Shown: positions 1 through 64,000 of the stretch, in pieces | Layout of the letters: each line of letters opens with the position of its first letter | How positions within the stretch are numbered: position 1 is the stretch's first letter | Assembly: GCF_028464145.1 (NCBI RefSeq) | Contig: NZ_JAQPCG010000006.1 | Span: 1-64,000 of the forward strand | Length of the DNA: 64,000 nucleotides | Direction: 5' to 3' | Origin: Maribacter sp. PR1 | GTDB taxonomy: Bacteria; Bacteroidota; Bacteroidia; Flavobacteriales; Flavobacteriaceae | Notes under the pieces: generated by a model | Told to the model about the DNA's origin: nothing | Seen by the model: the letters and a program-made list of their open reading frames with translations, nothing else | The model's database searches: none | Translations under genes and position numbers: made by a program

Positions 1-113
1 CGTTGTAACCTTTCCGCTAATGACAATGGCAGTGTTTTCTTGGTAAGATACCTTAGCTTGCGTTTGAGTGTTTGCCAAGCCTGTTCGCTTACTGTTAACT
101 GATAATGTCCCTT

Positions 114-121
114 TAACTTTG
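114..121 (+). promoter_or_regulatory. Possible Bacteroidota -7 box (TAACTTTG)
   Basis: The octamer TAACTTTG matches the Bacteroidota -7 consensus TAnnTTTG and lies about 35 bases before the ATG at 156. I see no clear TTG -33 element at the usual spacing, so this is only a candidate promoter for the secreted-fragment/parDE transcript. Confidence 0.3.
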
Positions 122-155
122 TAAACTATCTGCCTTAACGAACAGTTACCAAAAA

Positions 156-449
156 ATGAGAAATAGAATCTTAACAATATTATTTTTAGCTATAAATCTG
201 ACTTTATTCGGACAAGAATCTCAAGACTGTTATGAAATAAAGTATCTCGATTTTTTTGGGTTAGACAAAATGGAAGTTATAAAATGGCCAGAATCTGAAC
301 TTGATGGACTATCGAAAATGGATTTTCCTAAAGACAGAGGTAAATCTGAAATCAAAACCAATTTCATTTTTAGGGAAGGCTACAGCAAGTCTAATAGAAA
401 TTTGCTATTGATTCATATTTGGTGTAAATTTACATCAAAATATAATATT
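156..449 (+). pseudogene. Truncated secreted protein, read in frame into parD
   Basis: From the ATG at 156 the frame encodes a Sec-type signal peptide (MRN, a hydrophobic stretch, then LFGQ around residue 20) and about 78 further residues that I do not recognise. It then runs without a stop into the ParD antitoxin that starts at residue 99. No native C-terminus is visible, and the antitoxin looks complete from its own ATG at 450. The simplest reading is a 5' gene remnant left upstream of a toxin-antitoxin cassette. The alternative is a genuine 177-residue fusion, which is unlikely because a secreted antitoxin could not reach a cytoplasmic toxin. Confidence 0.5.
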
Positions 450-689
450 ATGGCTAGACAAAGTATTTCATTCACAAAACCAAATGATGAATGGCTGAAA
501 GATCAAGTTGACAATAAAGAATATTCAAGTAAAAGTGAATTAGTCAACGATTTAATTAGACAAGCAAGAAGTCAACAAGTTCAAATTGATTGGATTAGGA
601 CTAAGCTCGAAAGAGCTGAAAATAGCGGATTTACTTCTGATAGTAAAGCGCAAATTCTTAAGCAATCTAAGGACTTACTTAATGGCTGA
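450..689 (+). CDS. parD: ParD-type antitoxin (ribbon-helix-helix)
   Basis: This 79-residue protein starts at the internal ATG 450, inside a longer frame that opens at 156. The N-terminus (MARQSISFTKPNDEWLK) is the basic ribbon-helix-helix strand, followed by YSSKSELVNDLIRQAR, the usual ParD helix 2. The acidic, lysine-rich C-terminal part (DWIRTKLERAENSG) is the toxin-neutralising tail. It is expected to bind the toxin and repress its own operon. The toxin gene overlaps its last eight bases, as in most parDE pairs. The start at 450 is preferred because the family length is about 80 residues and the upstream part carries a signal peptide. Confidence 0.85.
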   Translation: MARQSISFTKPNDEWLKDQVDNKEYSSKSELVNDLIRQARSQQVQIDWIRTKLERAENSGFTSDSKAQILKQSKDLLNG

Positions 690-969
690 ATTTAGAATAA
701 GTAATACTGCGAGAGAGGACTTGATTCGAATTCATCATTACGGAGTTAAAAAGTTCGGAATTACTCAAGCGGATAAATACTTTGAGTCTTTTTTTGAATA
801 CTTTGAGATTATATCGGAAAGACCGTTTTCATTTGAATCAGTTGATTTTATAAAAAAAGGGTATCGACGTTGCGTTTGCGGATCTGATAGTATTTTCTTC
901 AAAGTGAATGAAGACATTGTGGAAATAATGACAACAATTGGAAGACAAGATTTAAACAATATTCTATAA
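682..969 (+). CDS. parE: ParE-family toxin (RelE/ParE fold)
   Basis: This 95-residue protein begins at ATG 682, overlapping the end of parD. It shows the ParE pattern: an N-terminal strand FRISNTAREDL, helices with YGVKKFG and QADKYFESFFEYFE, then GYRRCVCGSDSIFFKV and the C-terminal IGRQD signature. ParE toxins poison DNA gyrase, whereas some relatives are ribosome-dependent RNases, so the target is not settled by sequence. A longer frame begins at 586, but the internal ATG gives the standard family length and translational coupling to parD. The pair would act as a stabilisation module, consistent with an accessory region. Confidence 0.85.
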   Translation: MAEFRISNTAREDLIRIHHYGVKKFGITQADKYFESFFEYFEIISERPFSFESVDFIKKGYRRCVCGSDSIFFKVNEDIVEIMTTIGRQDLNNIL

Positions 970-977
970 AAATACAG

Positions 978-1006
978 TTGGCAATAACTAAGCGTTCGTG
1001 CGAACG
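978..1006. repeat. Short dispersed repeat, copy A, with hairpin
   Basis: The segment TTGGC-AATAACTAA-GCGTTCGTGCG (978-1002) is shared with minor changes with 7985-8010 (TTGGCCCAATTCATAA-CGTTCGTGCG). In this copy the repeat continues into a perfect six-base inverted repeat, CGTTCG-TG-CGAACG (993-1006), just after the parE stop codon. The layout (a gene followed by AAC plus a foldable palindrome) recalls one side of an integron attC site, but the second half is not seen. It could also be a simple transcription-end hairpin. Confidence 0.4.
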
Positions 1007-1021
1007 GTACGACCGAGCATG

Positions 1022-1296
1022 AATGCGGTGTTGAACTACACCGAGTCTTTGGCCGCTTTCTTTCCTATGGGGATTGCTATGTATTGGGATGGAAGTAATG
1101 TAAATGGGTCCATACCGGTTCGCTACCGGGGATTTCCTCCGCTATGAGCAGACATAATGATACTTTTAACTACACGGTTGAAATGAACAAAAGAAGCTCC
1201 AATTACGAATCGATTCTAAATTCAATGCAATCCGTCATTAATAATGAAATCGATACAAGGGTAGCATGGCCCAACCAAGATTTGTTTGATGAATAA
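1022..1296 (+). pseudogene. Possible C-terminal remnant of a SusD/RagB-like lipoprotein
   Basis: One frame (1022-1147) reads NAVLNYTESLAAFFPMG then IPVRYRGFPP before a TGA. A +2 shift opens a second frame from 1144 that reads FNYTVEMNKRSSNYESILNSM then TRVAWPNQDLFDE before a stop. Together they resemble the end of SusD-like nutrient-binding lipoproteins, with an 'IPxRxxYP' step followed by a short tail ending in a tryptophan motif. Neither frame has a complete gene around it. The family call is a tentative inference from motif resemblance only. Confidence 0.3.
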
Positions 1297-1735
1297 TTGA
1301 AAGGGCTACCCAGTCGATGCAGAATTACAGCAGAGACTAGGATCCTTACATATTTCAAATTAATCGACCCCACGCTTACTATATTAGAACTACATCTAAA
1401 AATGATTAGAGGCATCGAAATCTTGTCATCAAGAAAATAGGTTTTAAAATTAAAACTTATGCATTGTTCTTACTTATAGTTTTAGAGATAGAAGGTTGCT
1501 CCAAAATCCAAAAATAATTTTAATGGTTCATTTTAATGACCATTTTTGAAAATTGAATATTAAACTTATGATAGAATATTTCTTTTAAACCACATCATAT
1601 ACCCAATTCTACTTCTCTTAGTTTTAAGGGAGCGAAGAACATCCCATATTAAAAAACACGGCCATTCGCAAAAGTTGTATATTCGTCGTTATCAGATTTT
1701 TGTTACTTAAAATAAATCTTCAGAATTAATAAAGT

Positions 1736-2812
1736 ATGCGATTATTCATGGACTTTCATAGTATCGACTCGGATGCTTTCACCGAGGAGGATATGTATAG
1801 AGCACATTTGAGAGATGTCGCTGTTCAAAATAAACATGGATTGATCTACAAGAGATATTACCTGAATCTTCACCAGAAGACGGCTTTTTGTTTAGTGGAA
1901 AGCCCAAGTAAGGAGGCCTGTATTGAAAGCCATAAAGAAGCACATGGTATTGGTGCATGCAACGTGATAGAGGTATCACGTGAAAATGAATTTATTCCGT
2001 TCTTGGGTGAAGGTGATCAAAACGAACAAGATTTGGCCTTGACCCTATCAGGAGATATTGATAGCGGCTTTCGTACAATTATGTTGGTTGATTTTTTACA
2101 ATTAACGGAAACGCAAAAATCGATAGGACCTAAAATTATTGACGTTATTAAACAATACAGGGGAAGTGTTATCAAAGTCCCCAGTGAAAAGCATATGGCC
2201 TCTTTTATTGATGCCGGTGATGCGATTTCCTGTGCATTGCACTTATATAAGTACTTTGAATCTTTTGATCAAAATTTTCTATATAGTTTAGCTATGGCTA
2301 CAGGTAGGCCCGTAGACGAACATAGCACCAATTTATTCCAAGAAACGAAGACCAAAGTAAATATTATGTCAACGTTTGGTATTAAGCATGGGGTTTACAT
2401 GGATTTGGAAACCAAAATTTCTGCATCCCGAGGCCAAGATTTTTCCAAAATCGACGCTTCAATGGTTACCGTTCTAAATCAAGTCTCCTATAACGAAATT
2501 CAAAAATTAGAGAATTTACTACTGAAAAACCTAAACAATTCAAATTTTAAAAGTGAAGACCTTATTAAACAATTGGGTCTGAGCAAAAGTCAGGCCTATC
2601 GAAAAATTTCTTCCCTAGTTGGTCTTCCGCCCAATAAATTAGTATCAGAAATACGTTTGATACATGCGGCAAGGGCATTAAAAAAAGGAGGTAAGACGGT
2701 TTCAGAAATTGCATATGAATCCGGTTTTAGTAGTCCAACCTATTTTACAAGGGTGTTTCGAAACAGGTTTAATATACTTCCTAACGCCATAGCCAAATCT
2801 CAATCCGACTAA
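1736..2812 (+). CDS. AraC-family regulator with DUF4242 and cyclase-like domains
   Basis: This 358-residue protein has three modules. Residues 1-80 match the DUF4242 (nickel-binding SCO4226-like) fold: MRLFMDFH, the AHLRDVAVQNKHG helix, TAFCLVESPSKEA and HKEAHG. Residues about 112-215 resemble a degenerate class III nucleotide-cyclase homology domain (MLVDFLQLTETQ, GSVIKVPSEKHMASFIDAGDAISCAL, SLAMATGRPV, LFQETKTKVN), but the metal-binding aspartate pattern is not evident. Residues about 256-354 form an AraC DNA-binding domain with two helix-turn-helices, the second being VSEIAYESGFSSPTYFTRVF. The cytoplasmic protein probably senses a ligand or metal. Its likely targets are the flavin oxidase and molybdoenzyme genes downstream; no direct evidence shows this. 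Confidence 0.85.
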   Translation: MRLFMDFHSIDSDAFTEEDMYRAHLRDVAVQNKHGLIYKRYYLNLHQKTAFCLVESPSKEACIESHKEAHGIGACNVIEVSRENEFIPFLGEGDQNEQDLALTLSGDIDSGFRTIMLVDFLQLTETQKSIGPKIIDVIKQYRGSVIKVPSEKHMASFIDAGDAISCALHLYKYFESFDQNFLYSLAMATGRPVDEHSTNLFQETKTKVNIMSTFGIKHGVYMDLETKISASRGQDFSKIDASMVTVLNQVSYNEIQKLENLLLKNLNNSNFKSEDLIKQLGLSKSQAYRKISSLVGLPPNKLVSEIRLIHAARALKKGGKTVSEIAYESGFSSPTYFTRVFRNRFNILPNAIAKSQSD

Positions 2813-2840
2813 CCCCTAAAAATAACTTTATAATCCAATT

Positions 2841-2879
2841 GGTGTAAATTGTTACAGCTTTTGGAACAAAACTTACACC
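2841..2879. promoter_or_regulatory. Imperfect dyad upstream of the flavin oxidase gene
   Basis: The outer arms GGTGTAA (2841-2847) and TTACACC (2873-2879) are perfect inverted repeats. Inner arms TGTT and AACA extend the symmetry around a spacer centred near 2860. The element lies between the AraC-type regulator gene and the flavin oxidase gene, about 125 bases before the latter's ATG. It could be an operator for the neighbouring regulator. It is not followed by a T-run, so a terminator is less likely. Confidence 0.35.
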
Positions 2880-3003
2880 TTAAATGTAGGTTTCCCTTTA
2901 GTTTTATCCTGTAGAACAACGGGTAAACATCCTTCATTTTCAATATTGGTATTTGAAGGCTTCCCTGTACTATGTGCCAATCAAATACAAAAAGAGAACT
3001 ACT

Positions 3004-4371
3004 ATGGAAATAGAAAAATTAAAGGACAAATTAGAAGGAAGCATTATTTTACCTCGAGATGCCGAATACGAAGAAGCAAGAACGATTTATAATGCGATGA
3101 TTGACAAGCGACCCCGAATTATAATTAAATGCATAAATAAAAAAGATGTTGTCAAGGCGGTAAATTTTGCAAGGGAGAACAAATTGGAGGTTTCTATACG
3201 AAGTGGAGGTCACAACGGGGCGGGATTGGCCCTGGTAAACGATGGCTTGGTCATCGACCTTTCTGAAATGAAAGGTATTGAAGTAGATACCGAATCAAAA
3301 AGGGCAAAAGTACAACCTGGCCGTACACTTGCAGAAGTAGATAAAGCCACACATGAGCATGGTCTGGCGTTACCTAGTGGTATCATTGGAAGTACTGGTG
3401 TTGCGGGGCTTACACTCGGCGGGGGTATTGGTTATTTAAGTCGTAAGGGCGGACTTACGATAGATAACCTATTGGAGGCAGAGGTGGTATTGGCATCGGG
3501 GGAGCTCATAACAACCAACGCCTCTAAAAACCCAGACCTTTTCTGGGCGCTTCGTGGTGGTGGTGGTAATTTTGGGATAGTAGTTTCATTTACATTTAAT
3601 TTAATTCCTATACGAAATGTATATGCGGGGCCCATGCTCTGGCCCTTGGAAAAGGCAGAAGAGGTTATGAAGTTCTATGATAAAATTACCAAGAACGCAT
3701 CCAACGACCTCTACGGATTTTTTGCATTTTTGACCGTGCCGCCCGTCGACCCTTTCCCGCAACATTTACAGATGAAAAAAGTCTGCGGCATAGTTTGGTG
3801 CTACACGGGCTCTTTGGATAAAGCAGCAGAGGTATTCAATCCCATCCGCGCATTTGGACCACCTATTTTAGACTTTGTTAGCGAGCTCCCTATGCCAGCC
3901 CTTAATGGTATGTTCGACGGATTATATCCGCCAGGATACCAATGGTATTGGAAAGGGAACTACTTTGATGAATTGACAGACGAGTGTATTCACCAGCAAG
4001 TAATCCATGGGTCCAAAATGCCGACAATGCTTTCAAGCATGCACCTCTACCCCATAGATGGCAAAGTGCATGAAACACCCCAAGAGGATACCGCTTGGGC
4101 AAATCGTGGTGCGCGTTGGGCACAAGTTATCGTCGGTGTTTCCCCTAATCCTTCAGATGCCGATAAAATTACTGAATGGTGCCGAAATTATCATGAAGCA
4201 ATGCAACCCTATGCCTTAGGTGGCGGGTATGTCAATTTTGCGATGGAAGATGATCAAGGACGGGTAAAAGAAAGTTATGGTAAAAATTATGATAGACTTC
4301 GTAAAATAAAGAAAAAATACGACCCGGATAATTTCTTTCATATCAACCAAAACATTCAACCAGCCAATTAA
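3004..4371 (+). CDS. FAD-binding oxidoreductase, PCMH/berberine-bridge type
   Basis: This 455-residue flavoenzyme has an N-terminal PCMH FAD domain. The RSGGH motif carries the histidine (residue 70) that in this family is linked covalently to the flavin 8-alpha position. It also has GSTGVAGLTLGGGIGYLSRK and DLFWALRGGGGNFGIV. The second covalent-anchor cysteine of bicovalent members is not apparent, because the corresponding stretch reads GGLTIDN. A C-terminal BBE-type segment reads YDPDNFFHINQNI. Such enzymes oxidise sugars, alcohols or alkaloid-like substrates with O2; the substrate here cannot be told. No signal peptide is seen. The ATG at 3004 is preferred over an upstream TTG at 2953 because the domain starts right after it. 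Confidence 0.85.
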   Translation: MEIEKLKDKLEGSIILPRDAEYEEARTIYNAMIDKRPRIIIKCINKKDVVKAVNFARENKLEVSIRSGGHNGAGLALVNDGLVIDLSEMKGIEVDTESKRAKVQPGRTLAEVDKATHEHGLALPSGIIGSTGVAGLTLGGGIGYLSRKGGLTIDNLLEAEVVLASGELITTNASKNPDLFWALRGGGGNFGIVVSFTFNLIPIRNVYAGPMLWPLEKAEEVMKFYDKITKNASNDLYGFFAFLTVPPVDPFPQHLQMKKVCGIVWCYTGSLDKAAEVFNPIRAFGPPILDFVSELPMPALNGMFDGLYPPGYQWYWKGNYFDELTDECIHQQVIHGSKMPTMLSSMHLYPIDGKVHETPQEDTAWANRGARWAQVIVGVSPNPSDADKITEWCRNYHEAMQPYALGGGYVNFAMEDDQGRVKESYGKNYDRLRKIKKKYDPDNFFHINQNIQPAN

Positions 4372-4494
4372 TAATTACGGACTGCGCTAGTATCCATATA
4401 AAAACCTTGATCTTGATATTCTCCTATTAACGCTTCCAGAAGAATGTTTTTGATGCCAAAATCTTACTTTTTTGAATAACTAAACTTTTTGACC

Positions 4495-6684
4495 ATGAAG
4501 GACAAGAAAAAGAACATTTCTCGTAGAAAATTCCTGAATCTCGGTGCCAAGGGATATGCCAGCGCCCATTTGGTTCAAAGCGTACCCTTTTCTTTATTTG
4601 CCGGGGTTCATCCTATTTCATCAACCCAGGAGACTTTCCACGGGGTTTGTTATCATGATTGCCCTGATTCCTGCAGTTGGTCCGTCAGTGTAAAGGATGA
4701 AAAGGTTTTGGAATTCAAGGCGAACGAACTGAACCCATTTACAGGAGGTAAACTCTGTGGAAAGATGGAGCGGTTTCCGGAGGATGTTACATTTCATCCA
4801 AATAGGATATTGACCCCGCTCAAGAGAATTGGCAAAAAAGGCGAGGGTAAATTTGAACGTATCAGTTGGTCACAGGCGCTGGAAGAGGTGTCCTCTAAAC
4901 TCAAGGTAATCCTTAAGGAAAATGGTGGTGAATCCGTATTGCCTTTTGGTTACATGGGTACCCAAGGGCTTATCCAAAAAGCAGCCATGAGTAAACGCTT
5001 TTTCAAAAGAATTGGCGCCTGCAATCTGGCCGAGTCAATTTGTGGGGCATCTGCCATGTCTGGTGTATTCATAACCAACGGCCAGTCAATTGGTGTTTTG
5101 CCCGAGGATATTGTTCATAGTAGATATATTATACTCTGGGGTACGAACACAAAGCACTCAAATGTTCACCTTTGGCCCTATGTGATGAAAGCAAGGAAGC
5201 AAGGAGCCAAAATAATTGTTGTGGACCCGTTTGAATCCGCTACCGCCAAAGAGGCGGATTGGCATGTTCGGCCTATGCCGGGGACCGATGTGGCATTGGC
5301 GCTCGGGATGATGCATATCATAGTGAAAGAGGGGCTTGCAGATGTCGATTATATAAAAGATCATACCTTGGGTTTTGAAGAATTGAAAGAGCATATCCAA
5401 AATTATGATTCCAAAACCGTTTCCCGTATTTGTGATATTGAGGAGCAGGAACTCATAAAATTTGCCAAAGAATATGCGATGGCCAAACCATCGCTGATTC
5501 GTATGCTTATTGGCATGGAACATAATCTCAATGGAGGGGATGCCTTCAGGGCTGTTTCCATGCTACCTAGTATTACGGGAGCTTGGAGAGAACTTGGAGG
5601 AGGACTAATGCATTTCACATTTGAATTGGGTGGTAAGGCTTTAAATTTTGAGCGATTGGATTTTTACAATACCATACCAGTTGAAAATGGACGAACCATA
5701 AATATGGTTGAACTGGGCAAGGTGTTGAACACTGAAAATTTTAACCCTGAAATAAAGGCTCTTTTTGTGTTCAATTCAAACCCGGTCGTGACTATTCCCA
5801 ACCAAAATCTAATTCGAAAGGGAATGAAAAGGGATAATCTATTTACGGTTGTCTTAGAGCACTTTATTACCGATACTGCCAAATATGCCGATTATATTTT
5901 TCCGGCGACAAGCCAATTGGAACATTGGGATGTTGCGGATTCTTGGGGGCAGGCGTATATTAATCTAAACCATCCAGCCATTAAACCTTTGGGGGAGTCC
6001 AAGCCCAATAGCGAGTTCTTTCGGCTACTCGCTGCGGAGATGGGCTTTGACGACCCGTACTTCAAGGAAACGGATTTGGAAATAGCTGAATCCCTATTTG
6101 ACACAGATCACCCCTATATGAAAGGAATAACCTTTGAATATCTTAGGGAAAATGGTTGGGCACGCTACAACCTACCAGAACCATGGTTACCGCATAAAAA
6201 TGGAAATTTTGGAACGGTATCCGGTAAATGTGAATTTTATAGCGCTCAACTTGAGAAGTCAGAAAAATCTCCGCTGCCCCAATACAAAAAACCCTCTTAT
6301 TCCGTGGAAGAGGAAAGAAAATATCCTTTAAAATTACTAGCTATTAAATCAACAAAGGGATTCCATAATTCATCCCATGCCAACGTCAAAAGACTCATCG
6401 ATGCTGAAGGTGATATTGAGTTGAAAATATCGGAATATGACGCAAAAGCAAGGAATATCTCTAACGGTGACAAAGTAAAAGCATTCAATAAAAATGGTAT
6501 AGTAATCCTATATGCAAGAATAGGGAAACGCACAAGGAAGGGCGTTGTGATCATCCCCCACGGATACTGGCCCTCTTTGTTAGAAGGAGGTTCCTCTGTC
6601 AATGCCTTGACCAATGACTGGTTGGAAGAGATAGGAGGCGGTGCCGCTTTTAACGATACCAGGGTCCAAATAGTGAAAATTTAA
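4495..6684 (+). CDS. Tat-exported molybdopterin oxidoreductase (DMSO-reductase family)
   Basis: This 729-residue protein opens with a twin-arginine signal (SRRKFLNLG at about residues 9-17), so the folded enzyme should be exported to the periplasm. Cysteines 52, 56, 60 and 88 form the N-terminal [4Fe-4S] site. Cys183 in the ESICGASA motif is the candidate molybdenum ligand. Downstream stretches GTNTKHSN, VVDPFESATAKEADWHVRPMPGTD and the C-terminal molydopterin-binding domain (about 610-729) match the family. No Fe-S or membrane-anchor subunit gene is adjacent, so the electron partner is unknown. The substrate is not predictable. Start ATG 4495 is preferred over TTG 4489. Confidence 0.88.
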   Translation: MKDKKKNISRRKFLNLGAKGYASAHLVQSVPFSLFAGVHPISSTQETFHGVCYHDCPDSCSWSVSVKDEKVLEFKANELNPFTGGKLCGKMERFPEDVTFHPNRILTPLKRIGKKGEGKFERISWSQALEEVSSKLKVILKENGGESVLPFGYMGTQGLIQKAAMSKRFFKRIGACNLAESICGASAMSGVFITNGQSIGVLPEDIVHSRYIILWGTNTKHSNVHLWPYVMKARKQGAKIIVVDPFESATAKEADWHVRPMPGTDVALALGMMHIIVKEGLADVDYIKDHTLGFEELKEHIQNYDSKTVSRICDIEEQELIKFAKEYAMAKPSLIRMLIGMEHNLNGGDAFRAVSMLPSITGAWRELGGGLMHFTFELGGKALNFERLDFYNTIPVENGRTINMVELGKVLNTENFNPEIKALFVFNSNPVVTIPNQNLIRKGMKRDNLFTVVLEHFITDTAKYADYIFPATSQLEHWDVADSWGQAYINLNHPAIKPLGESKPNSEFFRLLAAEMGFDDPYFKETDLEIAESLFDTDHPYMKGITFEYLRENGWARYNLPEPWLPHKNGNFGTVSGKCEFYSAQLEKSEKSPLPQYKKPSYSVEEERKYPLKLLAIKSTKGFHNSSHANVKRLIDAEGDIELKISEYDAKARNISNGDKVKAFNKNGIVILYARIGKRTRKGVVIIPHGYWPSLLEGGSSVNALTNDWLEEIGGGAAFNDTRVQIVKI

Positions 6685-6697
6685 TAATGCAATTTCT

Positions 6698-7066
6698 ATG
6701 AAAATAAGGATTCGCGATAATTCGGTGAGGTTTCGGTTGACCAAGTCGGAAGTCTTACAATTGGCTTCAAAAAAGCGTATGGAGAGTTTTACCGAAATAG
6801 CTGAAAAGACTTTTGTATATAAAGTCCTATCCAAGACCAATGCTGCTAAAATGTCCATTGTTTTCGAAGCGGATGGAATTGTCCTTACCGTACCGGATGA
6901 TTTATTGAAGAAATGGCCATCGAACGATGAAATAGGCTTTTATGGAGAGCAGATTAACAAGAGTGGAAGCTTAACGAAATTGATGCTAGAAAAGGATTTT
7001 GTCTGCCTTGATGAGACGGAGGAAGATCAGTCTGATAACTATGAAAATCCCCGAACGGTCAACTAG
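6698..7066 (+). CDS. Small conserved protein, DUF7009-like
   Basis: This 122-residue soluble protein lies 13 bases after the molybdoenzyme gene and is probably cotranscribed with it. Its N-terminus (MKIRIRDNSVRFRLTKSEVLQL) has the alternating pattern of a small family I remember as DUF7009. The tail is acidic (LDETEEDQSDNYEN). No signal peptide or membrane segment is visible, so it should stay in the cytoplasm. Its position suggests a role in maturation or quality control of the molybdoenzyme before Tat export, but that is inference from gene order. Confidence 0.65.
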   Translation: MKIRIRDNSVRFRLTKSEVLQLASKKRMESFTEIAEKTFVYKVLSKTNAAKMSIVFEADGIVLTVPDDLLKKWPSNDEIGFYGEQINKSGSLTKLMLEKDFVCLDETEEDQSDNYENPRTVN

Positions 7067-7313
7067 TTCAAACGTCAAGGGCGTATTAATAGCATTTGAT
7101 TATCGGTGTTCAGTATTACGATGCTGATTTCAAAGAAACCTAAAGTGTAATGACATTAACAATTTATAATCAACTTTTAGTCGTTTAAATACATAAACGT
7201 CCGATATTGTAGCATTTCAATTTTGTTTATCTTTTTTAAGCAGAAGTTTGCCGAGTTTTTATTTGTTTGGTTTTTTATTGATGGAGCTTTGAACCTCACC
7301 TTAAATCAATAGC

Positions 7314-7484
7314 ATGAAAGCAATTTTTCTTTTAAAGGATATCTACAGGGAAGGCTTTAGAAACATTGGCAACTATATGATCAGAAACTATTTCAAGGCC
7401 TTTACCTGGTTTTGTCTTCTCATGCTGGCAGTAGTATTATATGCATTTCTCTATCGCCTATTCACAGGTTTCGCATTTGATTAA
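7314..7484 (+). CDS. DUF6747 family membrane micro-protein
   Basis: This 56-residue frame has an N-terminal amphipathic part (MKAIFLLKDIYREGFRNIG) and one membrane helix (FTWFCLLMLAVVLYAFLYRL), ending in TGFAFD. The pattern 'KDIYxEGFRN...NYFKAFTWFC...YRxxTGFAFD' matches the DUF6747 family, which I recall as small flavobacterial proteins. Function is unknown. It lies 20 bases before the receiver-domain gene, so the two may be cotranscribed. The clean family-like ends make it a convincing gene despite its size. Confidence 0.75.
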   Translation: MKAIFLLKDIYREGFRNIGNYMIRNYFKAFTWFCLLMLAVVLYAFLYRLFTGFAFD

Positions 7485-7504
7485 AAATTTCCGAACTTAC
7501 AAAT

Positions 7505-7909
7505 ATGGGAAGCCTTTTAGCTTGGATAATTGATGATGATTTGGTTGCTCAATATACTGCAACCTATAAAATCCAGCAATCCAATTCAGAATTCAGGGTC
7601 ATTTGCCATGATTCGGTTGAATTGGCACTGGACGCTCTGAAAAATGCAGTACAAGATAAAAATAGTGTCCCTGAAATTGTTCTATTGGATTTATCCTTTC
7701 CAAATAAAGGTGGGTGGTATTTTTTGGAGGAACTAGAAAGATTGGGACCGGAGTTATTTGCCATAAAAATTTATATTATCTCCGCATTCACCAACTCGAG
7801 GGATCGCGCTATAGCTGCTCTACATCCATCAGTAAAAGGGTACTTCGATAAACCCTTAACGGCAGTAGATTTTACTGAAGTTTTCGGTAAAACTCAAAAT
7901 GAGTCTTAA
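7505..7909 (+). CDS. Single-domain response regulator (receiver only)
   Basis: This 134-residue protein consists of one receiver domain and no output domain. The acidic triad is at Asp10-12 (WIIDDDLV), the phosphoacceptor is Asp62 (IVLLDLSFP), the conserved Thr/Ser is in YIISAF, and the lysine is Lys116 in FDKP. It should act in the cytoplasm as a phospho-relay or protein-binding switch. No intact histidine kinase is nearby; a decayed ATPase-like segment lies 285 bases downstream on the opposite strand. The linkage with the DUF6747 gene just upstream is short (20 bases). Confidence 0.85.
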   Translation: MGSLLAWIIDDDLVAQYTATYKIQQSNSEFRVICHDSVELALDALKNAVQDKNSVPEIVLLDLSFPNKGGWYFLEELERLGPELFAIKIYIISAFTNSRDRAIAALHPSVKGYFDKPLTAVDFTEVFGKTQNES

Positions 7910-7984
7910 TGGAGACATTTTGTTTCACCAATAAAAAAGATTTTGTCAAAACAATACTTCTTATTGAAGACGTCATAATCTTTA

Positions 7985-8010
7985 TTGGCCCAATTCATAA
8001 CGTTCGTGCG
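7985..8010. repeat. Short dispersed repeat, copy B
   Basis: TTGGCCCAATTCATAA followed by CGTTCGTGCG shares its frame of conserved blocks (TTGGC, AAT, TAA, CGTTCGTGCG) with copy A at 978-1002. Unlike copy A, it is not followed by the CGAACG arm; the sequence continues GTTCCC instead, so the hairpin is not formed here. Confidence 0.4.
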
Positions 8011-8193
8011 TTCCCTTTTCCATGACACCTACTGGTTTCACCATTTGTCACAACTAAACTCTCAGACGTCAAAATCCTGGGAATGGATGCAGAAAAAAAT
8101 ACCTTTAGTTTTTCCAATACAGTACAACCACTATATTTGGAGTAAGGTGGTTATCGAGATTATAGGACTACGATTTTGACTAACACCATACGT

Positions 8194-8520
8194 CTATAAC
8201 CCCTGCGTGTTTATTGTAGGTATCTCTACCTTTTTAACCAAAGAACAAAGGGTTAATCTCCAACACCCTCCCTGATATGACATGACTACCGTTATCCATG
8301 TCTGGGTTTCAATTAAAATCTTTTCATTCAATATAGAGAAGCCCAATCCTAAACTTTTGCCCATTGATGTACTGAAAATGTAACTTCGGTTTTCCGGTTC
8401 CCCTTCTGTCCCTACCCTTTGGCTACGACAGCCCAAGGCAAATTTGCCTATAAACAATACTATTTTAAAGTGCGACCTACAACTACCCGGGAAATTAAAA
8501 CTAGATTTTGAAACAATCAT
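8194..8520 (-). pseudogene. Decayed histidine-kinase ATPase-domain remnant
   Basis: The minus-strand frame contains VGTEGEPENRSYIFSTSM followed by GKSLGLGFSILNEKI (about 8332-8376 for the core). This echoes the G1 box, F box and G2 box of sensor-kinase HATPase domains ('DxGxGIPxEN', 'FxTS', 'GxGLGLSI'). Nothing before or after in this frame looks like a kinase, the H and N boxes are missing, and the C-terminal part reads as noise. If real, it is a leftover of a kinase that may once have partnered the orphan receiver at 7505. The evidence is one motif stretch only. Confidence 0.35.
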
Positions 8521-8728
8521 TAAACCTAATTAGGTTTTTCATAGCTCCTTTAATTTTACATTAAGCCACATTAACTCCTATTAACCTTTCCTTAGTCCAA
8601 AGTTGTCCGTTTCACCTCTAATTTCGCAAAAACAGTTGAGAAGCACTGTACGTTGGGTTCCTTCTAAAAAACTTATGATCGAACTTACATTACGCTCAAC
8701 ATAGTTATTGACCAACTAAAGATAAATT

Positions 8729-9745
8729 ATGAAAGACATTCCAATACCTGATTTTAGGATGAAATCCTATCATCAGGTTTTTAGGCCCCAATCGACTATT
8801 TTAAACCTGGCCGCCCTAATATTTACTTTCCTTATTACATCCAATATGATTTCCCAGACACCTACGGACGCCTTGATGATGCCATCAAGAAACGCTTGTG
8901 TTCTACTTAGTTATGATATGGGCAAGTTTGACCGATACTATGAGGGGGATTATTTAAGAGGGAATCAGACCATTGCCACGGTCAGTAGAAATACTTTTTT
9001 ACCCATGGCAGCCGTGAGCATTTTAGAAGATCTAGACCTATATTTGGGACTGCCCTATGTAAAGACAGAATCCTCCGAACCTAACGGGGGAAAGTTCGAA
9101 GGAGCCCAAGGGTTTCAAGACTTTGTGGTTGCCGTAAAATACAGGGCTTTAGAAAAGCAAATGGGCATTGGTAAATTGAGCCTTCTATCCACAATAGGAT
9201 TCTCTTCCCCTGCAACAAATTACCTATCTGACTACTTGCCTTATAGTATAGGTTTTGGAGCTCCCGAGTTTTCGTTAAGAGGTATTGCCCAATATGATTT
9301 CAACAATGGTTTATATATAAGGGGTATGGCCGGTCATTTATGGAGGGGTTATACGGAAGCCGAAAGGGATTACTATTACAACAATGGTAGTTATTATACT
9401 GCATGGATGGATGTTCCCAACGCATGGAACTTTGAAGGGGTGTTGGGCAAATGGTTTTTCAATTATACCCTAAAGGCGGAGCTAAGTTATTCGGCTCTTA
9501 AGTCGACCAGTGGCGACGACGTAAGGTTCTACAATGCGGCTCAGCCCACTAATAAAGTAGCGTTTGAACGTATAGGTGCTTCTTTGCAGTATTATATCCC
9601 TTCAATCAAAGGTCTGGGAGTAGTAGGCTACCACAGCCGTGTGGTCAATGGCCGAAATACGGCAAAAATGGCAAACACTGGATTTGGACTAACCTATCAA
9701 TTCAATTACCTAAAGGATAAAAAAAACATAGAGGATGAAAACTAA
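8729..9745 (+). CDS. Outer-membrane beta-barrel transporter-like protein
   Basis: This 338-residue protein has an N-terminal hydrophobic segment (about residues 24-42, ILNLAALIFTFLITSNMI) ending near SQTPTDA, which serves as signal peptide. The rest is rich in alternating aromatic/polar strands (FSLRGIAQYDF, GLYIRGMAGHLW, YTLKAELSYSAL, TGFGLTYQFNY) typical of a 10-14 strand barrel of the MetA-pathway/'transporter' type. A second ATG (8759) would trim ten residues. The gene overlaps the next one by 11 bases, so the two are translationally coupled. A role in passing small substrates or products of the adjacent haloperoxidase-like enzyme is inference. Confidence 0.7.
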   Translation: MKDIPIPDFRMKSYHQVFRPQSTILNLAALIFTFLITSNMISQTPTDALMMPSRNACVLLSYDMGKFDRYYEGDYLRGNQTIATVSRNTFLPMAAVSILEDLDLYLGLPYVKTESSEPNGGKFEGAQGFQDFVVAVKYRALEKQMGIGKLSLLSTIGFSSPATNYLSDYLPYSIGFGAPEFSLRGIAQYDFNNGLYIRGMAGHLWRGYTEAERDYYYNNGSYYTAWMDVPNAWNFEGVLGKWFFNYTLKAELSYSALKSTSGDDVRFYNAAQPTNKVAFERIGASLQYYIPSIKGLGVVGYHSRVVNGRNTAKMANTGFGLTYQFNYLKDKKNIEDEN

Positions 9746-11273
9746 ATATATATTTATAACAGCGATAATAGTCCTGGTTATTGCAAATTCCTGTCAGAAG
9801 GATTTACCCCAATACACAGAATTTAAAAGTTATACCTACACCGAAAATGATGAGACCGGCGGAAACTGGAACCCTGTTTTGTTGGAAAATGCCACGGCTA
9901 TAGACATTGCAGCACCTGAAGTAGTTACTTCCACCCAATATCAAGCTGAAATTGAAGATTTAAAGTCGAAAATTGCAAACATCAATGGCAATCAACGAAA
10001 TTCAATTGATTACTGGACCAACAATGCCGTAGTACGATGGAACGAAATTGCATTGGAATTGATTGCCAAGTATAATTTGATACCAGGACCCAATGAAGAT
10101 GGGTCCTATACATTGCCCAACCCTACTAATCCGGATGGGCCACCAGCTTTTCCCTTTGCGCACCCACCCTATGCCTGTAGGGCATTGGCCTATCTATCCG
10201 TGGCTCAGTTTGATGGTTTAATTTCCGCATGGCATTATAAATATCAATACAATAGGCCTGCCCCCTACCAACTTGACGAATCCATTAGTTATGCGTATGA
10301 GCCCAATGAAATACCCTCCTACCCATCAGATGGTGCGGTGTTGGCACGGGTATCCAAAAATATACTTACTGCCATGTTTCCATTGGAAGCCGAGTATCTA
10401 GAAAAGATGGAAAATGAGCATTTGGAAAGCCTGTTGCTATCTGGAGGAAATGTCAAAAGCGATATTGACGCAGGGGTTACCATAGCCAATACAGTGTCGC
10501 AAATTGCACTGGAAAGAGCGTCCAATGATGGGATGAAGAATGCACAGGCTCCAAAGGCGGTTTCTGATTCCATAAAAGCTGCGGCCTTTGAAAGGTTTGG
10601 ATGGCAATGGGACAATCTTGAACTACCGGTGCGCCCCGTTGGACTAACACCATTGTTCGGGAAAGTTACCATGTGGAACGTAGATGATGTGGAAAGTGTA
10701 CGTCCTATTCCACCACCAGCCTTGGACTCCGATGAATACCGAGATGACGTTGAAATTTTAAAAAATTACGCGGACAATATGACCGAAGAATATAGGGCCA
10801 TTGCTAATTTCTGGCAAGATGGTCTGGGTACCTACACCCCACCGGGACATTGGAATCGATTTGCAAATGAATTTATAGTGGAAAGCAAAATGAATCCGTT
10901 GAGAAGTGCCCGTACCATGGCCTATATGAATATGGCAATCATGGATGCTGGAATCAGCTGCTGGGATGCCAAATACTATTACCACTACCCCAGACCGATT
11001 CAGACGATTCCAGGTTTTAAAACCATAGCTGGAACTCCTAATTTCCCCAGTTATACCTCTGGACATAGCGTATTCTCCGCCGCAGCTTCCGAAGTATTGG
11101 CATATATTTTTCCCGAAAAGTCCGATTTGGTCAGAGGGTGGGCAGAAGAAGCGGCTATCTCTAGGGTATATGGAGGTATTCACTGGACCTTTGATGCCAC
11201 TGTGGGTACGGACCAAGGAAGAAATGTGGCACAATATACCATTGATGTCGCCAAATTGGATGGTGCAGATTAA
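9735..11273 (+). CDS. Vanadium-haloperoxidase/PAP2-type lipoprotein
   Basis: This 512-residue protein has a lipoprotein signal with cysteine at about residue 20 (IANSCQKD). Near the C-terminus it carries the full three-part PAP2/vanadium-haloperoxidase signature. That is K413-x6-R420-P421 (KYYYHYPRP), S442-G443-H444 in PSYTSGHS, and S476-R477-x5-H483-x3-D487 (SRVYGGIHWTFD). In this superfamily the residues bind vanadate (haloperoxidase) or phosphate (acid phosphatase), and the sequence alone does not separate the two. The length (over 500) and helical N-terminal half favour the haloperoxidase-like branch. It should sit on the outer membrane or face the periplasm. Confidence 0.85.
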   Translation: MKTKYIFITAIIVLVIANSCQKDLPQYTEFKSYTYTENDETGGNWNPVLLENATAIDIAAPEVVTSTQYQAEIEDLKSKIANINGNQRNSIDYWTNNAVVRWNEIALELIAKYNLIPGPNEDGSYTLPNPTNPDGPPAFPFAHPPYACRALAYLSVAQFDGLISAWHYKYQYNRPAPYQLDESISYAYEPNEIPSYPSDGAVLARVSKNILTAMFPLEAEYLEKMENEHLESLLLSGGNVKSDIDAGVTIANTVSQIALERASNDGMKNAQAPKAVSDSIKAAAFERFGWQWDNLELPVRPVGLTPLFGKVTMWNVDDVESVRPIPPPALDSDEYRDDVEILKNYADNMTEEYRAIANFWQDGLGTYTPPGHWNRFANEFIVESKMNPLRSARTMAYMNMAIMDAGISCWDAKYYYHYPRPIQTIPGFKTIAGTPNFPSYTSGHSVFSAAASEVLAYIFPEKSDLVRGWAEEAAISRVYGGIHWTFDATVGTDQGRNVAQYTIDVAKLDGAD

Positions 11274-11299
11274 GACATTCAAAAAAGAAATTCTTTAGA

Positions 11300-13948
11300 A
11301 TGAAATTCAAAAGCTTACGAAAATTAAACCTTTTAACACTGGCAATTTTTACCCAAAATTTTCTTGTTTCGCAAGTCTTGGTCACTGGAACGGTAGTCGA
11401 TGGAGAAAATAAGGAACCCCTCTTAGGTGCACAGGTCATTATTGACTCGATCACAGGAACATTGACCGACAACCACGGCTTTTTTAAAATCTCTCTAGAG
11501 GAAGGCGAATACACGGCAACAATAACTTATCTAGGCTTTGAGAAAAAAAATATTACTATAAATACTCGTGAACCGGATATAGGAACTATTGTCTTGCAAC
11601 TGAGCAATACCACCCTTGAAGAAGTTATAGTGAGTGCATCGGCGAAAAGTTTTAAAGAAGACTTTAAAGGAAGTAATTTCAGAATTGCGCCCGCCACCCT
11701 GACCAATAGAAACCCATTGAGTACGGAAGAACTATTGAAAACCGTTCCCGGAGTAAATATCGTTGGGGACATGGGACTTTCCAACCGACCCAATATAAGT
11801 GTTCGTGGTTCTTGGGGAAGACGTTCCAAAAAAGTATTGTTAATGGAGGATGGAACACCCTCCGCTCCTGCGCCCTATATTGCACCGGGCGCCTATTACA
11901 ATCCTGTTAGCGACAGAATTACGGCGATAGAGGTATACAAAGGAGCGGATATGCTAAGGTATGGTCCCAATAACATGTATGGAGCCATAAATTATATTAC
12001 AGCACTTCCTCCACAAAAATCAAAATTGCGATTGAAATTAATTGGAGGCCAACGAAATTATCAAACCGGACTTATTTCTTATGGGGGAACATGGAACAAT
12101 TTGGGGGCCTTGGTAGAAGGGGTCTACAAAAAGTTTGATGGTTTCACGGATAATTCTTCCGTAGAAGTTTTGAACTTGAACGCCAAAGTATTCGCAAAAC
12201 TCTCCAATAATCAATCCCTTTACTTTAAGGTAAGTGGACAATCCGAGGACAACCAGGCCTCACTAAGTTCGCAGACCCCTTTTACATTTGAAACCGACCC
12301 TACACAAAATCCCTTGGATGCAGATCAATTCACTATGAGAAGGTATGGGTTGGATATTATACACAAATGGCTACCTACCGACAATCTCAGCTTTACTTCA
12401 AAGGCATATGCAAGTGATTTTGAGCGCGATTGGTGGCGTCAGGTAACAACAAAAATTAGGACTTCAGAATTGCAAAATTATGTTGGCGATGATATTTTTA
12501 ATGACCGCTATAACTATCTGAATAATACAACCTTCAATGAAGAGGACTATGTCATTGTTGGTAGAATAGATGACGGGAAGGAAAGCACGACGGATAGTAG
12601 ATGGACTTATACCGTTTCTGGTATCAAGGAGACCATGAAGTTACAGTATACGCTTTTTGAAGCTACTCAGCAATTGGAATCGGGTCTAAATTTGCATAGA
12701 GAGACCTTTAAAGACCGTTTCCTTATAGCCCAGAATAGCCGCTGGGCAAGAAGCGGGGACACATCTACAGATCTTTGGTACCGCCTATGGTCATTGAACG
12801 GATATCTAAGAAATGAAATAACTATTCAAAATTGGAGCATAACGCCTATACTTCGTTTTGAACATGTGGACATGTACCGACAAAATCTAATTGCCTTGGC
12901 ACAAGAACCCTACCTTAAAAATATAGAAGAAGGAAGGGAACCGAATATTTATAATCAGTTTTTGCCAGGTATCACCTTGGAATACAGAATGTCCAATGGA
13001 GATCTTTACGGTAGTATCTATGAGGGTATGATAGCCCCTTCAAAAGTATTTGGTTTTTTAGTTGAACAGGACGGAATTGTTACCAATCCACTTTCTGGTG
13101 AGAACATTAATATTGAACCAGAATTAAGCTGGAATAGAGAAATAGGTTGGAGGGGAGAATTATTTCAAAATCGATTAGATGGTCAATTGACCTATTTTAA
13201 CAATACGAGTCGTAATTTCTATGCAGGCGGAAGAAATGAAGTCTTTAACGAATTGGGAAAAATAAATGTTCAGGGAGTTGAATTGGCCCTAGGATTGGAT
13301 GTACTACAAGGTAATGAACACAAATTACGGTTTTCAGGGAATATGAACCTTATGAAATCGAAAGTACTGGAAGGCAAATTGGAGGATAAGGATTTATTTT
13401 CCCAAGTAATCCATAGCGCTTCAACAGAAATGGAATATATCAATAAAGTAAATAACAATAGAAACGCCTATGACATTTACGTATCGGATGGTACGGGAGG
13501 AGAAACACTGATTACAGATCAAAATATTGATTCTGGAACCTTCCAAAATATGGTGAAGAGTGTTATTAAATTTGGAAATCAGGGCGTATCGGATGGTGAG
13601 GCACCCTATACCCCACTCGTGACCGCCAATTTTGGATTGAATTATAATTATAAAAGAATATCGTTGGGTGTTAGCGGGAATTTAGTGGGAAGTCAATATA
13701 CCGAGTTCCATAATTTCGACCAGGAATCGGCGGACGGTGCCATAGGAAAACTATCCTCATATAAGACCTTTGATTTCTATATAAACTATGATTTTGAACT
13801 AGGCAACGGCATAGACTTGAATGCCTTTATTAATGGAAAAAATATTACGGATGAGATTTATAGGGCCTCAAGATTAAACCGAGCTACCTCGGGCATTTTT
13901 GGGGGTGGATTTCGACAGATAATTTTTGGATTGAATTTTGCCATTTAA
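11300..13948 (+). CDS. TonB-dependent receptor, FecA-like
   Basis: This 882-residue outer-membrane receptor has a signal peptide (to about residue 24), then a carboxypeptidase-regulatory-like domain (about 27-105, GTVVDGENKEPLLGAQV, TYLGFEKK). A plug follows (about 125-240, STEELLKTVPGVNI, SVRG, KVLLMEDGTP, IEVYKGADMLRYGPNNMYGAINYIT), then a large barrel to the C-terminus. It lacks an adjacent SusD partner and anti-sigma/ECF pair, and resembles ferric-chelate (FecA) receptors more than glycan receptors. It begins 26 bases after the haloperoxidase-like gene, so the three genes form an operon. The ligand could be a metal chelate. TonB-driven import of vanadate or iron complexes is only a guess. 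Confidence 0.88.
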   Translation: MKFKSLRKLNLLTLAIFTQNFLVSQVLVTGTVVDGENKEPLLGAQVIIDSITGTLTDNHGFFKISLEEGEYTATITYLGFEKKNITINTREPDIGTIVLQLSNTTLEEVIVSASAKSFKEDFKGSNFRIAPATLTNRNPLSTEELLKTVPGVNIVGDMGLSNRPNISVRGSWGRRSKKVLLMEDGTPSAPAPYIAPGAYYNPVSDRITAIEVYKGADMLRYGPNNMYGAINYITALPPQKSKLRLKLIGGQRNYQTGLISYGGTWNNLGALVEGVYKKFDGFTDNSSVEVLNLNAKVFAKLSNNQSLYFKVSGQSEDNQASLSSQTPFTFETDPTQNPLDADQFTMRRYGLDIIHKWLPTDNLSFTSKAYASDFERDWWRQVTTKIRTSELQNYVGDDIFNDRYNYLNNTTFNEEDYVIVGRIDDGKESTTDSRWTYTVSGIKETMKLQYTLFEATQQLESGLNLHRETFKDRFLIAQNSRWARSGDTSTDLWYRLWSLNGYLRNEITIQNWSITPILRFEHVDMYRQNLIALAQEPYLKNIEEGREPNIYNQFLPGITLEYRMSNGDLYGSIYEGMIAPSKVFGFLVEQDGIVTNPLSGENINIEPELSWNREIGWRGELFQNRLDGQLTYFNNTSRNFYAGGRNEVFNELGKINVQGVELALGLDVLQGNEHKLRFSGNMNLMKSKVLEGKLEDKDLFSQVIHSASTEMEYINKVNNNRNAYDIYVSDGTGGETLITDQNIDSGTFQNMVKSVIKFGNQGVSDGEAPYTPLVTANFGLNYNYKRISLGVSGNLVGSQYTEFHNFDQESADGAIGKLSSYKTFDFYINYDFELGNGIDLNAFINGKNITDEIYRASRLNRATSGIFGGGFRQIIFGLNFAI

Positions 13949-13972
13949 TGCCTCAAGGGGGCTTCCTTAAAA

Positions 13973-14224
13973 TTAATATCGGGATTCATGTTTCAATTTT
14001 GAAATTTCGGTCAAGGTGGATTTTATTAAGGTTTTCAATTGTTTTCTTTTTTCCCTACAACTTACATGGTCGAAATCAAATTTGGATCTGCTAATGAGCC
14101 TATTGCAATATTCTAATCGGGTAGAAAGAGGTAAATGGGATATGGCTTTGGCATAAATATCGTCCAATTCAACCAAAGGGAGTTCTTTAGAATTGAAAAA
14201 TTTGATTTGTTGGAGTAATCTCAT
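13973..14224 (-). CDS. Small hypothetical protein (83 aa)
   Basis: I do not recognise this protein. It is helical, basic and soluble (MRLLQQIKFFNSKELPLVELDDIY, then REKRKQLKTLIKSTLTEISKLKHE), with two cysteines and no signal peptide. It is convergent with the TonB receptor gene, which ends 24 bases away. It lies at the inferred edge of the accessory region, just inside the tRNA fragment. Codon-like composition is reasonable, but I have no independent support that it is expressed. Confidence 0.45.
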   Translation of the reverse strand: MRLLQQIKFFNSKELPLVELDDIYAKAISHLPLSTRLEYCNRLISRSKFDFDHVSCREKRKQLKTLIKSTLTEISKLKHESRY

Positions 14225-14509
14225 TAAAGCATCACCTTTCCACTATAATAATTGCCACAAGAAGTTTGCCAAATTAAATCAATGTGTGGTACTGAAATTA
14301 TTTTCCAATAATGTTGACCTTACTTAGGAGTTTCAAATTGACATAATCACACAATAGATTCTAAAAAATATGTTCTAATATGGTTTTAAATTATTAAATT
14401 TAGAATCTAAGTCAATGTAGAAATAGAGCACACGCTACCGCATACGATTTTGGCGAAAAATTGAAGACCAACCTCTGGGAAGCCCCATAAATAGGGTTTT
14501 ATATCGAAT

Positions 14510-14552
14510 TCATAACCCGGAGGCCGAGGGTTCAAGCCCCTCTCCGCTACCA
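14510..14552 (+). other. 3' part of a Met-type (CAT) tRNA gene: likely integration scar (att)
   Basis: The segment starts with an anticodon loop TTCATAA (anticodon CAT) and continues CCCGG (3' anticodon stem). The T stem-loop GAGGG-TTCAAGC-CCCTC and an acceptor 3' strand with terminal CCA (TCCGCTACCA) follow. Upstream there is no matching 5' acceptor strand, no D arm and no 5' anticodon stem; homology to a tRNA stops at the anticodon loop. CCC at 39-41 suggests an initiator-type tRNA. Such 3' fragments arise when a tyrosine-recombinase element integrates into a tRNA gene. The orientation implies that the element, with the intact tRNA gene at its far end, lies to the left. Confidence 0.7.
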
Positions 14553-14564
14553 ATAAACAAAGAA

Positions 14565-14597
14565 AAAACCCAAGATTAAGGTCTTGGGTTTTCTATT
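14565..14597 (+). terminator. Factor-independent terminator after the tRNA fragment
   Basis: An 11-base perfect inverted repeat, AAAACCCAAGA-TTAAGG-TCTTGGGTTTT, begins 13 bases after the CCA of the tRNA fragment and ends in a short T tract. It was presumably the terminator of the original tRNA gene and remained next to the 3' fragment after integration. Confidence 0.75.
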
Positions 14598-14895
14598 TGC
14601 TACAATTTAAAAATCGATCTAGATTTCCCTCTAAGGATTTAAGAATATCACATTTTACCTTTTAACCAGGTTCTAGTTTCTTAAGCCATGAAGTATAGGC
14701 GCTATTTAAAATGCTCGCCTTTTCTTACATTTAAATAAATTGAAACTATAGGTATCATTTAATCATCTCAAAATTTTGTGCAAATTAGTGTTAGAAATCT
14801 GTTTTTTTCTTTTTTATGAATTGCACCTTAGTTGACTAGTAAAATACATGCCTTTTCAGTAAATTACTGCAAAAAATAGATCAAAGTTCACGTGA

Positions 14896-15798
14896 ATGAA
14901 TTTTATAGATTATTACAAAATTTTAGGGCTTGATAAATCAGCTACCGAAAAGGAAATCAAATCTGCTTATCGTAAACTGGCAAGAAAACATCATCCTGAT
15001 TTAAATCCCAACAATACTGAGGCCGAAGAAAAATTCAAACAAATAAATGAGGCCCATGCAGTATTAAGCGACTCGGAGAAACGCAAGAAGTATGATCAGT
15101 ACGGTAAAGACTGGCAACATGCCGAAGAGTTTGAAAAAGCTAGGTCGCAGAGACAAAGCCAGTCGAATCAAAATAATTATAGGCAGTATACTTATACGGG
15201 TAATCAAGAGAGTGATTTCTCTGACTTTTTTGAGTCTATGTTCGGTGGAGGCGGCGGATTCAGTGGCCAACAAAAATCAACTAAGTTTAGGGGGCAGGAT
15301 TATAATGCGGAACTTCGTCTAAATCTGACAGAGGTACTTGAAAATCATAAAAGAACACTTACCATAAATGGTAAAAATATTAGAATTACAATTCCTGCTG
15401 GAATTGAGGATGGGCAAACGATAAAAATTAAAGGTTATGGAGGTGACGGAATACAAGGAGGTCCAAAAGGAGATTTGTACATAACTTTTTCCCTTTTAAA
15501 CAATACTTCGTTTAAAAGAGATGGCGCCAATCTATATAAAACCATAGAAATTCCTTTAACCAAAGCTATTTTAGGTGGTGAGATTATTGTGGAAACCCTA
15601 TCGGGTAAAGTAAAGTTAAAAGTTCAGCCTGGTACACAAAATGGCACTAAAATAAAATTGAAAGGAAAAGGTTTTCCCATCTATAAAAAAAATGGATTTG
15701 GAGATCTTTTTATCACCTTTAGCCCCAAAATACCAACGAATTTAACAGAGCAACAAAAAAAGCTATTTGAGGAATTAGAAAATACCGGTCTTAAATAA
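14896..15798 (+). CDS. cbpA: Curved-DNA-binding J-domain protein CbpA-like
   Basis: This 300-residue co-chaperone has an N-terminal J domain (residues about 4-70) with the HPD motif at His33-Asp35. A Gly/Phe-containing linker follows ([16 protein letters not shown]), then two DnaJ C-terminal substrate-binding domains (about 125-295; [39 protein letters not shown]). The CxxCxGxG zinc modules of canonical DnaJ are absent, which places it with CbpA. It stimulates DnaK ATPase in the cytoplasm. The next gene, six bases downstream, encodes the CbpM-type modulator, which supports the assignment. Confidence 0.9.
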
Positions 15799-15804
15799 CG
15801 AAAC

Positions 15805-16098
15805 ATGAAAAATTCCACATTCATATACATAGAAGAATTCTGCACTATTCACAATATTGAGACTTCACTTGTTCACCAACTTGTGGAATTTGAAATATTG
15901 ACTCTTAAAAAAACGGATAATAAAGAAGTCATTGAATTAGAAGAACTTCCTAAGCTTGAAAAAATGGTAAGGCTTCATCAGGAATTGGAAATTAACCCAC
16001 AAGGATTACAAGCTATTCATCACCTATTAGAGCAAGTAAACAAGCTACAAGAAGAAATTTTGGCACTTCGAAGAAAGTTGAATCGATTCGAAGAATAA
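15805..16098 (+). CDS. cbpM: Chaperone modulator CbpM-like
   Basis: This 97-residue protein is predicted as a small MerR-like helical protein: an N-terminal part (YIEEFCTIHNIETSLVHQLVEFEIL) and a C-terminal leucine-rich coiled coil (LLEQVNKLQEEILALRRKLNRFEE). This matches CbpM, which binds the J domain of CbpA and blocks its activity. It lies in one operon with the cbpA-like gene. Confidence 0.85.
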   Translation: MKNSTFIYIEEFCTIHNIETSLVHQLVEFEILTLKKTDNKEVIELEELPKLEKMVRLHQELEINPQGLQAIHHLLEQVNKLQEEILALRRKLNRFEE

Positions 16099-16389
16099 TA
16101 ACTAATCCACATCTTTAATCTTACCGTGGGACCGTACATTTTACATTCAAACTGTTACTATTGGAAAGCAATGTTTTAGATTAAAAATAATCTTTAACTC
16201 ATATGGTGCTATAGTTTTTCCATTAAGCCAAACCTTGGGACTGAAAAATAAGGGGTTACTCTGATATTAGAGCGAAACATCCCGCCCACATTAACATTAT
16301 CGGTGCCAGTGTATCATTTTTTTTAAGACAAATAAAAAATAAATATTAATTTTATGGATTAACTATAAACCGGATTTTTTTAAACACTA

Positions 16390-17847
16390 ATGCTCTACAT
16401 AAATTTTGAACATCCTTGTGATCAATTAAGGAAATTAGCCCTTAGTTTGGGTGCCGACTTCAAGGAAAATCAAGATTCTGCAGTTTTAACTCTAGACAAT
16501 GAAGTAGGAAAGGGTCACGTAACTACTTACAATGTTTTTGAAGGTCTAAACGTAAGAGTTTATGACATTACCTTCAATAAAGAATTAAAAATAACGAAAA
16601 TGGAACAAGATCCTTCAGTTATTTATTTTCTTTATTGTGTTAAAGGACATTTCTTTCATAGGTTTGAAAATGAAGAAAAACCAAATAAAATATATCCCAA
16701 GCAGAACGTTATTTTCTCCAGTGCTTCCAACTCGCCTAATATCGTAATCTTCCCTGCCAAGATTCACATAAGGCTCAGCGCTATTTTTGTAAAAGAGAAG
16801 GTTAAAGTCCCCAACCCGAAGAGAAAAACCATTTTAGAGACGGCCATAGAAGAAATAACCTCTTTCATAGACAGAGACGCACCGTTTAGTTATTACGGCC
16901 AAATAAATCCCCTTACCGCGAAATACGCCAAAATATTAGTGGACAACACCAGAATGGATGCCGTGGGTAAACTTTTAATCGAAGGCGCTGTTGTAAATAC
17001 ATTAGCATCACAGGTAGATAGCCATGATGCCAATAAAAATGATACCAAATTAAGTTTTCCACTAAATAGCACAGAAACTTTAAAAATATCTGAGGTCGCC
17101 GAATACATAGCTGAACATATTGATCAATCTTTGACCATAGAACAATTATCCAAAAAATTTGGACTCTCTCCTAAAAAACTTCAGGCTGGATTCAGACATC
17201 TTTTTGGGGAAAGTTTGGGGAACTTTATAACTCATTTGCGCTTGGAGAAAGGCAAGGAATTAATTCAGCATTCAGATTTAACCATTTCTGAGGTTTGCTA
17301 TAAAATAGGCTTTTCAAGTAGAAGTTACTTTTCAAAATCATTTGCTGAAAGATTTGGACTTTTGCCCAGTAAATACAAAAAATCATTGTCCTCGGAAGAT
17401 TTAATTTACGAGCTAACTTATAAATCGACCATGGCCGATGCTATTGGCGCCAAAGAAATTGAAGAAATAATCGATGAAGCTTCTTCAACGAACGAAAAAC
17501 ATGATATTACCGGCTGTTTAGTGTGTCAGCAGAATAATTTTTTCCAGTTATTGGAAGGATCAAAATCAAACGTCCTTCTTATTTACGATAAAATAAAAAA
17601 GGACCCTCGCCATTTTAATTTAGAAGTGCTGACTAGAAAAATAAATTCCCATCGTTTTTTTCCTCAATGGAGTATGGCCCTGTTATCCGACAAAGATGAA
17701 CTTAAGGAAACCTTCAAAAATAAGGCTATAAACCTTAACCTGGATACCTCCAAAATTTTGAACAATGATGACTTGAGTGTTTCCAGTACTGTCTTTTGGA
17801 GAAGGGTATTAAATATGATTAAAGCCTCTACAACTCCAGACTCATAG
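16390..17847 (+). CDS. AraC-family regulator fused to a C-terminal BLUF photoreceptor domain
   Basis: This 485-residue protein has an N-terminal cupin-like sensor part (about 1-160; IYFLYCVKGHFFHRF) and an AraC DNA-binding domain (about 235-335; LTIEQLSKKFGLSPKKLQ, LTISEVCYKIGFSSRSYFSKSF). A BLUF domain follows (about 338-435). By alignment to AppA the flavin-sensing residues are present: Tyr344 (LTYKS), Asn368 (STNEKHDITG), Gln386 (FFQLLEG), Trp427 and Met429 (QWSM). Spacings Tyr-Asn 24, Asn-Gln 18 and Gln-Trp 41 equal those of AppA. It is therefore expected to bind FAD and respond to blue light, directly linking light to transcription. Targets are unknown; the gene stands alone. Confidence 0.9.
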   Translation: MLYINFEHPCDQLRKLALSLGADFKENQDSAVLTLDNEVGKGHVTTYNVFEGLNVRVYDITFNKELKITKMEQDPSVIYFLYCVKGHFFHRFENEEKPNKIYPKQNVIFSSASNSPNIVIFPAKIHIRLSAIFVKEKVKVPNPKRKTILETAIEEITSFIDRDAPFSYYGQINPLTAKYAKILVDNTRMDAVGKLLIEGAVVNTLASQVDSHDANKNDTKLSFPLNSTETLKISEVAEYIAEHIDQSLTIEQLSKKFGLSPKKLQAGFRHLFGESLGNFITHLRLEKGKELIQHSDLTISEVCYKIGFSSRSYFSKSFAERFGLLPSKYKKSLSSEDLIYELTYKSTMADAIGAKEIEEIIDEASSTNEKHDITGCLVCQQNNFFQLLEGSKSNVLLIYDKIKKDPRHFNLEVLTRKINSHRFFPQWSMALLSDKDELKETFKNKAINLNLDTSKILNNDDLSVSSTVFWRRVLNMIKASTTPDS

Positions 17848-17974
17848 ACTCTTATTTAACCGACCCTCAATAAACCACCAAGGAATAGGTGATTTATAAA
17901 TTGAGTTAAGACACATGGTGTTTAATTAACTCAATTATAGATCAATGAGGGTTCAAGTTTCAAGATCAAAATTG

Positions 17975-17982
17975 TAATTTTG
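17975..17982 (+). promoter_or_regulatory. Candidate -7 box of uvrA (TAATTTTG)
   Basis: TAATTTTG is an exact TAnnTTTG match 17 bases before the uvrA ATG at 18000. No good TTG element lies at 17-23 bases upstream. If used, the transcript would have a very short leader. Confidence 0.35.
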
Positions 17983-17999
17983 CAACTTTGCCATATTCT

Positions 18000-20846
18000 A
18001 TGATCAACTACGAAGAAAATATTGAGGTTAAAGGTGCACGCGTCCATAATCTCAAAAACATAGACGTTACTATACCTAGGGAAAAACTGGTAGTGATTAC
18101 CGGACTTTCTGGAAGTGGTAAGTCTTCTTTGGCATTTGACACCATCTATGCCGAAGGTCAACGTAGATACATAGAAACATTTTCCGCATATGCACGTCAG
18201 TTTTTAGGAGGTCTAGAACGACCGGATGTTGATAAAATTGATGGTCTATCACCTGTAATTGCCATAGAACAAAAAACGACCTCTAAATCTCCAAGGTCTA
18301 CAGTAGGTACTATTACAGAAGTTTATGATTTTCTTAGACTACTATTTGCGAGAGCTGGCGATGCACATAGCTATAATACCGGGGAGAAGATGGTAAGTTA
18401 TAGTGATGAACAAATAAAAAAACTGATTATTGGTTCCTATAAGGAAAAGAAGATAAACGTCCTAGCTCCGGTCATAAAATCAAGGAAAGGGCATTATAGG
18501 GAATTGTTCGAGCAAATTGCGAAACAGGGCTTTGTTAAGGTCCGCGTGGACGGTGAAATCAAGGACATTGTCAAAGGGATGAAGGTAGACCGATATAAAA
18601 CCCACGACATTGAAATTGTAATAGATAGGCTAAAGGTCGTCGAAAGCGAAGATTTACACAAACGCTTGGCCGAAACCATAAATACCGCCATGTATAGCGG
18701 TGACGATGTATTGATGGTTTTGGAAGAAGGTTCCGACGTCCCTCGTTATTTCAGCAGGGACTTAATGTGTCCTACAACTGGTATTTCATACCCTACGCCA
18801 GAGCCCAACACGTTTTCATTTAACTCTCCAAAAGGTATGTGCCCAAAGTGCAGTGGTTTGGGGCACGTTTATGAGGTAAACGAGAATAAAATATTTCCAA
18901 ATAAGAAACTATCCATAAAAAACGGGGGTATTGCACCTTTAGGAGACTATAAAAAATCATGGGCCTTTAAACAAATAGAGACTATTGCCCAGCGTTTTGA
19001 TTTTGAGTTGACCGACCCAATCAACAAAATTCCAAAAGAGGCTATAGAAATTCTTCTAAAAGGTGGTAATGAGAGTTTTGAAGTGGATTCAAAAACACTT
19101 GGGGTCAAAAGAACCTATAAGATTGATTATGAAGGAATATCCAACTTTATAAAAAGTCAATTCGACCAGGCAGAATCAACCTCCATAAAGCGATGGGCCA
19201 AGGAATATATGGACAAAATTGAATGCCCTTCCTGTGAGGGAAGTCGCTTACGAAAAGAGTCCCTATATTTTAAAATTGATGATAAAAATATTGCTCATTT
19301 GGCCCATATGGATATTGCCGAGCTAGCGGAGTTTTTTGATGGACTGGAAAAGAAATTGGAAGGCAACCAATTAAAAATTGCCGAAGAGATCATAAAAGAA
19401 ATTCGTACAAGGATTCGATTTCTTTTGGATGTAGGACTGGACTATCTTTCACTTAATAGAAGTTCCAAATCATTATCCGGTGGTGAAGCGCAGAGAATAA
19501 GGTTGGCCACACAAATTGGCTCCCAATTAGTTGGAGTGCTTTATATACTGGATGAACCCAGCATTGGACTTCATCAAAGAGATAATTCCCGGTTAATTAA
19601 GTCCTTGGAATCACTCAGGGATTTGGGGAATTCGGTCATTGTGGTAGAACATGATCGCGACATGATAGAGCGGGCAGACCATGTCATAGATATCGGCCCC
19701 AAAGCAGGGAAACATGGCGGAGAAATTATATCAGAAGGAACTCCTAAAGATTTAAAAAATCATCATACCCTAACGGCTGATTATATAACCGGAGTTAGGG
19801 AAATAAAAGTACCAAAGAAACGAAGAAAGGGAAATGGCCATAAAATTGTTCTTTCAGGATGCACAGGTAATAATTTAAAAAACATCACGGTTGAATTTCC
19901 CTTGGGGAAAATGATAGGGGTTACAGGAGTTTCAGGTAGCGGAAAATCTACCTTAATCAACGAAACTTTGTATCCAATTATGAATGCCCATTATTTTAAC
20001 GGGGTTAAAAAACCAATGCCCTATAAAAAAATAAAGGGTCTTGAACATATTGATAAGGTAATTGATATTAACCAATCACCTATCGGTAGAACCCCACGCT
20101 CGAACCCAGCCACTTATACTGGTGTTTTCAGCGAAATCAGGTCTTTATTTACGAAAACACCGGAAGCAGCGATAAGAGGTTATAAACCAGGGAGATTCAG
20201 CTTTAACGTTAAAGGGGGACGTTGCGAAACTTGTCAAGGAGGCGGTTTACGGGTCATAGAAATGAACTTTCTTCCCGATGTATATGTGGAATGCGAAACG
20301 TGTAACGGTAAGCGCTTTAACCGTGAAACCCTAGAAATAAGGTATAAGGGCAAATCGATATCAGATGTTCTGGAAATGACCATAAATGAGGCCGTGGATT
20401 TCTTTGAAGCCATACCCAAAATACACAGGAAATTAAAAACGATACAGAACGTGGGTTTGGGCTATATTTCGCTTGGTCAGCAATCCACCACGCTTTCTGG
20501 AGGTGAAGCACAAAGGATAAAATTGGCAACAGAACTATCAAAAAGGGATACTGGAAATACTTTTTATATATTGGACGAACCCACCACAGGTCTTCACTTT
20601 GAGGATATTAGGGTGCTTATGGATGTATTGAACAAATTGGCGGATAAGGGAAATACAGTTTTGGTAATCGAGCATAACCTCGATGTAATAAAAATGGTGG
20701 ACCACGTTATAGATATAGGCCACGAGGGAGGACGTACAGGAGGCCAATTGGTTGGATCGGGCACTCCCGAGGAAATCTGTAAGTTAAAAAATAGCCATAC
20801 GGCAGAGTTTTTGAGGAAAGAACTAAAAATTAAAGCACACAAATGA
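18000..20846 (+). CDS. uvrA: Excinuclease ABC subunit A
   Basis: This 948-residue ABC-type ATPase finds DNA lesions for nucleotide excision repair with UvrB. Two Walker A motifs ([12 protein letters not shown] near the N-terminus and [14 protein letters not shown] in the second half), two ABC signatures ([11 protein letters not shown] and [11 protein letters not shown]) and Walker B motifs ([28 protein letters not shown]) are present. Zinc-binding cysteine pairs ([34 protein letters not shown]) are also seen. The ATG at 18000 gives the standard start ([19 protein letters not shown]); an upstream TTG at 17988 is possible. The next gene overlaps the stop by four bases. Confidence 0.97.
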
Positions 20847-21529
20847 GAAACGAAAAACATCATAAAGGATGGAATGAAATAAAAACCAATGACTCTTGGG
20901 CCATTTTTAAAATAATGGGTGAGTTCGTCAATGGGTTTGAAAAAATGAGTAAAATAGGTCCATGTGTTTCCGTATTCGGTTCTGCAAGAACAAAAGAAGA
21001 TGGGAAATATTATCAATTGGCAGTACGTGTTTCCAAAAAAATAGCTGAGGCCGGTTATGGTGTCATCACCGGTGGCGGACCTGGAATTATGGAAGCCGGT
21101 AATAGAGGAGCTCATTTGGCAGGAGGTACTTCAGTTGGACTGAATATCGATTTGCCTTTTGAACAGCATGACAACCCTTACATAGACAATGATAAGAGTT
21201 TGGATTTCGACTATTTCTTTGTACGAAAAGTTATGTTCGTTAAATATTCCCAAGGTTTTGTAGTCATGCCCGGTGGTTTCGGCACATTGGATGAACTATT
21301 CGAAGCGATTACATTAATACAAACAAATAAAATTGGCAAATTCCCGATTATCCTTGTAGGTAGTGACTTTTGGTCTGGTCTTTTTGATTGGGTCAAAAAC
21401 ACGATGTTATCATTCGGGAATATAAGCGCAGAAGATTTGGACCTAATAAAAATAGTGGATACCGAAGATGAAGTTGTAGAAATTATTGATGCTTTCTATA
21501 AAGGTCACACTTTAAGTCCCAATTTTTAA
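20843..21529 (+). CDS. LOG family protein (nucleotide 5'-monophosphate phosphoribohydrolase type)
   Basis: This 228-residue Rossmann-fold protein contains GGGPGIMEAGNRGAH and the PGGFGTLDE motif that defines the LOG/'lysine decarboxylase-like' family. Plant and bacterial members hydrolyse the N-glycosidic bond of cytokinin ribotides or purine monophosphates. It starts inside the last codons of uvrA (ATGA overlap), so it is translationally coupled to it; no functional link is known. It is cytoplasmic. Confidence 0.88.
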   Translation: MRNEKHHKGWNEIKTNDSWAIFKIMGEFVNGFEKMSKIGPCVSVFGSARTKEDGKYYQLAVRVSKKIAEAGYGVITGGGPGIMEAGNRGAHLAGGTSVGLNIDLPFEQHDNPYIDNDKSLDFDYFFVRKVMFVKYSQGFVVMPGGFGTLDELFEAITLIQTNKIGKFPIILVGSDFWSGLFDWVKNTMLSFGNISAEDLDLIKIVDTEDEVVEIIDAFYKGHTLSPNF

Positions 21530-21537
21530 ATAATAAT

Positions 21538-24387
21538 TTGAAGCACCCCCAACGTCTTAAGAATCAACTTTTAATTTTACTATTTTCCATAGTAAACTGG
21601 GTTACCTATGCCCAATATGAAACCAACCTCACCGTAAAACTAAATCAGTTTAACCATGAGTTGGATATTAAACAAGAGTTTAATTACTACAACGATTCCA
21701 ATTACACATTGGGTTTAGTTTATTTCAATGATTGGGCACATGCCTATTCCAATAAAAATACGGGACTTGCCAAAAGATTTGCCCAAGAATTCAAGAAAAG
21801 TCTTCATTTGGCCAAAAAGAACGAAAGGGGATACACCACTATTATTAGTGCTGTAGATGGCAACTATGAAGGCTTGGAATGGGAAAGAACTGAGGATGAC
21901 GACATCCTCAAAGTCCGATTGAACAAGGGTTTGGCTCCTCGAGAATCCGTTAAAATAATTATCACTTACAAAGTTAAACTTCCTCCAAATAAATACACGC
22001 CTTACGGGTTCGATGGAAAGGGCAATTACTATTTAAAAGATTGGTATTTAACTCCTGCAGTATATGATGGTAAATGGCATCTATATTCAAATAAAAACCT
22101 GGAAGACCTCTATACGCGTATTACAAAGACTACCATTGACTTTACCTACCCTAAAGGTGTTTTTCTAAATTCCAATTTTAAGGAAAATAAAAAAGCCCAA
22201 ATGAGTAATAGCCAAAGGGTAGAATTGGTTGCTGAAAATCAAAAAAGTGCAGAGCTAATTATTTCCTCCCAAAATCTGTTTACAACTCATATTACTCCAC
22301 AAATGAAGGTGGTGTCCAATATTTCGTCTCCGAGATATGATCAAATTGCCCAAGGTATCTCCATAAATAGGATTACCGATTTCATTGATAGAAATTTGGG
22401 CAAGTATCCGCATGATAAACTATTGGTCAGTGAAATAGACTATAATAAAGACCCTATTTATGGAATAAACCAGTTACCCTCATTTATTCGACCTTATGAC
22501 CAGCAGTTTCAATTTGAAATGAAGTTTCTAAAAACTGCACTGAACAGTATCCTAAGAGAGACAGTGTTTTTGGACCCTAGAAAGGAACAATGGTTAAATA
22601 GTGCCATTGCAAATTATTTGATGATAGAATATGTAGAAGAGTTTTATCCAGATCAGAAGTTATTAGGGAATCTATCGAAAATTTGGGGAATTCGAAGTTT
22701 CAATCTAGCAAAAATGGAATTTAATGAACAGTATCCCTTTCTCTACAACCTGACCGCTAGAAAAAATTTAGATCAAGCCCTAATCACCCCCAATGATTCT
22801 TTAATAAAATTCAACCAGAAAATAGCCAATAAATATAAGGCTGGTCTTGGCCTAGCTTACCTGGCCGATTATATTGGTAAAGAAAAAGTAGATGAGAGTA
22901 TAAAAACTTTCTTCAAGTATTACCAGCTCAATAAGGTCAAAATTTTAGACTTTGAATCCATACTAAAGCGCTCAACGGAAAAGGATATCAATTGGTTCTT
23001 TAGAGAATATGTTTCTACCGACAGGAGAATAGATTTTAAAATAAAAAAGGTAGACAAAACCCGGGATTCGCTGAATGTAACCATTAAAAACAAAGAAGGT
23101 ACCAATGTCCCGATTAGCATGTTCGGCCTAAGAAATGATACTTTAGTCTCTAAATATTGGTTTAAGGATATCAAAACCCTGGAAACCTTTTCGGTACCAA
23201 ACAATAATGAGGATAAACTGGTTTTAAATTACGACCAAAAAATTCCCGAATTTAACCAAAGAGACAATTGGAAGTCGCTAAAGGGATTTCTATCGAGCAA
23301 TAAAAAATTAAAGTTCACTTTTTTCAAGGATTCCGAAAATCCGTACTACAATCAAGTATTCTATGTTCCCGTTGTTAATTTCAATGTTTATGATGGTTGG
23401 GTTCCCGGATTAAGATTATACAACAAAACCTTATTGGAAAGACCCTTTGTTTACGACTTTGCTCCCTCCTACTCTTTTAGGGAGAAGGCATTTGTGGGCT
23501 ATGGAAAGTTTAGCTACCGTAAATATTTAAGTAAAAGTGGTCTCTATGTGGCCAATTATTCCCTGGGAGGTTCTACTTCACATTTTAATGTAAATTCAAG
23601 GTATACATCCATAACTCCAGCAATAAGTTTTGGATGGCGGCCAGAGAATTTAATTTCCAATAAAAGGCAGGTTCTATCTTTTAGGTTTGTCAATATTTTC
23701 AGGGATTTTGACGAAAGTTTAAGCGATTTGGCCAACAATCCAGAAAATCCTGATTATAGTGTTTTTAATGCGAGGTACCTTAACCGTGATAATGGTATTT
23801 TAGATTATAATTCTTGGTTTTTGGACTTTCAACTTGCAGGAAAGTTCAGCAAGCTTTCATTTGAGTATGAATACAGAAAATTGTTCGAGAACAATCGACA
23901 ATTTAATTTTAGGTTTTTTGCCGGTAAGTTTCTCAGCAACAATACCACTTCGAATTTCTTCAGTTTTGCATTGGACAGACCAACGGATTACCTCTTTGAT
24001 TATAGCTACTTAGGCCGATCCGAGGATACCGGAATTTATAGTCAGCAAATCATTATTGCCGAAGGTGGTTTTAAATCCTTTTTAGATGAGCGATATCGCT
24101 TTTCAGACAATTGGATGACCACCGTTAATACGAGTTTCAACGTATGGAGATGGATAGAATTATATGGCGATGCTGGTTTGGTGAAAAATAACGGTTTCAA
24201 GGAAAAGTTTGTCTTTGATTCAGGGATTAGACTAAATCTGGTAACGGACTATTTTGAACTGTACTTTCCTTTGTATTCTAATAATGGGTGGGAAATTTCT
24301 CAGCCAGATTATGGTGAGAAAATACGTTTTATAATTACGGTAAGTCCTAAAACCTTAACCGGACTGTTCACAAGAAAGTGGTTTTGA
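21538..24387 (+). CDS. M1-peptidase-like protein with degenerate active site and outer-membrane barrel
   Basis: This 949-residue protein has a signal peptide (LLILLFSIVNWVTYAQ) and an N-terminal M1-like module (about 25-500). Its C-terminal half (about 570-949) is rich in beta strands ending in Phe, like an outer-membrane barrel. Where M1 enzymes carry HExxH and a second glutamate before a conserved 'WLDEG', this protein has KTALN (332-336) and WLNSA (352-356). The zinc ligands are therefore gone. It is probably a non-catalytic surface or translocation protein. It starts at TTG (21538), eight bases after the LOG gene; no ATG lies between that and the signal peptide. Confidence 0.7.
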   Translation: MKHPQRLKNQLLILLFSIVNWVTYAQYETNLTVKLNQFNHELDIKQEFNYYNDSNYTLGLVYFNDWAHAYSNKNTGLAKRFAQEFKKSLHLAKKNERGYTTIISAVDGNYEGLEWERTEDDDILKVRLNKGLAPRESVKIIITYKVKLPPNKYTPYGFDGKGNYYLKDWYLTPAVYDGKWHLYSNKNLEDLYTRITKTTIDFTYPKGVFLNSNFKENKKAQMSNSQRVELVAENQKSAELIISSQNLFTTHITPQMKVVSNISSPRYDQIAQGISINRITDFIDRNLGKYPHDKLLVSEIDYNKDPIYGINQLPSFIRPYDQQFQFEMKFLKTALNSILRETVFLDPRKEQWLNSAIANYLMIEYVEEFYPDQKLLGNLSKIWGIRSFNLAKMEFNEQYPFLYNLTARKNLDQALITPNDSLIKFNQKIANKYKAGLGLAYLADYIGKEKVDESIKTFFKYYQLNKVKILDFESILKRSTEKDINWFFREYVSTDRRIDFKIKKVDKTRDSLNVTIKNKEGTNVPISMFGLRNDTLVSKYWFKDIKTLETFSVPNNNEDKLVLNYDQKIPEFNQRDNWKSLKGFLSSNKKLKFTFFKDSENPYYNQVFYVPVVNFNVYDGWVPGLRLYNKTLLERPFVYDFAPSYSFREKAFVGYGKFSYRKYLSKSGLYVANYSLGGSTSHFNVNSRYTSITPAISFGWRPENLISNKRQVLSFRFVNIFRDFDESLSDLANNPENPDYSVFNARYLNRDNGILDYNSWFLDFQLAGKFSKLSFEYEYRKLFENNRQFNFRFFAGKFLSNNTTSNFFSFALDRPTDYLFDYSYLGRSEDTGIYSQQIIIAEGGFKSFLDERYRFSDNWMTTVNTSFNVWRWIELYGDAGLVKNNGFKEKFVFDSGIRLNLVTDYFELYFPLYSNNGWEISQPDYGEKIRFIITVSPKTLTGLFTRKWF

Positions 24388-24493
24388 TTTCAGTATTTTC
24401 AATTCACCCCTTCTTAAATCAATAAATAATATGAATTTCACAAAATAATCAATTTGAAATATGATTTTCGCAACGGTTAAAGCAAAATCGAGA

Positions 24494-24524
24494 TTGCTAA
24501 AACGATTTCAATTCGGTATTTTTG
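24494..24524 (+). promoter_or_regulatory. Bacteroidota-type promoter of the 2-oxoacid dehydrogenase gene
   Basis: TTG (24494-24496), a 20-base spacer and TATTTTTG (24517-24524) match the Bacteroidota sigma factor consensus TTG-N17-23-TAnnTTTG in both boxes and in spacing. The ATG follows 18 bases after the -7 box. Confidence 0.65.
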
Positions 24525-24542
24525 TGAAAATTTAAAAAATAA

Positions 24543-26957
24543 ATGGACGTTTCTTCCAAAACAAGCAATGATATATCATTTGAAGATTTTAAAGATCAAA
24601 TTATTAGTGATTATAAAATTGCATTTTTAAGTAGAACCTGTAGTCTACTAGGAAGAAAAGAAGTACTTACGGGTAAGGCCAAATTCGGAATTTTCGGTGA
24701 TGGCAAAGAATTACCACAGCTTGCCTTGGCAAAATCCTTTCAAAACGGAGATTTCAGAAGTGGTTACTACAGAGATCAAACCTTTATGATGGCGATTGGC
24801 CAATTAAAACCAAAGGATTTTTTTCACGGACTTTATGCTACAACCGATTTAGAAAAAGAACCTATGAGTGCCGGTAGGCAAATGGGTGGACATTTTGTTA
24901 CATATAGTTTAAATGATGATGGCAGCTGGAAGGATTTAACAAAACAAAAGAATAGTAGTTCCGATATTTCGTGTACTGCCGGGCAAATGCCAAGATTGCT
25001 TGGACTGGCCCAAGCATCCAAGGTTTATAGAGAACTTAAGGATATTGATAGCTCCAAATTTTCAAACAATGGAAATGAAGTAGCCTGGGGCACCATAGGT
25101 AATGCCAGTACCAGTGAAGGTATGTTCTGGGAAACCATAAATGCTGCAGGTGTTTTGCAAGTTCCTATGGTTTTGAGTATTTGGGATGACGAATATGGAA
25201 TATCCGTGCCTGCAAAATACCATACCACAAAAGAAGATATATCTAAAGTACTTTCCGGATTTCAGAGGGATGATACTAACCAAGGTGTCGAAATTCTAAA
25301 GGTTAAAGGATGGGACTATACAGCATTAATGCACACCTATGAAAATGCTGCCGATATTGCTAGACAGGATCACGTTCCAGTTATTATTCACGTTACCGAA
25401 CTTACACAACCTCAAGGTCACTCCACCTCGGGATCACATGAAAGATACAAGGATGACGAACGTTTGGCTTGGGAAAGGGACAATGATTGTAACAAAAGAT
25501 TTAGGGAATGGATATTGGAATCGGGTATTGCGGACGAAGAAGAATTGTCCAGTGTAGAAAAACAAATTAAAAGGACGGTAAGAGAGGCCAAAAAGGAAGC
25601 ATGGACAGAATATCTTCATGAACATCTATCCCAAAAAAAGCAGCTGGTTCAACTTATAAATGAAGCAGCAAAAAAAAGCGCAAACAAGAATTTTCTTTCG
25701 AAATTGAAAAATGATTTAATCGCTGTAGATGAACCTGTAAAAAAAGATTTGGCCATAGCGGCAAGAAAGTCATTGCGATACCTAATAGGGGAAAATTCCA
25801 ATGAAAGAAAAGCCTTGGGCCAATGGTTAACTGATTTCCTATCGGAATCACAACCCAAATTCAGTTCCCATTTGTACAGTGAAAATGAAAATAGGGCTAC
25901 TAATATTAAGCCTATACCACCCACATATAACGCATCCAAAGGGGAAAAAATCGACGGTCGAGTGCTTCTTCGTGACAATTTTGATAAATTATTTGAAAAA
26001 TATCCAAATGCACTGGTATTCGGTGAGGACACTGGAGCTATAGGTGATGTGAATCAAGGATTGGAAGGTTTACAGGCCAAATACGGTGAAACTAGAATAG
26101 CGGATACTGGGATTAGGGAGACCACGATAATTGGGCAGGGAATCGGTATGGCACTAAGAGGCCTTCGCCCTATAGCTGAAATTCAATACTTAGACTATAT
26201 TTTCTACGCCCTAGCTACATTAACAGATGATTTGGCAAGCCTTCTTTATAGAACCTTTGGAAAACAAAAAGCTCCCCTAATTATTCGAACGCGAGGTCAT
26301 CGCTTAGAGGGTATTTGGCATTCAGGATCGGAAATGGGCGGATTGATACATGTTCTTAGAGGTATTTATATTTTGGCGCCTAGAAATATGACCCAAGCAG
26401 CAGGTTTTTACAACACTTTAATGAAAAGTGACGAACCCGCGCTAATTATTGAAAGTTTAAACGGATACCGATTAAAAGAAGACAAACCGACCAATCTTGG
26501 AGAATACTGTACTCCGATAGGTGTTGTTGAAACTATAAAGGAAGGTGAGGATATCACCTTGCTTTCTTATGGTTCTACATTGCGTATAGTAGAACAAGCA
26601 GCTAAGGAACTTTTAGAAGTAGGAATTGATGCAGAGGTAGTCGATGCTCAAACGCTATTGCCTTTTGACATCAATGGAGATACCGTTAAAAGTGTAAAAA
26701 AGACAAATCGACTATTAGTTATAGACGAAGATGTGCCTGGGGGTTGTTCATCCTACCTGTTAACGGAGATCATTGAGAAACAAGGGGGGTATAAGTATTT
26801 GGATAGTGCCCCTCAAACACTAACGGCACAGGCCCACAGACCAGCCTATGGCAGCGACGGTGATTATTTTTCCAAGCCTAATGTAGAGGACATTTTCGAA
26901 AAAGTTTACGCTATTATGAACGAGGCCAATCCACAAGATTTTCCGCCTTTACATTAA
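24543..26957 (+). CDS. Branched-chain 2-oxoacid dehydrogenase E1, fused alpha and beta subunits
   Basis: This 804-residue thiamine-diphosphate enzyme decarboxylates 2-oxoacids for the branched-chain dehydrogenase complex. The alpha part (about 1-380) holds the TPP-binding stretch GTIGNASTSEGMFWETINAAG and DDEYGIS. The beta part (about 475-804) holds FGEDTGAIGDVNQGLEGL, RIADTGIRETTIIGQGIGMA and EIQYLDYIFYALATLTDDLA. A lysine-rich helical linker joins the two. In most bacteria these are separate polypeptides; the fused form of about 800 residues is what I recall from Bacteroidota. E2 and E3 are not nearby. It has its own promoter. Confidence 0.88.
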   Translation: MDVSSKTSNDISFEDFKDQIISDYKIAFLSRTCSLLGRKEVLTGKAKFGIFGDGKELPQLALAKSFQNGDFRSGYYRDQTFMMAIGQLKPKDFFHGLYATTDLEKEPMSAGRQMGGHFVTYSLNDDGSWKDLTKQKNSSSDISCTAGQMPRLLGLAQASKVYRELKDIDSSKFSNNGNEVAWGTIGNASTSEGMFWETINAAGVLQVPMVLSIWDDEYGISVPAKYHTTKEDISKVLSGFQRDDTNQGVEILKVKGWDYTALMHTYENAADIARQDHVPVIIHVTELTQPQGHSTSGSHERYKDDERLAWERDNDCNKRFREWILESGIADEEELSSVEKQIKRTVREAKKEAWTEYLHEHLSQKKQLVQLINEAAKKSANKNFLSKLKNDLIAVDEPVKKDLAIAARKSLRYLIGENSNERKALGQWLTDFLSESQPKFSSHLYSENENRATNIKPIPPTYNASKGEKIDGRVLLRDNFDKLFEKYPNALVFGEDTGAIGDVNQGLEGLQAKYGETRIADTGIRETTIIGQGIGMALRGLRPIAEIQYLDYIFYALATLTDDLASLLYRTFGKQKAPLIIRTRGHRLEGIWHSGSEMGGLIHVLRGIYILAPRNMTQAAGFYNTLMKSDEPALIIESLNGYRLKEDKPTNLGEYCTPIGVVETIKEGEDITLLSYGSTLRIVEQAAKELLEVGIDAEVVDAQTLLPFDINGDTVKSVKKTNRLLVIDEDVPGGCSSYLLTEIIEKQGGYKYLDSAPQTLTAQAHRPAYGSDGDYFSKPNVEDIFEKVYAIMNEANPQDFPPLH

Positions 26958-27108
26958 TTTTGAAACTACTTCCTTACCATATCATTAATCCTTTTTACGA
27001 TTTTTAGGTGTTTAATATGCCATTCTAAGCCTATTCACTACTAAAATAACGATTCTTTAGTATCTTGTTTATTTAAATTCCATTTGTAAAATAATTAGAA
27101 AATAAGGA

Positions 27109-29373
27109 ATGGAACCCAACCCCAAAAATATTGCTGGAATACTCAATCGTTACTATGATTTATCGAATCCCTCCATTTGTAAAATGGAAGGATATGAAAG
27201 TAAGAATTACAAGATTGAAAGTGGCAATGATTGCTTTGTTCTAAAAATATACAATTTAAATGAGCCTAATAAGGCCCTACTAAATGGGGAGAACAAAGTT
27301 TTGGAGTGCCTAAAATCTCTGAAACCCTATACTTTTCCTCTCCCAATTAAAACTATCAATGGCCAGCCATGGGTTGAAGATCAAGGCCATATTTACAGAT
27401 TGCTATCCTTTTTAGAAGGAAAGTTTTTAGCAGAAGTTGATTGCGCTAAAGATTTAGGTTACAAATTGGGTCTTTTTTTGGCCCAAATGGATTTGGTTAC
27501 TCTACCAATTTACGATACAGCAATTATTAGTAAGCAAACGAATTGGGACCTCCAGTGGTTACACAAAAATGAAATCTACACAAACCGAATCCAAAACACC
27601 CAAGATCGTAGCTTGGTGAATTATTTTTTAATGCAGTTTAAAGAGCAGGTTATTCCAGTACAAGACCTGCTAAGAAAAGGTGTTATTCACAATGATGGTA
27701 ATGATTGGAATATATTGACCCAGAATAATACCATTTCGGGAATCATAGATTTTGGAGATATGTGCCATTCTTGGCTAATAAATGAACTGGCAGTGGCCCT
27801 CACCTATTTTATTATGGAAAAGGAAAACCCGCTGGATTATGCCAAAGAAGTAATAAAAGCATATAATTCCATACTGCCTTTAGAAGAGTTAGAGTTAGAT
27901 GTACTCTATTACCTTATTGCTGGAAGACTGTGTACAAGCGTATGTAATTCTGCTTTCGCTAAACAACAAAATCCCGATTCCTCATATATCACAGTTAGCG
28001 AAAAACCCGCGTGGGATTTACTTTACAAATGGCTAACTATCAATCCAGTGAAAGCCAAGTATGCCTTTAGGAGCGCGGCCGGATTTGAACCTGGCAATAA
28101 AAAGGTATTGAATCAACAACTTGAATTACGTCGAAAATTCATCAGTAGTTCCTTAAGCCTAAGTTATGAAGAACCCATCTACATGAAGCAATCGGCATTC
28201 CAATATATGTATGACCAAGCCGGGAATACTTTTTTGGATGCCTATAATAATATTATGCTGGTCGGGCATTGCCATCCAAAAGTCGTCAAAGCAGGACAAA
28301 TCAGCATGGCAAAATTAAATACGAATACCCGCTACCTATATGATGAATTGTTCACCTATAGCGAGCAATTACTTTCTAAATTTCCGCCTTCTTTAAACAA
28401 AGTATTTTATGTGAATTCCGGTAGTGCTGCAAGTGATTTGGCGCTTCGGTTAGCACAAACGCATACAAATAAGAGCAAGGTTATGGTCATGGAACATGGT
28501 TACCATGGAAACACGCGAATGGGAATCAACGTAAGCCATTATAAATACAATCATAAGGGCGGACCTGGAAAGAAAGAGTATGTGATACAAACTCCCATAC
28601 CAAAGATATTTGAATCGGGACACAACTCAGAGGAAGAGGCCTCCAAATATTTTATTGAAAAAACACTATCCGATATAAGTTTGAATCAAAATGAAATTGG
28701 CACTTTTATAGCGGAGCCTATTATAGGGTGTGGTGGACAGGTGCCATTACCAAAAAATTATTTAAAGAATATTTACCCCGCAATAAGAAAACAAGGAGGG
28801 GTTTGTATTAGTGACGAAGTACAAGTTGGGTTCGGTAGACTAGGAGATTTCTTTTGGGGGTATGAAATGTATGGAGTTATACCGGATATTGTAATTCTAG
28901 GTAAACCTATGGGCAATGGCCACCCTATTGGTGCTGTTATAACCACTAAGGAAATAGCCCAAAGTTTTGAGAACGGCCCTGAGTTTTTTAGTTCTTTTGG
29001 GGGTAACCCTGTGTCATGCGCAATTGGTAAAGCAGTTTTAGAAGTTATCGAGGAGGAAGAGTTATCTAAAAAAGCAAAGGAAACAGGAAATTATCTTAAA
29101 AACCAATTAAAAGAATTGGGGAGAAGATATCCAGAAATTTCAGATGTACGAGGCGAAGGGCTATTTCTTGGAGTGGAAATTCTAGACCATAAAAAAAGAC
29201 CCGATAGAAAGAAAGCACAGTATTTAAAAAACGGTTTAAGGCAAAGACACATCTTAATTGGTACGGATGGTCCACATGATAATGTACTTAAGATTAAACC
29301 TCCACTATATTTTAACAAGGAGAATTCCGATACATTAATAAGCAATTTGGAAATTCTTTTACGTGAAAAATAA
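27109..29373 (+). CDS. Fused APH-type kinase and class III PLP aminotransferase/phospho-lyase
   Basis: This 754-residue bifunctional protein has two parts. The N-terminal part (about 1-330) is an aminoglycoside-phosphotransferase-fold kinase with the catalytic loop H194-N-D196-x4-N201 and the metal-binding D214-F-G-D. The C-terminal part (about 350-754) is a class III PLP enzyme with GSAASDLALRLAQ, Asp569 (SDEVQVGFGRLG) and the PLP lysine Lys599 (LGKPMGNG). It resembles bacterial fusions of homologues of hydroxylysine kinase and ethanolamine-phosphate/phosphohydroxylysine phospho-lyase. A kinase that phosphorylates an amino alcohol and a lyase that eliminates the phosphate would form a two-step degradation. 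The actual substrate is unknown. Confidence 0.8.
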   Translation: MEPNPKNIAGILNRYYDLSNPSICKMEGYESKNYKIESGNDCFVLKIYNLNEPNKALLNGENKVLECLKSLKPYTFPLPIKTINGQPWVEDQGHIYRLLSFLEGKFLAEVDCAKDLGYKLGLFLAQMDLVTLPIYDTAIISKQTNWDLQWLHKNEIYTNRIQNTQDRSLVNYFLMQFKEQVIPVQDLLRKGVIHNDGNDWNILTQNNTISGIIDFGDMCHSWLINELAVALTYFIMEKENPLDYAKEVIKAYNSILPLEELELDVLYYLIAGRLCTSVCNSAFAKQQNPDSSYITVSEKPAWDLLYKWLTINPVKAKYAFRSAAGFEPGNKKVLNQQLELRRKFISSSLSLSYEEPIYMKQSAFQYMYDQAGNTFLDAYNNIMLVGHCHPKVVKAGQISMAKLNTNTRYLYDELFTYSEQLLSKFPPSLNKVFYVNSGSAASDLALRLAQTHTNKSKVMVMEHGYHGNTRMGINVSHYKYNHKGGPGKKEYVIQTPIPKIFESGHNSEEEASKYFIEKTLSDISLNQNEIGTFIAEPIIGCGGQVPLPKNYLKNIYPAIRKQGGVCISDEVQVGFGRLGDFFWGYEMYGVIPDIVILGKPMGNGHPIGAVITTKEIAQSFENGPEFFSSFGGNPVSCAIGKAVLEVIEEEELSKKAKETGNYLKNQLKELGRRYPEISDVRGEGLFLGVEILDHKKRPDRKKAQYLKNGLRQRHILIGTDGPHDNVLKIKPPLYFNKENSDTLISNLEILLREK

Positions 29374-29422
29374 AATCTCTACATTTATAGGAACTTAACA
29401 ATTAATAATAAAAATTCCCCTG

Positions 29423-29785
29423 ATGAAAGATATTGGACTTGCCTTTTTCAGAATTGCTACTTCTGCCATGATGTTGACTCATGGGTATGGTAAATTTCAA
29501 AGGTTGATTGCCGGAAATTTCGAATTTGGAGACCCCATTGGGATTGGTGCCGCACCTTCTTTATTTCTCGCCGTTATTGGAGAGTTTATTTGTCCTATCT
29601 TAATAATAGTTGGTTTTAAAACAAAATTTGCTGCTATTCCTACTGCTATTACTATGGCGGTGGCAGCTTTTATAGCCCATGCTACCGATCCATTTGGAGA
29701 TAAGGAAATTGCGCTACTGTACCTTGTAGCTTTCATAACAATCGCCCTAGTTGGTCCGGGAAAATTCAGTATTGACAAGAAATAA
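29423..29785 (+). CDS. DoxX family membrane protein
   Basis: This 120-residue protein has four predicted membrane helices, with the DoxX pattern LAFFRIATSAMMLTHGYGK at the start and PSLFLAVIGEFICPILIIVGF in the middle. DoxX proteins are inner-membrane proteins of mostly unknown role, some linked to quinone or redox chemistry. It follows the kinase-lyase gene by 49 bases and is convergent with holA (six bases apart). Confidence 0.85.
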   Translation: MKDIGLAFFRIATSAMMLTHGYGKFQRLIAGNFEFGDPIGIGAAPSLFLAVIGEFICPILIIVGFKTKFAAIPTAITMAVAAFIAHATDPFGDKEIALLYLVAFITIALVGPGKFSIDKK

Positions 29786-29791
29786 TTTAGG

Positions 29792-30793
29792 CTAAAGAAT
29801 CTTATATAGAAGTTCCTTTAGTAGGTCTTCATTATTTACACTGGAAGCGTTAACCCCCTTTCCCTTAAGGTCTAACTCTCTTAGATTGCCAATAATTTGG
29901 CTCACCCTTTTCATAGGAAAATTTTTGGCCGCGGTCTGGTACTCGCCTACGAAATACGGGTTAATTTTAAGAACACTGGCTACATGCTTTGGCGAATGGT
30001 CATTAAGACCATGATATTGAAGTAATTGGGTAAAGAAACTGTGAAGTAAAGAAATAGTAAGTACAAAAGGGTTATCCTTAGGGTTCTGGGAAAAATAGGT
30101 AACTATTTTAGTTGCCTTAAGGATATTTCGTTCTCCGATAGCTTTTTTCAACTCAAAATTATTATAATCCTTACTAATTCCTATATGTTGTTCTATATCT
30201 TCTGGGGTAATCTCCTTTTTTTCAGGTATGGCAAGTTTTAATTTTTCCAGCTCATTATTTATTCTCCCTAAATCCGTCCCCAAATATTCTACTAACATAA
30301 TTGCGGCCTTATGTGAAATAGTAAAACCACTTGAGACGAGGGTCTTTCTCAACCAATCGGAAACTTGATTTTCATATAATTTTTTACTTTCGAAAACAAC
30401 ACCGTTCTTTTTAATACTCTTGTATAACGCCTTTCTTTTATCCAATTTCTTGTACTTATAGCAAAAGACCAGTACCGTTGTTGGTTGAGGGTTCTCTGCA
30501 TATCCGTTCAAGTTTTCAATAGTTCTGGACAAATGTTGTGCTTCTTTAACGATTACGACCTGTTTTTCCGCCATCATTGGAAAACGTTTGGCATGGCTAA
30601 CGATTTCATCAATAGTTGCATCCTTGCCATAAAGCACCATTTGATTGAATCCCTTTTCTTCCTCGCTGAGCACCTTCTCGCCTATATAAGAAGCTATTTT
30701 GTCAATAAAGAAGGCCTCTTCCCCAAACAGAAAATAAATAGGCTTTATATTTCCCTTCTTTATTTCGTTAACAATTTCTAGTACTTCATCCAT
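29792..30793 (-). CDS. holA: DNA polymerase III, delta subunit
   Basis: This 333-residue clamp-loader subunit has the delta signature at the N-terminus (IYFLFGEEAFFIDKIASYIGE), a Rossmann-like part with VVIVKEAQHL, and a helical C-terminal collar domain (ISKDYNNFELKKAIGERN, ELDLKGKGVNA). It opens the sliding clamp during replication. It is divergently placed from the HsdR-N protein gene, with 26 bases between them. Confidence 0.92.
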   Translation of the reverse strand: MDEVLEIVNEIKKGNIKPIYFLFGEEAFFIDKIASYIGEKVLSEEEKGFNQMVLYGKDATIDEIVSHAKRFPMMAEKQVVIVKEAQHLSRTIENLNGYAENPQPTTVLVFCYKYKKLDKRKALYKSIKKNGVVFESKKLYENQVSDWLRKTLVSSGFTISHKAAIMLVEYLGTDLGRINNELEKLKLAIPEKKEITPEDIEQHIGISKDYNNFELKKAIGERNILKATKIVTYFSQNPKDNPFVLTISLLHSFFTQLLQYHGLNDHSPKHVASVLKINPYFVGEYQTAAKNFPMKRVSQIIGNLRELDLKGKGVNASSVNNEDLLKELLYKIL

Positions 30794-30819
30794 TCAGAAA
30801 AATTCATCAAATTTGTAAC

Positions 30820-31266
30820 ATGCAGGCCCTAAATTTTCCCAGGTATACCTTTAGGTTCAAAAATAGTCAAAATACGACGCTAATTTTTGACATAATTCGC
30901 AAAAAATTTATAGTCCTCACACCTGAAGAATGGGTTCGTCAACACGTGCTTAAATTCCTTACCACCGATAAAAATTATCCTACAAGTCTAATTAACGTAG
31001 AGAAACAGATTGTTCTCCATGGATTAAAGAAAAGATATGATGTAGTTGTATATAATCCGGATGGGAGCATTGAACTACTCGTTGAATGTAAAGCACCACA
31101 AATAAATATTTCACAAACTACATTTGACCAAATAGCCCGATACAATTTTAACCTTGATGCGACCTATTTAATGGTAACCAATGGCATACAACATTTCTAT
31201 TGCCAAATGCTTTACAGCGAGGAAAAATATAAGTTTTTAAGGGAGATTCCTGAATTTAGCCGTTAA
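30820..31266 (+). CDS. Orphan HsdR N-terminal-domain protein
   Basis: This 148-residue protein is a stand-alone version of the N-terminal nuclease domain of type I restriction R subunits (HSDR_N_2). The PD-(D/E)xK core is visible as KKRYDVVVYNPDGS followed by LLVECKAPQ, with the later QIARYNFNLDATYLMVTNG helix and strand. No HsdM, HsdS or helicase gene is nearby, so it is not a restriction system. It may be a housekeeping nuclease-like protein. Start at the first ATG (MQALNFPRYTFRF). Confidence 0.8.
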   Translation: MQALNFPRYTFRFKNSQNTTLIFDIIRKKFIVLTPEEWVRQHVLKFLTTDKNYPTSLINVEKQIVLHGLKKRYDVVVYNPDGSIELLVECKAPQINISQTTFDQIARYNFNLDATYLMVTNGIQHFYCQMLYSEEKYKFLREIPEFSR

Positions 31267-31278
31267 TTTGCATTCGTT

Positions 31279-32283
31279 TTGAAAATTGCCATTGTCATAC
31301 TCAATTGGAACGGGGAAGTCCTCTTAGAGCGCTACCTACCTTCGGTCATTAAATTTTCCGAAGGTCTTGCGGATATTTTTGTGGCCGATAATGCATCTAC
31401 AGATGGATCCGTCGATTTTCTAAAACTCCACTATCCAAATATCAACATCATTCAGAATTCTACCAATGGTGGGTTTGCAAGAGGTTACAATGAGGCTTTG
31501 GAATCTGTAACCGCCGATGTCTTTTGTTTGTTAAATTCGGATGTCGAGGTTACACAAGGATGGCTGAAACCCATCATAAACTTCTTTTTGGAACATTCCG
31601 AAGCTGCCATCGTACAACCCAAGATATTGGATTTGTTGAAAAAAGACCATTTTGAATATGCTGGTGCCGCTGGAGGTTTTATAGATCAATTGGGTTACCC
31701 TTTTTGTAGAGGTCGAATTTTTCAAAGTCTTGAAAGAGATCAGGGTCAATATGAAGACTCTATTGAGATATTTTGGGCCACGGGGGCTTGCATGTTTGTT
31801 CGATCAGAAGTATTTAGGGAGCTTAATGGATTCGATGCGGATTATTTTGCACATCAAGAGGAGGTCGATTTTTGCTGGAGAGCCAAGAATCAGGGCTATA
31901 AAGTTTATTATGTAGGGGCATCAAAAGTATTTCATCTCGGTGGTTCCACACTGAGCAACATGAACCCCAAAAAAACCTATCTCAATTTTAGAAACTCCCT
32001 TTTCTCCATCACAAAAAATCTTCCAAGGCGAAAAGCTTTTTTGATTATAATTGTTAGGTTACTTTTGGATGGAATAGCGGCATTGCGATTTATTCTGCAA
32101 TTTCGGTTTAGGCACTGTTGGGCCATTTTAAGGGCTCACCTAAGCTTTTACCGTCAATTTAGGAAAATGTATAGGAAACGGGAAAAAGCTAAATTTATAT
32201 TAAAGTACTATATTGTAAAATCCATAGTATGGTCTTACTTCGTAAATGGAGTAAAGAATTTTAACATTTTAGTAAAAGATTAA
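31279..32283 (+). CDS. Family 2 glycosyltransferase
   Basis: This 334-residue GT2 enzyme has the GT-A start IAIVILNWNG, then FVADNASTDGSVDFL and the DxD-like LNSDVEV. WATGACMFVRSEVF, HQEEVDFCWRAKNQGYKVYYV and HLGGSTL follow. The basic C-terminal segment (FRHCWAILRAHLSFYRQFRKMYRKREK) may lie on the membrane. It probably acts in surface polysaccharide or rhamnan-type synthesis. The start is TTG at 31279, since the conserved N-terminal strand begins immediately and no ATG precedes it. Confidence 0.87.
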   Translation: MKIAIVILNWNGEVLLERYLPSVIKFSEGLADIFVADNASTDGSVDFLKLHYPNINIIQNSTNGGFARGYNEALESVTADVFCLLNSDVEVTQGWLKPIINFFLEHSEAAIVQPKILDLLKKDHFEYAGAAGGFIDQLGYPFCRGRIFQSLERDQGQYEDSIEIFWATGACMFVRSEVFRELNGFDADYFAHQEEVDFCWRAKNQGYKVYYVGASKVFHLGGSTLSNMNPKKTYLNFRNSLFSITKNLPRRKAFLIIIVRLLLDGIAALRFILQFRFRHCWAILRAHLSFYRQFRKMYRKREKAKFILKYYIVKSIVWSYFVNGVKNFNILVKD

Positions 32284-32316
32284 CTAAGTACCCCTATAAA
32301 CGATTCTCAAAAACTA

Positions 32317-32324
32317 TAATTTTG
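32317..32324 (+). promoter_or_regulatory. Candidate -7 box of the OmpA-like gene (TAATTTTG)
   Basis: TAATTTTG matches TAnnTTTG exactly and lies 52 bases before the ATG at 32377. No clear TTG partner is seen upstream. Confidence 0.4.
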
Positions 32325-32376
32325 GTTCCGTTTAAATGAACAAGTAAATAACAAACATTAATATAGTTAAACAATT

Positions 32377-33237
32377 ATGAAAAAAATCATTTTAGGCTGT
32401 CTCGGAGTAACGCTTTTATTGTCTTCATGTGTTTCGCAGAAGAAATATGCTGATTTAGAGGCAAAACAGAAAGAGACCCAAGATTTATTAAACTCAGCAA
32501 CGGTTAAGTTGAATGACTGTTTGGAAGAAAAGGCAACTGCTGATTCTAGACTTTCAACACTTGAAGATCAAAATGCTTTTTTAAAGGCAAATAACCAAGA
32601 GTTGATCAATAATATGGGTAATCTGACGACTTTGACTACTAAAGGAGCGGAAAACTTAGAGAAGTCTTTAGAAAGTCTTCAAGAAAAAGATTTAACCATC
32701 CGTAAACTTAATGATGCTATCACTAGAAGAGACTCCGTAAACCTTTCTTTGGTTCAGAGCTTAAAAGGTGTATTGGGTAATTTGGATGATGAGGATATTG
32801 AAATTAGTGTTGAAAAAGGTGTTGTCTTCGTATCGATTTCCGACAAGTTATTGTTCAGCAGTGGTAGCTACAATGTTACCAGCAGAGCTAAAGAAGTGTT
32901 GGGTAAAGTTGCCAAAGTTGTGAACAACAAACCTGATTTTGAATTTATGGTAGAAGGCCACACGGATGACGTTCCATATAGAGGAAATGGTATATTATTA
33001 GATAACTGGGATTTAAGTGTTAAACGTGCGACTGCGGTAGTTCGAATTTTACAAAATGATTTCAACGTAGATCCTAAACGTATGACTGCAGCGGGTAGAT
33101 CGGAATATGTTCCTGTATCCCAAACAGAAAAATCTAAAAATAGAAGAACAAGAATTGTCGTACTTCCAAAAATCGATCAGTTTTATAGCATGATCGAAGA
33201 AGGAATGAAAGACCCTTCAATCAATGGAGGTAGATAA
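32377..33237 (+). CDS. OmpA-family peptidoglycan-binding lipoprotein
   Basis: This 286-residue protein has a lipoprotein signal (TLLLSSC, cysteine 18) and a long periplasmic coiled coil (about 24-125). A C-terminal OmpA domain (about 145-265) carries VEGHTDDVPY (Asp197/198) and the SVKRA arginine (Arg217), the residues that hold diaminopimelate in peptidoglycan. NRRTRIVV completes the fold. It anchors the outer membrane to the wall. A diverged paralogue lies at 40750. The gene has its own promoter-like box and terminator. Confidence 0.9.
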   Translation: MKKIILGCLGVTLLLSSCVSQKKYADLEAKQKETQDLLNSATVKLNDCLEEKATADSRLSTLEDQNAFLKANNQELINNMGNLTTLTTKGAENLEKSLESLQEKDLTIRKLNDAITRRDSVNLSLVQSLKGVLGNLDDEDIEISVEKGVVFVSISDKLLFSSGSYNVTSRAKEVLGKVAKVVNNKPDFEFMVEGHTDDVPYRGNGILLDNWDLSVKRATAVVRILQNDFNVDPKRMTAAGRSEYVPVSQTEKSKNRRTRIVVLPKIDQFYSMIEEGMKDPSINGGR

Positions 33238-33260
33238 TTTCTAGGTAAATCATAAAATTA

Positions 33261-33287
33261 AAAGCGGCTCTAGGGCCGCTTTTTTTA
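33261..33287 (+). terminator. Factor-independent terminator after the OmpA-like gene
   Basis: AAAGCGGC-TCTAGG-GCCGCTTT forms an eight-base stem followed by a T run. It lies between the convergent OmpA-like and Sua5-family genes and, with A's before the stem, could work in both directions. Confidence 0.8.
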
Positions 33288-33310
33288 TAGAATCAATATT
33301 TCTGTTCCAC

Positions 33311-33931
33311 CTAAATGATATCAACATCCCCTTTTCCTTCCCGAATCACCTGAGGAAAACCAGTGGATAAATCAATAATGGTCGAAGCCACATTTCCTCC
33401 ATACCCCCCATCGATAACAATATCTACCAAATTATCCCATTTTTCGTAAATCAGTTCAGGGTCAGTAGTATATTCCAATACATCATCGTCATCGCGAATT
33501 GAAGTGGAAACAATGGGATTACCCAAAGCCTCAACAAGCGTTCTGGCAATGTTATTATTGGGTACACGTATTCCAACTGTTTTTTTCTTCTTAAAATCTT
33601 TTGGCAGGTTATTGTTCCCAGGAAGGATAAAAGTATAAGGCCCTGGTAAGGCCCTTTTAAGAATTTTAAAGGTGGCGGTATCTATTTGTCTCGCATAATC
33701 TGACAGATTACTTAAATCTGCGCAAATAAACGACCAATTGGCCTTAGCCAATTTTATACCTTTAATTCTGGCAATTTTTTCCAGAGCTCTGGAATTGGTA
33801 ATATCGCATCCTAATCCATATACAGTATCCGTAGGATAAATTACTAGACCGCCCTTTCTAAGGACTTGAACCACTTTGTTTATTTCCCTAGGGTTCGGGT
33901 TTTCTTCATATATCCTAATGAGTTCTGCCAT
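33311..33931 (-). CDS. L-threonylcarbamoyladenylate synthase (Sua5/YciO/YrdC family)
   Basis: This 206-residue protein carries the family core: GGLVIYPTDTVYGLGCD, KLAKANWSFICADLSNLSDYA, PGPYTFILPG and TVGIRVPNN. True members make the threonylcarbamoyl-AMP used for t6A37 modification of ANN-decoding tRNAs. The length lacks the extra Sua5 C-terminal domain, so it is of the YrdC/YciO type. YciO-like paralogues may act differently. It is preceded by the GH16 gene by 9 bases. Confidence 0.82.
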   Translation of the reverse strand: MAELIRIYEENPNPREINKVVQVLRKGGLVIYPTDTVYGLGCDITNSRALEKIARIKGIKLAKANWSFICADLSNLSDYARQIDTATFKILKRALPGPYTFILPGNNNLPKDFKKKKTVGIRVPNNNIARTLVEALGNPIVSTSIRDDDDVLEYTTDPELIYEKWDNLVDIVIDGGYGGNVASTIIDLSTGFPQVIREGKGDVDII

Positions 33932-33940
33932 TTGCCTATG

Positions 33941-34819
33941 CTATTTTTGATAGACCCGAACATAATCAACCTCCATTATAGCTGGGAATATTGTGTCGTC
34001 AACTCCTTCTAATCCGCCCCAATTTCCACCCACTGCTATATTCATCAGAAAATAAAAAGGTTTGGAAAATGGCCAATTATCAGAATTGGAAATAGAGGGT
34101 CTCAAAAAGTTAAGTTTAATATTGTCTTCTGAATCGATATAAAATTTCATGTATTTATCCGTCCATAAAACGCCATAGGTATGAAACTCTTCCTCTATAG
34201 TTTCTAATGGTACCGGACCTGAAGTTATCTGGGTTCCCTTTACGTGGTTGTTTGCCTCACTGTGAACAGTAAAGTGAACTTCATTTGGACTAAAACTAAC
34301 ATATTCCATAATGTCAATTTCCCCACAGGCAGGCCACCCGACATTATTAATATCATTTCCCAACATCCACAACGCAGGCCATATCCCTTTACCCTTATCA
34401 TCTGGTATTTTAGCCCTAATTTCGATTTTACCAAATGTAAATTCCTTTATACTATTGAGTCTGGCAGAGGTATAGTTACTTCCTTCAACACTTTCTTTTT
34501 TTGCAATAATTTTTAAAGTTCCGCTACTGACCTCCACATTGCCATTGTCCAAATAATTTTGTAGTTCATTATTTCCCCAACCGTTATTACCCGTTTCAAA
34601 TTTCCAATTCTCTTCGGAAAGCGTCGTTCCATCAAACTCGTCACTCCACACGAGTTCGGCATCATCCCAATAATCTGAGGCAAAAACATCCTCTGTTACA
34701 GGAGGTATATTTTCATTCTGGACTACAACTTCTTGATCTTCCATATCCGCAGAACTCTGGCATGAGCCTACTAATAGGGAAAAGGAAAATAGTAAAATGG
34801 TGAATCTATATTTTAACAT
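33941..34819 (-). CDS. Glycoside hydrolase family 16 lipoprotein (beta-glucanase type)
   Basis: This 292-residue enzyme has a lipoprotein signal (LLVGSC, cysteine 20) and a GH16 jelly-roll. The catalytic motif is Glu167-Ile-Asp169-Ile-Met-Glu172 (GEIDIMEYV), with the extra methionine typical of laminarinase-like subfamilies. Supporting stretches are LVWSDEFDG, WGNNELQNY, GIWPALWMLG and MNIAVGGNWGG. It should cleave beta-1,3(4)-glucans such as laminarin at the outer membrane. It is not part of a SusCD locus. It is 9 bases upstream of the Sua5-family gene. Confidence 0.9.
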   Translation of the reverse strand: MLKYRFTILLFSFSLLVGSCQSSADMEDQEVVVQNENIPPVTEDVFASDYWDDAELVWSDEFDGTTLSEENWKFETGNNGWGNNELQNYLDNGNVEVSSGTLKIIAKKESVEGSNYTSARLNSIKEFTFGKIEIRAKIPDDKGKGIWPALWMLGNDINNVGWPACGEIDIMEYVSFSPNEVHFTVHSEANNHVKGTQITSGPVPLETIEEEFHTYGVLWTDKYMKFYIDSEDNIKLNFLRPSISNSDNWPFSKPFYFLMNIAVGGNWGGLEGVDDTIFPAIMEVDYVRVYQK

Positions 34820-34864
34820 ACCTTCATTTTTTGAATCAATATAATCAATAAATGGACATAAGCC

Positions 34865-37189
34865 TTAAAGGACCTCTAATTTGGCAAACCTGAGCAGTAG
34901 TTTTTTCACATCCCCTTGATCAAATTTAATTTCCGCTTTTCTGTCGTTACCAACTCCTTCAATTTTAAGGACTTCCCCTCGACCAAACCTGGTATGGTTA
35001 ACCAATGACCCTTCGGTTAAACTGGGATCAATGGTATTTGTATTCCCCACGGGTTGAGACAATTCTGGTTTTATTTTTCTAAGTTTCTTTAATTGGTTTA
35101 GGTTGGGCCTATCAATACTTGGCGGTGTACCTTGTTTGGGTTTCGTTTGGCGTAACTTGCTTTTATCCACTTCCCCGAAAATATCGGCATCTATCATGGA
35201 TTTATAGCGATAGCCACCATCCAAAGGAGTTAAGTTCTCAACATATTTTTCGTCGATTTCCTCTAAAAATCTACTTGGTTCCGCATCTATTAATTTACCC
35301 CAACGATATCGATTCTGGGTATACGTTAAATAGGCCTGCTTTTCCGCTCTTGTCAGTGCCACATAAAAAAGCCTTCGCTCCTCCTCCAATTCGCTTCTAG
35401 TGTTCATGCTCATTCCTGAAGGAAATAAATCCTCCTCCATACCTACAATGTATACGTAAGGAAACTCCAACCCTTTTGCCAAGTGGATGGTCATTAGGGC
35501 TACACGGTCATCGTCTCCAGTATCCTTATCTAAATCCGTGGCAAGGGCCACATCTTCAAGAAATTCACTTAAGTCTCCAGTGGCATCGGCAATCTCCTTT
35601 TGACCTTCAACAAAGTCCTTAATACCGTTGAGCAACTCCTCTATATTTTCCATTCGGGCAATACCCTCTGGTGTGCCATCTTTTTTAAACTCCAACAAAA
35701 GTCCGGTCTTTTTCGCTACTTGCTCCGACAAACTAAATGCATCGGTGCCTTCGTTCATAATTTGAAAACTTTTGATCATGGTCACAAAATCTTCCAATTT
35801 CCTTTTGGTACCAGAATTTATCTTTAAATCTATTTTAGAGATATTTTCCATTACCTCGAACATAGATCTCCCATAATGGTTTGCAGCTACCACTAATTTG
35901 TCCACCGTGGTTTGACCAATTCCCCTTGCAGGGAAATTAATCACGCGTTTTAAGGCTTCCTCATCTTTAGGGTTAATTATCAACCTTAAATAGGACAGAA
36001 CATCCTTAATTTCCTTTCTTTGATAAAAAGAGAGTCCCCCGTATATTCTATAAGGAATATCCCTTTTTCTCAATGCATCCTCAATGGCCCTGGACTGGGA
36101 ATTAGTGCGATAGAGCACCGCAAATTCCCCATTTGACATTTGATTCTGCATTTTATTATCCCAAATGGAATTGGCAACATACCGGCCTTCTTCCGCATCC
36201 GTTATACTTCGGTGTATTTTAATAACTCCTCCGTCGTCATTGTCCGTCCAAACATTCTTTTCTAATTGGTTTTTATTCTTCGCAATAATAGAATTGGCAG
36301 CGTTGACAATATTCTTGGTAGATCTATAGTTTTGCTCCAAGCGATACATACCGACATTGTCATAGTCGCGTTGGAAATTTAGAATGTTACTGATATTGGC
36401 TCCCCTAAAAGAATAAATACTTTGAGCATCATCACCAACAACACAAATATTCTGAAATCGGTCCGCAAGAGCCCTTACTATCAAATACTGGGAATGATTG
36501 GTATCCTGATACTCATCTACCAGAATATATCTGAAACGATCTTGATACTTTAAAAGAACATCCGGGAACCTCGTTAGCAATTCGTTTGTTCTTAAAAGCA
36601 AATCGTCGAAATCCATAGCGCCGGCCTTAAAGCAACGATCAACGTAATTCTGGTAGATATCCCCGATTCGAGGCCTTTTTGCCATAGCATCGGCTTCCAT
36701 AAGTTCTGGGTTATTGAAATAGGCTTTGACCGTTATCAAACTATTCTTAAAGGAAGAGATACGATTTTGTACCTGTTTGTACTTATAGATATCCTTATCC
36801 AGTCCCATTTCCTTAATAATGGAAGAAATTAAACGTTGGGAATCCTGGGTATCATAGATGGTAAAGTTGCTGGGATATCCAAGCTTATCCCCGTCAAATC
36901 GCAATAATTTAGCAAAAACAGAGTGAAACGTACCCATCCACAAATTCTTGGTTTCGGAAACACCAACAATATCGGAAATACGCTTCTTCATTTCACGGGC
37001 GGCCTTATTGGTAAAAGTTAATGCCAATATATTAAAGGCGTCTACCCCCTGCTCCATTAAATATGCTATTCTGTAAGTAAGTACACGGGTCTTGCCCGAA
37101 CCTGCTCCAGCAATTACCATTAAAGGTCCGTCTTTGTGCAAAACGGGTGCCTTTTGGGCGTCATTCAACTCATCTATAAAAGAACTCAA
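34865..37189 (-). CDS. UvrD/PcrA-type DNA helicase
   Basis: This 774-residue superfamily 1A helicase opens with the Q motif and Walker A (LNDAQKAPVLHKDGPLMVIAGAGSGKTRVL). Motif II reads ILVDEYQDTN, motif III VVGDDAQSIYSFRGA, motif IV VEQNYRST-like LEQNYRST, motif V MTIHLAKGLEFPYVYI and motif VI RLFYVALTRAEK. A C-terminal Tudor-like segment (GSLVNHTRFGRGEVLKIEG) is typical of PcrA/UvrD. It unwinds DNA in excision and mismatch repair and removes RecA or stalled RNA polymerase. Confidence 0.93.
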   Translation of the reverse strand: MSSFIDELNDAQKAPVLHKDGPLMVIAGAGSGKTRVLTYRIAYLMEQGVDAFNILALTFTNKAAREMKKRISDIVGVSETKNLWMGTFHSVFAKLLRFDGDKLGYPSNFTIYDTQDSQRLISSIIKEMGLDKDIYKYKQVQNRISSFKNSLITVKAYFNNPELMEADAMAKRPRIGDIYQNYVDRCFKAGAMDFDDLLLRTNELLTRFPDVLLKYQDRFRYILVDEYQDTNHSQYLIVRALADRFQNICVVGDDAQSIYSFRGANISNILNFQRDYDNVGMYRLEQNYRSTKNIVNAANSIIAKNKNQLEKNVWTDNDDGGVIKIHRSITDAEEGRYVANSIWDNKMQNQMSNGEFAVLYRTNSQSRAIEDALRKRDIPYRIYGGLSFYQRKEIKDVLSYLRLIINPKDEEALKRVINFPARGIGQTTVDKLVVAANHYGRSMFEVMENISKIDLKINSGTKRKLEDFVTMIKSFQIMNEGTDAFSLSEQVAKKTGLLLEFKKDGTPEGIARMENIEELLNGIKDFVEGQKEIADATGDLSEFLEDVALATDLDKDTGDDDRVALMTIHLAKGLEFPYVYIVGMEEDLFPSGMSMNTRSELEEERRLFYVALTRAEKQAYLTYTQNRYRWGKLIDAEPSRFLEEIDEKYVENLTPLDGGYRYKSMIDADIFGEVDKSKLRQTKPKQGTPPSIDRPNLNQLKKLRKIKPELSQPVGNTNTIDPSLTEGSLVNHTRFGRGEVLKIEGVGNDRKAEIKFDQGDVKKLLLRFAKLEVL

Positions 37190-37322
37190 TGTATTACAAT
37201 TTTTAGAGTGTGAATTTAGCCATAATTAGACGATACCTGAAAAGATGTTTTTTAGAATTATAAACATTGTTCCAAGACGTTTGTTTCATTTTAAATATCT
37301 TTAGCAAATCAACAATTACTCT

Positions 37323-37871
37323 ATGATAAAAAGTATAAAAATTGCTGGATTTCTTTCGCTCATACTAATAACGTTTCAAAGTGTATCTGCTCAAAAAAAA
37401 GAAAGCGGACCAATAATAGAAAAATATGGTGCGGTCTTTCAAATAGACAATGCGGATTACGAGGTAGATATCCAAAAGACGTTCAAAGCTGTTTTTGATA
37501 TCATGAACTCGCCCGAGGATGTAGACCAGGTAAACCCGAGCATAGAAACAGCCGCTCGATTTTTGAACATGCATGCCCAAAACGGTATTCCTTTAGAGCA
37601 ATTAAAAATAGCATTGGTTGTTCACAATAAGGCCTCAAAAGATGTCATAACCTCCGATGCCTATAAAACAAAGTTTGGGACCAATAATCCCAACGCAGAA
37701 TTGATAAAGGCGCTCATGGCAGCAAATGCAGATATTATTTTTTGTGGTCAATCCTCTGCTTCAAGAGGTTTTCCAAAAGAGGAGTTATTGGATGGGGTAC
37801 AATTATCCTTAAGTGCAATGACCGCTTTAATTCAATTACAGGACAATAATTATAGACTTATTAAATTTTAA
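37323..37871 (+). CDS. Secreted DsrE-family protein
   Basis: This 182-residue protein has a signal peptide ending near SVSAQ and a DsrE/DsrF-like domain (about 45-180; LKIALVVHNKASKD, ADIIFCGQSSASRGF, GVQLSLSAMTALIQLQDN). Cytoplasmic DsrE proteins relay sulfur; exported ones are of unknown function. A single cysteine (IIFCGQS) is present. It is followed nine bases later by the M20 peptidase gene, so the two are probably cotranscribed. Confidence 0.78.
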   Translation: MIKSIKIAGFLSLILITFQSVSAQKKESGPIIEKYGAVFQIDNADYEVDIQKTFKAVFDIMNSPEDVDQVNPSIETAARFLNMHAQNGIPLEQLKIALVVHNKASKDVITSDAYKTKFGTNNPNAELIKALMAANADIIFCGQSSASRGFPKEELLDGVQLSLSAMTALIQLQDNNYRLIKF

Positions 37872-37880
37872 ACGAACAAT

Positions 37881-39188
37881 ATGAAAAAACTAGGAATAAT
37901 TGCCTTAATACTCTGTGGAATAATAGCTACGGCTCAAAACTCCATGGAAAAAGATTTCAGCGCCATTGAAGATAAAGTGATTGAATGGAGAAGGTATTTC
38001 CATGAGAACCCGGAACTATCCAATAGGGAATTTAAAACGGCGGAAAAAATTGCCGAACATTTAACAAGTTTAGGAATAGAAATTGAAACGGGTGTTGCAC
38101 ATACCGGTGTCGTTGGAGTATTAAAAGGTAAAAAACTTGGAAAGGTTATTGCTTTACGTGCGGATATAGATGCACTACCGGTAACGGAAAGAAATGACCT
38201 TGCCTTTAAGAGTAATGTGAAATCTGAGTATTTAGGTAACGAAGTTGGGGTGATGCATGCTTGTGGGCATGACACGCATATTGCAATACTCATGGGCGTC
38301 GCGGAAATTCTATCTAAAAATAAAGACAAAATAAAGGGTACCGTTAAGTTTGTTTTTCAACCCGCTGAGGAAGGAGCACCTCCGGGGGAAGAAGGTGGTG
38401 CGGCCTTAATGATAAAAGAAGGTGTTTTGGAGAATCCGGATGTGGATGCCATTTTTGGTTTACATATAAATTCACAGACACCAGTGGGTATGATTCGATA
38501 TAAGTCCGGTGGAACCATGGCGGCGGCACAGCGATTTGTTATCAACGTAAAAGGAAAACAAAGTCATGGCTCCCAGCCATGGTCGGGTGTTGATCCCATT
38601 ATGATCAGTGCAAAAATTATTGATGGCCTACAGACCATTATAAGTAGGGAAATGAACCTTACCAATGAAGCTGCAGTGATTACAGTGGGTAAAATTACCT
38701 CAGGGGTTCGGAACAATATCATACCAGAAAGTGCCGAAATAGTGGGTACCATTAGAACGTTGGACTATGATATGCAAAAGCAATTGAATCGAAGAATGAA
38801 GGAAATGGTAAAATCCATAGCCGAGGCTTATCGAGGTGAGGCGACTACAGAAATTGCCTCCGGTACGGCCATTACCTATAACAATCCCGAATTGGTCACT
38901 CAAATGCTACCTACGATGGAAGCAGTTGCAGGAAAGGAAAATGTCGTCGTAACAAAAGCCATCACCGGTGCCGAGGATTTTTCGTTCTATCAGGAAAAAG
39001 TTCCTGGATTTTTCTTCTTTTTAGGTGGAATGACTCCGGGTAATACGGAATCATTTCCGCATCATACACCAGATTTTAGGATTGATGACAGCGGTTTATT
39101 GCTCGGTGTTAAAACACTCACTGCAATGAGTTTAGATTACTTAAATAGCGACAAAACCCCAAGACTGGAAAATAAACCAAAAGGTTAA
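37881..39188 (+). CDS. Secreted M20-family amidohydrolase
   Basis: This 435-residue metallo-hydrolase has a signal peptide (LGIIALILCGIIATAQ). It then shows the M20D pattern: WRRYFHENPELSNREFKT, ALRADIDALPV, the metal site HACGHDTHIAILMG, the acidic FQPAEEGAPPGEEGGA and GLHINSQTPVG. The dimerisation domain includes RFVINVKGKQSHGSQPWSGVDPI. The C-terminal metal ligand is in PHHTPDF. Family members deacylate N-acyl amino acids, indole-3-acetyl amino acids or related amides. The substrate is unknown. Confidence 0.88.
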   Translation: MKKLGIIALILCGIIATAQNSMEKDFSAIEDKVIEWRRYFHENPELSNREFKTAEKIAEHLTSLGIEIETGVAHTGVVGVLKGKKLGKVIALRADIDALPVTERNDLAFKSNVKSEYLGNEVGVMHACGHDTHIAILMGVAEILSKNKDKIKGTVKFVFQPAEEGAPPGEEGGAALMIKEGVLENPDVDAIFGLHINSQTPVGMIRYKSGGTMAAAQRFVINVKGKQSHGSQPWSGVDPIMISAKIIDGLQTIISREMNLTNEAAVITVGKITSGVRNNIIPESAEIVGTIRTLDYDMQKQLNRRMKEMVKSIAEAYRGEATTEIASGTAITYNNPELVTQMLPTMEAVAGKENVVVTKAITGAEDFSFYQEKVPGFFFFLGGMTPGNTESFPHHTPDFRIDDSGLLLGVKTLTAMSLDYLNSDKTPRLENKPKG

Positions 39189-39194
39189 TAGTTA

Positions 39195-40748
39195 ATGGCC
39201 TATCTATTTTTATTGCTGACCCTATTCCCGTGGTGGGGGTGGATACTTATCGTTCTAACCCTAGTGGCAATTTGGGACATTTTCATCCAAAAGAAGCACA
39301 CCATAAAACATAACTATCCTATTGTAGGACATCTGAGATATTGGTTGGAAAGTATTGGTCCGGAAATGCGACAGTATTTTGTGGCCAACAATCGCGAGGA
39401 ACTCCCCTTCAACAGAATTGAACGTGGATGGATTTATGCTTCGGCAAAAAAAGAAAACAACTATGAAGGTTTTGGTACCGATCGTGATATTTATGCCCAT
39501 CAACATGTTTTTATAAAAAACAGTATGATGGCCTTCAAGGTTCCTGACGGTCATCCTAATGACCTTGACCCTACCTTCATGCCCTGTGCAAAGATTATGG
39601 GCGCATATAATAAAAGAAAAAAACCTTTTAGACCAGCCAGTATAATCAATATCTCGGCAATGAGTTTTGGCTCTTTATCGGCTGCTGCCGTAGAAGCTAT
39701 GAATATGGGAGTGAAAAAATGCGGAGCTTATCATAATACGGGGGAAGGTGGTTTATCCCCCTATCACCAACAAGGTGGTAATGTAATATTTCACTTTGGA
39801 ACTGGGTATTTTGGCGTAAGAACACCTGACGGAAATTTTTCAATTGAAAAACTTAAAAAATTAGTAGCCGATAATCCATCCATTAAAGCCATTGAAATAA
39901 AACTCTCCCAAGGAGCGAAACCAGGAAAGGGCGGTGTACTCCCAGGTGCCAAAATAACCCCCGAACTTGCAGCAATTAGAGGGGTTGAAGTGGGTAAAGA
40001 TGTGCTTTCACCCGCAACACACAAGGCCTTTTCATCGGTTCCAGAACTCATGAATTTAATAGAGCAAATAGCTGAAGAAACGGGACTGCCTGTAGGTATA
40101 AAAGGAGCTATTGGTAAATTGGATCAGTGGGAAGAACTGGCGAACATGATGTTAAAAACAGGTAAAGGACCGGATTTCATTACCGTGGACGGCGGCGAGG
40201 GTGGTACAGGTGCTGCTCCACCTTCTTTTGCAGATCATGTTTCCTTGCCATGGGTCTATGGGTTTTCAAGCCTTTTCCAAATATTCTTGGAACGTAAACT
40301 TACTGAACGAATTATATTTATAGGTAGCGGAAAATTGGGTTTTCCTGCCAGGGCGGCTATGGCTTTTGCCATGGGAGTTGATTGTATTAACGTAGCGAGA
40401 GAAGCAATGATGAGTATTGGATGTATTCAAGCCCAAGTTTGTCACACCAACAGATGCCCCACGGGTATTGCCACCCAAAGTAAATGGCTGCAAAACGGAA
40501 TTGACATACCGCTAAAGTCGGACCGTTTAGCCCAATATTTCAAAACATTCAGAAAAGAATTTTTAGAAATAACACATGCCGCAGGATATGAACATCCCTG
40601 CCAATTTACAATGGATGACATACAGGTGAACTTAGATGATAATGAACTGAACAAAAGTCTTGCGTACACCTACGGATACAATAAGCCAAAAGTAAATTTC
40701 AACGGAGTTCAAGAATTAAAAGACTGTTCGTATCTTGGCGGAAAATAA
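39195..40748 (+). CDS. FMN-binding glutamate-synthase-family protein
   Basis: This 517-residue protein has an N-terminal membrane segment (LFLLLTLFPWWGWILIVLTLVAIWDIF) and a TIM-barrel glutamate-synthase domain. The barrel shows ISAMSFGSLSAAAVEAMNMG, NTGEGGLSPYH, FITVDGGEGGTGAAP and GCIQAQVCHTNRCPTGIATQ, the last holding the 3Fe-4S cysteines. It lacks the glutaminase domain of GltB, so it is not a classical glutamate synthase. Its role is unknown. It begins seven bases after the M20 gene and reaches the next gene. Confidence 0.83.
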   Translation: MAYLFLLLTLFPWWGWILIVLTLVAIWDIFIQKKHTIKHNYPIVGHLRYWLESIGPEMRQYFVANNREELPFNRIERGWIYASAKKENNYEGFGTDRDIYAHQHVFIKNSMMAFKVPDGHPNDLDPTFMPCAKIMGAYNKRKKPFRPASIINISAMSFGSLSAAAVEAMNMGVKKCGAYHNTGEGGLSPYHQQGGNVIFHFGTGYFGVRTPDGNFSIEKLKKLVADNPSIKAIEIKLSQGAKPGKGGVLPGAKITPELAAIRGVEVGKDVLSPATHKAFSSVPELMNLIEQIAEETGLPVGIKGAIGKLDQWEELANMMLKTGKGPDFITVDGGEGGTGAAPPSFADHVSLPWVYGFSSLFQIFLERKLTERIIFIGSGKLGFPARAAMAFAMGVDCINVAREAMMSIGCIQAQVCHTNRCPTGIATQSKWLQNGIDIPLKSDRLAQYFKTFRKEFLEITHAAGYEHPCQFTMDDIQVNLDDNELNKSLAYTYGYNKPKVNFNGVQELKDCSYLGGK

Positions 40749-40749
40749 A

Positions 40750-41532
40750 ATGCTAAAACAAATGAAGAGAATTTTACCCCTTTTTATTGTTATTTTTTGT
40801 GCCATGAATCCAGTTTTGGCGCAAAAGAAAAGTGAATTGATTTCTCAAAACCAAGAATTAAAATTTCAATTAGATTCGATTAAACGCTTGGTTTCCACAG
40901 CAGAATCTAATGAGAAAATTAGTATGATAAAGGCGGAGGAATTACAATCACAGGTATCCGAACTACAGGCAGCCAATGCTACTTTGCTAAAAAACCTGAA
41001 TAGTTTTGCCGCACTCTCCAGTCAAAATTCAGAAAATATAAACAAAACCTTGGCCACATTGGAGCGAAAGGAGGCTCAATTGAAAGGTATTGTAGATGCC
41101 GTTGCTAGTAATGACTCTACGGCAATTGTGGTTTTGACCAATGCAAAACAGAGTTTAGGAGAAAATGCTAAAGTTCAAGTGAGCAATGGTAAAGTCGTAA
41201 TATCCGAAAAATTGGATTTCTATTTCGCCGATGGTTTAGGAACTACAGTTCAGGAATCCGCAAAAATTTGGCTGGAAAATGTTTCAAAAATAATCAAGGC
41301 CAATCCAAAATCGACAGTTACCGTATCCGGTTTGAGTATGACAGGTGAATTGGAAGTTGCCCTTGACCAAGCGGCTTCTGTTGCACAAGTGCTTATCAAA
41401 GATTTTGGTGTGGAGGGCAACCGAATAAATGCCCAAGGATTGGATGGTGGATTTAAGGAAGGAATTCAAATAGAAATTCATCCGGACTATAAAACTTTCT
41501 ACGCTATTGCAAAAGAGGATGCAAAGAATTAA
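40750..41532 (+). CDS. Diverged OmpA-like protein lacking peptidoglycan-binding residues
   Basis: This 260-residue protein has a signal peptide (PLFIVIFCAMNPVLAQ), a coiled-coil segment (about 25-110) and a C-terminal domain (about 130-250). It is collinear with the OmpA-like lipoprotein at 32377: ERKEAQLKGIVDAVASNDST, VVISEKLDFYFADG, IKDFGVEGNRINAQGL and HPDYKTFYAI. The 'GHTDD' and 'SVKRA' positions are replaced by SGLSMTG and LDQAASV, and the NRRTRI motif is missing. Peptidoglycan binding is probably lost. The ATG at 40750, directly after the FMN protein stop, is preferred over TTG 40735. Confidence 0.7.
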   Translation: MLKQMKRILPLFIVIFCAMNPVLAQKKSELISQNQELKFQLDSIKRLVSTAESNEKISMIKAEELQSQVSELQAANATLLKNLNSFAALSSQNSENINKTLATLERKEAQLKGIVDAVASNDSTAIVVLTNAKQSLGENAKVQVSNGKVVISEKLDFYFADGLGTTVQESAKIWLENVSKIIKANPKSTVTVSGLSMTGELEVALDQAASVAQVLIKDFGVEGNRINAQGLDGGFKEGIQIEIHPDYKTFYAIAKEDAKN

Positions 41533-41623
41533 AACGTATTTCGTCGATCAACCAGTATACTAATAGAAAAAATCGGTCGTTTAAGAGTCATAATATCAAA
41601 CTAATAAAGTTAAATTATCAAAA

Positions 41624-42142
41624 ATGACTTCAGACCAAATTTTTCAACTTTTTGCCTATTTATTACCTTCTATCGTAACCGGAGCCATCGCTTTTTATTT
41701 TTTTAGGATGCATACGAATAATGAAGAGGGCCGAAGGCGATACCTTTTACATAAAGATTCCCAAAAAGATACGCTACCGGTGCGTTTACAAGCTTATGAA
41801 CGTATGGCTTTATTTCTAGAGCGTATTTCCATTCCCAGTTTGGTGGTACGCGTTGCTCCTACAAGTCAGGATAAGGATGCATATGAAAGTTTATTGACAA
41901 AAAGTATAGAAACTGAATTTGATCATAATCTCTCCCAACAGATATATATGACGGATGATTGTTGGAATATTATTAAAGCTGCAAAGAATGCTACCGTTCA
42001 AATGATTCGTAAAGCGGCTATGAGCGAATCTGATACAGCTGATAAACTTCGCGAGGATATTCTAAATGAAACTATGGAAAAAACCTCCCCTTCAACTACT
42101 GCACTTTCCTTCGTAAAAAAGGAAATTAGCGAATTGTGGTAG
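41624..42142 (+). CDS. Conserved membrane-anchored protein, function unknown
   Basis: This 172-residue protein has one N-terminal membrane helix (IFQLFAYLLPSIVTGAIAFYFF) and a helical cytoplasmic part with LPVRLQAYERMALFLERISIPSLVVRV and an acidic helix-rich remainder. I recall it as a Bacteroidota-specific uncharacterised family (possibly DUF7935). It stands alone, convergent with the patatin gene 32 bases away. Confidence 0.7.
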   Translation: MTSDQIFQLFAYLLPSIVTGAIAFYFFRMHTNNEEGRRRYLLHKDSQKDTLPVRLQAYERMALFLERISIPSLVVRVAPTSQDKDAYESLLTKSIETEFDHNLSQQIYMTDDCWNIIKAAKNATVQMIRKAAMSESDTADKLREDILNETMEKTSPSTTALSFVKKEISELW

Positions 42143-42174
42143 TGTGAGTTTGGAGTTCAATAAACCGATAAAAC

Positions 42175-43089
42175 CTATTCGTTCTCGTTAGGCTCTATTG
42201 GGTTGGTTTCCTCGTTTTTATTCTTCGCATATAGATAGCCTCGTTTCCACCATAATGTCATTTTCTTCTTGTCAAAGATCAAGGAATTGGTAGTTAATAT
42301 AGTGGGCGTATAATAGAGGTTGATGATGGCATTGTTCTGGTTAGCCACAAATTTCCCGATTCTTATATTTTGGTTTTCAATACGGTCGAATACGAAACTC
42401 ATCATAGAAGTTAGTAGCTCAAAAGGATTTCTTGAAGGTAAACGGTTCAGATAATTTACCTCTGTGTGGAGTACAACTACATCCACTTCTGTCGCACCTC
42501 TTTTTATGGCTTCCTCGATAGGAACTATGCTTCCCAATCCCCCGTCGGCATACTCACAGCCTTCTTTTCTAACCAAACTCATAAAAGGCGTGTAATTGGC
42601 GGAAATCCAAATCCAATCGCAGAAATCTTCGTAGGAACAATCCTTAATAGATTTGTATTCTACCTGATTTAACGAAAGATTACTTACCGTAATAACCACA
42701 TCGGACATTCCTTCCTTGAGCTTTTTAAACTCAGCAACGGTAAGACTATCACTAATAAGCTTTCTTAAATTCTCGCTTTCTCCAAATGTCTTTTTCCCGG
42801 AGATGAAATTTCGTATTACATTCCAATGATTAATACCAATTTCATCGCTTCCATGTTTTTTTTTGATGATAAAAGGGCAATTGTTGAAAATGCTATTCTG
42901 GTTTACATTAGAATAAATCCTCTTGATTTTATTCAACTTACCTAAGGCTAAATGGGATATTAATAAACTTCCTGTAGAGGTTCCCACAAAAATATCATAG
43001 GTCTTACCAGCTTCCTGTATAAGGAATTGGGCTACTCCTCCAGCAAATGCTCCTTTGCTTCCTCCTCCTGAAATAACCAAAGCTTTCAT
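42175..43089 (-). CDS. Patatin-like phospholipase
   Basis: This 304-residue protein has the patatin pattern: oxyanion loop GGGSKGAFAGG (8-18), nucleophile Ser38 in GTSTGS, and the catalytic aspartate in YADGGLGS. It should hydrolyse acyl ester bonds in lipids. No signal peptide is seen, so it is cytoplasmic or peripheral to the membrane. Its start codon overlaps the stop of the M1 peptidase gene by one base, so they are cotranscribed. Confidence 0.87.
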   Translation of the reverse strand: MKALVISGGGSKGAFAGGVAQFLIQEAGKTYDIFVGTSTGSLLISHLALGKLNKIKRIYSNVNQNSIFNNCPFIIKKKHGSDEIGINHWNVIRNFISGKKTFGESENLRKLISDSLTVAEFKKLKEGMSDVVITVSNLSLNQVEYKSIKDCSYEDFCDWIWISANYTPFMSLVRKEGCEYADGGLGSIVPIEEAIKRGATEVDVVVLHTEVNYLNRLPSRNPFELLTSMMSFVFDRIENQNIRIGKFVANQNNAIINLYYTPTILTTNSLIFDKKKMTLWWKRGYLYAKNKNEETNPIEPNENE

Positions 43090-45161
43090 TATAAGTCTAA
43101 TTTAGTTTTTAGATAACGTAAATCTGATGGTTTAAGTTGCATGGCCACCGTTGTAATCTGTTCTTTAAGCTTTTTACTTTCAAGCATTGTATCCAATAAG
43201 TTTCTTGCATACTTTCGAAACTGCCAAGAATGATGGTTAGAGGCCAAAATTAGTTGCCTTAATACTTCTTGATTTACGCCGTTTATTTGGTATAGATATT
43301 GAAAAGCATTTTGGCGCACCTCAGGGTTATAACTTGAATTGGTATAGGATATTAGTTCGTCCAAGTACCTGACCTTTTCAACTTCATTATAATTTGGTGT
43401 AACCAAGGCCAAAGTCAACCATAGCAACCGCACATTTTTATTGGGCAGTCCTGTCACTTCACTCATTGTATCCAAATAATTGAATTTTTTTTCTGGAAAG
43501 GTCTCCCATAATTTAAACAATGTTTGTTCTTGGGTAACATAACTCTTATCAGTTAGTAGGCTCTCAAAATTTTTCTTTAAATGTTCTGAAACTTTAGGGA
43601 TAGCCAATGCCAATGCCTGCCTGACAAGTAAAGAAGTATCGTTCACAAATATATTATGAACGGTTGAATCAGAAATTTGGTTGCCATACCTATATAACAT
43701 GTGATTCTTAAAGGGAATCGATGAATTTCGGTCCAATAACCACATTAACTTTTCTTCATCTAAAACCGAGGTAGAATCCGTTCTTTTTTGAAAGCTCAAA
43801 AAGTCTACAATACGTTCGTTTTTATTTTTTAGATAGGTATAAACTTCTTGCCGGGGAAACTCCTTAGAAATTAACCAAGAAGATTTGAACGAATCTAGAT
43901 TTTGTTTCGATGCCTCTTCCATCTCCATTAAAAAATCGTCCACGGTGACATTTTGATAGGCGAATTTTTGCAAATAGGATTTGATTCCTTTTTTAAAAGC
44001 TTCCTCCCCTACTTGCTCCCTCAATATCACTAAAGCCCATGCTCCCTTTTCGTAAAAAGTTAGGCTACTTGCTTTGGGATTCAATAGACTTTCTCCCTTT
44101 CCCCCATCTGAAATTTCCAATAGTTGTTTGGCCGTATCATACAATTTCCAATAAAAATGTTCTTCACCAAATAGTTCCCTTTCGGCTAGATAGGCATAAT
44201 AGGTGGCAAAACCTTCATGCAACCAATGGTTCTTCCCATCTTTTTCCGTAACCAGGTTACCAAACCATTGGTGAGCCAATTCATGAGCATTGATATTGAC
44301 ATAATTTCGGTCTATGAAGGAGGTAGAATCAATAACATAGGCATCGGAAAAAATCGTGGTACCCGTATTTTCCATTCCTGCATAGAGAAAATCATGTACG
44401 GGAATTTGTTTGTAATTCTGCCAAGGGTAGTCAACGCCAATTTCCTCCTCAAAGAAATCAAAAACCTCCTTGGTATACCGGTAGGTGGGTTCGACCTTTA
44501 AACTATCCTTCGGATAGAAATAATTTTCGATAGTAACACCACTATCCGATTTTACTTCTTGTTTTCTGTAGTTACCAATGGCAAAGGCCAATAAATAACT
44601 GCTCATGGGCATATTCATATCAAACTTCCAAACACCCCCTGAAATTTCCTGTAATTTTCCATTGGCAATGACTTGATTATTCGAAGATGTATTAATAGAT
44701 AAATCGAACTCCACCTTTTCTTCCATATCATCGAAACTTGGTAACCAATGACTGGAATACTTACCCTGACCCTGTGTCCAAACTTGGTCATTATTTCGAT
44801 TATCATCTTCTATTCCAATAAAATAAACGGTCTGTTTTGGGGTGCATTTATACTGAACATAAAGCTTATGCACAGAACCCTTATTAAATTTTTCCTTTAT
44901 CAAAATCTTTTCATCATCATAACCCCATTTGATTCTTTTATCATCCAGCTGTATTTTTTCAAAATCCATGTTTTTGGCATCCAACCAAACAGAATCTATA
45001 TCCTGGAGTATCTCAAAAGTATATTCGACATTTCCAGCTAAACTTTTTTCAGCTAAATTGGGACTTATGAAAACGTTTGCATGGATAAAATCTACGTTTT
45101 CCTGATGTTGGGCATTCCCATAAATTATACTCAGAAAAAATAAGTACAAAAATCTTGTCAT
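43089..45161 (-). CDS. Active-site-intact M1 family aminopeptidase
   Basis: This 690-residue secreted peptidase (signal peptide ending near YGNAQ) has GMEN (262-265), the zinc site H293-E294-x2-H297 and the third ligand Glu316 at the canonical spacing (HELAHQWFGN, then WLHEGFATYYA). A HEAT-like helical C-terminal domain follows. It removes N-terminal residues from peptides in the periplasm or outside. Unlike the M1-like protein at 21538, its catalytic residues are intact. It is divergent from recG. Confidence 0.9.
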   Translation of the reverse strand: MTRFLYLFFLSIIYGNAQHQENVDFIHANVFISPNLAEKSLAGNVEYTFEILQDIDSVWLDAKNMDFEKIQLDDKRIKWGYDDEKILIKEKFNKGSVHKLYVQYKCTPKQTVYFIGIEDDNRNNDQVWTQGQGKYSSHWLPSFDDMEEKVEFDLSINTSSNNQVIANGKLQEISGGVWKFDMNMPMSSYLLAFAIGNYRKQEVKSDSGVTIENYFYPKDSLKVEPTYRYTKEVFDFFEEEIGVDYPWQNYKQIPVHDFLYAGMENTGTTIFSDAYVIDSTSFIDRNYVNINAHELAHQWFGNLVTEKDGKNHWLHEGFATYYAYLAERELFGEEHFYWKLYDTAKQLLEISDGGKGESLLNPKASSLTFYEKGAWALVILREQVGEEAFKKGIKSYLQKFAYQNVTVDDFLMEMEEASKQNLDSFKSSWLISKEFPRQEVYTYLKNKNERIVDFLSFQKRTDSTSVLDEEKLMWLLDRNSSIPFKNHMLYRYGNQISDSTVHNIFVNDTSLLVRQALALAIPKVSEHLKKNFESLLTDKSYVTQEQTLFKLWETFPEKKFNYLDTMSEVTGLPNKNVRLLWLTLALVTPNYNEVEKVRYLDELISYTNSSYNPEVRQNAFQYLYQINGVNQEVLRQLILASNHHSWQFRKYARNLLDTMLESKKLKEQITTVAMQLKPSDLRYLKTKLDL

Positions 45162-45242
45162 AGATTATAAGTTACAAAAGCTAAATCAAATTTAGGCTTT
45201 TCCTTTATTGCAGATCACCTTAGTAAGTTCTAATTTAGGCGA

Positions 45243-47348
45243 ATGAATGCCGGATTCCTTCAAACTCCCGTTGCATATTTAAAAGGTGTAGGTCCAAGCA
45301 GGGCCGAGACTTTACAATCCGAATTGGGCATCCAGGTCTATCAGGATCTCCTAAACCTATTTCCAAATAGGTATATAGACAAGACCCAATATTATAAAAT
45401 TGGTCAACTACAGAAAAACAATGCCGAGGTTCAAATAGTGGGTAAAATCGTTCACATAAAAACTGTTGAACACAAGCGGGGTAAAAGACTAGTGGCCAAA
45501 TTCATTGATGATACGGGTGAAATGGAACTCGTATGGTTTCGGAGTCAAAAATGGATCCGGGAAAATTTAAAATTGAATACCCCCTATGTAATATTTGGTA
45601 AGTGCAATTGGTTTAATGGTATGTTTTCCATGCCCCATCCAGAGATGGAACTAGTATCGGAACATGAAAAAAGTTTAAGGATTAGCATGCAGCCGGTTTA
45701 TCCTTCAACCGAGAAATTAAGCAACAAGGGAATTACCAATAGGGTAATTAGCAAATTAGTACAACAACTCTTTATTGACACCAAAGGAAAGTTTCCGGAA
45801 ACGTTGTCAGACAACATACTGTATGAATTAAAACTGATTTCCAAAAGTGAGGCACTTTTCAATATTCATTTTCCCAAGAATCAAGAACTATTGGCAAAAG
45901 CGCAATTTCGGTTAAAATTTGAGGAGCTTTTTTATCTACAAATGCAACTCATTGCCAAAAATATGTTGCACAAACAAAAAATAAAGGGTTTTAATTTTGA
46001 CCAGGTAGGGACACTGTTCAATGATTTTTATGCCAACCATCTTCCCTTTGAGCTTACAAATGCACAAAAAAGGGTGATTCGGGAAATTAGGGCTGATTTA
46101 GGTAGCAATGCCCAAATGAACAGACTGTTACAGGGCGATGTGGGCTCCGGAAAAACCATTGTAGCGGTAATGACCATGTTATTGGCCATAGACAATGGAT
46201 TTCAAGCATGCTTGGTGGCTCCTACGGAAATCCTTGCCAATCAGCATTACAACGGAATCAAAGAATTGTTAGCAGGAACCGAGGTAACCTGTGAATTATT
46301 GACAGGATCGGTAAAAAAATCGACAAGAAAACCAATCCATGAGCATTTGGAAAATGGGAAGCTTAATATTTTGATAGGGACCCACGCAGTGCTAGAGGAC
46401 AAAGTCATATTTAAAAATCTCGGTCTAGCAATCATTGATGAGCAACATCGGTTTGGTGTAGCACAGCGATCAAAATTATGGCATAAAAATCAAATTCCGC
46501 CACATATACTTGTCATGACGGCAACACCTATACCAAGAACCTTGGCAATGAGTCTTTATGGGGATTTGGATATATCTGTTATTGATGAACTTCCTCCAGG
46601 TAGAAAGCCGATCAAAACCGTACATCGATATGATTCTAACCGTTTAAAGGTATTTCAGTTTATCCGTGATGAAATTAGAAAGGGACGACAGGTTTATATC
46701 GTATATCCCTTGATACAAGAATCCGAAGCATTGGATTATAAAGACTTAATGGATGGATATGAAAGTATAGTTCGCGATTTTCCACAACCTGAATATCAAA
46801 TTTCCATCGTTCATGGTCAAATGAAACCTAATGATAAGGAATATGAAATGGAGCGTTTTGTAAAGGGGGAAACCCAAATAATGGTGGCGACGACCGTAAT
46901 CGAAGTTGGCGTCAACGTTCCTAATGCATCGGTCATGATCATTGAGAGTGCAGAACGTTTTGGTTTATCCCAATTACATCAGTTACGTGGGCGTGTGGGA
47001 CGTGGAGCGGACCAGAGTTTCTGTATTTTAATGACCAGTTACAAACTTAGTTCCGAAGCCAAAACACGCTTGGAAACTATGGTAGGAACCAATGATGGCT
47101 TCGAGATTGCAGAAGTAGACCTGAAACTTCGTGGACCCGGTGACATCATGGGGACGCAACAGAGCGGCCTACTAAACCTCAAAATTGCGGATATTGTAAA
47201 AGACAATTCCATTTTAAAATCCGCCCGATATTATGCCATGCAATTATTAAAGAATGACCCATCCCTAGATAAACCTGAAAACCTGGTCGTCCGGCATTTT
47301 TATGCACAATTGGTAAAATTTAAAAATATCTGGAACTATATTAGTTGA
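45243..47348 (+). CDS. recG: ATP-dependent DNA helicase RecG
   Basis: This 701-residue protein has an N-terminal wedge/OB domain (about 60-160; VQIVGKIVHIKTVEHKRG) followed by a superfamily 2 helicase core. Walker A is GDVGSGKTIVAVMTMLL, motif II AIIDEQHRFGVAQR, motif III TATPIPRTLAM. The C-terminal RecG signatures HQLRGRVGRGADQSFC and the TRG-like EVDLKLRGPGDIMGTQQSG are present. RecG remodels stalled replication forks and Holliday junctions. Confidence 0.96.
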   Translation: MNAGFLQTPVAYLKGVGPSRAETLQSELGIQVYQDLLNLFPNRYIDKTQYYKIGQLQKNNAEVQIVGKIVHIKTVEHKRGKRLVAKFIDDTGEMELVWFRSQKWIRENLKLNTPYVIFGKCNWFNGMFSMPHPEMELVSEHEKSLRISMQPVYPSTEKLSNKGITNRVISKLVQQLFIDTKGKFPETLSDNILYELKLISKSEALFNIHFPKNQELLAKAQFRLKFEELFYLQMQLIAKNMLHKQKIKGFNFDQVGTLFNDFYANHLPFELTNAQKRVIREIRADLGSNAQMNRLLQGDVGSGKTIVAVMTMLLAIDNGFQACLVAPTEILANQHYNGIKELLAGTEVTCELLTGSVKKSTRKPIHEHLENGKLNILIGTHAVLEDKVIFKNLGLAIIDEQHRFGVAQRSKLWHKNQIPPHILVMTATPIPRTLAMSLYGDLDISVIDELPPGRKPIKTVHRYDSNRLKVFQFIRDEIRKGRQVYIVYPLIQESEALDYKDLMDGYESIVRDFPQPEYQISIVHGQMKPNDKEYEMERFVKGETQIMVATTVIEVGVNVPNASVMIIESAERFGLSQLHQLRGRVGRGADQSFCILMTSYKLSSEAKTRLETMVGTNDGFEIAEVDLKLRGPGDIMGTQQSGLLNLKIADIVKDNSILKSARYYAMQLLKNDPSLDKPENLVVRHFYAQLVKFKNIWNYIS

Positions 47349-47455
47349 TAATCATTTTTAACTTATTTCAATTTTGGACATCGTAATTTAAACCCGTCCA
47401 CATTTCTTAAAAATACCTGTTTTTAATATTTTTACATTCTTACATGATAAAGATT

Positions 47456-48871
47456 ATGAGCGCAACAAAAACGTTATTTGATAAGGTGTGGGATTCACAC
47501 GTAGTACATAAAATTGAGAATGGTCCGGATGTATTGTTCATCGACCGACATATGATTCATGAAGTAACTAGCCCGGTAGCCTTTCTAGGATTAAAAAACA
47601 GAGGCATCGGTGTTTTATATAATGAAAGAACTTTTGCAACTGCCGACCATAATACCCCTACCCTAAATCAACATTTGCCTGTAGAAGACCCGCTTTCTGC
47701 AAATCAATTAAAAATGTTAGAGGAAAATGCGAATGAACACGATATTTCCTATTGGGGGCTGGGGCACGAAAAAAATGGTATTGTACACGTTGTAGGTCCA
47801 GAATACGGTATAACCCAGCCGGGAGCGACTATTGTGTGTGGCGATTCACATACTTCTACTCACGGCGCCTTCGGAGCTATTGCATTTGGTATTGGTACTT
47901 CTGAAGTAGAAATGGTCTTGGCTACTCAATGTATTATGCAGCCAAAACCAAAAAGAATGCGCATAAACATTGATGGAAGTCTTAGTAAAGGCGTTACCCC
48001 AAAGGATGTTGCCCTCTTTATAATAAGTCAATTGACCACCTCTGGAGCAACGGGTTATTTTGTTGAATATGCAGGGGACATTTTCCGAAATATGAGCATG
48101 GAAGGAAGAATGACCGTTTGTAACCTAAGTATAGAAATGGGTGCACGTGGCGGAATGATTGCACCGGATGAAAAAACTTTTGAATATATAAAGGGACGTG
48201 AATTTACACCTACCGGAGAGGGTTGGGATAAGGCAATGGCCTATTGGGATACTTTATATACCGATGAGGATGCCATCTTTGATAAAGAACTGACATTTGA
48301 TGGGGCATTGATAGAACCCATGATTACCTATGGAACCAATCCAGGAATGGGTATGGGAATTTCAAACGATATTCCTTTGGCTTCTGCCACACAAGGTGGG
48401 GTGAGCAGTTATAAAAAATCATTGGAGTATATGAAATTCAATGAAGGGGAAAGTATGATGGGTAAGCCTATCGATTTCGTATTCCTAGGAAGTTGTACTA
48501 ACGGGCGTATTGAAGACTTTAGGGCTTTTGCATCCATAGTAAAAGGTAGAAAGAAGGCAGATAACGTAACGGCATGGTTGGTTCCTGGTTCACACAAAGT
48601 TGAGGCGGCAATAAAAGAAGAAGGTATTTTAGATATAATTACCGAAGCTGGATTTGAATTAAGGGAACCTGGATGTTCGGCATGTTTGGCGATGAATGAG
48701 GATAAAATTCCCGCAGGAAAATTAGCGGTGAGTACCTCCAACAGAAATTTTGAAGGAAGACAAGGTCCTGGATCTAGAACAATTCTTGCAAGCCCATTGG
48801 TTGCAGCAGCAGCAGCGGTTACAGGAAAAGTAACCGACCCGAGAGAACTAATGGAATTAGAGACCGCTTAA
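47456..48871 (+). CDS. leuC: 3-isopropylmalate dehydratase, large subunit
   Basis: This 471-residue aconitase-family subunit has [12 protein letters not shown] at its start, the H-containing [13 protein letters not shown], and iron-sulfur cluster cysteines in [11 protein letters not shown] and [11 protein letters not shown]. With LeuD it isomerises 2-isopropylmalate to 3-isopropylmalate in leucine synthesis. It is first in a four-gene leu operon. The ATG at 47456 ([10 protein letters not shown]) is preferred over the ATG at 47444. I found no leader peptide or T-box in the 107-base leader. Confidence 0.96.
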
Positions 48872-48905
48872 TTTAATACAGAAAACCACACTTAGACAAA
48901 ACAAG

Positions 48906-49502
48906 ATGGCATACGATAAATTCAATATACTTACATCAACAGCAGTACCCTTACCTATTGAAAATGTTGATACAGATCAAATAATTCCTGCACGATTTTT
49001 AAAAGCCACGGAGCGTAAAGGCTTTGGTGACAATCTATTCAGGGATTGGAGGTATAATCAAGATAATACTCCGAAAAAAGATTTTGTCCTGAACGACCCT
49101 ACCTATAGTGGTAAAATCTTGGTAGGAGGTAAAAACTTTGGGTCAGGTTCTTCTCGAGAGCATGCAGCATGGGCGGTATATGATTATGGCTTCAGATGTG
49201 TGGTTTCCAGTTTCTTTGCAGATATTTTTAGAGGGAACTGTTTGAATATTGGTGTATTACCTGTTCAAATAAGTGCTGATTTTTTGCAAAAAATCTTCGA
49301 TGCCATCGAAGCTGACCCAAATACTGAATTGGAAATTAGCCTTCCAGAAGAAAAAATCACTTTACTTGCTACTGGTGAAAGCGAATCATTCGAAATCAAC
49401 GAATATAAGAAGAACAATATGTTGAACGGTTTCGATGATATCGATTACCTTTTAAATATTAAAAAGGATATCCAAACTTTTGCCGAAAATACACCTCTAT
49501 AA
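48906..49502 (+). CDS. leuD: 3-isopropylmalate dehydratase, small subunit
   Basis: This 198-residue swivel domain of the isomerase begins FNILTSTAVPLPIENVDTDQI and contains GKNFGSGSSREHAAWAVYDYG and FFADIFRGNCLNIGVLP, all typical for LeuD. It partners LeuC, whose gene ends 34 bases upstream. Confidence 0.95.
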   Translation: MAYDKFNILTSTAVPLPIENVDTDQIIPARFLKATERKGFGDNLFRDWRYNQDNTPKKDFVLNDPTYSGKILVGGKNFGSGSSREHAAWAVYDYGFRCVVSSFFADIFRGNCLNIGVLPVQISADFLQKIFDAIEADPNTELEISLPEEKITLLATGESESFEINEYKKNNMLNGFDDIDYLLNIKKDIQTFAENTPL

Positions 49503-49530
49503 TATAATTTCCTTATAACGGAAAAAACCA

Positions 49531-51042
49531 ATGAAAAGAAAGTTGGAAATTATGGATACCACCCTAAGGGATGGTGAACAGACCTCTGGGGTATCTTTTT
49601 CTGCGTCTGAAAAACTTACATTGGCTAAACTTCTACTCGAAGAACTTAAGGTAGACCGAATTGAAGTTGCCTCTGCCCGGGTCTCGGAGGGGGAACTGCA
49701 AGCCGTTCAGCAAATTACGGAGTGGGCCAAGGAAAATGATTATTTGGACAAAATAGAAGTACTAACTTTTGTTGACGGCGGTGTATCCTTGGACTGGATG
49801 GAAAAAGCCGGAGCCATTTCTCAAAATTTGCTAACCAAAGGATCATTAAACCATTTAACACATCAATTAAAGAAAACTCCCGAAAAGCATTTTAATGAAA
49901 TCTCGGAAATTTTCAAATCCGCTCAAAAAAAAGGAATTATAAATAATATTTACCTTGAAGATTGGAGCAATGGAATGCGAAACTCCAAGGAATACGTTTT
50001 TGAGTTTTTAGATTTTCTAACCACACAGCCCGTAAAACGAGTACTTTTACCTGATACGCTAGGTGTACTTACCTACAAAGAAACTTTTGATTTTATTTCT
50101 GAAATCGTAGAAAAATATCCCCAACTCCATATAGATTTTCATGGGCATAACGACTATGATCTGGGTGTTGCAAATGTCATGGAAGCCATAAAAGCTGGAT
50201 GCCATGGTCTGCATTTGACAATCAACGGCATGGGGGAACGTGCTGGAAATGCACCTATGGCCAGTGCTATTGCCGTAATCAACGACTTTTTGCCAGAAAT
50301 AGACATTAACCTTAATGAAAAAGCACTCTATAAGGTAAGTAAATTGGTCTCCGCTTTTACCGGAATTAGTATTCCTTCCAATAAACCTATTGTTGGAGAC
50401 AATGTTTTTACACAGACAGCTGGCATTCATGCAGATGGGGATAGCAAAAAAAATCTATATTTCAGTGACTTGATGCCGGAACGGTTCGGCAGGAAACGCA
50501 AATATGCCTTGGGTAAAATGTCCGGTAAGGCGAATATTCAAAAAAACCTTCAAGAGCTCGGATTAACACTCAATGATGACGAACTAAAGAAAGTAACCGC
50601 TAGGATTATAGAACTAGGCGATAAAAAAGAACGGGTTACCAAGGACGATTTACCTTATATCATTTCAGATGTACTGGACACGGATTTTCAACAAAAGGTT
50701 TTTGTAAAATCCTATGTACTGACACATTCAAAAGGATTAAAACCCTCCACTACCCTCTCATTGGAAATTGATGGGAAAATTTTCGAGGAAAATGCCTCTG
50801 GAGACGGTCAATACGATGCGTTCATGAATGCGCTTAGAAAAATATATAAATCCCAAAACCTTGTTTTGCCACGCCTTACCGATTATGCCGTCAGAATACC
50901 TCCAGGTAGTGCTTCGGATGCCTTATGTGAGACTGTAATAACTTGGGACATAGACGGAAAGGAGTTTACCTCTCGCGGACTGGATTCTGACCAAACCGTA
51001 TCCGCCATCAAAGCAACGGAAAAAATGTTGAATATAATTTAA
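49531..51042 (+). CDS. Alpha-isopropylmalate/citramalate synthase family enzyme
   Basis: This 503-residue enzyme has an acyl-CoA-condensing TIM barrel with MDTTLRDGEQTSGVSFS, the metal site HGHNDYDLGVANVMEAIKAG and NGMGERAGNAP. A C-terminal LeuA-type allosteric domain (about 380-503) follows. Its place between leuD and leuB suggests it condenses acetyl-CoA with a 2-oxoacid for leucine synthesis. The sequence is closer to the long citramalate-synthase branch than to a short LeuA. Substrate (2-oxoisovalerate or pyruvate) is therefore open. Confidence 0.83.
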   Translation: MKRKLEIMDTTLRDGEQTSGVSFSASEKLTLAKLLLEELKVDRIEVASARVSEGELQAVQQITEWAKENDYLDKIEVLTFVDGGVSLDWMEKAGAISQNLLTKGSLNHLTHQLKKTPEKHFNEISEIFKSAQKKGIINNIYLEDWSNGMRNSKEYVFEFLDFLTTQPVKRVLLPDTLGVLTYKETFDFISEIVEKYPQLHIDFHGHNDYDLGVANVMEAIKAGCHGLHLTINGMGERAGNAPMASAIAVINDFLPEIDINLNEKALYKVSKLVSAFTGISIPSNKPIVGDNVFTQTAGIHADGDSKKNLYFSDLMPERFGRKRKYALGKMSGKANIQKNLQELGLTLNDDELKKVTARIIELGDKKERVTKDDLPYIISDVLDTDFQQKVFVKSYVLTHSKGLKPSTTLSLEIDGKIFEENASGDGQYDAFMNALRKIYKSQNLVLPRLTDYAVRIPPGSASDALCETVITWDIDGKEFTSRGLDSDQTVSAIKATEKMLNII

Positions 51043-51066
51043 TCAATAGAATAGAAAACAGCCATA

Positions 51067-52122
51067 ATGAAACTAAACATAGCTCTTTTAGCCGGAGATG
51101 GAATAGGCCCAGAAGTTGTAGATCAAGCCGTAAAAGTATGCGATGCCATCGCAAAAAAGTATAATCACGAAATCTCTTGGAAACCTGCATTGACTGGTGC
51201 TGCGGCTATCGACGCGGTTGGTGAACCCTATCCTGATGAAACACATGAAATCTGTGCCAGCTCGGACGCTGTATTGTTTGGTGCAATTGGTCATCCAAGA
51301 TTCGATAATGACCCTTCAGCCAAAGTACGCCCGGAACAAGGCCTTTTAAAAATGAGACAAAAATTGGGACTGTTCGCTAACGTCCGTCCTACATTTACCT
51401 TTCCTTCTCTAATTGATAAGTCGCCTTTAAAAAGAGACAGGATAGAAGGTACCGATTTAATAATTCTGCGTGAATTAACCGGCGGAGTCTATTTTGGGGA
51501 ACGTGGTAGAAAAGACGATAATAATACAGCCTTTGATACCATGACCTATCAAAGATTTGAGATAGAACGCCTGGCCAAAAAAGGTTTTGAAATGGCCATG
51601 AAGCGTTCTAAAAAATTATGTTGTGTAGACAAGGCAAATGTATTGGAGTCCTCTAGGTTATGGAGGGAAACCGTACAATCCATGGAAAAAGACTTTCCTG
51701 AAGTAGAAGTCTCCTATGAATTTGTGGATGCAACCGCAATGCGTTTAATCCAATGGCCCAAGGGATATGATGTTATCATCACGGCGAATCTTTTTGGAGA
51801 TATTTTAACCGATGAAGCTTCTGTAATTTCAGGTTCTATGGGGTTGATGCCTTCATCATCCGTAGGGAGTAAAGTTTCTCTTTATGAGCCGATTCACGGT
51901 TCCTATCCGCAAGCTGCAGGCAAGGATATAGCTAATCCTTTGGCAACTGTTCTTTCTGCCGCCATGTTATTTGAGGATTTGGATTTAACAAAAGAAGCTG
52001 AAGAAATTAGAAGAGTAGTTAACAAATCCTTAGCCGAAGGTATGGTAACCGAAGATTTGGCCGAAGGTGGTACATCCTATAAAACCAGCGAAGTTGGTAA
52101 TTGGCTGGCAAAAAATATTTAA
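51067..52122 (+). CDS. leuB: 3-isopropylmalate dehydrogenase
   Basis: This 351-residue enzyme oxidatively decarboxylates 3-isopropylmalate. It shows LLAGDGIGPEVVDQAVKV, the substrate-binding arginines in LLKMRQKLGLFANVRP, the LRELTGGVYFGERG loop and NLFGDILTDEASVI, GSMGLMPSSS and EPIHGSYP. It is the last gene of the leu operon and is followed by a strong terminator. Confidence 0.95.
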   Translation: MKLNIALLAGDGIGPEVVDQAVKVCDAIAKKYNHEISWKPALTGAAAIDAVGEPYPDETHEICASSDAVLFGAIGHPRFDNDPSAKVRPEQGLLKMRQKLGLFANVRPTFTFPSLIDKSPLKRDRIEGTDLIILRELTGGVYFGERGRKDDNNTAFDTMTYQRFEIERLAKKGFEMAMKRSKKLCCVDKANVLESSRLWRETVQSMEKDFPEVEVSYEFVDATAMRLIQWPKGYDVIITANLFGDILTDEASVISGSMGLMPSSSVGSKVSLYEPIHGSYPQAAGKDIANPLATVLSAAMLFEDLDLTKEAEEIRRVVNKSLAEGMVTEDLAEGGTSYKTSEVGNWLAKNI

Positions 52123-52144
52123 GTACTTATTATTTCAGAAAAAG

Positions 52145-52180
52145 AAAGCCTTCAATTGCATTCAATTGAAGGCTTTTAAT
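52145..52180 (+). terminator. Bidirectional terminator between leuB and serine hydrolase gene
   Basis: A perfect 14-base inverted repeat AAAGCCTTCAATTG-CATT-CAATTGAAGGCTTT is followed by TTAAT. It is flanked by A's and T's and lies between convergent genes, so it can end transcription from both sides. Confidence 0.85.
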
Positions 52181-52181
52181 A

Positions 52182-53444
52182 TTATAAGCTAGCCAAAGCT
52201 TCCGGTGTTAATTCATAAACCTGTTTGACAATTTCCCGAAGGTCAGGGACTACGGTTCTTGCCAATCTAGAATTATTGCTCATCAAAACACATATACCCA
52301 AATCCGATTCGGGAAAAAGAGCGATTTCATTTCGGTAACTGTTTACACTGCCGCCATGATGCCATATGGTTTCTTCCTTATCTGTAATCTTATTTTTCAT
52401 TGTGTGGATTCTCCATCCAAAGGCATAGGAGGATTTTACATGACCTTCCCAGCGTTGGTAATATTTATTATTTTCATTCAGGTCTATAAACGGATTAAAC
52501 GCTGTGTCTAAATTCCTTTTGGACATTACGCTTGGATTATGACCCAGTAAAAACCGCATCCATTTGGCCATATCCGTAGGGCTTGCATCAATTCCACCAG
52601 CAGCTACCGCATTATAATAGTTTCCTTTTAAGGGTAAAACCCTCCATCCTTTTCCCCTTTTTGCATGGGGTTTCGCTATATTTTCTTTACGTGAAAATGA
52701 TTCGTGATCCATTGAAATATTGGACATACCTAAAGGCATAAAAAAACGGTCCATCAACAAAGTATTTATATCCTTCCCTGTAGCCTTCAACATCACTTCT
52801 TGACTTAAGGCAAACATTGCATTTTGATAACTATACTGTTTCCCCGGTTCACTGATAGGTGTAACCTCTTTGAATTGTTCCGCTATTTTCTCCATAGAAA
52901 CATTTGCTTCCACCAGATTGGTATAGCTATGATAAGGTGTGCCCGAAGTATGGGAAAGAATATTGGAAATCTTTACTTTACTTGTATTTAAACTATCTCC
53001 AAAATGGAACTGGGGAAGATAATCGGAGAGCTTATCATTGAACTTAAAAGCTCCTTCTTCAACCAATTTTGCCGCTAATACTCCAGTGAATCCTTTTGAA
53101 AGAGAGCCTAACCTAAATACAGTTTCGCCATTTGGTTTCGCCTTTTCTAAGAAATTTCGCTGACCAAAGCCATCCGACATTAAAATAGAATCTGCCTTAA
53201 CTATGCTTACTCCGGCACCAACAATGTCACCAGATTTTATAGCTTCTTCAAAATAAGTATTTATTGCGAGTTCTAGCGCTCTTTTTCTGCTTGAATACAT
53301 CTTGGCTCTTTTTTGAATGGCCAAACTATTTTGAATGTCCACTTTTGGAGTTTCATCCCTTTCCACATTAGTGGAAGCTGCTGAAAAAGTAAAAAGAATA
53401 AGGATTAATAATATGGAGCCAAAAAAGAGTTTTAAGCGTTGCAC
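52182..53444 (-). CDS. Beta-lactamase-fold serine hydrolase
   Basis: This 420-residue protein has a hydrophobic N-terminal segment (FFGSILLILILFTFSAA) and the class C-like motifs S114-L-S-K117 (GSLSKGF) and Y-x-N in YSYQNAM. A C-terminal WHHGGSVNSYRN loop replaces KTG. Relatives are esterases, D-aminopeptidases or PBP4-like peptidases, so antibiotic resistance should not be assumed. It is membrane-anchored or secreted. It stands alone between the leu operon and the MFS gene. Confidence 0.83.
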   Translation of the reverse strand: MQRLKLFFGSILLILILFTFSAASTNVERDETPKVDIQNSLAIQKRAKMYSSRKRALELAINTYFEEAIKSGDIVGAGVSIVKADSILMSDGFGQRNFLEKAKPNGETVFRLGSLSKGFTGVLAAKLVEEGAFKFNDKLSDYLPQFHFGDSLNTSKVKISNILSHTSGTPYHSYTNLVEANVSMEKIAEQFKEVTPISEPGKQYSYQNAMFALSQEVMLKATGKDINTLLMDRFFMPLGMSNISMDHESFSRKENIAKPHAKRGKGWRVLPLKGNYYNAVAAGGIDASPTDMAKWMRFLLGHNPSVMSKRNLDTAFNPFIDLNENNKYYQRWEGHVKSSYAFGWRIHTMKNKITDKEETIWHHGGSVNSYRNEIALFPESDLGICVLMSNNSRLARTVVPDLREIVKQVYELTPEALASL

Positions 53445-53545
53445 TTCTAAATAGATTTTAGGTTTAAATTCTAACGTAAAAAATTGAAATTAATTACGAC
53501 CAAAATCATAAAGTTACAAAACAACAGTGGTATACCTATTCTAAA

Positions 53546-54745
53546 TTACTGGCTCAATGCCATTTTTTTACACTTTCCCACTTTCTGTTTTCTATAGAGG
53601 TATATGGAAACCGCCAATACCACACCACAAGCGGCAAGAATTGCTCCCACCAGACTTGAGTACACTACCTCCAAACCAAAAACCATTGGTAATCCCGCAA
53701 GATATGCCCCTGAAGCATTACCCATATTAAACGCACTCTGGTTCATAGAAGACCCTAGCATTTCCGAACCTTTGGCAGTATTAATAATTGCCATTTGAAT
53801 AGGTGTAGAAACAGTAAAGGCAATCGCTCCAATTAAAAATGTAAATACCATAAGAATATAAGGGTTGGTGGCTATAAACATATTAATGCCCAATATCAAA
53901 GACATTACGGATAAACTAATAATTACCGCCTTTAATGGAGAATATATCTCCGCCATTTTTGCCCCAACAAAATTTCCAAAAACCATTCCCAATCCTGCTA
54001 GCATCATGGCATAGCCAACAAAGTGGTCTTCCAAACCAGCCACATCTGTTATTAGGGGTGCTATGTAGCTATACCAAGCAAAAAAACCACCAGTACCAAT
54101 TGTGGTTAAAGCGATCATAGCCCATAATTCCTTGTTTTTTAGTCCATCTATTATTTTTACCTGATGATCACCATTTGAGGCTTCCATTCTTGGCATCCAA
54201 AACTGAATGGTCGTTAAAGTCAACACTCCTACAATGCCCACTAGAAAGAATGATGTACTCCATCCAAGTTCTTGACCGATATAAGTTCCTACTGGCACTC
54301 CAATTACATTCGCAACGGTTAAGCCTGAAAACATAATGGCTATTGCTTGTGCGGATTTTCCCTTTTTTGCCAATTTCATTGCAACTACTGCTCCAATACC
54401 AAAAAACGCACCATGTGGAATACCCGATAAAAATCGTAATACGAGTAATGAAGTGTAATTGGTAGCCAAACCAGATAAAGTATTAAATAAAGTAAACCAA
54501 ATCATCAATAAGAACAACATTCGTTTCGGGGACAATTTGGAGCCTAGGCTGGTCAACAACGGAGCCCCTAATACAACACCAAATGCGTATGCGGCTATAA
54601 AATGACCGGCCTGTGAGATTGTTATATCCAAAGAATTGGAAACTTCCGTTAGAATACCCATTATCACGAACTCCGTCAGTCCAATACCAAAACCTCCAAT
54701 GGCCAAAGCAAATAATGCTTTTTTGTTCGATGTATTTATATTCAT
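53546..54745 (-). CDS. MFS exporter of the sugar-efflux/AraJ type
   Basis: This 399-residue permease has twelve predicted membrane helices. The MFS motif-A-like LTSLGSKLSPKRMLFLLM loop lies after helix 2, and SGIPHGAFFGIGAVVAMKL matches helix 4-5 of the drug/sugar-efflux subfamily (FALAIGGFGIGLTEFVIMGIL start). It probably exports sugars or drugs across the inner membrane. Upstream lie a TAACTTTG box on its strand and a small dyad. Confidence 0.82.
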   Translation of the reverse strand: MNINTSNKKALFALAIGGFGIGLTEFVIMGILTEVSNSLDITISQAGHFIAAYAFGVVLGAPLLTSLGSKLSPKRMLFLLMIWFTLFNTLSGLATNYTSLLVLRFLSGIPHGAFFGIGAVVAMKLAKKGKSAQAIAIMFSGLTVANVIGVPVGTYIGQELGWSTSFFLVGIVGVLTLTTIQFWMPRMEASNGDHQVKIIDGLKNKELWAMIALTTIGTGGFFAWYSYIAPLITDVAGLEDHFVGYAMMLAGLGMVFGNFVGAKMAEIYSPLKAVIISLSVMSLILGINMFIATNPYILMVFTFLIGAIAFTVSTPIQMAIINTAKGSEMLGSSMNQSAFNMGNASGAYLAGLPMVFGLEVVYSSLVGAILAACGVVLAVSIYLYRKQKVGKCKKMALSQ

Positions 54746-54788
54746 TTTTGATAAATTATAAATGGGAAATATCCCAAAAATTACAATA

Positions 54789-54796
54789 CAAAGTTA
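54789..54796 (-). promoter_or_regulatory. Candidate -7 box of the MFS gene (TAACTTTG)
   Basis: On the minus strand TAACTTTG matches TAnnTTTG and lies 43 bases upstream of the MFS ATG. The closest TTG upstream is 26 bases away, too far for a typical -33 spacing. Confidence 0.4.
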
Positions 54797-54849
54797 GCTA
54801 TTTGGTTTAGTACATATTTTCCCAACATTATCCAATTTATATGTAATAT

Positions 54850-54864
54850 TAACCTGAACGGTTA
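54850..54864. promoter_or_regulatory. Small dyad TAACC-N5-GGTTA upstream of the MFS gene
   Basis: A perfect five-base inverted repeat with a five-base spacer sits about 50-70 bases upstream of the MFS -7 box. It could be a repressor or activator site. No regulator gene is adjacent. Confidence 0.25.
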
Positions 54865-55003
54865 GTTTTTTGTTAAGCATTGATAAAATGGCATATAATT
54901 TCAATTCTGTGTAAAAAACGAACCAGGTCTTTTTGATTTATACAATATGACCTTTATTACTGATTATAAGCGCTTCCAATAGATGTCAAAGTATGATAAA
55001 ACA

Positions 55004-55783
55004 TCAATCATTCAGTTTCATTAACTCGATATTTCTGAATTCTATAGGATGGCCTTCTGCCTGTAATGCTACATAACCTTCACTTAGTATTTTTGGGTAA
55101 CCCTTTTTAATGAGTTCTTTGGCAAATTCATCTGAGTCATCATACTGGGGTTTACTATATTCCAAAACCTTCTTGCCATTGATTTTATGGCCAATTAATT
55201 CGCTTCCGTGTACTTCCAATTCCATTTTTACCCATGTAGTATCATTGATAGCAGGGTAACTTGAGTTCGTACAGTGTTCCGTTATTAAACGATTGTTCAT
55301 TTCGATATGCGTTCCAGCTGTGCAAACGTTCCCCGTAAACCGTTTCATTTTACCATCACTACCTAAAATTTGCGCTTCGGGTGCTACCAGTAAAACTTGG
55401 TCAAGAGGCAATTCGGAAGGATGAAGGGAATGATATTTTATACCACTATTTTTGAAAGCCCAAGAGGGTGCGCCAGTAACCTTCTGTCCAATAAATCGAT
55501 ATTCTAAACGTAACCTGAATTGCGAAAGTTTTTCCCGATAGAAAATATGCCCGAAATTATTATCAAAAGTATCGTACGCATTGTAATTAACTACTAATTT
55601 ACCATCTCTTACCTGAAAGGTGTTAAGGTAATTCACCCCATATTTCTCTCCTGTAAACTTTGGAGACCATCCTTCCAGGTCTTTGCCATTAAAAATGGAA
55701 ACCCATTCGCCTTCTTTTCTTTGAATACTTGAACAACTAATAAAGAATATAATTAGTACTATTGAACACCATCTACTTCTCAT
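55004..55783 (-). CDS. DUF1080 (3-keto-disaccharide hydrolase-like) lipoprotein
   Basis: This 259-residue lipoprotein (IIFFISCSS, cysteine 17) has a DUF1080 concanavalin-like fold: WVSIFNGKDLEGWSPKF, FRLRLEYRFIG, WAFKNSGIKYHS and a C-terminal GYVALQAEGHPIEFRNIEL. Characterised relatives act on 3-keto-glucosides. It stands alone without the oxidoreductase partners often seen with the family. It is anchored in the outer or inner membrane facing the periplasm. Confidence 0.85.
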   Translation of the reverse strand: MRSRWCSIVLIIFFISCSSIQRKEGEWVSIFNGKDLEGWSPKFTGEKYGVNYLNTFQVRDGKLVVNYNAYDTFDNNFGHIFYREKLSQFRLRLEYRFIGQKVTGAPSWAFKNSGIKYHSLHPSELPLDQVLLVAPEAQILGSDGKMKRFTGNVCTAGTHIEMNNRLITEHCTNSSYPAINDTTWVKMELEVHGSELIGHKINGKKVLEYSKPQYDDSDEFAKELIKKGYPKILSEGYVALQAEGHPIEFRNIELMKLND

Positions 55784-56170
55784 TATTCTAAATTTTAAAT
55801 CAACTACTATTATTCTGAAGTAATTTTTACTCTCTCTTTTAATTGTTCAAACTTGTGCATTTCAACGAACTTATTATCCAATCAGGTCTTTGAAAATAAT
55901 TAACTGGGTAATTATAAAAGCTCACAGATTTACTAGAACAAGATTTAGAGGTCTGCTATCTATTTTCAATAATTGTAAAAGGTTTATTAATATGATAAAA
56001 GACTATAAAGTCAAGCGTTTATTAATAAGAATTAAGTTTATGAGTGTAACTAATTTTCTCAAAACAATGGTCTTTAATAGGTAATCTCTTAGTCAGAATA
56101 TATCCTGAAACTTATAAGCTATTTTTCAAATCAAAAAGACCATTTTAGAATTCGTCAATACAAATTTTCA
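55784..56170. other. Intergenic, no feature seen
   Basis: These 387 AT-rich bases separate the DUF1080 gene from gapN. I see no RNA gene, terminator or convincing small gene. A 64-residue frame inside it was rejected. Confidence 0.5.
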
Positions 56171-57763
56171 CTACAAAATATAATCTGTACTTACAAAATT
56201 TGAAACTTTCGCCTCCAACAATTGCTGAACTGTTTCAGTATTCAAATCGTTATCCTTAAAGGCTACAAAGGTTCTAATAGAAAATGATCGTAATGCATCA
56301 TGAACACTTAAAGTGGCCTGCGCAGAATCTTTCCTTCCCGTGAATGGATATACATCCGGACCACGCTGACAGGAGCTGTTTAAATTAACCCGACAAACCA
56401 AATTGACTAAAGAATCAATTAGCGGAGACAGACTATATACGTCCTTTCCAAAAAGACTTACCTGCTGGCCATAATTGCTTTCTGCCATATCATCTAAAGG
56501 CTCTTCAATATCGGCAAATGATAAAATCGGTATAATAGGACCAAATTGCTCCTCTTGGTATACTCGCATATCTTTCGTAACCGGAAACAAAACAGCGGGC
56601 CATATATAGTTATCAAAATGCTTACCTCCTTTTTTATTTAAAATTCTCGCACCTTTTGAGACGGCATCATCAATTAATTCTTGAATATATGCAGGTTTAT
56701 CCGGCTCCGGTAATGGTGTTAATTTTACGCCCTCATCCCAAGGATTGCCAAACTTCAACTTATCCACTTCTTCGGAAAACTTTTTGAGAAAATTCTCGCG
56801 AACCTCTTCATGTACGTAAATAACCTTGAGTGCGGTACATCGTTGTCCATTAAAGGATAAGGTACCCGCTAAACATTCGTTTATGGTAAGGTCCATGTCT
56901 GCATCTGGTAATATAATGGCAGGATTTTTGGCTTCCAGACCAAGCACCAACCTTAGACGGTTACTTTTAGGATGCTGATCTTGTAGTGCATTGGCGGACT
57001 TACTATTACCTATCAACGCCAACACATCAACTTTACCTGTCTTCATTATAGGTGCTGCTACAGTTCTACCCCTTCCGAATAATACATTGACTACCCCTTT
57101 AGGAAAACAGGTTTGAAAGGCCTCTAATAAAGGAGTGATAAGTAAAACCCCATATTTCGCAGGTTTAAAAATGGTGGTATTTCCCATAATAATAGCCGGA
57201 ATCAACAAGGCGAAAGTTTCGTTTAAAGGATAATTATAGGGACCCAGACAAAGAACCACTCCCAAAGGTCCACGTTTTATGTGGGCATAAACACCGTCAT
57301 GTTTTTGAAACTTGGCCGCATTCCTATCTAAATTCTTATAATCTTCAATCGTATCTTCTACATACTCGACCGTTCTATCAAATTCTTTTTGTGAATCAAG
57401 AAGCGATTTTCCTATTTCCCACATCAGGAGTTTTACAACTACCTCCCTTTTTGTTTTCATTTGCTCCACAAAATTCTCCATACAAATAATCCGGTCCCTG
57501 ACGTGCATGGTGGGCCATACGCCCTGACCTTTATTATATGCCTTTAAAGCACCATTTAAGGCATCGATTGCTTCTGGTTCCTGTAAATCGGGAACACTGC
57601 CCAATAAGGTAGGTTTATACTCGTCAGTGGAAGAAATAGTTGAAAATACATCTGTTGTTTCACCTGTCCACTCTTTCAACTGTCCATCTACCAAATATTT
57701 ATTTTGATGAATAGGATTTTCTATCGCAAATTCCTTAGGTATGTTAGTGTTCTTTATACTCAT
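56171..57763 (-). CDS. gapN: NADP-dependent glyceraldehyde-3-phosphate dehydrogenase (GapN type)
   Basis: This 530-residue aldehyde-dehydrogenase-fold enzyme has the catalytic Cys309 ([10 protein letters not shown]) and general base Glu277 ([10 protein letters not shown]), plus the Asn in GPYNYPLNE. The GQRCTA-K context and length match non-phosphorylating GapN of Bacteroidota, which makes 3-phosphoglycerate and NADPH. It is ten bases after ilvA and is probably transcribed with the ilv operon. KARI (IlvC) uses NADPH, so a link to cofactor supply is plausible but inferred. Another aldehyde dehydrogenase function is possible. Confidence 0.82.
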
Positions 57764-57773
57764 GTTTTAATTT

Positions 57774-59024
57774 TTATACCAAATATTGAAATAAATCGGG
57801 TTTGTCGTTAATATAATCACCAAAAAAATTGTTCGCCTTCATTCTGTCCATTAAAGGCTGTAAATCCTCAGGATTTTTTAGCTCAATTCCCACTACTGCC
57901 GGTGCATTCTCCTTGCTTGATTTTTTAGAATACTCAAAATGTGTAATATCATCATTTGGACCTAATATTTCAGCAACGAATTGTTTCAATGCCCCTGGAC
58001 GCTGAGGAAATCTTACGATAAAATAATGTTTTAATTTGCCATATAAAAGTGCTCTCTCTTTTATTTCAGCCGTTCTGGTAATATCATTATTACTACCACT
58101 TACAATGCAAACCACATTTTTGCCTTTGATTTTCGATGCATAGGCATCCAATGCAGCTATACTAAGGGCTCCAGCTGGCTCTACCACAATGGCATCCCTA
58201 TTATACAAATCTAAAATAGATTGGCAAACTTTACCTTCATGAACCGTTATGATATCGTGTAGATTTTCTTTACAAATGGAGAATGTTAAATCACCTACCT
58301 TTTTTACGGCAGCACCATCAATGAATTTATCAATATTGGATAAGGCCGTATTCTTACCATTTTCAATGGAAATTTTCATAGAGGGGGCGCCATCAGGTTC
58401 CACCCCTATAATTTTGGTATGGGACGACAGTGTGTTGAATACAGCAATTAATCCAGATGCCAATCCCCCACCCCCAATAGCTACAAAAATATAATCAATA
58501 GGAAGCTTTGTTTGGTCCAGTAATTCCAGACCAACAGTTCCTTGACCTTCTATAACTTTTGGATCATCGAAAGGATGAATAAAAAACTTGTTCTCTTGCA
58601 GACAATAACTCAAAGCTGCGTCGAAAGAGTCGTCAAAAGTATCACCTTCCAGCACTACAGTAACCCATTCTTCACCGAACATTTTGGTTTGTTCCACCTT
58701 TTGTTTGGGGGTAACGGCCGGCATATAAATGGTGCCCTCAATTTTTAGATGCTTACATGCAAAAGCTACTCCCTGTGCATGATTGCCTGCACTTGCACAA
58801 ACTACACCATATATTCGTTCATCGCTTGATAGGGAATTTATCTTATTGAAAGCTCCACGTATCTTATAGGACCTTACACGCTGCAAATCTTCCCGCTTTA
58901 AATGGATATTGGCCCCATACTGTTTTGATAGGCGTATACTATGAGCAAGCGGCGTTACCTCCGATACTTGCCGGATGGTCAACGCCGCTTTTTTTATATC
59001 CTCTACCTTAGGAAAATATTCCAT
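57774..59024 (-). CDS. ilvA: Threonine ammonia-lyase
   Basis: This 416-residue PLP enzyme has Lys54 in RSYKIRGAF, the SAGNHAQGVAFACK loop and the glycine-rich AIGGGGLASGL. A C-terminal ACT-like domain (about 330-416; FPQRPGALKQFVAEILGPNDDITHFEY) points to the regulated, biosynthetic type. It deaminates threonine to 2-oxobutyrate for isoleucine. It lies 34 bases downstream of ilvC. Confidence 0.93.
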   Translation of the reverse strand: MEYFPKVEDIKKAALTIRQVSEVTPLAHSIRLSKQYGANIHLKREDLQRVRSYKIRGAFNKINSLSSDERIYGVVCASAGNHAQGVAFACKHLKIEGTIYMPAVTPKQKVEQTKMFGEEWVTVVLEGDTFDDSFDAALSYCLQENKFFIHPFDDPKVIEGQGTVGLELLDQTKLPIDYIFVAIGGGGLASGLIAVFNTLSSHTKIIGVEPDGAPSMKISIENGKNTALSNIDKFIDGAAVKKVGDLTFSICKENLHDIITVHEGKVCQSILDLYNRDAIVVEPAGALSIAALDAYASKIKGKNVVCIVSGSNNDITRTAEIKERALLYGKLKHYFIVRFPQRPGALKQFVAEILGPNDDITHFEYSKKSSKENAPAVVGIELKNPEDLQPLMDRMKANNFFGDYINDKPDLFQYLV

Positions 59025-59058
59025 AAGATCAATGGTAAAGGTTTAGGTTTGCCATAAA

Positions 59059-60534
59059 CTAAACTATTGGTTTCATTGCGGTCATGGACGCTCTCAATCG
59101 AGTACCTACCACTTCTACCGGATGCTCTCTCAATGATTTGTTTACGGCAATAAGTTTGGCATTGTCAACACCATTATCATCACCTTCTCCATAATGCTTA
59201 CCGATCACATCAACATCCACTTTCTTCATAAAATCGGCCAATAATGGTTTACAGGCATGGTCAAAAAGATAGCAACCGTATTCTGCAGTATCCGAAATAA
59301 CACGATTCATTTCAAACAGTTTCTTTCTTGCAATGGTATTGGCAATTAGTGGTGTTTCATGAAGTGATTCGTAATAGGCCGATTCCCCTATGATACCTGA
59401 TTCCGTCATGGACTCAAATGCCAATTCTACACCGGCTCGTACCATGGCAACCATTAAAACACCATTATCGTAAAACTCCTGCTCAGTAATTTCATCGCCA
59501 CCAGCTGGTGTTTTCTCAAAAGCGGTTTCGCCTGTGGCAGCTCTCCATGTTAATAGATTTTTATCATCATTGGCCCAATCTTCCATCATGGTTTTAGAAA
59601 AATGTCCTGTCATGATATCATCCATATGCTTTTGAAACAAAGGCCTCATAATATCCTTTAATTCTTCCGAAAGTTCGAAAGCCTTAATCTTTGCGGGATT
59701 TGAAAGTCGGTCCATCATATTGGTGATACCCCCATATTTCATACCTTCTGTTATGGTTTCCCACCCGTACTGAATTAATTTAGAAGCATAACCCGCATCA
59801 ATGCCTTTTTCTATCATTTTGTCAAAACAAAGAATGGATCCCGTTTGTAACAAACCACAAAGAATAGTCTGTTCCCCCATTAAATCCGATTTAACCTCGG
59901 CCACGAAAGAGGATTCCAAAACCCCGGCCTTGTGACCACCGGTTGCAGCAGCATAGGCTTTAGCCTGCTCCAATCCTTTTCCTTCAGGGTCATTTTCTGG
60001 GTGGACCGCTATTAAAGTAGGAACCCCAAAACCCCTTTTATACTCCTCTCTAACCTCGGAACCTGGGCTCTTGGGAGCTACCATGATAACCGTTAGGTCT
60101 TCACGTATTTGAGTACCTTCTTCCACAATATTAAATCCATGGGAGTAGGATAAGGTAGCACCCTTTTTCATAAGCGGCATAACTGCTCCTACTACTTGCG
60201 TATGTTGTTTATCCGGGGTTAGGTTTATAACAAGATCTGCACTAGGAATAAGTTCATCATAAGTACCCACGGTAAAGCCATTTTCAGTAGCGTTAAGGTA
60301 AGATTGCCTTTTCTCTTTAATTGCTGCGTCCCTTAATGTATATGCAATATCCAATCCGGAATCCCTCATGTTCAATCCCTGATTTAAACCTTGGGCTCCA
60401 CAACCAACGATTACAATTTTCTTTCCTTTTAACGCGGTTACGCCATCTGCAAATTCCGAAGAATCCATAAATCTACATTTTCCCAATTGTGTTAATTGGT
60501 CTCTTAATGACAGCGTATTAAAGTAGTTTGACAT
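59059..60534 (-). CDS. ilvC: Ketol-acid reductoisomerase, class II (long form)
   Basis: This 491-residue enzyme has the Rossmann NADPH site [21 protein letters not shown] and a duplicated knotted C-terminal region, with metal ligands expected in [12 protein letters not shown] and in the second repeat. The length matches the long (class II) form found in Enterobacteria and Bacteroidota. It makes 2,3-dihydroxy-isovalerate or -methylvalerate. Confidence 0.95.
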
Positions 60535-60598
60535 TTTATTAGTTGTTTTTAAGTGTATTTTTTCCCGGAGGAAAATGATTAGTTAATATTCAAATTTA

Positions 60599-61126
60599 TT
60601 AATTGTGTTGAAACTCTTTCAATAAGGTAGAAATTTGCATTTCATCCTTGGTCACGGATATACGCCCAGATCTAACAAATTGCATAATCCCAAAAGGTTT
60701 GAACTGTTCGTACATTTCATCGATCTCATATCGCCTTCCACTTTTTGCCAAAATGAAAAACTCCCTGGAAACAGTGACAATTTGGGAATTGCTCTCTTTG
60801 ATAATATTCTGAATTTGACGCTCGTCAAACAACAAGTTTGAAGCAATTTTAAACAACGCGGATTCCTGATATATGGTTTCGTCATCCGTATGGTAAAAAG
60901 CCTTTATGACCTCTATCTGCTTTTCAATTTGTCCGACAATGTTGCGTACCCACTTCTCCGTTGTATATACAACGATGGTAAATTTAGATACATTATCTAT
61001 TTCCGATTTCGATACGTTGAGGCTTTCTATGTTAATATGTCTTTTTAAGAAAATCCCTGATATTCTATTGAGTAATCCAACATTATTTTCGGAATATACC
61101 GAAATAGTAAACCATTCTTTTTTCAT
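60599..61126 (-). CDS. ilvN: Acetolactate synthase regulatory subunit
   Basis: This 175-residue protein has an ACT domain at the N-terminus (FTISVYSENNVGLLNRISGIF, INIESLNVSKS) that binds valine, and a C-terminal ALS regulatory domain. It binds the IlvB catalytic subunit and gives feedback inhibition. It is separated from ilvB by an O-methyltransferase gene, which is unusual. Confidence 0.92.
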   Translation of the reverse strand: MKKEWFTISVYSENNVGLLNRISGIFLKRHINIESLNVSKSEIDNVSKFTIVVYTTEKWVRNIVGQIEKQIEVIKAFYHTDDETIYQESALFKIASNLLFDERQIQNIIKESNSQIVTVSREFFILAKSGRRYEIDEMYEQFKPFGIMQFVRSGRISVTKDEMQISTLLKEFQHN

Positions 61127-61195
61127 AATTAAATCCTATTCCCTTGCTACGGCTCCCGTAACAATTTGTTCATGAAAATGGACCAAAACTAGTCC

Positions 61196-61777
61196 TTATT
61201 TATTCTTTACTGCCAAAATAATTCCTGTTGACCAATTCATTTTTGTCAAGGTCAAATCCTCCCTCTTCTCCAAGTAACCCACCAAATCACTTACATTTTT
61301 ATCATGCCCTTCCGGCCAATTGGGCTGTGCTATCATATCGTCTATCACATAAAAACCACCTACCCTCAACATATTCAAAGTTTCAACCAACTGTCCATAT
61401 TTTCCTGGCCATGCATCGGCAAAAATCAAATCGAATTTAGGTCCTGAATAATTAAGTATCCATTCAGCTCCATCTTGACAAACAATGCTAAGCCTCTTGT
61501 CGTTGCCAAAAAAGGATTTGGCAATTTCAATTAATTCAGGATCATTATCCACCGTAGTCAAATGGGAATCCCTATCCATCCCATCTATCATCCAAGAAAG
61601 ACTTAACCCTATCCCCGTTCCCAGTTCCAATATCCTTGACTTAGGTTTTGAGCTAATCAAGGTTTTCAGAAAAGTACCGACATACAAATCGGAAGGCATC
61701 GTGAATCCAATCTCATCGGATTTACCTTGAATTTGATTATGGACTTTTGGAATATCCTGTATATGGGAATCGTTCAT
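61196..61777 (-). CDS. SAM-dependent O-methyltransferase-like protein
   Basis: This 193-residue class I methyltransferase has motif I ILELGTGIGLSLSWMIDG, acidic loop TTVDNDPELIE and the DLIFADAWPGKYG post-II segment, as in caffeoyl-CoA/catechol-type O-methyltransferases. It begins three bases after the ilvB stop, between ilvB and ilvN, so it is cotranscribed. No role in branched-chain amino acid synthesis is known for this family. Its substrate is unknown. Confidence 0.83.
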   Translation of the reverse strand: MNDSHIQDIPKVHNQIQGKSDEIGFTMPSDLYVGTFLKTLISSKPKSRILELGTGIGLSLSWMIDGMDRDSHLTTVDNDPELIEIAKSFFGNDKRLSIVCQDGAEWILNYSGPKFDLIFADAWPGKYGQLVETLNMLRVGGFYVIDDMIAQPNWPEGHDKNVSDLVGYLEKREDLTLTKMNWSTGIILAVKNK

Positions 61778-61780
61778 TGA

Positions 61781-63514
61781 TTATTTTAATCTTATTTCTG
61801 ATACGGCCGCACCAGATGGTATCATTGGGAACACATTGTCCTCTTTTTCAACTTTCACCTCGAGGAAAAATGGATTTTTAGAAGCCATCATATACTGAAT
61901 CGTACTTTTCAAATCCTTTCTTTCCGATACCCTTTTTGATTCTATATGATACCCCTCAGCAATCTTTACGAAATCTGGATTCGTCATTACGGTAGAGGCG
62001 TATCGGCGGTCAAAGAATAATTCTTGCCATTGACGCACCATACCTAAGTGATCATTGTTAAGTACCACAATTTTTACAGGGATATTATGTTGAAAAATAA
62101 CCCCCAATTCCTGAATTGTCATTTGGTATCCACCGTCTCCTATTATTGCAACCACTTCCCTATCCATAGCACCCATTTTGGCACCGATAGCAGCCGGTAA
62201 GGCAAACCCCATGGTTCCCAGACCCCCAGAAGTTATGTTACTTTTAGACTCTTTAAACTTAGCATATCTACAACCAATCATTTGATGTTGTCCTACATCC
62301 GTTACTATAACTGCCTTTTGGTCAGATGCTAAATTTATCTCCTCGATTACCTCGCCCATAGTAAGTCCTTCCTTAGTAGGGTGAATATCATTTTTTATTA
62401 CCGTATCGTATTCAATTTGATATTTTTCCTTAAAGATATTATGCCATGATTCATGACTTTTAGAATTGATCATAGGCAAAATTAATCCCAAAGTTTCTTT
62501 GGAATTACCAAGAACCGCAACATCGGCATGTACATTCTTATTTACTTCGGCCGGGTCAATTTCAAAATGAATAACCTTGGCTTGTGTTGCGTAATCTTCC
62601 AACCTTCCCGTTACACGATCATCGAAACGCATACCTATGGCGATTAAAACATCACACTGATTGGTCAATAGATTTGGGCCGTAATTCCCATGCATTCCAA
62701 CCATACCTACATTTAGGGGATGTTCGGAATCCAAGGCAGATGCACCCATTATAGTCCACGCCGCAGGTATTCCTGCCTTTTCAACCAACTCCTTTAATTC
62801 TTGTTCCGCTTTTCCAAGTATTACTCCCTGGCCCCAAACGATAAAGGGTTTTTTTGCTGAATTAATAAGATCTGCCGCCTGTTTTAAAGATTCTATATCT
62901 GGCGTTGGAGCTGGTTTATAGCTTCTAACTCCGGTACACGGTGTATAACTAAAGTCCAATTCATCAAATTGTGCGTTTTTAGTGATATCCACTAAAACAG
63001 GACCTGGACGTCCCGATTTTGCAATATAGAAAGCCTTGGCCATAATCTCAGGAATTTCAGAAGCCTTCGTCACTTGATAGTTCCATTTGGTAACCGGTGT
63101 TGAAATACCAATGATATCCGTTTCCTGAAAGGCATCGGAACCCAATAATTCCCTTGTTACCTGTCCCGTAATACAGACTAATGGGGTAGAATCTATTTGG
63201 GCATCCGCTAAACCTGTCACCAAATTAGTAGCACCTGGTCCGGATGTTGCCATTGCAACCCCTACCCTACCAGATACCCTTGCATAACCTTGTGCCGCAT
63301 GTGCCGCACCCTGTTCATGTCTTGTAAGGATATGGGTGAGTTTATCTTGAAATTTATAAAGCTCGTCATAGACAGGCATAATGGCCCCTCCTGGGTATCC
63401 ATAAAGCAAATCGACACCTTCGGCAAGCAAACAGTGTATAATTGCCTCCGCTCCACTTATCTTAATTGATTTCTTGGTCTTTTGTGCTGTCTTTTGTTCT
63501 TTCAATGTTTCCAT
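61781..63514 (-). CDS. ilvB: Acetolactate synthase, catalytic subunit
   Basis: This 577-residue thiamine-diphosphate enzyme has the catalytic-glutamate region GYPGGAIMPVYDELY and LTRHEQGAAHAAQGYARVSG, the FAD-binding middle domain, and the TPP motif GDGGYQMTIQELG to NNDHLGMVRQWQ. It condenses pyruvate with pyruvate or 2-oxobutyrate. It starts 27 bases after ilvD. Confidence 0.95.
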   Translation of the reverse strand: METLKEQKTAQKTKKSIKISGAEAIIHCLLAEGVDLLYGYPGGAIMPVYDELYKFQDKLTHILTRHEQGAAHAAQGYARVSGRVGVAMATSGPGATNLVTGLADAQIDSTPLVCITGQVTRELLGSDAFQETDIIGISTPVTKWNYQVTKASEIPEIMAKAFYIAKSGRPGPVLVDITKNAQFDELDFSYTPCTGVRSYKPAPTPDIESLKQAADLINSAKKPFIVWGQGVILGKAEQELKELVEKAGIPAAWTIMGASALDSEHPLNVGMVGMHGNYGPNLLTNQCDVLIAIGMRFDDRVTGRLEDYATQAKVIHFEIDPAEVNKNVHADVAVLGNSKETLGLILPMINSKSHESWHNIFKEKYQIEYDTVIKNDIHPTKEGLTMGEVIEEINLASDQKAVIVTDVGQHQMIGCRYAKFKESKSNITSGGLGTMGFALPAAIGAKMGAMDREVVAIIGDGGYQMTIQELGVIFQHNIPVKIVVLNNDHLGMVRQWQELFFDRRYASTVMTNPDFVKIAEGYHIESKRVSERKDLKSTIQYMMASKNPFFLEVKVEKEDNVFPMIPSGAAVSEIRLK

Positions 63515-63541
63515 ATCAACCTATTAATAATATGCCAATTA

Positions 63542-64000
63542 TTAAAATTCGTCCGTAACACATCCTTTGGATGCCGACGAAACACTTTTTGCATATTTAT
63601 ATAAAATACCTCTTTTAGCCTTTAATTCCGGTGCTACCCATTTTGAGCGTCTTTCATTCAATACTTCGTCGGAAATTTCGATATCAATCGTATTGTTTAC
63701 GGCATCAATAGAAATGATATCCCCGTTCTCGACCAAGGCAATATTACCACCTACTTGAGCCTCGGGAGCCACATGGCCAACCACAAATCCGTGAGAACCC
63801 CCAGAAAAACGACCATCTGTTATTAGGGCAACTTCCTTACCCAGACCAGCACCCATAATGGAAGACGTTGGTTTTAACATTTCTGGCATACCTGGTGCGC
63901 CTTTGGGTCCCTCATAACGAATAATAACAACATCCCCCTTCTTCACTTTACCCGTTTTTATACCTTCGTTTACCGCTGTTTCACTATCAAAAACATTAGC
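63542..64000 (-). CDS. ilvD: Dihydroxy-acid dehydratase (C-terminal part, cut by the window edge)
   Basis: The last roughly 152 residues of IlvD are visible: [19 protein letters not shown], the substrate and cluster region [23 protein letters not shown] and [24 protein letters not shown]. It dehydrates the diol intermediates to 2-oxoacids. The frame is open through base 64000, so the start lies beyond the window. It is the upstream gene of the ilv operon as far as visible. Confidence 0.95.

Follow-up and report, generated by a model that had tools for sequence, protein, structure and literature searches.

AraC-BLUF fusion proteins of Maribacter and other Bacteroidota, candidate one-component blue-light regulators

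Introduction

In the relevant parts of three published accounts, the BLUF systems described signal via enzymes or via separate partner proteins (PMC3915823, PMC5955987, PMC8805636). A reading frame of Maribacter sp. PR1, picked out in a preliminary description as an AraC-type transcription factor ending in a BLUF photoreceptor, raises the question of whether blue light may also be read out by a DNA-binding domain within the same chain. The frame lies in the window, by which we mean the whole stretch of DNA analyzed here (64,000 nucleotides, positions 1 to 64,000 of contig NZ_JAQPCG010000006.1, assembly GCF_028464145.1).

Results

Domain architecture of the window protein

Since Pfam, predicted structures and residues agree, the window protein is confirmed to consist of a cupin-type sensor, an AraC DNA-binding domain and a complete C-terminal BLUF domain (Table 1), in the very order proposed by the preliminary description. 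Its Pfam matches are BLUF (PF04940, 92.2 bits against a curated cut-off of 25), HTH_18, HTH_AraC and a sub-threshold TEX47, with no PAS or LOV domain among them. The predicted structure (a monomer modeled with 7 sequences as input; mean pLDDT 77, pTM 0.63) contains an N-terminal jelly-roll regulatory/dimerisation domain, a two-HTH AraC DNA-binding domain and, in the C-terminal domain, the ferredoxin-like BLUF fold on which the initial reading had depended. The structural match to Tll0078 spans aa 338-479, C-terminal tail included, and the helices predicted for the tail are PixD/BlsA-like. An N-terminal jelly roll is common but not universal in the AraC/XylS family, and an AraC-type N-terminal domain may serve mainly for dimerisation.

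Table 1. The fusion gene, its domains and its surroundings, in window positions.
Feature	Position	Strand	Remarks
DnaJ-type co-chaperone	14896..15798	+	Pfam DnaJ, DnaJ_C
Small MerR_2 protein	15805..16098	+	Pfam MerR_2, E 1.1e-23
Candidate regulatory site TTAACTCATATGG	16194..16206	+	Weak; about 185 bases upstream of the start codon
Candidate regulatory site TTAACATTATCGG	16291..16303	+	Same orientation as TTAACTCATATGG, 97 bases further on
AraC-BLUF fusion protein, 485 aa	16390..17847	+	Single reading frame
N-terminal AraC-type cupin/jelly-roll domain and dimerisation helices, aa 1-212	16390..17025	+	
AraC-type DNA-binding domain, aa 227-333	17068..17388	+	HTH_18 at 253-331
HTH-BLUF junction, Pro326 to Tyr344	17365..17421	+	19 residues in 24/24 distinct fusions
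BLUF domain, aa 340-430 (338-430 in a slightly wider delimitation)	17407..17679	+	Tyr344, Asn368, Gln386, Trp427, Met429
BLUF C-terminal helical extension, aa 431-485	17680..17844	+	Contains Trp470
uvrA	18000..20846	+	Pfam UvrA_inter, UvrA_DNA-bind

Distribution of the fusion

Within the genus, 9 of the 36 genomes carry BLUF in a frame longer than 480 residues, and all of these frames are full-length fusions. A profile built from 11 fusions was then run against the family and the class. In the family, where the top 4 candidates of each genome were scored (E up to 1e-40), it retrieved full-length fusions from 11 of 397 genomes, amounting to 14 proteins spread over 9 genus groups; in the class (E up to 1e-60), 3 of 395 genomes gave one, and of these G527 comes from another family. 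A phylum-wide sample gave BLUF matches in 46 of 395 genomes; among the 73 BLUF matches listed, four lie in frames longer than 400 residues, and all four are AraC-BLUF proteins (those of G527 and G000, and a tandem pair in G227). The architecture, which the preliminary description had proposed to seek in relatives, is thus found in further genomes of the genus, the family and the class. AraC-BLUF fusions form a rare but real family, the BLUF genes of the phylum sample being mostly short. Among named organisms, the fusion is carried by Maribacter flavus, M. litopenaei, Maribacter sp. 4G9, a Bacteroidia MAG and two uncultured Aquimarina. In G012 (locus L066, 7293-9346), the AraC-BLUF gene and a separate short BLUF gene converge, with about 150 bases between them.

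Conservation of BLUF residues and of the junction

Residues were counted in 24 distinct full-length fusions of more than 465 residues, a set that leaves out L288, which has a short start call, and copies truncated at the ends of their loci. The Tyr and Gln that carry the photochemistry of BLUF (Tyr344 and Gln386) are present in 24/24 fusions, as is the tail Trp470, and Asn368 is present in 23/24. The early claim that all flavin-photocycle residues are in place therefore holds for the window protein but not across the fusions, where Trp427 is kept in 20/24, with F, I, P or C in the other four, and Met429 in 17/24, with Leu in the other seven. Of 98 stand-alone BLUF proteins recovered in the same searches, 93 have the Met, 92 the Trp427, 97 the Tyr, 95 the Gln and all 98 the Asn. 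Judged by these counts, the fused class keeps the photochemical core, with output residues looser than in stand-alone BLUF proteins. The Met429 position is needed for output in BLUF domains according to a passage of PMC3915823 (citing its reference 56).

The junction has the same length in every fusion (Table 1), and the HTH and BLUF cores flanking it are likewise of fixed length; variable are the sensor-HTH linker (26-29) and the part behind the BLUF core (42-49). Across nine Maribacter ortholog pairs, dN/dS of the BLUF core is 0.058-0.083 in three, dS being saturated in the other six, while values for the sensor (0.056-0.077) and the HTH (0.033-0.07) are computable in two and five of the nine, respectively. 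Because the residues are conserved and dN/dS is low in the few computable pairs, a functional BLUF domain is supported, with photochemistry as its presumed activity.

Two members of the class show local peculiarities. The second copy of the G227 tandem pair (locus L139, 1501-2952) has a BLUF domain without Asn368, His408 and Trp427, which suggests a light-blind paralogue. Between the orthologs of G029 and G030 (L007 and L005), dS is 0.21 in the sensor, 0.5 in the HTH, 1.87 in the BLUF core and 0.07 in the tail, and so strong a difference in synonymous divergence along the gene suggests recombination within it.

Origin of the fusion

The phylogeny of 82 BLUF domains gathers all 19 fused rows in one clade as opposed to 63 others (support 98/97), and this clade is recovered in all 200 bootstrap trees. 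The very long row L275 was excluded from this tree; in a separate BLUF tree that includes it, 16/16 fused rows form a clade (SH-aLRT 96). With L088 and L289 included as fragments, and likewise without L275, the BLUF tree requires 2 changes, and the AU test of a single clade gives p 0.42; the single clade of 19 is obtained with the complete domains of both rows. For the AraC half, a tree of 72 rows unites 20 fused and 4 BLUF-less rows in one clade (support 100/99), and the remaining 48 AraC rows, which share the sensor family, fall outside it, the rows having passed a length filter that may have removed other AraC rows. The BLUF-less members (G468, G408, G261 and G034) stop at most 16 residues past the position of Pro326. 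An earlier AraC tree needed 3 changes, a number that rose to 5 when two more BLUF-less members were added; the present tree, with row L012 (genome G031) also included, needs 4. Before tree building, rows were thinned at 80% identity for AraC and 75% for BLUF, a few rows being added later unthinned.

One fusion followed by a few BLUF losses fits these trees best as the simplest account; since the inner forks are weak, other histories of fusion and loss may also apply. Because four members of the AraC clade are without it, the BLUF domain seems dispensable in some lineages. The window protein is accordingly a member of a family apparently born by a single fusion.

Split AraC and short-BLUF genes

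We considered and rejected the idea that the fusion mirrors a widespread split pair of AraC and short-BLUF genes, the pairing being nearly confined to the genus. There, 50 regions surrounding stand-alone BLUF genes (covering 51 of the 62 stand-alone matches) include 24 with a sensor-AraC gene, versus 0/20 shifted controls, and gene length and order make most of the 24 look like orthologs of a single pair. Beyond the genus, a sensor-AraC gene is present in 1 of 52 BLUF regions (G036; 53 of the 67 stand-alone matches covered) versus 0/29 controls. These counts are suggestive of a local pattern. Of the 13 non-fused rows that lie closest to the fusions in the BLUF tree, 7 are linked to AraC, but in the AraC tree the BLUF-linked genes are not sisters of the fused clade.

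Remnants of related genes occur in the genome of Maribacter sp. PR1 itself. A stand-alone BLUF gene (C18, 214375-214650; L060, about 9376-9651), convergent with a sensor-AraC gene, is broken by an in-frame stop, and in sister genomes the BLUF frame next to an AraC gene of this kind is intact, at 143-146 residues. A BLUF-less AraC gene whose score lies near the fused clade (C18, 339166-340230; L063, 6179-7231) is broken by several stops, and an intact BLUF-less AraC gene in G034 (L071) stands between neighbors similar to those of L063. In several Maribacter genomes (L064, L074, L065), genes for a short BLUF protein, a sensor-AraC protein, a short AraC protein, receivers and a protein judged by eye to be kinase-like cluster in what looks like a stress-signaling island.

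Gene surroundings and upstream sites

In the window and in the sister genomes G005, G007, G010, G029, G030 and G034, the fusion is preceded by the MerR_2 gene (which carries a stop in G029) and directly followed by uvrA, an arrangement that accounts for 7 of the 9 genus genomes with the fusion (not G012 and G031). We take the DnaJ-type neighbor to be CbpA-like and the MerR_2 protein to be CbpM-like; in L297 and L298, from genomes without the fusion, the DnaJ-CbpM pair is followed by another gene. Co-transcription of the fusion with uvrA is not implied, because a TAATTTTG element, presumably a Bacteroidota promoter, sits just upstream of uvrA (window 17975-17982; kept in 5/7 orthologs, with TAATTTCG in the other two). 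The chaperone pair and uvrA were also rejected as a family-wide functional marker, since neighbors differ in G012, in G031 and outside the genus. The Aquimarina fusion L028 lies next to a PAS-type histidine kinase and a sigma-54 response regulator, that of G309 next to a receiver protein and a Y-family polymerase gene, and those of G262 and G031 next to receiver proteins, so that two contexts touch DNA repair and three receiver proteins, too few for a conclusion.

The two weak candidate TTAAC-type sites upstream are both partly conserved, and only TTAACATTATCGG stands out: across 7 genomes it has 10 invariant columns out of 13, a value reached by 2 of the 299 stretches of the alignment. TTAACTCATATGG, with 7 of 13 invariant columns in the 7 genomes, is matched by 44 of the 299 and is not exceptional. 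The TTAAC pair occurs once in the genome, at the fusion gene, a count that is no independent test as the pattern was drawn from the same alignment. Within 400 bases upstream of ten fusions from other lineages, TTAAC-6-[AG]G has no match and bare TTAAC is found in four.

Elsewhere in the genome, two photolyase/cryptochrome matches are present, and a rhodopsin search gave no match, either here or in the control genomes. A plasmid search with P0001 matched 647 records, none over at least 80% of the query. The window also encodes a PAP2-superfamily protein (9735-11273) that is perhaps a haloperoxidase-like enzyme, since it matches a vanadium chloroperoxidase domain weakly, below the threshold.

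Discussion

We consider the window protein to be probably a one-component blue-light-controlled AraC regulator, in which BLUF acts directly on the attached DNA-binding domain. The cupin domain would mediate dimerisation and perhaps also sense a small ligand, and the AraC domain would bind DNA; BLUF would bind flavin and undergo its usual hydrogen-bond switch under blue light, a change that could reach the adjoining DNA-binding domain via the fixed junction, the C-terminal BLUF helix or both, and alter DNA affinity or dimer geometry. We infer flavin binding, the photocycle, the effect of light on DNA binding and its sign, the ligand and the targets, as well as the integration of a ligand with blue light predicted by the preliminary description.

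BLUF might instead photoswitch and bind or release a separate partner, as in PixD, AppA and BlsA, leaving the attached DNA-binding domain aside. We regard such an output as unlikely, although the PixD/BlsA-like tail with its invariant Trp470, the stand-alone BLUF gene right beside the fused gene in G012 and the action of short BLUF proteins through partners (BlsA-Fur, in the relevant part of PMC5955987) agree with it. The small receiver-domain proteins adjoining the fusion in G309, G262 and G031 could be such partners, but no receiver gene is among the immediate neighbors in the window or its closest orthologs, and the fixed HTH-BLUF length in 24/24 fusions is more easily explained by direct coupling. 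Direct light control is itself challenged by the loss of Asn368 and His408 in the tandem copy L139, and also by the Leu replacing Met429, the substitutions of Trp427 and the four BLUF-less clade members, the last three observations being such as would suit a flavin-dependent redox or metabolic sensor, or a structural dimerisation module, for which light is not the physiological signal. The retention of Tyr, Gln and, with one exception, Asn makes this quite unlikely in our view, and the Trp is not strictly conserved among BLUF proteins generally, as noted in a passage of PMC3915823. It is hardly credible that the fusion results from chance read-through or faulty assembly, or that the gene is decaying and functionless: the broken stand-alone BLUF gene and the broken BLUF-less AraC paralogue of the same genome show that genes do decay in this group, but the same full-length frame recurs in many assemblies and several genera, with low dN/dS where computable.

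Beyond direct control of the attached domain by light, a wider proposal appears to us possible but doubtful. The fusions would then be a distinct natural class of BLUF transcription factors of the one-component kind, which originated a single time in Bacteroidota when an AraC regulator was joined to a short BLUF such as those adjacent to sensor-AraC genes in Maribacter, with rigid BLUF-to-HTH coupling, joining light to a cupin-sensed metabolite and, in some lineages, controlling light-damage repair, the last element being proposed because uvrA adjoins the fusion in Maribacter and a Y-family polymerase gene in G309.

If direct control by light is true, BLUF allostery would be readable as DNA binding in one purified protein, the fusion would provide a compact gene switch for blue light that occurs in nature, and it would reveal how light is combined with a second signal in a marine flavobacterium. 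Ready comparisons are offered by the fixed junction, by members in which Leu naturally replaces Met and by those without BLUF.

The published surveys, in the parts bearing on architecture, place BLUF mostly in other settings. Bacterial BLUF proteins are 64% short and 34% with EAL, HTH fusions being named for LOV only (PMC4844311, section 10), and HTH-type DNA-binding proteins are quite frequent among flavin blue-light receptors generally (its section 5); of 1,048 marine BLUF homologues, 92.7% have fewer than 200 residues (PMC8805636). Passages elsewhere mention that some BLUF proteins are fused to transcriptional effectors, the AppA paper being cited for the point (PMC3915823), and that Aquimarina longa has one BLUF protein, whose architecture is not given (PMC4603819). 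The accessible parts of PMC9020721, PMC3546692 and PMC9614035 do not mention an AraC-BLUF fusion, and among the open-licence papers listed by text searches none was seen to describe an AraC-BLUF protein; domain databases may list the architecture automatically. Both halves thus belong to well-known families, and their combination is real, coherent and not met in the literature searched.

AraC, BgaR, RhaR, CuxR and ToxT match the sensor and DNA-binding domains of the window protein in fold and order; to our knowledge they end after the DNA-binding domain, whereas the window protein continues into BLUF. AppA, as far as we know, has no DNA-binding domain of its own. It is described as an antirepressor acting on the separate repressor PpsR (PMC8805636, in part), while here BLUF is attached to the DNA-binding domain. 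Compared with the short BLUF proteins PixD/Slr1694, Tll0078 and BlsA, the whole short-BLUF unit is fused here behind an AraC regulator, in a single 485-residue frame rather than a separate BLUF chain of about 150 residues of the BlsA and PixD type, and unlike BlsA, which acts on the separate protein Fur (PMC5955987, in part), BLUF is fused to the regulator. BLUF-EAL proteins (E. coli BluF, Klebsiella BlrP1) and photoactivated adenylyl cyclases likewise have BLUF fused to an output, but their EAL or cyclase lies C-terminal to BLUF (PMC3915823, in part), whereas here BLUF follows the AraC output. The proposed working principle is that of EL222, a one-component LOV-HTH protein that joins a blue-light sensor to a helix-turn-helix (PMC4844311, in part), although the LOV photosensor of EL222 and the BLUF domain of the window protein belong to different families.
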